From Odontesthes bonariensis (lineage: Eukaryota > Chordata > Actinopteri > Atheriniformes > Atherinopsidae), in assembly GCF_027942865.1 (NCBI RefSeq), contig NC_134524.1, positions 21,009,536-21,073,535 on the forward strand: a stretch of 64,000 bases of DNA. The letters run 5' to 3'. A program made the translations under genes and the position numbers. The notes under the pieces are model-generated. The model had not been told where the DNA came from, made no database searches, and saw only the letters and a list, made by a program, of their open reading frames with translations. Below are positions 1-64,000 of this stretch, in pieces. Each line of letters starts with the position of its first letter. Positions within the stretch are counted from its first letter, which is position 1.

Positions 1-141
1 GCGTCCGAGAGTCCGGGGGTTGGAGAAGGAAAAGAAAGATTGCCTAAAATGTATTTGGAGTGAAGGATAACTGCTCTTTCAGGTCAGCCAATTTAATGAA
101 AGGCAAATGTGGGATAAACAAGCATATTTGACCCAGGTCAG

Positions 142-166
<25 letters not shown>
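142..166. repeat. (TA)n microsatellite
   Basis: A perfect TA dinucleotide run followed by an A-rich stretch. Confidence 0.95.
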
Positions 167-172
<6 letters not shown>

Positions 173-239
173 AATAAAATAAAATAAAAATACTGAATGA
201 GACTCTTTAGCTTTTCATCAAATCCTTCAGATAAAGAAC

Positions 240-1317
240 TAGGGATGTCCCGATCCGATCACGTGGTTTCAGACTCGATCGGAATCAGACGTTTCATCCC
301 GATCAGGGATCGGATATATAGCCTATATATACACATGTACATTTATTCACAATATTTTATTTATTTTTTAAAAATCAGAACTATAATATTTCAAAACAAA
401 TAGGAAAAAATAACAGCTTAGTATCTACTGTAATGTGGCGGTACAGAGTCAGACCGTCTCAACTCCACACAGAATCAACGCACGGCAACGCAAGGCAACG
501 CAAGGCAACGCAAGGCAACGCAAGGCAACGCAAGGCAAAGCACGGCAACGCACGGCAACGCACGGCAACGCACGGCAACGCACGGCAACGCACGGCAACG
601 CAAGGCAACGCAAGGAAAGCACGGCAACGCAAGGCAACGCACAGCAACGCACGGCAACGCACGGCAACGCACGGCAACGCACGGCAACGCACGGCAACGC
701 ACGGCAACAGCTTGAGGCTGGGGGGCGCGAATTTCTGCGGTGTGGAGGTATTTTAAAGTGGATGACAAAAATGTTGCCATTCCAAACTGTGAGATATGCA
801 AACTTGGGATTTTAAAGAGGTGGCGAGGACATGGCTAACATCCTTGATGAGAACAGGAACAGGCTCAAACCTGACAAGGTAGAGATGTTGGTGATGTTGG
901 AAGCCAGAGCAGGAGAGTAGGAATTAGGAGTGCAGTTAAAGCACATTACTGGCCTTACTTTACAACACTTTGCCACTTTAATTTGCTTATTTGTTTACAT
1001 GCCTGCCAGGTATTTCAAGTAGAGCTGCTGCTCGTTTTTATTTATAAACATTGTTGCACTAAACTCCAATGTGAAGAATTTGTATATTACTTGATTACTT
1101 TTTTTGTTCAAGCTACCTCACAGAAGTGCTCTGTTTATAAGTGTTAAATGATAAAATAAGGTGAATAAAATAATAATCAGGGACATCCTGGATCTGTTTC
1201 TTTGCCGTTATTCATTTTTTTTATGTACTGTAGAAGTATCGGATCAGGACTCGGTTATTGGCAGATACTCAAAATCAAATGACTCGGAGGCAAAAAAACC
1301 TGATCGTGACATCCCTA
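240..1317 (+). mobile_element. Internally deleted hAT transposon with transposase remnants
   Basis: Terminal inverted repeats read TAGGGATGTCCCGATC on the left and, reverse-complemented, TAGGGATGTCACGATC on the right. The flanks are TAAAGAAC (232-239) and TAAAGAAA (1318-1325), a 7/8 match to the 8-bp target duplication typical of hAT. Around 735-815 an open stretch with WRYFKVDDKN and CEICK looks like the BED zinc finger. Directly after it, 835-920 encodes ILDENRNRLKPDKVEMLV, which resembles the C-terminal dimerisation domain of hAT transposases. The catalytic middle is missing, so the copy is non-autonomous. It carries an expanded minisatellite at 475-709. Confidence 0.85.
475..709 (+). repeat. 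10-bp minisatellite (GGCAACGCAM)n
   Basis: About 23 tandem copies of a 10-base unit GGCAACGCAC or GGCAACGCAA, with one shortened unit near 613-620. Blocks of the A and C variants alternate. Because no frame contains a stop, long open frames appear on both strands; they are not genes. The array sits inside the hAT derivative. Confidence 0.97.
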
Positions 1318-2186
1318 TAAAGAAATGAAATCTTCCAATGAATGGCAATTTCAATTCTCTCAGACAGATCTGCCGCTCACTTGTAATGAATGTACAGCTT
1401 TGTGAGGGAAGAGACAGAAAAAAAAAAAAAGGAAAAAAAAAAAGGTTGACCGTCAAACTGCAAAACTCCATCCATCATATCTATAATATGCAATCAGAGA
1501 ATAGATTCCAAATGAGGTCCACTCTTTTTCTGAAGGGTTCCCACTACTCCCGCAGAAGGTCAGAGGTGTGCATTGGGGCTAAAAACTGCTTCTACTTCGC
1601 ACTCTACTACCGACTACTTACGTCATCAAAACTCCAGCGTACCCTCTGAGGGGACCAGCGGCAAAAGGAGATGACATGAATTTTGATTAAAGAAAAAAAA
1701 AAAAAAAAAAAAAAGCTGAATAGGACTTGCTGTCCTTGTGTTCAACTTTTTTTGGGGGGAAGGGGGGGTTGGATTCTTCAAGGAGATTGTCCCAAGTGGG
1801 TTTGAAGTCCTTGAATTTGATTGTTAGTTACACAAGAACACCTTGCAATGTCAGCCGCGTCCTTTCATGCGTCTCTGACTGATGACCGAACACAAACTGA
1901 TGTTATGTGGAAACCATGGGGGGGAACAAGGACTTAGGAGCCGATTTAAAGAAAATTAACCCCTTATCTTGTCAATTTAGACAATTTTTACCTTAAATCA
2001 AGACTTGGATAGATTTTTTTTCCCTTTTAAATTTTCAATCAAATTAAAACTTCCCCCCCTTTTTTTTTTTTTTTATAAATGAAACCATTTGGATAGAAAA
2101 ACATATATCCAAAACATTATCTATGACTTACAAATATCAAAGTGTGATATCATGACCTCCCATCTCACTGTATCCACAAACCTCAC

Positions 2187-2243
2187 CTGAGTTCTTGCAG
2201 CTCCACCTGCCTCTGGCCTACTGCTGCTGCTACCAGGGTTTCC
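2187..2243 (-). other. Possible 57-bp cassette exon of slc12a6
   Basis: On the minus strand a pyrimidine-rich stretch ending TTTTTATTAG precedes 57 bases that stay open in the phase left by exon 22 (phase 0 in and out) and are followed by a GTGAGG donor. The 19 predicted residues begin GNPGSSSS and end AARTQ, so the segment is Ser/Gly/Ala-rich. It does not match what I know of the KCC3 tail, where the next residues should resemble AQLVKDR. It may be an alternative fish exon or chance. Confidence 0.25.
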
Positions 2244-3025
2244 CTAATAAAAATGATGCACGACATTCACAAACAAGATGTGTGTGTGTTACGGCTCATC
2301 TCGCATACGACTGCTGATTCAATTAACCCAGTAAGACCAGATGTGGCAGGCCCTGAAGGCGTCCTAGTGGGTTAATAATTCCCTCGACACGGCGGAGGGA
2401 TTCGTGGAGTAAAACGATAAGCCGCCACAGGAGCTCCAAAAGCAATTTGAGGTTGTTATAAATCCCAGTGGTGGACAACCTGATAGCCAGACAGCTGAGG
2501 CCAATTTATGGTTCCTGCGTCCGCTTCTATGCAAGGCTTTTTGGTGAGGTAAATTTTGTTATCTGCGCGAAAGGTCCATTAGGACCCCCTCCCCCTGCAG
2601 CCGACCGCGGGAAAGCCCAAACAATTTGCAACCGTGTGGGTTTTAGCATGCCGACAACACACATGCTTGTTTCCATCTCTCATTCAAAAACACACCAAAC
2701 AAAATGGGCAAGAGGCAGAAGAACAACACAGATGCTTGTTTTTGAGGAAAATAACAGTTGCTGTTATCCACACATTTACAATGTACTGTAGACAGATTAC
2801 ACACTCATGCATGGATAGTGTTGGCGAGGCAAACCCCAAATGCAAAAGATTTAAAAATACTAAGGTACATTCTTTTTTTTTTGGCTACCATTAATTAGCA
2901 TTTAGTTGTTCTAGAGCCAATAGCACAGATCCCAAAAATACCGTGATTCTCAGCTACAGGTTGGATGTTCAAAATCTATGCTCAGTGAAGGCGTTACGTA
3001 CGCGTTCAAATGAACTTAAACTTAC

Positions 3026-20843
<17,818 letters not shown>

Positions 20844-22439
20844 GGCAGCTCACTTGGAAAAGTTAATCGGGGTGCTGTGTGGGATGCTGGAGAAAAGGGA
20901 TGGGGTAGGAGGAGTCACAGACTAACTTTCAGGGCCGTGCTGACCCGAGCCGAGCTAGACTGTCTCCCAGTTGATGCTGAGGTAACAGCGGCCTCTACAA
21001 TTCCCTTTTTCTTTGCTGAAATTCTCCATTAAAGCAAAGTGGTTACTGTGCACCAGGCATATGAAAGAGACGGTACAACAGGCCCCTCTTCGTGCCAGAG
21101 TCAAAACATTTACCGATTCAGATAGAAATTTTGTTGTTTTGTGAGCGATGCCAGCACAGGATGCTCAATTCTGTCAAAAGACATGTGCAGCAAAACAGTT
21201 TTGAGCTGCCACATGAGACAATAAGAAGCTGTCTCTTCTTGTGATTTCAAATTAAACCTTTAAAAACGCACAGCCTGCATTAACCTCATCTTTGGACCTG
21301 CTGGTTCTCGAGAGACGGAACTAAAGTGTGTCTGACAAGCACCTGGAGGGATAAAAAGGCCCTTCACAGCTTTAGAAGGCCTCTGGTTAGGGTGAGGGAG
21401 AGGACGGGAGGAAACCAGAGGGAGAGAGAGAGACAGACAAAAAAAAGATATGAAGAAGAACCATTTCATTTTGTTTGCAAAAATTCATTTCAATAAAACG
21501 GTACACCGTGGGATTGAATAAAAGAACGCTACATTTGCACAAAGCTCCATCTATGCAACACAGACTGTCTGCATTCCGATTTCTCCCTGTTCAGAAGGTC
21601 TCGTAGTCGGATGTAACAGTGAGCACCAAACAGCACCGCATCATGTGCACTTGTGAAAATACTCAGTTTAGCAGCTCCACAATACTCCCTTTGTCATTTC
21701 ATACCACATATTCATGCACTCTTAAAGGGACGCCAGCTGCGGGGTAAAAGCTTCTTCGTTTGTCACAGGTCGACCCCTGTCTCGCCTCACAATGAAATGT
21801 CCACACATTTTTTCATTTCCACCTACTTGTGTTCTTATGTACATCACATGAAAAACATGAATGTCTTGCTGTAGATGGTTTATGTCCTGGGTGAAATCCT
21901 TTTAAAACAACATGGCAGCTCTTTTAAATGGAAGATTTATCTAACAATAACCAGTGTAAACGTACACTGTTGTCCTTCTAAAGTGGACCAGTTTACACTT
22001 CTCATCCTGGGGAGAAAGTGACAGGACAGCTGGATAGAATTAAATGTTTTTCCTTGCCTTCAACTTGGCTTCTAATTTAATTATTAAAGGAGAGCGGTTC
22101 CAACCGGTTGTGCCGGTGAATACTGGCTCCCCTGCATGCAGAGGCAAGGCATGCTTTTTTTTTTGTTGTTGTTGCCGGCCTCACAGTCTAGTCCTTCAAA
22201 ATCCAGAGGTGGATGAGGGGGAGACGACGAGGCCGGGTTACACAGAAATAAAGAGGCACCGAGGGAAGAGAGCGCGCGGTTCGTTACGTACACTTCCAGC
22301 TTCATTTGGCAAACTCACTGGAAAAGCCACAGCAACTAGTCAGGATTTTCTCATTTCATTCTTGTTTCCAGGGTGCTTCGCTTCGAGGCCGAGTGAAAAA
22401 AAGGATAAATGGCAAACATTCCGCATTTACATGCTGCTT

Positions 22440-22672
22440 TTTCTAGTCTTGTCGACCCTGAGCCTTTCAAAGAACAAGCCACAGTCCCCAGCATCTTTTT
22501 ATTCTTTACATCCAGTGCATTACCCTCCTTCACACACATCAAGAGGCAATGTGGGGCGCACAATCCCACACAAGAACCACTATATTGTGGACGGCAGAGG
22601 CCGGGAATGAAACCCTTAACCTTCGGACGGATGGGAACCTGCTCTACCTCCCGAACCACGGACCGCCCCGAC
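22440..22672 (-). mobile_element. tRNA-derived SINE, diverged
   Basis: On the minus strand a tRNA-like head carries an A-box-like GGTAGAGCAGG (reverse of 22638-22648) and a B-box-like GGGTTTCATTCCC (reverse of 22603-22615) at normal pol III promoter spacing. A non-tRNA body follows toward lower coordinates. Mismatches to the box consensus and the absence of cloverleaf pairing argue for a SINE and against a working tRNA gene. The lower boundary is approximate. Confidence 0.6.
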
Positions 22673-24194
22673 AACTTGGAGGTGGCGATTTTTTTTCCTG
22701 GATTTGCTGCTAAAATGCCATAAAAACCACCGACAAACACTAGCAGAGGCATCGAGCAAACAGTAACCGCATAAACTTCAACCCCAAGCAATGATGTGAC
22801 GACATGACCACTTGGAACAGGATATTTTGTTCTCCTTTTTGACCATTGAGCTCTGATTTATTTATTTTTTTCCCCCTCCCTTTTCGAGCATTGCACAACT
22901 TTGGCCACCATTTCCCATTTAATTTGCACAGAAATAGTAAAAAACAACACCTTCCTTGCTATATTGCAGATCAAAGATCATTAATGATAAGTTACCCCGA
23001 ATTCACATGAACTAGTCAAGCACCTTTTAAAAAAATAATTAAAAAAAACATGTCAGTTCAATCTGAACACCTCCCTCTTTGTTTGAGCCACCTTTCTCAC
23101 GTTTTAAAGACATTCTGAGTTCATTTATTTGAAAAACTTTTCTTTTTTTCCAGCAGAAAGCTGCTACAGAGGTACAATCGAGAGCTTATTTAAAACTTGA
23201 CATCCAAACATCAAGGTTCATTCCCCCATACGTTATCATTATTGGATTATCCAATGATTATTTAGATTTAGATCAGACTAAGGAGACCGTGCCGTCTTAC
23301 TCTGATTCAAAGTAGTGTGGATGTAAACTGTATGCTGTTGGGACAAGAACATCAAATTTCTATCAAATGGGACACCAATTATCTAATCAGCCCGGACCAT
23401 AAACTCAAGAAAAGCTCAGCTGATCCTGATGATGATGATAACGTTGGTCGCATGCAAACCGCCACATAGTTGACATTCTAAGCCAATTAAGCTAGCTATA
23501 AAAATTCTGGCTTGAACCGGTCGGTAACCACATCCCAGTGTTATTATATATACAGAAGTGGTAATAATGCTTGTATAAGAAATGTGTCAAACCTGGCCTT
23601 ATATCGCATTATGAAAACAAAAGGACTGCGGCATCTGTATGAAGCTGCAATTTGAACGTTGACGTTAACGCACACAAACCAGTTAAAATCTTCGCGCCTT
23701 TAATTCAGGATAAACTGTGCGTGTAATTGGCCTTTTCTAAGAAATCAGTGGTTATCTTTTATCATCACATTAGGGAGAAAAGGGTGCGCAGCACTGAGCT
23801 ACCGCTGAGGTAGCAGCAGGCATACTGTGGTAGTATCGGAAGAGGTGGACTCGGACGGTCGCTCCAGACGATACAGCTAACCGAAGCTAACATTACCCTG
23901 GAGCTAGCCACGCCGCCGATAAACTGTCAACTCCACGGACCTCCAGTCAGACCTGTACGGCGTCAATTCTGCTAACTGAAAATAATACATTTTACTAACC
24001 AAACTGGTACAACTCATACCTGTCTCAAGTTTTTTTTAAAAGAATCCCTCCAAAGCACGAGTGTCTTCAGTTGCATGCAAGAACACTTAGCTCCCCTCCC
24101 GGGATTTTTGTCGGCACTTTCCACCTACCAACCCGACCCAACAAAAAACATGCGACCGTGCGTGTCCAGTCCTAATGTACTTGCCGTCGCTGCA

Positions 24195-24250
24195 ACGGCC
24201 TGCGCATGCGTGATGGTGACCACAAGGTGTGTAGGAAATGTAGTCCGGGC
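24195..24250. promoter_or_regulatory. Possible promoter with NRF1- and ZNF143-like motifs
   Basis: The palindromic TGCGCATGCG at 24201-24210 matches the NRF1 motif. ACTACATTTCC (reverse of 24233-24243) is close to the ZNF143/SIX5 motif. These two motifs commonly mark CpG-type promoters. The likely user is slc12a6, which runs away from here on the minus strand, through an untranslated first exon. This is inferred from motifs alone. Confidence 0.35.
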
Positions 24251-24396
24251 AGACAAGCAGAAGCGTTAATTAGTTAAAAAAGAGGGCATACCTTCTCGTC
24301 AATTTTTCAAAACGTATAAAAAAAATTAAAAACTTAATTAATCAATTAAAAATGTATTTAAAAAAAATACATACATACTATATATATATATATATA

Positions 24397-25393
24397 AAGT
24401 ATTCGCTCATCTGCCTTTACACTCATATGAATTTAAGTGGCATCCCATTCTTAATCCAGAGGGTTTAATATGACGTCGGCCCACCCTTTGCAGCTATAAC
24501 AGCTTCAACTCTTCTGGGCAAGCTTTTCACAAGATTTAGGTGTGTTTATGGGGATTTTTAATAATTCTTCCAGAAGCTCGTTTGTGGGGTCAGACACTGA
24601 TGTTGGACGAGAAGGCCTGACTCGCAGTATCCGCTCTAATTCATTCCAAAAGGTGTTCTATCGGGTTGAGGTCAGGACTCTGTGCAGGCCAGTCAAGTTC
24701 TTCCACACCAAACTTGCTCATCCATGTCCTTATGGACCTTGGATTGTGCAGTTGTGTGCAGTAATGTTGGAACAGGAAGGGGCCGTCCTCAAACTGTTTC
24801 CACAAAGTTGGGAGCATGAAATTGTCCAAAATCTCTTGGTATGCTGAAGCATTCAGAGTTCCTTTCCCTGGAACTAAGGGGCCAAGCCCAGCTCCTGAAA
24901 AACAACCCCACATCATGATCCCCCCTCCACCAAACTTTAATATTGGCAGACAAGTAACCGTTCTCCTGGCAACCGCTAAACCCAGACTCGCCCATTAGAT
25001 TGCCAGATGGAGAAGCGTGAATCGTCACTCCAGAGAACGCGCCTCCACTGCTCTAGAGTTCAGTGGCTGCGTGCTCTGTCATTTTACGTGGCCTAACACT
25101 TCGTGGCTGAGTTCCCGTCATTTCCAATCGCTTCCACTTTGTTATAACACCACTGACAGTTGACTGTGGAATATTTAGTAGTGAGGAAATTTCACGACTG
25201 GACTTGTTGCACAGGTGGCATCCTATCACGGCACCATGCTGGAATTCACTGCAACCCATTCTTTCACAAATGTTAGTGGAAGCATTCTGCATGCCGAGGT
25301 GCTTGGATCTATACACCTGTGGCCATGGAAGTGATCGGAACACCTGAATTTAAATATGTGGATGAGTGAGTGAAAACTTTTGGCAATTTAGTG
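24397..25393 (-). mobile_element. Degenerate Tc1-like transposon
   Basis: Two minus-strand frames show an IS630/Tc1 transposase. The N-terminal part has IPQSTVSGVITKWKR (helix-turn-helix region); the C-terminal part has MMWGCFSG and [12 protein letters not shown], which carries the final acidic residue of the DDE catalytic set. The frames are separated by frame breaks. Imperfect terminal repeats are seen near 24397-24445 and 25340-25393. The left end has run into a TA microsatellite. The element is dead. Confidence 0.9.
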
Positions 25394-25727
25394 TATATAC
25401 ACATATAAAAAACATGTGCAGTGTCACAAAAAAGTTAAAAGATCAGCTCTAAGTTACATAATGAAACTATCGAGTCTCTAAAGAAAGCAGAGGTTTTCAC
25501 GGAGAGCATTCCCTGTCGGGGCAACACCTCCTAAAAGAGCTGTTTGATTGACAGGCGACTTTATGCGAATACCAGCTCTTAAAACTATTCATTTGGCCAC
25601 TGTGACCCATACGGAAGTATCCAAATTTTATCTTTAACGTTTTTCAATATTTCCCCCCCTTATAGGCTGTCACTTAGTCTGGACTTTAAAACACACAGGG
25701 ACAACTGCATACAAACCATCAACAAAA

Positions 25728-25733
25728 TTTATT
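25728..25733 (-). terminator. nop10 poly(A) signal
   Basis: AATAAA on the minus strand, 244 bp after the nop10 stop codon. Confidence 0.6.
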
Positions 25734-25976
25734 CAGCATTAAGAAGAAAAGAAAAACAGAAAATCACAGCAATACACTTTCATGTATGCCAAAAAGACAA
25801 TGTTATGCAAGACTGTGTAAATTAACAGCTGTTCCAACGCACCAGTAGTCTCTTAAATTTAGGTCAGGAATTGTGTTCCTCTTCTCTTTGCAGCCTCATC
25901 TTCACCTCCATCCCCACATCCCTTGCTCTGATCGCCTTCCATCCCTTCACCTCTCCTGCCTCCGGTCGCCGCTCTC

Positions 25977-26820
25977 TCACATGATAGGCCTGGGCTGCTG
26001 GGTGAGCAGAAGGCCGAAACGTTTCTTCAACTGCACCCGGTGGCGGGAGAACTTGTCGTCAGGGGAGAAACGAGCCGGGTGGGCCGAGGTGGTGGGCTGT
26101 CCATCGGGTCTCACCTTCTGTTGGTGGCAAACACAGAAAGAGTCATTTGAGTGTTGGTGTCGGATAATGATATAAAGACCAAATATACACTCGCGTGTAC
26201 ATTTTGAAATACTTCAGAAATCTATGGGCAACAATTCTTTCATTGTACCTGCTTGAGGTATTATATTTTCTAATAAAGTTACAAACAATTTTAGAGCATT
26301 TACTTCTGGCACAAATAACACATCGTACTGTTTTGTTGCTGCTGTTGTTGGTTTGTCATTTCCAAACCTCTTTGGTGAGTCCTTGTGTGACGAAATCCAA
26401 CTAAATCCCCACAATTCTAATTGTAATGATCGTGTTAATAATACGATAAAAGTTCGCAGTAATGACGTCACATCAATAACGTATGGAGACAGATTCATAT
26501 TTTCCAAGGAACCAACAACTCATAAGAACTCATAAAATTGATCAAAAATTAAATGCTAGGGGTGTTTTTTTGCCAATTTTTTTTTTAAACCTTAATCAAA
26601 ATTATTCACTGTATAAACAGGAATCGTTATTTCCCCTGCTATTACTAACTGGTACAAGTTAGTTTTCGATCCTACAACAGTTTCAGGTTTAACATTATGA
26701 ACCCCACGAGCCAAAAGACGTTTATAACGTCACGTTCAAACGGTGTAAACACAACGTTAGCGTTACCTTCAGGGTGTAGACTCGGTCCCCGCTTTCATTT
26801 AAGTAAAACTGCAGAAACAT
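25977..26820 (-). CDS. nop10: H/ACA ribonucleoprotein subunit Nop10
   Basis: Nop10 is one of the four core proteins of H/ACA snoRNPs (with dyskerin, Nhp2 and Gar1). It acts in nucleolar pseudouridylation of rRNA, in scaRNPs and in telomerase RNA stability. Two exons: 26767-26820 (18 codons, starting [18 protein letters not shown]) and 25977-26117 (46 codons plus stop). The product is 64 aa, the same length as human NOP10. The core [18 protein letters not shown], which binds the dyskerin homologue, is intact, and the protein ends TQQPRPIM. It is minus-strand and lies between slc12a6 and the plus-strand NUT-like gene, as in human. GC-rich sequence with a GGATATCCGG core lies upstream near 26975-26985 and may belong to its promoter. 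Confidence 0.97.
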
Positions 26821-27775
26821 CACGGCAAAAAGCTCACTTCAAAGCTTTTGAGATGAAAATGAAAAACAGTTAGGCTTTACTGGGTCGAAAAACCGTACAA
26901 TTTTAAAGCCAACAGACTCTTTCCGCGACGGAATCCCACGTGTAGCGCAATTTCTCCTAGCTAGAAAAACAGGGCGGATATCCGGTTCAGTACGCAGGCC
27001 GCTCAGCACCATGGGGAATTGAGTTTAAATATCAAACGCCCACAATTCACTATTGAACGTTATCAAAAGTATGTCATATTATTTTTCTTTCAACCTCTTC
27101 AATATTTGTTTTAATCAGAGCAAATACATACACCAAATACAGAGAGTTTTGTGCTGCTTTGTTTAAAAAACAACAATACCGGTTTGTCATCAACAACATA
27201 TAACTTTGTGAGCACACACGAGAATTAACTTCAAGTAGCTGCGACATTTTTTTTAAAAAAGAAAAATAATTTTTTTTAACTACAAATGATGTAACTTTCA
27301 AGTAATATCAAGTTTGGAATGTTCGGGTATAAAGCTTCAAATTTAAAAAAAAACCTGAATGGTGTTTATTTTTGTTTTGAACTGTGATGACAGTACGCAT
27401 GTTGCAGCATTGGCGTAACAATAATTATCACAAACAAGAAAGGTAAGCCAATGAGACTTAATTCATCACACTGTGATATGTGTCATTTGCTACTAATGGG
27501 TACAACTAATACACTGAAGAACTGCCATTTGGCATACTTCCTGTACAGGCACATTGAGTCAGTACTAACACAGAATAAGCACTAATGTTTGTTATACAGT
27601 AGTGTTATTAAGTGTGTACAATTTAAAAAAATTAAATGGTCGACCAACTGTATGTCTGTGTTAATGCACAGCAAGTATACTCAGTATCTTGTCATTTATG
27701 GAACTGATATATTCAGTCCCTCACTGATATCCACCCATCTTGTGTATTATTTGAATTCTCACTTTCCTCTGACAG
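26821..27775. other. Divergent spacer between nop10 and the NUT-like gene
   Basis: Nop10 runs left and the NUT-like gene runs right, so this 950-bp spacer should hold both promoters. The nop10-proximal part (26900-27010) is GC-richer. The rest is AT-rich with poly-A/T runs. No coding exon was recognised. Translation of the NUT-like gene starts just after an acceptor at 27775, so an untranslated first exon probably lies here. Confidence 0.5.
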
Positions 27776-27801
27776 CTTCATTCAACAGACCCACAGAGCT
27801 G

Positions 27802-30800
27802 ATGGATCCAGCGTTGGCCTCTCCGCCTGAAATCATCCTAGATGACAGAGCGGATTATTCTCAGCCAGGAGGCCTACACTGCCCTCATTTCTCGCCACTA
27901 TTTTCTGCTGGCAGATGCGCTCCATGGGAAGGTCCAGATAATCACAAACATGTCCCTCAAGTGAGCTACGAAATCTTCGAAAGTGAAGCGTTTTGTCCTT
28001 TGGGGGTTCATCAGATAAAAATGTCTCACCCTGCATTGCTGAAGCCGCCCACAGTTGCAGAAATATTCAGAAACAGACTGTGTTGTGATCAAAGGGACCA
28101 GCTATCGGTGCAGCATGTTCTCCACAGCCCGACTCAGCCCATCCAAGCCCAGCAGAGCCCCCTCTGCCATGGCTTCCACACCACATCGCCTCCTGGTGCT
28201 GGTGTCCAACCTGGAATGCCATCACTCCCGTGTAGCCCATGTGCTCCTCATGACTCCAGCTGGATGAATATGAGTCCTCTCTCCTCCCCACCTTGTCAGG
28301 GGTTTTGTTGGTGTCCCTGTATGCTGGCCCCCATCAGCAGCCCATCAGATGTCTGCTCCTGTGCATATTTACCTCCTCACCCATGGCTCCTCAAGTCTAA
28401 AGTTCATCCCCGCTGGTGCTTGTGCCCGCAGGCGGTGCCTGTCCATCAGACCTGCAGTCCAGCTCTGTAAGGGATCAACGCCACTTTTGATAGCCCCTGC
28501 GTTTTCTGTTATATTGGTGAATCCTTGATGTGGTACTGAGTCAAACTGCGTATTCTTGACCACAGGGATTCAAGGACAAGAGACAACGAGCAGTTGAATG
28601 GAAATGTAACGCTGGAGTCAGAGACAATCGGAGAGGAGGCCAAGACACAAGGTCAGAGATGAAAACCTTACAAAAAGTGCAGCCATACATTACTAGTATG
28701 CAAAAGTAGCCAGACTTCCCTCTCATCTTTTAAAGTGGTCTTGAGCAATACTTCTGCAAGACTTCTGAATGTCTTTTCAAGGTTTTGGTTTGGACATTGG
28801 CTGCTTTTTCACACATTTTCAATCCAACCCCACCATGTTCTGAGGGAATGTGCTTTTTTTTTTGCTTGCCCTGTTTAATCATTGTAAATATTAATAATTT
28901 TTTGAGCTACTTGACTAATTTGAATTTGAATTTGAACTAATGAATAAAGTATTTTTCTATTCTATTTTATTAACGCCCAATGTGACATATATGTCACATT
29001 ACAGATCTCTGACAGTGGGGGGTGGTATTTTGAAAAAAATGTCAGAAATTTGTTCTATGTGGTCTATTTAGTCTGTGTTATGACCCCCTTAATTTTCATC
29101 TAAGTAGAAATGGGTCCGGGTTCTTATGGGTTAAGGGATGACAGACTGATTGTGTCTACACACGACACATGGCCTTTTGGTTAAGGAACCAATTTTAAAT
29201 GACATCTTTGGGCACTTTGTTACTCGAAGCTTGAAAACTGCTTAAATAATTGACAAGAAAGCTGGTCTAGGAGGGTTCGGGTGGTGTTGAAGAATAACGG
29301 TGCTCATACTAAACACAGACTTAAAGCTAAACATCAGTATTTAGTCACTGCAAGAACTCTGAAGTACTCGGCCTGTCTGATGCTTTCTGTCTTTCATCAC
29401 AGGAGAACAGCAGAGAACTGTCACACCCGGAGTGCACGAGCTCCAAGAAAACCAGCCAGATCACAAGCTAACAGAATTCAAAGTTTCTCCCGGATCTTCA
29501 CCTGCTTGGGAGGAACAACTCGTCGCATTTGAGGCCTACGCGGACTACAAGACGATAATGGACTCGCTCTGTCCCGAGGTTCCCAACTCTAGGCAGTAGA
29601 AACCATCGGATTTACCTTTAGACTGTCAGAATTGACGCCTTTCCTGATTTGTAAATTGGTGTTTGTTGCGTGAAACTAACTCGCCATCACCTGTTTCCCC
29701 CGCTCTCTCTCTCAGATTCCAGGAAAAGACGAGTGTGACATCAGGGAGAAAGGAGAAACAGGAAACTTCTCATTTCTGGAGTACCTGGATGAGTTGTGCA
29801 GCGATGAGGACTTCATGACAGAAGTATGTTTATCAGTAGCATTACCATGTCACAGTTTTCCGCACTAACACTTTATTTTCAGTGAAGCAGAGTGTTAAGA
29901 AAAGGATTTCCAGGTAAAGGTGGACAGAGTAGGTTAAATCTCCCCAAAAAGGTGGGGCAATCAATCTTTTATCTTTGTAATCTTGCCATTCCCTGTCTAA
30001 ATACTCAAAGGATAGCCTGGCTCTGGGAAACTATTTCGATTTTTTTTTGGTGTGCAATACAAGCTTGTTTTTAATCTCTGAATTCTCCAACAATCTCTAC
30101 TGGGGACGGGTCAGGACTGCAGGCTGGTCAGTCCAGTACAGGAAAACCTCTTCTTCTACAGACACGTCTGTGTAAAGTGCGCAGAACGTGTTTTTCCCTC
30201 GTCTTGGTGTATAATTAGGATACTCATACAACGCCATACCGCCATAGAGCCTTGCTTTTGGACTTTTGGACCAATAATACTGATTGGTCTGTCCACAATA
30301 CACCTATCCATTGTGTGACGGTCCATCTCAGATGCCTCCTAGTCCAGAGAAGTTAACGGCACCTTTGGACAAAGTCAAATTTTATTTTATTTTTTTTTCC
30401 AAGTACCTTTTGCCTGTGCAGCTACATCAACCATTGTTGAATGGTTTTTGGTGGAACGCAACCTGAGGGACTGAAGATCACCGGTGTCCAATTTAGCCTT
30501 GCACCCCCTTGCCCTTTACTCAGGGAAATTCCTCCAGAATACTTGATTCAATTTGCGATATTTCACACTGTAGAAGAAGAAATAATGATCAACGATAATA
30601 AAGCGAAATGATGAGAATAGTGCAAAATACTCTAAATGAATAATGGGAATTGTGGGCTCGCTAATGAGGACTCAGGTATCCAAATGCCTTGTCATGTAAT
30701 TAGTGACGACATGCCATTGTTGGTTCACTAACAAGAGATGCAGTGTTAATAAAACACCCATGATAACGTTGTAAGTGATCATGTTTCAGTAGATGTTAGA

Positions 30801-33800
30801 CCCTCTGTTAATCATTTCAGACTAATTGATCCTTTTGTACACCTTCACATGCTGAAGGCCACAGATTCTGTTCACATGCAGGGTACGGAAATAGTACACA
30901 CTTGGTAAAATGTCTCCATTTAGTGTGGATCATACAGGTGGAATGTAGGACTTTATTTCTCTGTGTCCACGTGACTCATCCACATTTCTTTCTGTCAGGT
31001 GGAGTCGATCCTGAATACTGACCAGCTGAACTCCCTCCTCTCCTCAGACCCGGACACCATTGATATTTTTGACCTGGGGCAACAACAGGAGGAGGTAACG
31101 AGTGTTTAAGCGCCGTAAATGTTCACCATTGCACTTTCAGCTCTTTGTTTTATCGTTTCTGTTGGATGACAGCATGCCGTAAGACTGTCCCCTTGACTCC
31201 TTTCCCAATTCGCACAAGCTTGATTCCTCTCCTGGACTCCTATGCTCGCACCTTAGAACCCTCCCACCAAAGGTGTCCTTCAAAACTGAGCCTTTTTCCA
31301 TTTGGTACCTCCACATGGTTGCCATCTTAACTGGTCGTGTGGTAAATTACCAGGAATACGTCACAGACTGACACTGCAAGTGTGTTTTGATACTGGAGGG
31401 ACCGTCTAAGTGAGCCTCCACCGTCTCATTCCGTTGTAAAATTAGACATTTATATGAGTCTGCAAAAACTGTTGCAGCCAGCCTGCATTAATCGATTTGA
31501 CAGGAAGGATCCTGTCATCTGATCCAAACTCCCCTGATAGCAGCACATTTTGAAGGTGACTGGGAGGGGTGAATGCAGGCTTCTCCAAGTCAGCACCCGA
31601 CCCATTCGTGGCGTTTTACTGTTGCAAGTGTGCAATATGTGTCATTTGTAATGGTTACGAAAGACTGCATGCATTGGGAATTATGTGGAATTTATATTGT
31701 TGCCATTTAAATTTGCCGTAACCGTGACAGCAACAGTTGCGTCCAGGACAATTATCCCAACAAGTACAATAAAGTTTATCATACTGCATCTTATCTTATC
31801 GTACCATAAATTATAGCTTTGCTTCCGTCTGATAAGGATCAAAGCCACAGCTGAGGTAAAATGTAAATATAAATGTACTTTATTTATACAGCCCTTTACA
31901 GACAATCCTTACGATGTACCAAAGTGCTTTACAGCAGGTAATAAATAAGGAGAAGAATAAGTAAAAACAAATAAAAACGATATGAGAACAGTAAGAGCAA
32001 TAAAATACAACAAAATCGAATAAGATCAAATAAGATAAAAGTGTCATCATACTACTGGGTATTAAAAGCAATCCTAAATAAGTAGGTTTTTAGCCTAGAT
32101 CTGAAGAGGCCCAGGTCAGAAATAAGACGTAGCTTAACGGGGAGCTTATACCAGAGCCTGGGGGCAGCAACAGAAAAGGCTCGGTCACCCCAGGGTTTGT
32201 ATTCTGACCCGGGGACTTCCAGTAAAAATTAATTTGTTGACCTCAGAGCTCTACCAGGATTGCGGACTGTTAAAAGCTCATATAAATATGATGGGGCGAG
32301 GCCGTTAAGAGCTTTAAAAACAAACATTAAAAGTTTAAAATCAATTCTATAAAGGACAGGAAGCCAATGGAGGGAGTTAAGAACAGGAGTGATGTGCACA
32401 CGTCTGTTGGTGTTGATTAAAAGACGGGCAGCAGCGTTCTGCACAAGTTGAAGGCGACTGAGAGACGCTGACATAAAGCGCATTGCAATAGTCTGACCTT
32501 GAACTTATTAGGGCATGGATGGCTTTCTCGAGGTCATCACGACTTAAAAACATTTTAACTTTGGCCAGGAGACGCAACTGGAAAAACATAGTCCTGATGA
32601 CCTTGTTCATTTGTTTGTCCAACCTCAGATGACTGTCAAAGGTCACTCCCAGATTTCTGGCGGTTGAACTAAGTTTTCAAGACAAGGCAAAGCCAGCCGT
32701 CACAGTATCCCCAAAACACAATGAACTCAGTTCAGTCATTTAAATGAAGAAAACTTTGGGCCAACCACTGCTTAATATCAGCAATACAATTAAACAAAGA
32801 ACATTGTTACTAGGTAGAAGAATCTAAATATGATGATCGGCAAAAGAACAGTTGCATTGTTGGCGGGTTGTTAGAACTGTGTGGATGAGTACAAGAAGGC
32901 AGCATGTTATGATAAGGTCCCTGCTTTCTTATTCCAACATCATCTGCAGGAAATTCTTGCCATGTTCATTTGATCCCCTGGCATTTCAGGTCTGTGGTGA
33001 AACTTTAAATCAATTCCCAAAATACTGTAATCTCTCACTCATCTCCCTCTTTTCCTACAGACAACCCTGAGAGAGAACTCACACCTACTTCCTGTCAGCA
33101 ACGGACCCGTCACCGTGGAGACATCTCGGCCGACTTCACACGGTGACCAAACGCTTCAGCGCCCAGTCTTGGATCCTCCGAGCATAAAGACCGAACCAAA
33201 CCACACCGGACAAACGTCACCAGAAAAGGTGGGACCAAAGGAGGCCCGGGGAACCAGTTCCCGGCCCTTGCCGCCACATCCTCAAGAGGACTCCACTGAG
33301 GCTACACCTGAGGGTCACATATTTCCACCAGGCGAAGAACACGACAGCCCAGCTTTGCTTAACACCTGCGCCAGCGTTTGCCACCACTGCTCCTTTCTCA
33401 AGCAAAAGAGGTTTGCTTCTCACGCAACCCAAACTGAGAATTTCTCAGACTCGGTCAATGAAACGGCAAAACCACCCCGATCGGAACCTGCCGCCGACCT
33501 CGGAGCAAAAGCACAAGGTGAAAGCGAGAGAGGATGCGGAGAAAATCTGGAGACGTGTGCTGGAGCAGGAGAGACACAAAAGCAGGAAAGCGTGGCAGAA
33601 ACTTGGTCAACAAAGGTTTTTGAAAAGGAGGTGGACATTAAAGACATCCCGAAACCTCCGAGGCTGCCCAGCCAAAGTGAAAAAGAAGAAGAAAAGTGCT
33701 CAGTGGTAGGAGCAGGGGAGAGGAAACCAACTGAAAAGAACTTGGCGAAAACACCTGAATTCACCCCAAAGGGGGATTTGGGGGAAAAACAGAGAAAGTA

Positions 33801-34599
33801 CTCGAGGAGAAGACAATTATTTAAAGGAGAGGAGGGCGAGTGTAAAGGGCAGTGCTCAGGGACAGCAGAGAAAGAGGAACAGAAAGAGCTTACAGGAGAG
33901 ATGCATAAATTACAGGTGTATGCTGGGAATCCCCTCCATTTCTGCACAGAAATGGGGCCAAATGAGACTTGTTCATCCAAGACTCAAGGAAAGGAGAGAC
34001 CAGAGGAGGGGAATCAAACATCTGGATTTGTGAGGCCAAGAACGAGGAGTATAGCGGCAGAAGAAAGAGTACAGACAACACCCACGACCAGGGGGAGAGT
34101 CAAATGCTCAGAGACGAAGCCCTCACCCAAGAGAGAACTGGAGATAAACCTGCAGGAAACCACAAGTGAGCCACAGTTCCTGCCAGCTGCAAGTCCAACA
34201 AAAAGAAGCAGAAGAATGAGAGCGGAAAAGACGGCAGGCAAGGCCAAGGTTGCAAAGAAAGATTTGACGGCACACAAAGCCAAGATTTCCAGAAACGGGG
34301 GTCGTCCTGCTCAGACGCAGATGAAAAAAGAATCATTAAGGGGTGCGAAAAATGTTCCGAAAGGTCCAAGAGAGGCAGCACTGGATGACCGGTGCGAGGC
34401 CAAGCATCCCACCACAAGGCTGAGGGCACAGTCTGCCATTAGGTGCGGGGAAAGTCCAAAATCACCCCCCACTCTGCTCCCAGAGTCGAATCAAAAAACT
34501 CCGCAACAAAGGACTGCAGTCCTGGAAACAAAAACTTTGGGAGTAAAGTCTAAAATTTCAAAAAGGCAGAAGAAGAAGCTGAAAAAGGAAAACTTTTAA
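27802..34599 (+). CDS. nutm1: NUT-family protein (NUTM1-like), six coding exons
   Basis: Mammalian NUT recruits p300/CBP and drives histone hyperacetylation in spermatids; here that role is inference only. Exons: 27802-28466, 28566-28651, 29403-29578, 29716-29823, 30999-31094, 33061-34599; all junctions are GT-AG and phase-consistent, giving 889 aa. The start MDPALASPPEII follows an acceptor at 27775; an upstream in-frame Met at 27589 would lie in intron. Residues 1-221 are Pro/Ser/Cys-rich. Residues about 327-376, with FSFLEYLDELCSDEDFMTE followed by VESILNTDQLNSLLSSDPD, resemble the acidic segment of human NUT, within the region reported to bind p300. The 512-codon last exon is Lys/Glu-rich with basic nuclear-localisation-like clusters and ends KRQKKKLKKENF, recalling the basic NUT C-terminus. 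Its place between nop10 and lpcat4, on the opposite strand, matches human NUTM1. The first exon and start are the least certain parts. Confidence 0.75.
28974..29130. mobile_element. Short TTAA-flanked MITE
   Basis: A 157-bp segment flanked by TTAA at 28970-28973 and 29131-29134. The ends CGCCCAATGTG and CTTATGGG form a short, imperfect inverted repeat. It lies in an intron of the NUT-like gene after an AT-rich tail that may be a LINE end. Confidence 0.45.
30095..30195 (-). mobile_element. Tc1/mariner transposon scrap
   Basis: The stretch around GGTCAGGACTGCAGGCTGG resembles, in reverse, the part of a fish Tc1/mariner transposase gene that encodes the conserved SPDL motif. It is too short and too decayed to give ends. 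Confidence 0.35.
31868..32680 (-). mobile_element. L2/CR1-type LINE, 3' fragment
   Basis: The minus-strand frames at about 32377-32646 and 32229-32483 encode the end of a LINE reverse transcriptase, including RLQLVQNAAARLL, HITPVLNSLHWLPV and KALNGLAPSYL, all hallmarks of L2/CR1-clade elements. A frameshift separates the two frames. A 3' untranslated tail follows toward lower coordinates and ends near TATAAATAAAGTACATTTAT at about 31870. The copy is 5'-truncated and inactive. It lies in intron 5 of the NUT-like gene, in the opposite orientation. Confidence 0.88.
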
Positions 34600-34841
34600 A
34601 AGGAGAAAAAAGTAACAGATTCTGATTAGATATAGACTTTATTCATCCCGCAACGGGGACATTTTTAGAGGAAATGAGGGATTGAAGAAAAAAAAAAAAA
34701 GAAGAAGAAGCTACCAGCAGACGTCATCATGGGCAACGGGAGCGCATGGATCCAGAGTTTGTGTTTTAAAGATATTCCACATAAAGACATGATAGTGGTT
34801 AGAAGAAATAATAAAAAAATACTTTAATTAAAAGAGTTCAG

Positions 34842-34847
34842 TTTATT
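34842..34847 (-). terminator. lpcat4 poly(A) signal candidate
   Basis: AATAAA on the minus strand, about 560 bp after the lpcat4 stop. Other AT-rich candidates lie in between, so usage is uncertain. Confidence 0.45.
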
Positions 34848-35253
34848 GTCAACAACAATCACAAAAATGAAAGAATTATTCCTTTTCATAAAATCCATTT
34901 TAGGATTTACAGTATTTAGTTTCTTTTGCACACACACCACTGTCCCATCACAAAAAGTCAGCATACATGAGAAATTTAATAAATAACATTTTAAATGGCA
35001 AAGTTAACTCAATAGCTCTGAAACAACAAGTGACAGATTTATTTTGAGTAAGTTATAAAAAAATAAAAAAAATAAAAAAAGGCTCACTGGTAAACATACA
35101 CACGAGGAGCTGGGTACACACACACACACCCACACACTTCAGAAAGCCACTGTAGCATCCTTTCACCCTTCTTCAAGACATATTTTGGCTTGTCAGTGTT
35201 TGTGCAAACTAATGCCAGACTTAAAAACATCAAAAATCATTGTCAGACAAAAA

Positions 35254-35258
<5 letters not shown>

Positions 35259-35285
<27 letters not shown>
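35259..35285. repeat. (TA)n microsatellite in lpcat4 3' UTR
   Basis: A perfect TA run of about 13 units. Confidence 0.95.
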
Positions 35286-35405
35286 TCTTTAAAATGTACA
35301 AAAATACAATTCTTCGTCGATTACTCTAGTTCAAACATGATGGCAAAAAAAAATAATAAATAAATAAAAAAGTCATGAGGCTTTTGTAGCGTAACCCAAA
35401 CGGTT

Positions 35406-38400
35406 TCATTCAAACTTCTTTTTACTTTTGTGAGCGACTCCGTTGTTGTTTACAGCCTTCCCATTGGCCAGCAGAGTGAGTGACCCTCGAGAGCCCGCCT
35501 CCTCGGGCATCAGGTACTCGCTTAAAACCCTCTGATAGGTCGGGTGGGTCGTCAGCACTCGCAGCAGATTTTCTGTGGGCCAAATGATCCGTCAGTTTAA
35601 TGCCAACCGACAACGACACAACGCCATAACTGTGCCTTTAGAATAACCTCATTCTAACCGTCTCAACTCTGTTCGGGGTTGTTTGAGTACAATGTGTAAG
35701 CTCTGTGCCAATAATGAGACTGTATTTCACAGTTTTCGCTCGTGCTGGAAACAGCTGCCTGTCTGGAAGTAACCAAGCATGCTGCTGGGGAGGCAGCACC
35801 AAGCCGACACTCTTACTGAGGGGACGCTCCCTGTTCCAGCACCACTTACACGACCAAATGACCACAGATGCTCACCTTCCGTAAGCGTGCCCTGACTGGA
35901 GGCCTCGGCGTAAAGTGCAGCAGTGTTGTGCTGGGGAAGGCCCAGCAGCGCCCCCATGAGGCCCGAGAGCTCCCCTGCACTCAGGCTGCCTCTGCCCTCT
36001 GTGTCAAACAACTGCAAAACAAGAGACAGCGCATTCAGAACAAAGAGAAACCAGCAGCAGCAGGTGTTCATCTTCTTTATTTGCAGTCAGGGGAACATCG
36101 ATCCTCTGGATAAAACGAGGACTTACAGGAAAAGCAGTGTGAAGAAGTGACTTGAAGCTGGTGAATCCGGTAAGGGCCGAAATACTCAAACAGACCTGCC
36201 TGAGGTCCACACTTTCATCCTGAAGATGGAAACAAACAAAAAAAGGGTTTACACGTGTGAACGGAGATTCAATCCGGTTCAGGCCTTGCAAACAGCCGGC
36301 ACTGAAACAAACACTCATCTGTTAGCAAACTGCTCCCATTCTCCGAACACCGAGGCTGCACTCTGAACAGACCCGTGTGCGTTCTGAAGAGCAGAAGGGA
36401 AAGCAGCTTTCTCTACACCTTCTGCATGTTACTGGCAGCAGAAAACCTGCACTGCATTAAGAGGCATTTTCTGGAACATCCGAGGCTTCCATTAAAACAG
36501 CCGCAGGAACTCTTACAGTCCCAGAAAACACCAGATTAAACACCAGACTGGTAACATCAAAGAGAAGCCCAGAGGACCATCCAATCTCGTTTCCAGAAAT
36601 AGGTGCAGCGAAGTTGGAAAAAAATAAATTAGAATAAATAAATCAAGCAGTTAATCTTGGATATTCACACACACACACAGACAGAAATGAGCATACCTTT
36701 GAGTACAGGCCACAGATACGGACGGCTGTTCGTTTATCCGTCAATGCCAGAATAGAGGCGAGCTCCTCTGCGCTGGCCTTTGACCCTGGAGCACCTGAGC
36801 GACACCTGTCAGTCATTCTGTCCAGCGCCACTTCTACCTCATGCGCTCCCAGACTGAGAGACAAAGAAAGAAAGTGACGCTCATTAAAGCCAAACAGCAT
36901 TTACGCAGATTTAGCCAAACATAAAAGGACTTTTTTTTTCTTTTTACCCATTTTTGTGCAGCAGTGACAGCGTTTCCCTGGCAGGAGAGTCCAGAGGCAG
37001 CGAGAGACCGCCGAGTTTACTCACAGGAACTCGGCCCTCCATCACATAGTCTGTAGCTGGGATTCCTAAAGCCCTGAGGCACAGAACCCAATTACACAAT
37101 GTTAATTAAACAATGTGACAGCCATGGGGTTCCCACAAATGAACCAGAGCGTGAGTAATTACAGTTCCACGGAAAGGTGAGTTCGACCTCAGGTCCTCTG
37201 AACTAGACAGACCTGAACACACCAGTTGAAACACTTATAACAAAACTCTTCCACTATTCCAAGCTGACCAGTAAAATATGGCTCATCGGTACCATCTAGT
37301 GGCAGCCATGTGCAAGGACAGCCCTGTCACAGCTCCAAGACACAAGATGCCTGGTAGATAGTGTTCAGCAGTGCAGGGAAGCCTCAACTCACAATTATCG
37401 CCAGTCCTTTTATTTAGCTTTCATAATATGAATCTGTGTGCTTGACAAATCTTACTTGGCCACGAGCTTCTGAACATTGTCTGCATACAGGTTGGGGTCA
37501 TTCTTCTCCTCCTGGGACGGGTTGTAAACTGGCAGGAACTGCGGCACAATTTAGAAAAATAAAAATAAATTAAAAAAGGACATAATTCTTTCATTTACTC
37601 ACAGCAACTGCTTAATGGTAAGAAAAAGGGTCAACTTTGAGACAAATAAGATCATGAATAAAGAAAAATAAATAAATTTTAAAAAAAACACTCCCTGTTA
37701 AGATTTTTTTTCCTTTCTTAAAGCAATGTTATGACAAGGCAAGAAGTGGTGACCGACCTGGCTAAGAACGATCAGTTACACCTCCGGACACCCACACACC
37801 ATTACTGCTAATTAAGATCTTTGCCGGATCCGTTTAGAGAATATTCTGTGAAATCAATCCCATGGTCTCACCTCAACTGTCATGTTGGTGTAGAACTGTG
37901 AAGTGGTGTGCCACAGTGCTTCTGTCCTGATGGATAAAAAGATCACATTTCATTCAACAGCACTCCTGACAGGTGCCCAATTCACTTCAGCGCCAAACTG
38001 ACTGCAAAGACCGTCGAAGGGGTCCATTTCTAAGGCTTCAAATCTAATCTCTCGTCTAAGAACATGTGCCGACCGCTCGGGTAGCTGTAGCTGACCAGGC
38101 CAACCAGATTGTAGCACTGAAGACGTAAACCAGGCACCGACAGTTTAAACAGGACCCCCGAAACATAAACACACACAGTGGGTCTGGACTGACAGCGCTG
38201 TGAGACGAACTCCTCTATAACAACATGAGATGCTTAGAACAAACATATTTGGGAGAATGATCAAATGAATGAGAGTAGAAACTAAAATCACAATTCAAGA
38301 CATCTAAATGCATTTCTTTGAAGGTTCTTAAAGCGTTTGAGACTCTAAAGTTCCATTTTTATCTGTCTTTATCTCATCTTTTAACTAAGATGAATGTCCA

Positions 38401-38520
38401 AACCCAAAAAGACTTCATCCAACTACAGTTGTGACTGATATAGATCTAATAAGTTGCCTCTCAGACTCAGCTTTCACCAAAACAGCTCTTATGAGCACAC
38501 AGCGATGCTTAAGAGAGTTG

Positions 38521-38557
<37 letters not shown>

Positions 38558-40724
38558 GGCTGGAATTCCTGGAAGCTCCAGAGTTTACATTTCGCCCTGC
38601 TTGTGTTGCAACCCAGCGCTTCCACCGCTGCGGCGTCCGACAGATACAAGCCCAGGAAAGACTGAGGAACTCACCAGGTTGTTCCTTTGTACGTCCAGCG
38701 GACGGTATCCTAAGGAAGAGCCATAAAAGCACTCGTCAAACAGTGGAAACTTTATAAGGATGAAGAAGAAAAAAAAAAAAAAAAAACTTTGGCACAGACA
38801 GAGGGAGTGTTTTGTTTTTAACTGCACGCCTCATTTCACTCACATTTCCCTCATTAAACACCCCGACAGGTATGCAAACACTGGCCTGGTCAAACATTAC
38901 AGTTATGCCCAGTGACATGACTACAGCCTGTTAAAAATGTAGGCACACACACACACACACAAAAAAAACAAAAAAAGGTGATGTAATGCATCTCACTACC
39001 ACACCATCCGCCTTTTTAAGACTCAAGTCTTTGACATGATGACATAAAAACAACACGGAAGGACTTCTTTTGGTTTGTCACAGGGTTGTTTTTCCACTTA
39101 AATCAGCACCTAGCTCCAAAGTATATTCTATAAATAAACCTGACTGGACTCTTGGACATTTGGCCGATGCTTCTGTACAGTTACAGCGAAGATGAATTCC
39201 TGACTGATCCACCTCAATATGCCCCACCAAAAAACAAAAAAAACAACAACAAAAAAAAAAAAGCGACAAATTGAAGTGCAGCGCCGAATCGACATGGAGC
39301 ATGATGTTCTTAAAGCAATTGCGTGGAGAGCAGCCACTTCTTGTGAGCCCACTCCTGGTGGCACACTGCGGCCGATTTATCTCCAGTCTTTATATTCCAC
39401 GTCGACGTTATTGTCGATGCTGAAGTCGGTCACGGTCAAATGAAGGCGCACTGAAATGCACCTAAAAGCAATTCGACCGAGTTCATATCAGCAACCCACT
39501 GCATCAGCTATGGGCTTCAGTGAGGACGGCAACTGGTGATGCATGATGGACAAGAAAGTCCAGTCGCACTGGAACTGTACGAATTTACGCCCTGCTCCGA
39601 ACAGAAAAGCTGGATTTCCTGCCAAATCTATCATTTGTTCCATTTCAAACTGCTGAATACCAGGGCTGGGTGTGACCGACTGCTACGCTTTTACTACACC
39701 GAAAACAGAAAAAAAAAACGCAAGATACCAAAAGGATGAAAATACTTTTAGAAAGTCAATTTTTTCAAGTTGCGAATCAAATCAAGATTTTTATACAAAT
39801 CACCCCCCATACACACACACACCCCCCCCTCTAAAGTCTATACTGTGCAGTCTCTCATGCATTGTACAGCACTTTTCAGAAAGCTGCTCGTTTGCCTGAT
39901 CAACACCGTTAATCGTTTTTATATCATCCATGTCTGAAAGGGCCTCCCCTCACTTCGCAGCTGCAAGCATCTATGAAATAAACCCGACCACCCCAGCGAT
40001 TCCACTCACCAATTTGTTTGGGTAATGCAACAGAACTGGTTGGACGGGGACTCCGGCGAGGAAGGCACCTGGAGTGGAAATGGAGAAGAGAGACCGGAAT
40101 GACCGAGAGAAATACCTCAGAGCAAGGAGCAGTCAGACATTAGGTTGCAACACAACGAGCTGCAACGCCCTTCTCTCTCTCTCTCGTGCCACTCATTCCA
40201 ACGTGATTTGTACAAACATCACCTGAGCAGCATGTTCCGTCTTAGTCATGGAGGAAATAAAAACAGACCGGATAGACTGCACTGATTAGCAAGAGCACCA
40301 CATGTTCAGTTTTTATTTTTTTCATGTTCTCTTGCATGCGTTTTACTCACCAGGCTTGAATTTGAGGAGAGCGCGGCCATTAGTTGTAGTTCCCTCGGGA
40401 AACATCAGCATCTAGACAGGAAACATCAAATGTCAGCGTACGAGTTGAGCCCCGTTACTGAGACGGAGGTACACGAGCATCGAGCTCTCACCTGAGGCCA
40501 GAGGCCTTCAGAGGTCAGCCTCTCGTTGAGCTGAGCGACGGCCTTTCTCCTCGACTCTGGATCCTTCCTGCTCACGATCACAGCCTGGTTAAACTCCAGC
40601 AGAGCTGAAACACAGTTAAGGAGAAAAACAAAACATAAAAACAGTCACAAGAACTAAATTGGAGGGGAAAAAAAAAACAAAAACAGGGAATGGGTCCAAA
40701 CTAAGCAAGAAAAAAAATAAATAA

Positions 40725-40758
<34 letters not shown>

Positions 40759-43700
40759 AGAGAGGAAGTACCAGAGCAGACTAGAAGCCAATGGAGTGAG
40801 TCACTTGTTGATCTTTGGACTTCCTTTCATGATTATTTATATATTTTTTTGGTTTAATCTTCCCATCTATTCTAAATAATGCTCTCATTAACTCTTTCGG
40901 TGCCATAGACGTCAATTTAAAAAAAAACGTTCACTGCCAAAGACGTCTATAGACGTCAATTGCGTTTTTTAACGGAGCGGGCTGGGGGACAATCTAGCGG
41001 AGTTCGTCACTAAATCTTAGGCTTGTAAACACTAAACAGAGAATATACTGGCAAAATTACCCGCAAGGTGGCAGCAGTGCCACTTTGCACAAAAAAAGAA
41101 AAAGCGTGTTTTCTCCGTTTTTTGGGTCAAACAGCTGATTTTGGTGAAACCAACCCATGTTCTACTGTCTATTACTAAAAGACTGAAAATGGTAGAAACA
41201 AACTTTTTTTTCCTGATCAAAGAAGAGAGTCTACTCTTTCTTTTGGTAATTTCGGTGTGTACATAGTCATAAGACACACTTTTCTGAGAGTCTTGGAAAA
41301 TCAGTCAAAATACTGAAAAACACTTGGCAGTATGGGTGGCTCTGAACTGAAAATGGCTGGCAGCCAATGAGTTAAACAAGTAATAGGTGGAGAACTTTGT
41401 GTGGGATTTCTTATCTTCGGGCGCATGGCACTAAAAGTGTCATTTGATCTGAAAGCGGCAAACACCGAGGAATGAATTATTGACCCGCTCCTGCTGGTCC
41501 GCAGCTGTCAAAGAAGTTCTGGGTGAGTCAATAAGCAGAGAATCATAAAAAAATTTAAAAAAAACACCCCCAATGCTCACTCAGAGCCAATTCCAACAGT
41601 CTCCTTTCCGTTCCTGGGCCATTTACACGGACAAACAACTTGAGCTAAACAGAACTCGTAACCCGATTCGAAAATGAGCGTTTTTAAAAAAATGCGAACC
41701 ATCTGGCATCTCAAAGCTCTCCTCTGTGTCCGACAATAAAGGCTACAAAAGCCACCTCATTAAAAGGTAAAGCCGGTTTCAAAGTCCATAATATGCACAC
41801 GTGTCATCTGAAGAATTGGGGTAAAAGGACAAAGACTAAAAGAAAATGACAATCTGCGATATTTTAACACTAAACACAGCTTCAACAACAGTTCGATGGA
41901 GGTTCTTGAAAGAGCGTGCGGCTTCTTGCGGAAACACCCTGAGCCTTCACCCCACTGAATAACACCCTTGGTTTGGCTGAAAGGATTTTCACAAAGCAAG
42001 TCAGATTGGAGTCTGTATAGATCAAATCTTATGGAACTACAGGGACTCACGGACCATTTGGGGGCTCCCATTGAGGTTTTGGGTCGAGTTTGTTTTCCTG
42101 AGTTAGGGTCGCTGCCCAAGAACAACAGTCAGGTCTTAAATAACACTTAAAAAAAAAAAAGAAAAAAAAAAAGGCAGTTCTCACAATGAACAATGTCACG
42201 AGGCAAAAATCATACCTTCAGGGAAAACCAATTGTTTAGTTTGTCCCTTATGGGCTATGGTAGTGACATACTGCTGCAACAAGGTTGAGCAGTAAGAAAG
42301 GAGACTCGTGGCAACTTCTGATGCAAGCTACTTATCATCACGAAAACATAAGCCCCTTTCACACTGCCGAATAACCCGCGTTTAATTCGCGAATTTAGCG
42401 TGTCCGCTGTTGCGTTCACACTGCCGACCCGGGCTGCCGCGTCAACTCGACTTTCGACCCGCGTCGGACCCTAGTCTTTTTGCCGAGCCGAGTTTGATGT
42501 GAACGCAATCGACACGGGTCGGACGTGGGCGTGGTGTGATGTGAGGAGTTTAAAAGACAGAATGGACAGCTGATTCAGAACAACAGCGACAGGTGAGGAC
42601 AAGTTTTACTCTGTTTTGGCCTACATCAAGTTGGAGACATTTTTTAATATAGCCAACTGGGGAGACAAGGAGGTCCGCGAGCGCCTCAACCTCCGAGCAG
42701 AGGACGTTATTTTCCGCCACATTTCAGGGACGGTGAAAGATGGACCTCTGCTGGAAGGGCTGGCGAGGAAGATGGGAGAGCGCGGTTTCCCACGCACCGT
42801 AAAGTAACATCTCCATGAACTGCAAATACAATTGCATAAACGATATCTCAAGGTGTCCCGCCATCGTTTGTTTGAAAAATTTAATGCAGACAGGTGTATT
42901 TAACCCTACCTCCGACGCATGGCTTGTGCCTACGTCATTGTACACGCCCAGCATTTTATGTGTTTCGTGTGACGCTCTGCCACTAGGCAACGCCCCCTGA
43001 ACTCGGCTTCAGGCGACACGGGTCGCTCTGACACGCCAAGCGTTCACATTGCTCGACGCGGGTCGAAGGTGCAATTTGGACAGTGTGAAAGGGGCTTTTG
43101 TCATGACTACGATACTGCATTTCTGCCGATTGACTGTCCCGAATGAAATATGCAACTTCCACCGATTCAAAACAGAGAAAGCAACCAGAAGCGGAGTGGA
43201 GCTTGGCATTTTTCCTCGTTTTAACTTGCTAAAGTCCAGAGCCGCAGCCGCTTACCTCCGATGACGGGCAGGCTGGTATTCTCCGAACGTGACACCACCG
43301 TCGCCAGCTCGGTGAGACACAGAACCAGCATGTCCAGGAAGCCGCTGTGGGGCGCCACCACCAGAACCGGCGCCTCCTTCAGGCCGGCCCTGCGACCTTT
43401 GACCCTCACCCACAGGAAACCCAGGGAGAAGAACACGGCTCGGCTCAAGAACAGGATGATCGGGTGGAAAAACCAGTGCCTCCAGCCCGTTACGGGTCGC
43501 GAGCGCTCCTCTGCAGAAAGGCCTGCCAGTCGCAGTCGGGCAAGAGGCCATGTGATGAGGAAGAGCAAAGCCGCCAGAGTGATGCGTAGAGGGAAGAGGA
43601 CGCTGCCCAGGATGATTCCCTACAGCATCAGAGGGGGAGAAAAGATTAAATACTGTTCTAATCAACATGTAAGCGTCTTTATAGGGCAGGGATTCTTTTG

Positions 43701-45706
43701 GGGCAATTTTAAAAAAAACTCCCCATTTCCAACACTGTAATACAAACTTACCTCTCCATATGTGGAGAAGTTTGTATGGCGGTCATACGGCAGCACGTGC
43801 AGCAACCATCCGCTGTTGCCGAGCCGCACCAATGTGCCCAATGATGTGACACAATTCAGTGGCACGTTATCAGTTATGCCTGCCCTCCCCAAAGACCTTT
43901 ATGACTCACCTAGTTTGCTTAGAGTCAGGAAGGAGTGTAAAAGCCTCTGTGTTCTTTGAGGTGATGTTGAATCTATAGCTTGTGTGTGTGTTTGTTTGGC
44001 CCTGGAGTGCACAAAAAGTGAAAACTAAACCAAAAAATATCAGAGAACAACAAGAACAGTCTGGAAAACAAGTTAAGAATCAAATCAGTTCAAACTAAAC
44101 ATTTAAAGGGATAGTTTGCCTCTTGACACGAAGCTGTATGACATCCCATATTAGCAATATCATTTATGAACATTGACTTACCCCCCGCTGCGTATTGTGA
44201 GCCGAGTTTTGGCGTCCACGAAGGTAGTCCGGCTAGTTGGCTGGGGCTAGAAAAATAAAGCGTCTTGCTTCTCAAGACAATATGCGTTCAAAAGAGTAAT
44301 ACATTTGCATCACAAAATCGTCCCTCCAGGAAAAAAGTCAGACCTCACATCGCTTGGTGCTATTTTTGCCTCCCTTCGTATCACTGCGTGCTGTGTAAAC
44401 CGTGCAGACCGAAGTGCCGACCGAGCAGTAAACACGTAACAGGTGCGGCTGTAGGCAGGTGGCTGAACGCATTGATATGACGGGAGGAAAAAATAGCGCC
44501 AAGTGATTGTGAGGTCTGACTTTTTCTGGATGAACGACTTTGTGATGCAAATGTATTACTCTTTTGAGCACATATTGTTTTGAGAAGCAAGACACTTTAT
44601 TTTTTAAGCCCCAGCCAACTAGCCGGACTACCTTCGTCAATGCCAAAACTCGGCTGGAACTCGGCTCACAGGACGCAGCGGGGGGTAAGTCAATGTTCAT
44701 AAATGATATTGCTAATATGGGATGTCATACAGCTTCATGTCAAAAGAGGCGAACTATCCCTTAAGTTAGGGCTGGGTGAGATAACTCGTTATTATCGCTT
44801 TAACTCGCCAATTATTTAACGCCGATAAATATTTTATCGCGCATTAACGCAGTTTTTTAAATTTATTTTATTATTGTAAAAGTCTGTTGCTGTCTGCTGT
44901 GGAACCTGAAAAGAAAGTAATCGGTGGATCCACCAAACATGGAGAAGGGTACAGAACTTTTACTCGGCCATTTTCATTTTAAAGTTCTTCCAGACGGCGG
45001 AGTCGACAGAACCAAAGTCATCTGTAAACACTGCCAAGTTGAATTGTCTTACCACCGTAGTAGTTCCAGTCTAAAATATCACTTAAAGGCAAAACACACA
45101 ACTGATAGCAGCAAGTCATTCAAGGAAACAGACAGTGGACCGAGGCTTCTACATAAAAAAAAAACTTCAGAAAAGAAGATAAAAGAAATACAACATGGTT
45201 TATGGGGATTTTACGTTTTTTAAAGTGTTTTTTTGCAATAAAAAAAAACAAAAAAAAAACTAATATCTTGCCTGTTTAGTGAATTATCACTAATGTTTCT
45301 ATTTATTTGGTGCCACTTCTGAAATGATACACAGACACAAAAAGTTATAAAGCAAATTAATGAGGCACAGAAAGACTGTTGTGTCTCATTTCAACTTCAT
45401 CTGTGCCACTTCGGAAGTGGGGAGTCCACTTTGAGAAAAAAAAAAAAAAAAAACTAAACCAACGAACACCTGCAGTCAAACCACAGCCCAATTAGTTTCA
45501 GGTGGCTGAATGAATCGTATCTCCTTCACAAAAACCCACATAAACATGCGTGAATGTATATCAAGAGCTTTCAGTGGTTGTGCTGTCAATGGAGAGCAAA
45601 TAATTCAAAACCTTACCCTTATCCTCTGGGCTGTTGTCAGCTTAATCGCGTGGATAAACGGATGTGGATACTCGTGCGTTGCCGAGAGAGAGTCGTGGGT
45701 CTCCAT
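35406..45706 (-). CDS. lpcat4: Lysophosphatidylcholine acyltransferase 4
   Basis: ER-membrane enzyme that re-acylates lysophospholipids with acyl-CoA. Exons (high to low): 45617-45706, 43256-43619, 40492-40604, 40351-40411, 40010-40068, 38675-38709, 37872-37926, 37456-37538, 36948-37073, 36697-36853, 36127-36219, 35876-36011, 35406-35572; 512 aa, close to human LPCAT4 (524). The first exon (METHDSL...) carries HPFIHAIKL, the N-terminal LPCAT signature. Exon 2 has hydrophobic membrane segments and acyltransferase motif I, HSGFLD (H-x4-D). Exon 4 has FPEGT, with LKFKPGAF across the next junction. The C-terminal half has only weak EF-hand character; [12 protein letters not shown] in exon 12 looks like one loop. 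The protein ends KKFE, which fits a KKxx ER-retrieval signal. LPCAT1/2 are the alternatives; sequence and position between the NUT-like gene and the 15q14-type neighbourhood favour LPCAT4. Introns 1 and 2 contain several transposons. Confidence 0.95.
40892..41371. mobile_element. TTAA-flanked MITE in lpcat4 intron 2
   Basis: TTAA at 40888-40891 and 41372-41375 flank inverted ends CTCTTTCGGTGCCA and, reverse-complemented, CTCATTGGCTGCCA. The length is 480 bp. The left end also holds tandem AGACGTC palindromes (40907-40960). No transposase is visible. The TTAA target suggests piggyBac-type mobilisation. Confidence 0.8.
42353..43099 (+). mobile_element. Non-autonomous PIF/Harbinger element with Myb-like ORF remnant
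   Basis: The ends AAGCCCCTTTCACACTG and CAGTGTGAAAGGGGCTT are inverted copies and match the usual termini of fish Harbinger elements. The interior plus-strand frame (42616-42807) encodes [19 protein letters not shown] and [16 protein letters not shown], resembling the Myb/trihelix DNA-binding protein these elements carry next to the transposase. The transposase itself is gone. It is in lpcat4 intron 2. Confidence 0.8.
44107..44760. mobile_element. Long-inverted-repeat foldback MITE, copy A
   Basis: The two arms are near-perfect reverse complements over most of the 654 bp: the left arm starts AGGGATAGTTTGCCTCTTG and the right arm ends GAGGCGAACTATCCC. TTAA lies on both sides (44103-44106 and 44761-44764). 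The whole element could fold into one hairpin. Related copies are at 47666-48197 and 60273-60732. It is in lpcat4 intron 1. Confidence 0.85.
44766..45225 (+). mobile_element. hAT transposon 5' fragment with BED zinc finger
   Basis: It begins with TAGGGCTGGGTGAGATAAC, a typical hAT terminus. At 44939-45222 an open frame has [16 protein letters not shown] and a downstream H-x4-H within LKYHLKAKH, which is the C2H2 BED-finger pattern of hAT transposases. The catalytic part is missing and no right terminus was found. It directly abuts copy A of the foldback MITE. Confidence 0.75.
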
Positions 45707-46507
45707 AGTTACAAAAAAAAAAAAAAAAAGAAAAGAAAAAACCGTCAAGTTGACTAAAAATGTTTTAAATGGTGAAAACAAACTACAAAAAAAAAAAAAA
45801 ACTTCTCCGTAACCGAAGGACGCGAATAAACTTTTTAAAAACTGCCAAACAGGTGTCGTCTCGTGGTAAAACAGCTTCACGCGCAGTTAATTAAAAAAAA
45901 CAAAAACCTGAACGTTAGCCTTAAAAATAAAGAAAAACTCGCGAGGAAAAACAAAACACGTTCGACAAAAACAGCACACGAACGGCTAAAAACAAAGTTG
46001 TCTGTTTTTGCTCACACACATGACGAGCCGCAATGTAAAAGACTGACGCCAAAAAGTTCATCCTTTCCTCTTTCTTGTAGCCTTTCCCTCACCTGTCCCG
46101 CCCCTTCGCGGCGTGTCAGACCGGCCCACAGCCATTCAGCGTCGGGTCAGGCGAGTCGAACCGGTCCCGAAACTCAAATGCGGGGACATGTTATAGAAGC
46201 TCGTTGCTGCCAGAAAATGAGAAAATGATTTTGGTGCATCAAAATAATAATAATAATAATTAAAAAAAAAAAATCATGATAAAAAATAAGGCTAGAACAT
46301 GCAGTGAATAACACTTTTCTCATGTTTGCTATGTTTTATGTATGTGTCCCTTATTTGGCCACTTAAGTGTCTTCATTTTGAAACAGCTTGTATTTTGAGT
46401 AGTCAGTCTTATATAACAATTCCTTTTTTATTTTTTTATTTAATGGAACAAAGTCTTATGAGCTAAGTCAACAGATGTACCAGACAAGCTATTGTAATCG
46501 TGGAAAG

Positions 46508-46705
46508 CAGTGTTCGAATTATCCAGCGGACTTTTTTGCGGATCAATTGATGACGTCAAACCCCCCAAAAAAAAATATCATAATAATATCATGATATGCA
46601 AACACAACAATACGTTATCATCACAAAAGTGTAATTTAGTCCCATTTGGGGGGTATCAAGTCTCAATCGGGGGGGTCAGACCCCCCCCCCGTAATTCGAA
46701 CACTG
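46508..46705. mobile_element. Small hAT MITE with perfect 8-bp target duplication
   Basis: The ends are CAGTGTTCGAATTA and TAATTCGAACACTG, an exact inverted repeat. Both flanks are GTGGAAAG (46500-46507 and 46706-46713). The 198-bp interior is non-coding with a poly-C run near its right end. Confidence 0.93.
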
Positions 46706-47665
46706 GTGGAAAGTGGCAAATGGTCAATAGTTTCTATCCATCTATACCTACAGTGAACTTTTCTTGCTAAAGCTGTGAAAACATTCACATACACAAATAA
46801 ATTAGATTTGAGGCCTTTTTCTAGCTGTCTTTCAAAAAGCTGCCTGGCGGCGGAAGTTTGTAATATTATGGATGATGCAAGTCCTTAAATTTCCATGGCT
46901 TTCTACTTTCACATTTTTTATCTATCTATCTATCTATTTATTTTTTGTTCAATGTATTTGACTGTATCTTGCCTAAAGACTACAGAGATCATGGATCAAA
47001 CCACCCATCTTCTTCTCTGTTGGCAGCCACTCGAAATTCTAAAGCTTTTTTTGTGCGACTATTTTAAAAGCATATAGTCTCTGTGGATTGTAGAAGGTAG
47101 AGTATCTTCAAAAATGATCAAATGACTTCTCTGATGGAGTTAGGAAAACTATTGAAAAGTATGGTTGTCTGAGGAAGGGAGGAACACATACAGTTAAACA
47201 TACTGTACGGTGTCTGGGACATGTAATGAAAGAAAAAAAATCCACACAACTGAGCTCCATCAGAATCAAAAACACTTTGACTTTGACTGGAACTTTTTAT
47301 TTAAAGTCCACCTCTCGTACTTTGCAACAGCCACACAAACTCGCTGCTATTGGCGCGACAAGTTTCGCCTCTGCTCTGACAGTTATTGTTCTCTTAGGGT
47401 GTCGCTGCTGAAACCAACCTCCCACTGTGGGTTAAAACATAAAGAGGCAGAACGAAATGCCCGACCGTTCCCCCACTTAGGTTTCATTGAGCTGAATTTC
47501 CATTTCCACATTGTTTTAACAATCAATATGAAACACAAAAAATAATACTTTACCGGTGGCAGTACTTTTGAGCCATCTTTAGAACCATATCGAGGAATAC
47601 TTAAAAATATGAATCGCATTGTTGTATTTGTGTCCAAACTTTTGGACTGGGACTGAATGTATTAA

Positions 47666-48197
47666 AGGGATAATTCGCCTCTTTTGACATGAAACTGTAT
47701 GACATCCCATATTGGCAATATTATTTATTAAATTTGACTTACCCCCTGCTGCGTACTGTGAGCCGAGTTCCGGCCTCGTTTTGGCGTTGACGAAATGAGG
47801 TCCGGCTAGTTGGCTGGGACTTAAAAAATAAAGCGTCTTGCTTCTCAAAACAATATGCGTTCAAAAGAGTAATACATTTGCGTCACAAAATCGTTCACCC
47901 AGAAAAAGTCAGACCTCACAATCGCTTGCCGCTATTTTCTCTCCCTTCGTATCACTGCGTGCTGTGTAGACCGTGCAGACCGAGCAGTCCCCTGCTTCCG
48001 AGCAGTAAACACCGTAACAGGTGCGGCTATCGGCAGGCGGCAATCACGGAGTGATACGAAGGGAGAGAAAATAGCGCCAAGTGATTGTGAGGTCTGACTT
48101 TTTCTGGATGAATGCAGGGGGTAAGTCAAATTTAATAAATGATATTGCTAATATGAGATGTCATACAGCTTCATGTCAAAAGAGGCGAATTATTCCT
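47666..48197. mobile_element. Foldback MITE, copy B
   Basis: Same family as the copy at 44107-44760. It has TTAA on both sides (47662-47665 and 48198-48201) and the mirrored ends AGGGATAATTCGCCTCTTTT and AAAAGAGGCGAATTATTCCT. It is shorter because much of the right arm is deleted (after about 48118). Confidence 0.85.
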
Positions 48198-48408
48198 TTA
48201 ACACATATAGCCTACACATTTACATAGTTGGAGAATCAGACTTTTTAAACGTGTTCTGGATAGTCTAGAACACCTCGTGATTCAAAGCAGCTCTTCTCAC
48301 GTAGCGACACATAAAAATCAGTTAGAAGACATTAAAGGGGGCCATCTTGGAAATAGAAAAAAAACAATTGTCAAGGCAAGAGCCAAACACCTTCTTTCAT
48401 CCAACACG

Positions 48409-48414
48409 TTTATT
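48409..48414 (-). terminator. emc4 poly(A) signal candidate
   Basis: AATAAA on the minus strand, about 750 bp after the emc4 stop codon. Confidence 0.5.
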
Positions 48415-48868
48415 GACAGTCAAAAACGTTTCAGTTCAATCAATAGGGATTTATTTGATAGATTTTTTTTTCACAAGGAAAATCAGTATAAATTAAACAG
48501 ACCTATAAATTAGAGCAGGTTAGTATATGCTGCCTGCTAGCATGCTGACAAAAGCGAAGCCTTTCACTACAAACTGACTCTACTGCAACAGAACTAAATA
48601 AGAAAGGGCAAATATTCGACAGACTCCTCTCAGGAGTTATGCAGACAAAACTCTTGTTATTGACGTTATCAGCTGGTGTAACTTGGAACTGTAGGCTCGA
48701 TAATAACCTTGTAAATAATCTGTTATTGTGAACTTTACAGTAAAATTACATCAGCTCGCTTTTATAGTTTTACGGACAGTTCAAAGAAAAGAAAGACGGA
48801 AATTAGAGCAGCGGGCCAAAGAAATGTAAGTTTCTGTAAAAAAACAAAACAGAAAAACATGGATATAG

Positions 48869-48894
48869 GTGTGTGTGTGTGTGTGTGTGTGTGT
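48869..48894. repeat. (GT)n microsatellite in emc4 3' UTR
   Basis: A perfect GT dinucleotide run of 13 units between the emc4 stop and its probable poly(A) signal. Confidence 0.95.
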
Positions 48895-49163
48895 ATGGTG
48901 GATAAAAACCTTGGCTTAAAACTGTGCCACACACCCTGCCGCCGGTTTAGAAAAACACGCAGCCTGTTTTGGCAAACATGGTCCAGGTTGGATCTGATGT
49001 GATCAGGAATCAGCCGAAATGCAGACTTTTGTTGGTTTCTTTTTGTTTTCTTTTGTCTCAGCTGCGACGGGTAGCCTGGTGGGGTGGTGCAAGTGGGGTA
49101 TGTACAGTATATGACCTCTGCAGATCCAGCATAAATCCAGCACGCGCGCATGCCGCATCCTCT

Positions 49164-52100
49164 TCACAACACCATCCCGCCGCCCATGATCTCCATCCTC
49201 TGTTGAGAATAGACAAACGTGTGGAAGTACTGAGATGGAGCTCAAAACAAGCGTCGCCGTTCTGACGAGTCGCTGCAGAGGGAATGCACTGAACAGACAG
49301 TTTAGTTTCACAATTAAGCACGACTTTCAACTCCGCAAAAAGCGCAGATGGTAAAATGGAGCAAAAAACAGAATGCAAATCTAATAAACCATCTTGTCGT
49401 TTACAATGGAACATAGAACGCATAGAATGTTGCTGAAATGGGCTTTGTTCTCAGACATGTATTGTGTATTTTTCTACATAATCTATGTTCCTATTTTGTA
49501 CTGTAATGTGTTCGAAACCTCATACTTCTACTACTCCCATTACTCATACTAACTTTTTGAGTTAGTAAGCGAGTTTGAGTAAGCGAGAAGTTCCCGGATG
49601 CATACTAGATTCGCCGAAATGTTGGGTATGCATCATGAGGTTACTACTCATACTCAAACTACCCAAGATGCAACGTAACGTGACGTTGCCGATCGTCATT
49701 TCCTTTTAAAACGGCAGTTTCAAGCCAGCTGCAACGAGGGTAGGTTCACTTCCTGTTTTCAAAACAAAAGCACCAATTGTATCATAATGGCTTTCCCTAT
49801 GATAAAAGGCAACGGGTATTTTATTGAAAATAACCGGAAGTGCGTCGCTCACTACGGCTGAATGAATGAATGAATTTATTTAACTATTATTTTGTAAAAC
49901 ATGGTACAGCAACTGAACCATACATCAAAAGAAATAAATAGTCAGGGATAACACAAAAAAGCCCTAAAGCTTATTTCCATTGTGGTCCCTGGATGGTAGG
50001 AAAACAAGGGCTAGCTTTAGTAGTGCTGAATTCGCCGGAACAAAATTGTAAATGGCCGGTATTTTGTCAGATTTTCAACACGTTGGGGATCTAATCTAAA
50101 CGACAACTTTCTCGCCTGAAAATGTTTCAAATGTTGCTAAAGTTTACAGTTTAGTGCTTAAGCGAAATCAGCTTCAGGGCGGCTGATTTCGGCTCGGGCA
50201 GGAGCAAAATGCATTGTGGGTAAACGCTCTACATTCTGTCTGATCGACGAGTATGCCGTATGCAGAATGGAAGTATGCAGTTTGCAAGTATGTAGTACGT
50301 AGTATGCGGTTTCGAACGCAGCCATTGACTTTAAGATGGCATAACTAGACGGATAGCGACGGAGAAGCATACTGAGGCCTTTAAACAAAGCTCACACACA
50401 CATATCTCATCCAAAGAACATGAGGTGGACGGTGGCTGGCCTGCTCACGTCACTCATAACTGGCCAATTATACTCTGCTGCGTGTAAGATAAATGTGAAG
50501 AAGACAAATATGAATTATACCCAGATATCCGGGCTCTGCCTGACGGATTTCCTGCAAGAACTTTGTCACTACGAGTCCAGCGCTGCCGCACTTTACCTGT
50601 GACCACTAATAAATACTTTGTTTAATTTAAGGTTTTCTCCAGCTTGTTCTTGGGGCTTCCAATGAAAGAATCGGTGCCAACAATGCGAGACATTATTTAA
50701 TTTCATCTTGAATTTGACAAGTTAGGAGTCGGGGACATATTGCAGCTAATTAAGGCAACGTGGAATGCTTCCAGAAATCCCCGTCAGTGAACACAGCGCA
50801 GGTTAAAGAGGAGCCATATGGGAATATGAACCAGAAACACCTGCATCTCCTCTGCATCTCAAAAACTTGTTTAAAACACACTGAGGCCAAGTGGAAAACT
50901 GTTCTGAGGTCAGATCAAAGCCAAATTTTAAACAGTTTTTGGGAAATCATGGGCACTGCGTCCTCCAGACTAAAGAGGAGAGGGCACGACCGGCTTGTTA
51001 GCAGCTCAGCTCAAAAGCCTGCATCTCTGATGGCACTGGGGGGTGCGTTAGTGCCTGTGGAACTGGGAAATTGCACATCTTGAAAGGCTCCATCAATGCT
51101 GAAAGGTATACACAGGTTACAGAGCAACATATGCTGAACGGGTGCTGGACTGACGTGCCTGCAGTCCAGACTTTTCACCAACTGAAAGGTAATTTGGCTC
51201 ATCATTACATGCAAAATACAACAAAGAAGACCCAGAACTGTTGAGCAGCTAAAATCTGACATCAGACTAGAGTAGGAGTCCTCAGTTCCCAGATGTTTAC
51301 AGGCCGCTGTTAAAAGAAGAGATGATGGCACTCAGTGGCAAACGTAGCCCCGTAATATTTTTCACGAAAAATAGTAAAACGTCTCACCTTCGAAACCCCG
51401 GCATGTCTCCATCTTCCGATGTCAATAACGTATTGGTTTATAAAAGTTGGGAATGACTGCACCCTGTTTTCAATTCACAATTTACACGGCAGCTCCCTTT
51501 CTTTTGGAATTCAGGTTGCATCAATCTATTTACTTATTATAAAGCTGCACTTTCATTACATTCTATTTACATTTAAAGAACACACAAATATAAACCTGAA
51601 ATCAAAAAGTGCGTCAGCCTTACGGCGAAAATCCAATCTACTGTTGATACTTGATGTATACAGATGTTCTGATCCAAATGTAACTGCCCAAGTGCCACCG
51701 ACCTTGACATTACTGGCATTACTGTGCAAAAAACTACAACAACAGCTGCAGGAACGTGACAAAAGGCGAGGACCTCGTCTCTAAAGCATCAGATCTGAAA
51801 CTTGCAGTGACCAACCCCACAGGACAGCCCCACATGTTGTGTTCCAATCATTCACCAGATTATGGCTGTTTGGTGACGCGAGAGGAATCCAGACAGTCAG
51901 GCAGGCGGCTGTAACGCTGTGGCAGAGCCATGCATATGATAAGCGGTGCAATAGGACAACCCGCCCTAAACAAAGACCACATTCATTCATTTCAGGGAAG
52001 TTACAGGTATAAAACAACTCTATAAAATTAAAGATTAAACCAGACCTCGAAAAAAGAAAAACCCAACACGGATCTGAGTCAATCAGAAAGTGATCCTGAA

Positions 52101-54479
52101 ACCAGTTTAGTTTGGAAATCTTCTTGCTTGGAGGAATATCCTGGAGTGCGCACATTGCGTTTACAGTGTGTGCTGCAGGTTTCAGCTCGACAAGCAGCTC
52201 GTGCGCCTTAAACACGACAAAGTAAATCCCTTTTCCGGCCGAACCCACGCGAAAATCCTCAACTGCCCAGGTGGGCTTTAACATATCCGTCGACAAATAC
52301 GGCGCCTCTTAAAAAAGCCGTCATTTTAGGGGTTTCTGACATTCATTTCTGTCTCAATCCAAAAAGGAAAAGTTAGAGTGTGCATGTCCTGCCCTCTACT
52401 GAGCTAAAGCAAGCAGTACAGCTCGTTAAAGGACAAGATGCCCTGTGAAGAGGTCTAAGAGAGGTATAAAACCCTGTCGATTCAATCTGTAACAAACACC
52501 TAAATACACATTTTTCATTGTTGTTGGAGCACAAACATACCAAATGGCATGACGAAAAACTGAAAAATGGATTTCTGCAAACTTAGCTTCACAGGCTGTC
52601 ATGACCTGTTGAAATGTCCTCACCTGAGTGACAGAGTTTAACATCTTTTTTTTTTTCTTTAAGCGTTTTTCCAATAACCAAAATGTTTCCGAGCCGTTTG
52701 TGATTACTGCAGGTCTGTGACATTACCTGAGGCGGTTCTATGAAAGCCAGCCAATCGGATGAGTGCGTTGGAAGCAGCCCCATGGACTGACATTTGTAGA
52801 TGGCCAGGGCCGAGCCCAGGAGGTTACCGACCAGGTAGACGAGTCCCTGGAGCCACTGCTGGCTGGAGCTCTCCAATACCTTGAAGGCTGAGACGCGAGA
52901 AGACAAAGGGATGAACAAGACGGAAACAAAGAGGAATGCAAGCCGATTGTAAGCAGTTTATAGCCAGACAAGAACAAAAAAACAAACAAACAAAAAAAAA
53001 CATACCTGGTCAGTATTCACACAGACAGATAAAACAAAACAGCCTGAATACTTTACACTCACTGGCAGACATGGACATAAGCGCCTGTATGGGCCTCCAC
53101 GCCATCATGCAGACCATCATGATGGGGAAGATGGAGATGGTGTTGCCCGACATGTACATGATGAACAAGTTCATTGGAATCTGTTTTAGGGGCCCGAGGG
53201 CCACGTCCCAGCAGCGCTGCACAACAGGAAGAAGAGACAGAGGTTCGTACCGAGCAGCATATTTGTGGCATCATTTTTTTTTGTAGTTTCTGTTGAAGTG
53301 TTTTGTGCCAACAACTGAGAGGTGTTTCCCCATATTTAGCTTACTGTGATCTAATAATGTTGTGTCAGAAGGTCTGGATTTGATTTTAATGGGTTTTTCA
53401 CTTACAGACGGACTTTAATGAGGTTATTTGTGTGCAATATCTCTTGCACAGCATTTTAAAAACACGAACAGTGTCCGTCTCTGATAAAGTGAAGGGTGAA
53501 TCTTTCCTCACTTTTTCCACCAGGTTCTTGTCTGTCTCCTGGATGCTGGTGTCGGGTACAGGTTTCTCAGAGAAGCCGATGGGGTAAACGACGTCTCCCT
53601 GACCGCCCTGCCTGTCACCGCGACTTCTGGAATGCAAAGAGCGGCACAAACACTTTAGCTTTCATCAAACTCTTGTGCTAAAGTGTGGAAAGCAAAAGAA
53701 ATCACTCATTTGTGAAGGGTGAAAGCTTTGCACAAGTATCCGTCTGCATTGTGCCGTTTTTCATCAAAAAACGGCTTTAACTGATGTATGAAGCATCAAT
53801 TGAAGGTGTAGTGTGGAGGATGTAGCGGCGTAAATTACAACTACACAACCAAGACTAAAGAAAAAGGCAAACAAAAAGCAACCTCTGTCAACTTTGGATA
53901 GGATAGACTCATTTTCAGGCAATGAAAAGACAACAGATCTTATCTTTACTTTGGCCTCTAGATGTGTGAGTGTGTGTCTGGATGGTTGTCTGTATCTCTG
54001 CGCTGTTAGCTCTGTGACAGAATGGCAGTCCAGGGTGTACCCCTGTTCCTGCTAAAGTCTGCTGGTTCAGGCTCCAGCCTTAAGTTACCCTGAACAGGAT
54101 AGACCTGTGTGGAAAATTAACTGATGAACGAACTTCCTAGCTACATTTAGTAAAATGCTATTCAAAATTAGGTTTCTTGTACCCTTCCTGGGAGGGTTTA
54201 TAAAGCGAGCAGGTGCCAACTGGAAATGTGAGAATGGAACAAAATCATTTTCAAACTGAAATTTCCAAGCAACTTTTCAAATGGGCAAAAATGCCACTGG
54301 TGGTATTCCCCACACGCTTTCCGTGGACCTCAGATGTACAAATGAAATGTTTGGTTGTTCTGCTTTTGTGCCTACCTCGTGTTGCCCAAGCTCAGCTCCA
54401 GAGCCCACTTCATCCTCCTGGCCCCGCCGCCTCCTCTTGTGGACAAAGTTCCTCCTCCTTGTCCCCCTGGAGACGCCAT
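49164..54479 (-). CDS. emc4: ER membrane protein complex subunit 4
   Basis: Emc4 is a subunit of the ER membrane protein complex, the insertase for tail-anchored and multipass proteins. Exons (high to low): 54376-54479, 53512-53626, 53063-53216, 52727-52887, 49164-49199; 189 aa, against 183 in human. The start [10 protein letters not shown] has the Kozak context ACCATGG. Exon 1 is Gly-rich with [10 protein letters not shown]. Exon 2 holds [15 protein letters not shown], near-identical to mammalian Emc4. Exon 3 contains [19 protein letters not shown], and exon 4 adds a further membrane segment and [13 protein letters not shown]. The last exon has only 11 codons ([11 protein letters not shown], then stop), 3.5 kb beyond exon 4 across an intron full of transposons. 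Its phase and similarity to the human tail make it convincing. Possible untranslated first exons with good donors lie near 55180-55300. Confidence 0.96.
49507..50320. mobile_element. MITE with TGYGTTCGAAACC ends in emc4 intron 4
   Basis: The left end TGTGTTCGAAACCTCATAC pairs with the reverse complement of the right end, TGCGTTCGAAACCGCATAC. The length is 814 bp. An AT-rich stretch around 49860-49990 looks like a secondary insertion. No clear target duplication was seen, so the superfamily is open. Confidence 0.65.
50645..51520 (+). mobile_element. Decayed Tc1/mariner-type transposon in emc4 intron 4
   Basis: The plus-strand frame around 50875-51080 encodes [18 protein letters not shown] and [10 protein letters not shown], eroded versions of the transposase block around the second catalytic Asp. 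Downstream DNA keeps CCTGCAGTCCAGAC, equivalent to the SPDL region. Many frameshifts are present. The right end (about 51490-51520) and the left end are approximate. Confidence 0.75.
53955..54135 (+). repeat. Dispersed fish repeat related to a SINE 3' region
   Basis: The segment includes CAGTCCAGGGTGTACCCCTG, then CAGGCTCCAGCC and CCCTGAACAGGAT, in the order seen in a very common fish interspersed repeat tail. The copy is diverged and lacks a tRNA-like head. It lies in emc4 intron 1. Confidence 0.5.
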
Positions 54480-55557
54480 GGTAACAAACTTCACAGCTGG
54501 ACCTCAGAGACAGAAAGCACCTAGGGAGACAAAAACACAGAGGATGACAACAACCTCATTGTGCAACTCAATCAATCAACTTGTAACAGCTAATAAACCA
54601 TATAAAAACCCTCCAAACTTCCAAAAGTATCAGAAAAGATAACCTTTAACATATGACTTCATGTCATGGTGCCAACTTAACACGAACAGGGAAATCCTAA
54701 CATCTACCCAAGGCATATCTAACTGATATTTCTATCATATTTTTTAAAGCTATTAAATTAACATGAAACTCAGTTCTCAAGTATAATATTTCCTTGCACT
54801 ATTTGTTAAATTAAAAATAACTGACTATGGGAGGTCTAATACTAGCTTAATTTTCACATTGGCATGACCGTTAAAATGTCACACCGGCGTGAGCCATGAG
54901 ACTTTTTCTGACTGATGATAACCAATATAACGACAAACCAAACAGAAATTTGATTTCAGGCAGGATGATTTAGCCTCTAGCAATAGCGGAAATCGGTCGG
55001 TTTCGGGTCTTTGAGCAAAAATAGAGATAAATACGCCAGTCTCAAGAGAAATTCTGCTTATTAGACCGAGACAGCTCGACGCAAAGCAGGACGTTAGTCA
55101 CTTCACGTCGATTTAAAGCAGCTTGGAAATAACGTTGAATGAAATAAAGACAACACAGCTTCAGTTAAAGATGAACCTACCTTATAGAAACATCCAAACC
55201 AGCTGCTATCGTTTTGTTGAAGTCACTTGTGCTGAAAAACAAGAAAGTTAGCCTACAGGTAAGGCAAAAGAGACGAGTCGAACAGTACTCACTTGCTAAT
55301 TCCGGTCAGGGCCCGCAATGATGACGTAATGCGCTACCGAAGCGGATATTGCGTCATAACTCCCAGTCGCCTTGAATCAAATCAAATAAAGTAATCCATC
55401 ATGCGAATCATTGAGGAATGATTTAAGTGGTTATTTATCCTTTGATTTTTATGTACTAAGCAGATAAACAATATAAAAAACAACAAAACAAACTGAAACA
55501 ATAAAAAAAATAATAATAATAATAATAATAACACCAGACCGAGCTCATTTCAAATCT
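54480..55557. other. emc4 5' region and spacer before cyld
   Basis: AT-rich, with two candidate donor sites on the minus strand (near 55182 and 55290) that may end untranslated emc4 exons. GC-richer sequence around 55300-55380 could be the emc4 promoter. A TAA trinucleotide run lies near 55508-55532. Confidence 0.45.
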
Positions 55558-55563
55558 TTTATT
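55558..55563 (-). terminator. cyld poly(A) signal candidate
   Basis: AATAAA on the minus strand, about 865 bp beyond the cyld stop codon, at the end of an AT-rich probable 3' UTR. Confidence 0.55.
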
Positions 55564-55815
55564 AAATGAGACATTGCAATTGTAATATATCAAACAACCT
55601 GTGAGCAATACAAACATTTAAACATCTGTGTGCAGTCTATACTGTCAGTTTAAGGCAATATAAACAGTGACAAGTAAATAAAGCAGTGCAAATTGAATTG
55701 GAAAGTATATGAGTCACATGTTACAGGCCCAGTGGTTCTGTACAGTGTGGGTACATTATTAAGGCACAGTTTAAACTCAGAAATGAAGTCTAAGTATTTA
55801 CCAGAACCTTCACGC

Positions 55816-55846
<31 letters not shown>

Positions 55847-56427
55847 GCTCAGGTAGAGCACATTTGTTCATAAGGCACATTATGAGTGTGTAAGTATTGC
55901 CGTTTTTGTGGATTTAGCTTATTACCTCGTTTTCCAACTTAAACTAGATAGACTGTGGGATGTTCTCAGGCCCTGATCAAATGTCTTATGATGACAGTTT
56001 AACCAGGTTTGGTGCAAATTCAAGTTGCAGTTCTCCCTGAAGGAGAAATGCCTTAAAATTAATCTAAACTAACAACATGAAAGCAGATGTCCAAAAGAAA
56101 AAAAAACAAAAAAAAAAACACCTAATCTGCCCCATGAAAATGTAACATTTTTAAGAGTTCAAATTAATGATAACATCAGAAAAGAAACACAAACTGCATT
56201 TTATCACAAAAAAAAACAAAACAAAAAAAAAACTAAATACATTCTTTGCGAAGCGACTTCATGAACCTTTCTTTTCCCAACAACCAAACAAGACCGTTCC
56301 TTATTAAACATAATATCTCGCGAGTGCAATATTTTTCCTCCAACATCTTTAGAAGACAAAGAATGAGAGGAGAAGGTGTTTGTTTCGGTTTTCAGTCTGT
56401 GGGATCTGTGCGCGTCTCTGGGATGCG

Positions 56428-59400
56428 TCACTTGTATAGGCTGAGCTCTGGGCTTTGGTACAGACACATGTAGGAGTCGCAGAGCAGGCGGCGGGCGGAC
56501 TCCCGTAAGGAGGCCGCGTCGACTCTGCCCAGCTCCTCCTCCGACAGGCTGAGGTAGCGGCCCACCTCGGGACAAGCCTTCACCTGCGGGATGTTGAAGC
56601 CATTTTCACCACCTGGTCGAGAGCACACAGAATAAAAATGGAAAGTCTTTAACGGTGTTCGTTTTTGGATTTGACCCATCGAAGCAAAAAAAAAAAAAAA
56701 AAAAAAACACACCCAAAAAAACCTTACACTAAGAATAGATTTTTCTCACCTTCCCGGTCTGCCATGCTGTCAAAAAACAGCCAGTCTGTGGCTAAGGGAC
56801 CATGCTTGACAAAGCTCACGTAATGGCTGGTCTCAATGCACGTCACAGCAAAGAGAGACATTAGTCGGCGAGTGCAGGTCAGAGGCCCTGGCCACGGACC
56901 CCCAGGAACAGTTATTTTCACTGGGCTGTGGGACGTCCGATTCCTGTGGCTGTGGACCTGATCATCGACAGACAGGACGGATGAAGTCAATCAGTTAAAA
57001 GTGACACCGACACAGAAGACACCCGAAACGAGAACCAGGAGACATCATGTCAGCTCTGTGCCGTTTCCACTGAAAAAAGTAAACTCAATACAAACTGTAA
57101 TCAAGTTTAAGGCCATAATGCTCAAATGTGTTCCCAGCAAGTGACTACACTGTGAGTAGTTGATGGAAGTCAATTAAAGTTAAAAAAAAAAAATAGAGGA
57201 AATCCAACACAAACATAAACATTAGTTAGACCTATGCAGAATGCGGTCTTTCCAGATCTGGCTCAACATCTGTATCTGGCTAAGAAAGTGCTACCTGTGT
57301 GTTGCAGGTCTGACAGTATTGTTTAAGATGCCCGGGAGTGATGTCCAAGTCTTCATAGCACTGCAGACACTCCCAATCAGCTACTGCCTGGCAGATGGTG
57401 CACTGCCTCAAAGCTGCCAAGAGACAAGGATGAAGAGAGCGGGTAATGTGTTCACTCTCCGTTAAACATTAACTCCAGTTACGCAGGCGACGAATGCTAC
57501 AAAAATAAAAAATAAATAAATAGTCACTGAATAGGCCCTTTTGTTGCAAAAGCTATAGTCTTTCTTACTGTCATCCAGTAGGTCTGTGATGTCCAGACTG
57601 AGGGTAGGCAAGATGGCGTCAAACATTTTGAAGTCCTTCCCGAACCTGGGCATGAGCAGCAGGAGGCAGGAGGGAGCCTGGTGGGGAAATGAAGGCACCC
57701 AGTTTTATTTCGCATTAAGCTCAGCTTTTACCTCACATGCCGACTGGTTTGTCACACCAAACCGTCTGGAAAGCGGGGCTGTGGAGAGGTTGTTGTTTTT
57801 GTTTTTTTTACAGCGGCAGGCACTTTGAAGAACTATTTAGCAGGTGACTAACTGAGACGTCCGTCCACATCACACATCAGCGGACAGCTTGGAGCCGTCG
57901 GGCCAAACCGATGCGAGCAAAGTGGTAAATTATCAAAACCGTCCACGGGAAAAGAACAAGTAAAAAACATCTGTCTGAAAATGTTTTTAGTGACGTTTCT
58001 GCAAATAACTTGAAGTCTGGCAAAGTGGATTCCTTCTGTGGCCATAATCTCGCAAACCTCGACAAACTTGAGGCCGGCGTGGTGGAACGAGGACTCCAGC
58101 AGGGCCTGAACGCTGGCGACGCTCATGGGCGAGGATGACGAGAGGGGGATGGGCGAGGCAACAGGGGAAATGGGTGAGGAGGGGGAGGAGGGAGGAAGAG
58201 TGGGTGGGAAGAGCTGGTAGAGGTGGCACTCCTGAGGCTGCTGAGTCATTGATCTGGAAAAGAAGGACGGATTTCAGAGGTGACAGGCACAGGTGGACTC
58301 TTCTCTGATAGGATCTTTAACAGTGCAAACTCGGGTAAAGGTTCAATCCGGGGGCAGAGGTTCCAAACATAATCTGCATAAAAACAACCCCGTGTCATTT
58401 GTCAAGGTGTTTTAGAGACTTCTAGAACGGTGAACATGTAAAAATCAAACATGAAAGACTGAAAGAAACAAGAATGAATTGCAATCTGCTGATGTCTCAT
58501 CTTATGATCTCTTCCACCTTTTCACCGGTTGTGGAGATGAGGTCAAATCCAGAAAGATAGACATGACTTAGAATGTCCACGCTCACAGTGACTGTAAGAA
58601 TTTTTGTTTCATATTTAGGTCATTTGAATTTAAACAACAACAACAACAAAAAAAAAAAAAACGGCCTCGAGTCAAATGTTGGCATGATGGCAGGAACTAT
58701 ATTTAAAAAAAAAAACAAACAAAAAAAAACAAAAAAAACAAAGCTTAGGCGTCTGCCCTGCTACCTCTCAGAAGAATGCAGGAAGTGCAGGAGAGCAGCA
58801 GTGCCTGTCGTAATATTCATCAACCAACAGCCACTGACATCCAATCATCAACTGGGGTTCGTGACAACGGAGCAGGGCGTGTGTCTGTATGCGGCAGCGA
58901 GGGGCCGGCGAGCACTTACCTAATCTTCAGGAGCGGCTCAACTCTCAGGAGCTGGAAAAGCTTGTTGAGGAACTCTTCGGGATCTGACGGAGAGAACGAG
59001 AGCGGTGAGACGACATTCCTCAGCCCTGATAAACGAGCGGGTAAAAAAAATAAAATAAAAAAAATCCAGAGGTCACATACGAACCTTTCTCCTGGTTGGT
59101 GAAGCCCATGTCACCGTTGGCAGCCTCCAGCAGCCGTCTCAGGGCCATAGTCTTACTGGCACACACGTAACCATACCTAAGAAACACAACAGCACACGCA
59201 TGCTTTGGAAGTCTCTTGTGGACTGTAAAACTACCAAAAGGAACGTATTTGCACGGTATCTCGGGCCCTTAAACCGTGAAGCGATAATGTCCTTTTAGCA
59301 GCAGCAGGGGAAACACTTGACACAGGAAGGTGATTGGCAAAGAAAAATAATCCGCATTTAAGGGAAAGAGCCAAAGGCGAACACACACACCTTCGCAGTG

Positions 59401-62400
59401 GGTTGACTATCTCGCAGCGCAGCAGGTCCTGAGCCTGACTTTGGTCGGTTTCAGGCTTGGATGGCCAGAACAACACCCAGTCTGCTGAGCTGCAGCAGGA
59501 GAACAGACTGCACACACAGACGGGTGAATAAGAAAAGCAGCCTTGCTCCATTTGTTACAGAGCAATCAAGTTTTTTCTTCTTTTCTTTGAACACCAACAG
59601 ATGCACTGTCAACATGACGTCAGGCCGAATGGAAACATGTATTCCTTTGACTTTTGCATCGGAGCTAAATTTGACACAGATCCCGGTTAATTAAACTGTA
59701 AATCTTAAAAAAAATAAATAAATCCACACATAGGCTGTGGTTATCGTGGACGCCTTGGGTCACCTGAACAGCGTGGCGTCCAGGTAGCAGGAGTTGAGGT
59801 GACCCTGGATGCCTCTCTTCCAGCCCCGGTAGAGCTCTCTGGCATCCTCGGCGCCCACGGGAGGAGTGTGCTCCTCCACCCGCTCGCTGCCCCACTCTGC
59901 AAACGCTGCCAGCCGCGGACACACAGAGGAACAGTCTTACGTAACCAATGGCAACCTCACCCTCAAACACGTTAGAATCCTCTCTGTCAGCACATTTTCA
60001 ACAAGTCGGTCAGACAGTGAAGGGCACATTTACGGCCATCTAAGAGAGCCATTGTCTGGGATATTTCAGCAACCCTCTCTGCTGTGTCTGTGTGTGTGTG
60101 TGTGTGTTTGGTTGTTTCTTCAGCTATGGCAACATGGCTCCCATTCCTTCACAGCGCTTTTGATGGGCTTTTTTTAGTGCTACCAACAGCTACACAACAA
60201 CAAAAGGCAAAGTCGGTGCGGCAGCCATGGCTGCGGCTCAGCAAGTTGAACAAGTTGTCCATTAAACCTTAAAGGGATAGTTCGCCTCTTTTGACATGAA
60301 GCTGTATGACATCCCATATTAGCAATATCATTTATGAACATTGACTTACCCCCCGCTGCGTCCTGTGAGCCGAGTTCCAGCCGAGTTTTGGCGTGTACGA
60401 AGGTAGTCCGGCTAGTTTATAAAGTTGTTTTGTAACGTCCCCATGCCAGTAATGTGAGAACCATGCATATGGTTTTGATGGTAAGGCTTGTGACTTTATT
60501 GTCGGATGGTTTATAAAGTGGTGTGACGTTTCTGCAGTGTGCAAGTTGTTGTTTTACGTGGAAGGGTTAGCAGTTGCCCCTTAGCCACCACGTATTAGCC
60601 TCGCATGACACGCTGTGCGAACAGCGCGATCTCCACACAGGGAGCGCAGATTTGCACCTCTCTGTGTCCTACTATCAGTATTTGACAACCTCTAGCAATG
60701 GAAATGCGCTTCAAATGCCCCGGAGTTCCCCTTTAAAATAGCTGCACAGGGGATTTCGGTTTGCTTTGGAAAGCAGTTTGAGCAGCAGAGATGCAGCCCA
60801 ATTTATCAAGCGTTCTAATATTCACACTTACTGAGGCAAATTATCGCCGATTTCATCACGATAAGGGGCTGGGCCGAACTTACAGACTCAACTTGTACAT
60901 AAAATGTGTGTCGTTAACATTTGCCAACATAGGGGGAAAACAAAAAAAAAAACAAAAAAAAAAACAAAAAAAAACAAACAAAAAAAAAAACGCTAGTGAA
61001 GTTGATCCCTGCTCCGTCTCTCTCAGTGTGATCTTCCGACTTCTCTGGTGCCAAGACGGCTTTAAGAGCCCCACAACAAGCCAAGGATCAGAACCCTCCG
61101 TCTCCCACCTGCGGGTGGAGTCTATGAGTGCGGGTGGTGCTGTCCTACCTATGGAGTTGCATCGCGCCACTTGATTAACGGGCATCTCGGGGGCGGGGAA
61201 CCTGGAGTCACGCCTGCAGTTGCGAAGCTTGACAAACAGCCCCTTGTTGGCCGGGCAACGGAAGTGACGCTCGCCGAGATAACTGCCATCAGTCCCAGCG
61301 GACAGCTCCTCGTCCTGGCACACACACAAAAATCCAATATCACAATCTGCTTTAATTGCTTTGATGCATGTAAAAAATATGAATAAAATCAAGTAGCTGA
61401 ATAATAGTAAAATGAACTCATGAAATATGTCAGCACTTATTCCCAAAGGCTACCTCAGTCTCTACTTATGTACATCAGGTCTTTTTTAAATAAAATCTCA
61501 AATAATAAAAAAAATGAAATAAAAGAAAACAAACACTCAAGCTGTTGTATTTAGGTCAATGAAAGAACTGAAACCAAAGTTTCCTTACCAGCTCGATTCC
61601 AGCCACTGCCTCAGTAATGCCGCTTATTTGTCCGATCCAGCGGATGACGCCGAAAAGCGGCGGTTCGTTCACCTCGACCATCGACCCCACCTCCAACTCG
61701 CTGCCCGGTCCTGCCTCTCCATTCTCCCCCGAGCTCTCACCGGGATCCGGTGTCCTCCGAGGCGAAGGGGGCCTGTACATGCCTTCGGCGTACTGCAGCT
61801 GGTCGGAGGCGGTTGGCGATGCCGGGCTTTGGGGTTTTGGAGGCGGTAGAGGGGGAGTCGGTTGGGGTTTCTGCTGGGTGGGTTTCGGCGGAGGCAGAGG
61901 AGGAGGTCCAAGCGCTGGTTTGGAAGGGGGCAACAGAGCAGTCCTGGGGGCAGCAGCAGCAGCAGGCGGCGACGTTGGGGACGGCTTAGTGACAGGGGGC
62001 AGTACTGGCTTCAGGATCGATTTGGGAATCTGGTGAGGAGGAGTGTGATGATAGGATTTTTGTTCTGAGGGCAGAGAAATTTCAAAATAGATTTAAGGCC
62101 CAGAGCATCACCGAGTCTTTTTTGTTCATTGAGACGAGCGTTTCAGCTGAGATTACTGCCGAACCAAATCCATTTTAAAGAGGGTAAACTGTGGCCATAC
62201 CTGAGGAAACCTTGCTGACTGGAAGCAGTAGTCCATAGATGGAAGATGGAATGTGACAGAGCTTCTCTCCCTTGTAATACCCGTCCCATTTACCGACAGG
62301 AGCGTCCTGTGAAGTGAAGCACAGAGTGAAACATCAAACCAAGGCTCTGGTGTTTCAAGATGAAGCAACGAAGCTTACAGTTTCAACGCCTCTCTGACTT

Positions 62401-62924
62401 GTTACGGTCTTACTTTGTGCTTTTGTGGATTTGATGATGACCATACTGACCAGAAGGACGCCGACATACATTCCAGATGAGGATCGGCCAGCCAGGGCAC
62501 CGCAGAAGCGTACCTCCCCGGCGTGGACGGCGTCTTCGAGGGGAAAACACACTCGTTGGCCAACGCAGAACGGCGGAGGCGATGTGGGGACGTGGACCTG
62601 GCTGTGAGACGTGACGGGTGCAGAGTCGGCAGTTCGGGGTAGGATGCCATGTGGCTGTGGCGGGCTACTTGGTTGATGCTGATGGAAACTAATGTGACGC
62701 CTGTGCTGCTGCTGAGGATTTGGACGCTCATTGCTCCCACGTTGCTCGGTGCGGTGGTGGTCTCGGTGGCGGCCTCTCTCGTGTGCGTCTGAATCATCGG
62801 TGCGAGACCAGTGGCGGAGCCTAATGTGACTGACCGGGACGAAGAGGGCGCAGGCATCGGGGCAGGTGAAGTAGCGGTGGCCCTTAAAGGAGCCGTTGCC
62901 CACTCCTTTGCCTGCTGCTGAGCC
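56428..62924 (-). CDS. cyld: CYLD lysine-63/linear ubiquitin deubiquitinase, N-terminus cut by window edge
   Basis: CYLD removes K63- and M1-linked ubiquitin and restrains NF-kB and necroptosis signalling. Exons (high to low): 62451-62924, 62201-62306, 61589-62064, 61149-61314, 59764-59896, 59391-59507, 59085-59176, 58920-58983, 58058-58253, 57569-57677, 57295-57413, 56750-56957, 56428-56612; 814 aa visible against 956 in human CYLD. In order: the end of CAP-Gly 1, a His-rich linker, CAP-Gly 2 ([13 protein letters not shown]), a long Pro-rich stretch (PPLPPPKP), CAP-Gly 3 (FGVIRWIGQ), then the USP domain. The catalytic Cys is in [13 protein letters not shown] (about residue 443), the His in [10 protein letters not shown] (about 729) and the Asp in WLFFDSMAD (about 747). 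A B-box-like zinc motif with several CxxC pairs (CTICQ, CLQC, CQTC) is intact. The protein ends [10 protein letters not shown]. The N-terminal 140-180 residues lie beyond the right edge. Confidence 0.96.
60273..60732. mobile_element. Foldback-family MITE, copy C, in a cyld intron
   Basis: The left part (60273-60417) matches the left arm of the copies at 44107 and 47666. The rest is different sequence, ending GAGTTCCCCT. TTAA flanks both sides (60269-60272 and 60733-60736). It may be a longer ancestral form or a chimera. Confidence 0.65.
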
Positions 62925-63174
62925 CTGGAGGGGGAACAGAAGGGAAACCAGAGTATTAATGAGCCCGTTTCGGGTAACCCTGCGAGGAAGGCGACAGTTA
63001 ATGCTGCAGTTTTGCAAAACTATGCCAACAATATGCCCCCCCCCCCTTGGTCCTAACTGAAGGAGTGACTGTGTGAAAATGCTACTGCTACATATTCTGC
63101 AGCTGCCAAGCTATTCAACCATACTGGCAAGAGATCATGCGGATAATCCAAAATATTTTTGGTGATGAAATTCA

Positions 63175-63626
63175 CTAGCCTGACTACGTCATACTCACGA
63201 TTCTAGTCAGAATGTGAGTCTGATAGCGCTCGATAGAGTTTTGAGTATGGGGCGTGTTTCAACCGAACCAGGAGAAAAAAATGCCTCTTCGCTCAATTGG
63301 ATAGACCTCCAACCAATCAGAGCAACGTAGTATGTGACGTAGATTAAGCGACACACACTTGTTGTAGGAAGGACGGCAAAAACATATTTTCTATCGATAA
63401 AAGCCTTTATCGCCTTCCTCTGTTCGTCTTTCAAAATGAATGCAATGTGGAGATCCTGTCCCTGTTGATCATCTGTCCATCATCGTATAAAGCCCGCCCT
63501 GGCAATCTGATTGGGTCGACTGTTTTGATGTCGAGCATAGAGATTTCCCAACTGAGCGGAGCCAGACCGAACTTCCCGATCAAAAATTTGATGGGCGGGG
63601 CTAAGTTCGGCTGGCACCCAGGCTAG
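63175..63626 (-). mobile_element. TIR element carrying a helicase-like ORF remnant
   Basis: The ends are CTAGCCTG and CAGGCTAG, with the 7-bp direct repeat AAATTCA on both flanks (63168-63174 and 63627-63633). On the minus strand, 63207-63434 encodes a 75-aa frame starting MKDEQRKAIKAFIDRKYVF, then AVLPTTS. This resembles the Q-motif and the start of the Walker A loop (LPTGxGKS) of RecQ-type DNA helicases, broken just where GxGKS should appear. The superfamily is not clear. It lies upstream of the first visible cyld exon. Confidence 0.6.
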
Positions 63627-64000
63627 AAATTCACTGCTCTTTTTCCACAATCTATTTCGGCAATATAGCACCCCATTTACTGACGCGAGACAAATATCTT
63701 TTAAAAATATTATTAGCAGCCAGCAAAAAAAGCTGTAACCTGGAAATGGTTGCAGGCTTCACCTCCAACAGAGACGGACTGGATAGATGTTGTGACAAAT
63801 ATTCAAAATATGGAAAGGATGACCTTTTCGCTAAGTCTACGGAGCAATAAGTATTCGCAATACTGGGGAAAAAAATACTGGATTGTGTTTGTGGCCACAA
63901 GAGATGCTCACTGAGCCATTACTGTATGAACTGACTTTTATCTCCATCAGCATAATGTCTGTATGAATGTGTAGATGACCAACTGTTTGTTCTATATATA

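Follow-up and report, generated by a model that had tools for sequence, protein, structure and literature searches.

Introduction

The testis protein NUT is best known from its fusion to BRD4, which drives NUT carcinoma, an aggressive human cancer. In mouse spermatids, NUT sets off the wave of acetylation that comes before histones are removed. Its ordinary role has been described in the mouse, where NUT binds and stimulates p300, leading to acetylation of histone H4 at K5 and K8, to which BRDT binds, and ultimately to the replacement of histones by protamines (PMC9103113). The same source reports that H4K5/K8 acetylation requires NUT and that male Nut-knockout mice are infertile. A sequence-only reading of the DNA examined here had treated NUT as a gene usually discussed in mammals. 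The view that NUT occurs in mammals only is outdated, as a marker named NUTM1_1-2 already stands in a printed table of snake intron markers, which came from a pipeline that began with anole lizard exons (PMC5723593, in the part that holds this table). Among the open-licence literature matches listed, a fish NUTM1 gene was not the subject of any title or abstract start. In one of these, the medaka article PMC10469501, the link is only a reference-list entry for a tumour paper, as far as its matched part goes. Gene databases may already name such fish genes nutm1.

Here, we describe a NUT-like gene of the fish Odontesthes bonariensis and compare it with these systems. The window denotes the whole stretch of DNA that was analysed, which is 64,000 nucleotides long.

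Results

Gene model and open reading frames

The NUT-like gene occupies positions 27802-34599 of the plus strand of the window. Rebuilding it from coordinates gave six exons with matching phases, separated by five introns that are each of the GT-AG type; the joined exons comprise 2670 bases that encode 889 residues and a stop codon with no internal stops, in agreement with the model proposed in the sequence-only reading. All coding exons lie on the plus strand. Exon 1 (27802..28466, residues 1-221 plus 2 bases) is rich in Cys and Pro and gave no Pfam match in the two overlapping pieces scanned. Exon 2 (28566..28651) covers about residues 222-250, and exon 3 (29403..29578), covering about residues 251-309, contains EAYADYKTIMDSL. 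Exon 4 (29716..29823, residues 310-345) contains SFLEYLDELCS, the counterpart of human TAD1, and exon 5 (30999..31094, residues 346-377) contains VESILNTDQLNSLLSSDPD, the counterpart of TAD2; the two segments quoted in the earlier reading correspond to residues 328-345 and 346-364 of the 889-residue protein. Exon 6 (33061..34599, residues 378-889) ends in a basic tail, with the stop codon at 34597-34599.

Of all frames in the window, the open frame of exon 6 (522 codons) ranks first and that surrounding exon 1 (294 codons) second. Among 200 simulated 64-kb windows from an order-1 Markov model, the longest frame reached 277 codons, and the longest frames had a median of 184 codons. Every one of 2000 shuffles of the joined coding bases contained at least 22 stops. 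The GC fraction was 0.515 for the exons and 0.407 for the introns. Donor sites were scored with an approximate frequency table, by which 2.6% of the window's GT dinucleotides score as high as the exon 2 donor AAG|GTCAGA, while 59% score equal to or better than the exon 3 donor GAG|GTTCCC. The exon 3-4 junction is hence the least certain, since its donor is weak. A search of the fish's own genome (945 Mb) with residues 251-377 returned three matches, all within the NUT-like gene, and exon 6 returned a single match, which is exon 6 itself; no duplicate copy was thus found in this genome with the exon 3-5 or exon 6 queries. Within intron 5, open-frame fragments are present on the minus strand at 32052-32676, of which 32229-32504 and 32377-32676 gave no Pfam match; they presumably resemble the terminal part of a reverse transcriptase from a fish LINE.

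Match to the Pfam NUT family

The 69 residues at 309-377 matched the Pfam NUT family (PF12881) with an E-value of 6.3e-9 and 35.3 bits, exceeding the curated cut-off of 25 bits, and residues 251-377 also exceeded it (E 2.7e-8, 33.2 bits). Exon 4 alone scored below the cut-off (E 0.0051, 15.8 bits), and exon 5 alone gave no Pfam match, though jointly with exon 4 it is part of the 6.3e-9 match. When the segment was shuffled 24 times and reversed once, none of these 25 controls gave a NUT match. The resemblance of a short segment to NUT, claimed in the sequence-only reading, is supported by this profile search. NUT was also the only Pfam match above its cut-off in the fish protein, so that no better match to another family was obtained from Pfam. 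The segment aligned with profile positions 407-466 (60 positions), and the human activation domain aligned with positions 404-472.

When the separate protein pieces were scanned with Pfam, eight of the ten, including exon 5 alone and four pieces of exon 6, gave no NUT match, and the match was absent as well when the unsplit 889-residue protein was scanned, which we guess is due to HMMER filters acting on a long biased sequence. A six-frame family search performed exon by exon gave no NUT match in the fish's own genome or in any of 14 control genomes, which is uninformative because the exons were searched one by one. The fish segment had no sequence match in the PDB at E 10. Among viral contigs, 20 pattern matches were obtained, of which none was confirmed as a relative.

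Comparison with human NUT

The human NUT sequence used for comparison has 1132 residues, and Y405 and S419 fall in it at their published numbers. Its residues 419-470 equal the sequence of PDB 7xez, and the stretch 1-588 matches the Pfam NUT profile at E 1.9e-224. Local alignment of the human and fish activation domains gave a score of 83, compared with a best score of 47 in 500 shuffles. For the whole proteins, the score was 98 against a best of 84 in 300 shuffles, and this alignment falls on the domain plus a little sequence upstream. Without gaps, 13 of the 33 residues of human 409-441 are identical in the fish, a number never reached when the fish protein was shuffled 1000 times (best, 11). 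The proline of TAD1 (human P408) lies opposite a gap in the fish alignment, and the likeness of the region of the second TAD2 helix (human 448-455) is loose.

Outside the domain, alignment with human NUT was at chance level for the N-terminal 309 residues (97/500 shuffles as good), the N-terminal 221 residues (146/500), the exon 6 part (480/500), and the last 120 residues (240/500). The EAYADYKTIMDSL of exon 3 loosely resembles the human EAVKEYVDIMEWL, located directly upstream of the activation domain; this likeness is not significant alone, as 273/500 shuffles were as good for residues 222-325. Sequence likeness to human NUT was accordingly rejected for all these parts, including the C-terminal tail. 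The claim that the basic C-terminus resembles mammalian NUT therefore fails at the sequence level: the last 40 residues of the two proteins carry net charges of +9 and +12, which is a likeness of composition only.

With default settings, tblastn of human NUT on the window gave five weak matches that missed the activation domain of the NUT-like gene. Exon 4 ranked first with BLOSUM45 (E 0.39) and second with masking (E 1.2), so this is a weak and insensitive search that barely recovers the domain. In tblastn searches of doubtful sensitivity, the N-terminal helical region of NUT (about profile positions 200-289) went undetected in the window, and its best match in the fish's own genome had an E-value of 1.98 with two stops; the human query itself scores E 1.8e-61 against the profile. 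This failure is weak evidence, because tblastn is insensitive here.

Pattern of p300 TAZ2 contacts

Sixteen positions within human 409-441, a part of the TAZ2-contacting region 405-455, were defined as contacts, as they either touch TAZ2 or are mutated in a binding-loss variant (PMC9870903, section 7; PMC9755262, section 8). In that section of PMC9755262, the mut1 list prints L427 and C428, at which PDB 7xez has V427 and E428; these labels were probably meant as L417 and C418, and are read so here. Its L440 and L441 are likewise probably L439 and L440, as in PMC9870903 and the PDB chain. Of the 16 contact positions, 14 carry a hydrophobic residue in the fish protein, against none of the 17 others; the two exceptions, at A429 and F435, are polar. 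This concentration has a hypergeometric p of 1.5e-7, which shows that the pattern is kept and is not an independent proof, since the human contacts are hydrophobic by nature. Identity between fish and human amounted to 9/16 at contact positions versus 4/17 at non-contact positions (E416, S419, E428, and S441), with a one-sided Fisher p of 0.058.

AlphaFold was run with no alignment on exon 5 and on exon 4 extended by three intron bases. With modest confidence (mean pLDDT of 66 for the exon 4 query and 77 for the exon 5 query), it predicted helices on SFLEYLDELCS of exon 4 and on TDQLNSLLS of exon 5. An extra helix was predicted where exon 4 begins, and we know of no human counterpart to it. 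The predicted helices on the two motifs lie where section 7 of PMC9870903 describes the helix of the human TAD1 peptide and the first helix of TAD2. The profile positions together with the contact pattern uphold the earlier proposal that the segment corresponds to the acidic, p300-recruiting part of NUT.

The prospective partner was also examined. Nine TAZ matches were detected in the fish's own genome, of which four cover the whole profile in long frames (one each on contigs C4 and C28 and two on C26). These four are read as TAZ2 domains of two p300-type and two CBP-type genes. Teleosts have two genes of each type after their extra genome duplication. The p300-type TAZ2 at locus L005 is identical to the human one at 97 of 98 residues; as only one residue differs, the docking surface is in place.

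Genomic neighbourhood

Upstream of the NUT-like gene lies nop10, which consists of two coding exons on the minus strand (25977..26820; Pfam Nop10p, E 1.4e-15 for the open reading frame 25977-26213), the first coding exon starting from 26820. The two genes are arranged head to head, with about 1 kb separating their start codons. Downstream, an lpcat4-like lysophospholipid acyltransferase gene is located on the minus strand and is convergent with the NUT-like gene; the coordinates 35406..43619 delimit its open frames rather than the gene. Four joined exon translations of it matched Pfam Acyltransferase at E 1.4e-17, and more exon-like frames are present. By its place and motifs, we take it to be LPCAT4 and not a sister LPCAT. 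These matches bear out the position between nop10 and lpcat4, both on the opposite strand, that the sequence-only reading had offered as support. Farther upstream, exons of an slc12a6-like K-Cl cotransporter were found at 3827..7804, on the minus strand like nop10 (Pfam SLC12, E 2.7e-15 for 3827-4411; AA_permease, E 2.1e-6 for 7466-7804); SLC12A6 chains rank best among its PDB matches, nearly tied with SLC12A4. Human 15q14 presumably has the same order and strands, with NUTM1 between NOP10 and LPCAT4. In the pig, a hint that NUTM1 and LPCAT4 adjoin comes from a splice variant that a table lists under LPCAT4 and the text under NUTM1 (PMC6723123, as far as these two places go).

The surrounding DNA contains several other elements. 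A Tc1/mariner-like transposase remnant is situated at 24641-24994 on the minus strand and probably extends to 25349; its DDE_3 match (E 1.2e-4) is below the cut-off and covers 24641-24994, and 25053-25349 of the same strand reads similarly. Minisatellites were located at 476-708 (10-base unit, 23.4 copies) and 8805-8919 (11-base unit, 10.5 copies, 100% matching). Beyond lpcat4, CAP-Gly pieces occur in three open frames on the minus strand at 60883-63110 (E 4.5e-11, plus 3e-5 and 0.002, the latter two below the cut-off), which we assume to belong perhaps to a CYLD- or CLIP-like gene.

Discussion

Identity of the gene and rival explanations

Judging from the domain match, the contact pattern, the fish TAZ2, and the chromosomal place, the NUT-like gene is very probably a divergent fish orthologue of NUTM1, recognisable only in its acidic activation domain (about residues 310-377), through which it would recruit p300/CBP. 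An unrelated acidic activator might instead have come to sit at the same place and to look NUT-like through convergence, as TAZ2 binders share short hydrophobic-acidic motifs. The likeness is indeed confined to one segment, and TAZ2-binding activation domains are described as unrelated in sequence with a common pattern of charge and hydrophobicity (PMC9755262, in the part concerned). Convergence on such a pattern is nevertheless very improbable, for the match spans 60 profile positions and includes the four identities among the 17 non-contact positions, none of the 25 shuffled or reversed copies reproduced it, and human NUTM1 presumably sits between NOP10 and LPCAT4 as well. More improbable still is a decaying remnant of a NUT whose function was lost in fish, leaving traces. 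Most of the protein is without detectable similarity to NUT, as such decay might leave it; the 889 stop-free codons, against the many stops in every shuffle, and a contact pattern that is mostly intact speak for a maintained gene.

The domain may also be real within a partly wrong gene model, such that exons 1-3 or the protein start are foreign and the true upstream exons differ. This we consider unlikely, if less so than the foregoing two. The weak donor of exon 3, the undetected homology of residues 1-309, and a start codon that is a predicted one all leave room for it, against which stand the breaking of the frame when exon 2, exon 3, or both are skipped and the opening of exon 1 over 221 codons. 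Furthermore, tblastn found nothing else in the window that is convincingly NUT-like, in a weak search that barely finds the activation domain itself.

Proposed action and evolution

The fish protein most likely acts by recruiting and activating p300/CBP, because it retains the binding part, and we regard this action as probable. In the nucleus, the short helices of the activation domain would dock on TAZ2 of p300/CBP, which would relieve p300/CBP autoinhibition and raise histone acetylation locally, and the basic C-terminal tail might help the protein to enter the nucleus or to contact chromatin. The likeliest setting, by analogy with the mouse protein, would be the spermatid, with H4 hyperacetylation preceding histone removal, an assignment for which we see about even chances.

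A fish orthologue implies that the gene arose earlier than the divergence between tetrapods and ray-finned fishes, and suggests that the p300-binding part is old and can be studied in fish. An orthologue recognisable only in this segment resembles a natural deletion experiment, which points to the segment as the conserved function; it also suggests an animal in which the p300-binding segment could be removed and tested. Going further, we tentatively propose, as a possibility somewhat on the doubtful side, that the p300-recruiting domain was NUT's original and sole indispensable part, already beside nop10 and lpcat4 in the bony-vertebrate ancestor, and that the N-terminal region and much else were added or fixed later in tetrapods. 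If this is true, histone hyperacetylation in fish spermatids would rely on the same NUT-p300 step, and fishes whose sperm keep histones should show NUT lost or relaxed. The N-terminal region, if absent, may reflect loss in fishes or gain in tetrapods, as one genome is compatible with either.

Comparison with known systems

The TAZ2-binding domains of the p53/p63 type place short amphipathic helices on the same TAZ2 groove that the fish segment would use (PMC9870903, section 7). They belong to other families, whereas NUT alone was matched over its cut-off by the fish protein. The BRD4-NUT fusion and the fish protein would use the same p300-recruiting segment, NUT 396-482 (PMC9755262 and PMC9870903, in the parts that treat it); in contrast to the fusion, the fish product is without a bromodomain part according to Pfam and is encoded by an ordinary gene at its own place. 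Human NUTM1 differs from the fish gene in its length (1132 residues versus 889), in its N-terminal helical region, which was undetected in the fish, and in a C-terminal half that could not be aligned. Human and mouse NUTM1 and the fish gene nonetheless have in common an acidic activation domain of the TAZ2-binding type with the same profile positions and the same hydrophobic contact pattern, a C-terminal end with positive charge, and, presumably, lpcat4 and nop10 as neighbours.
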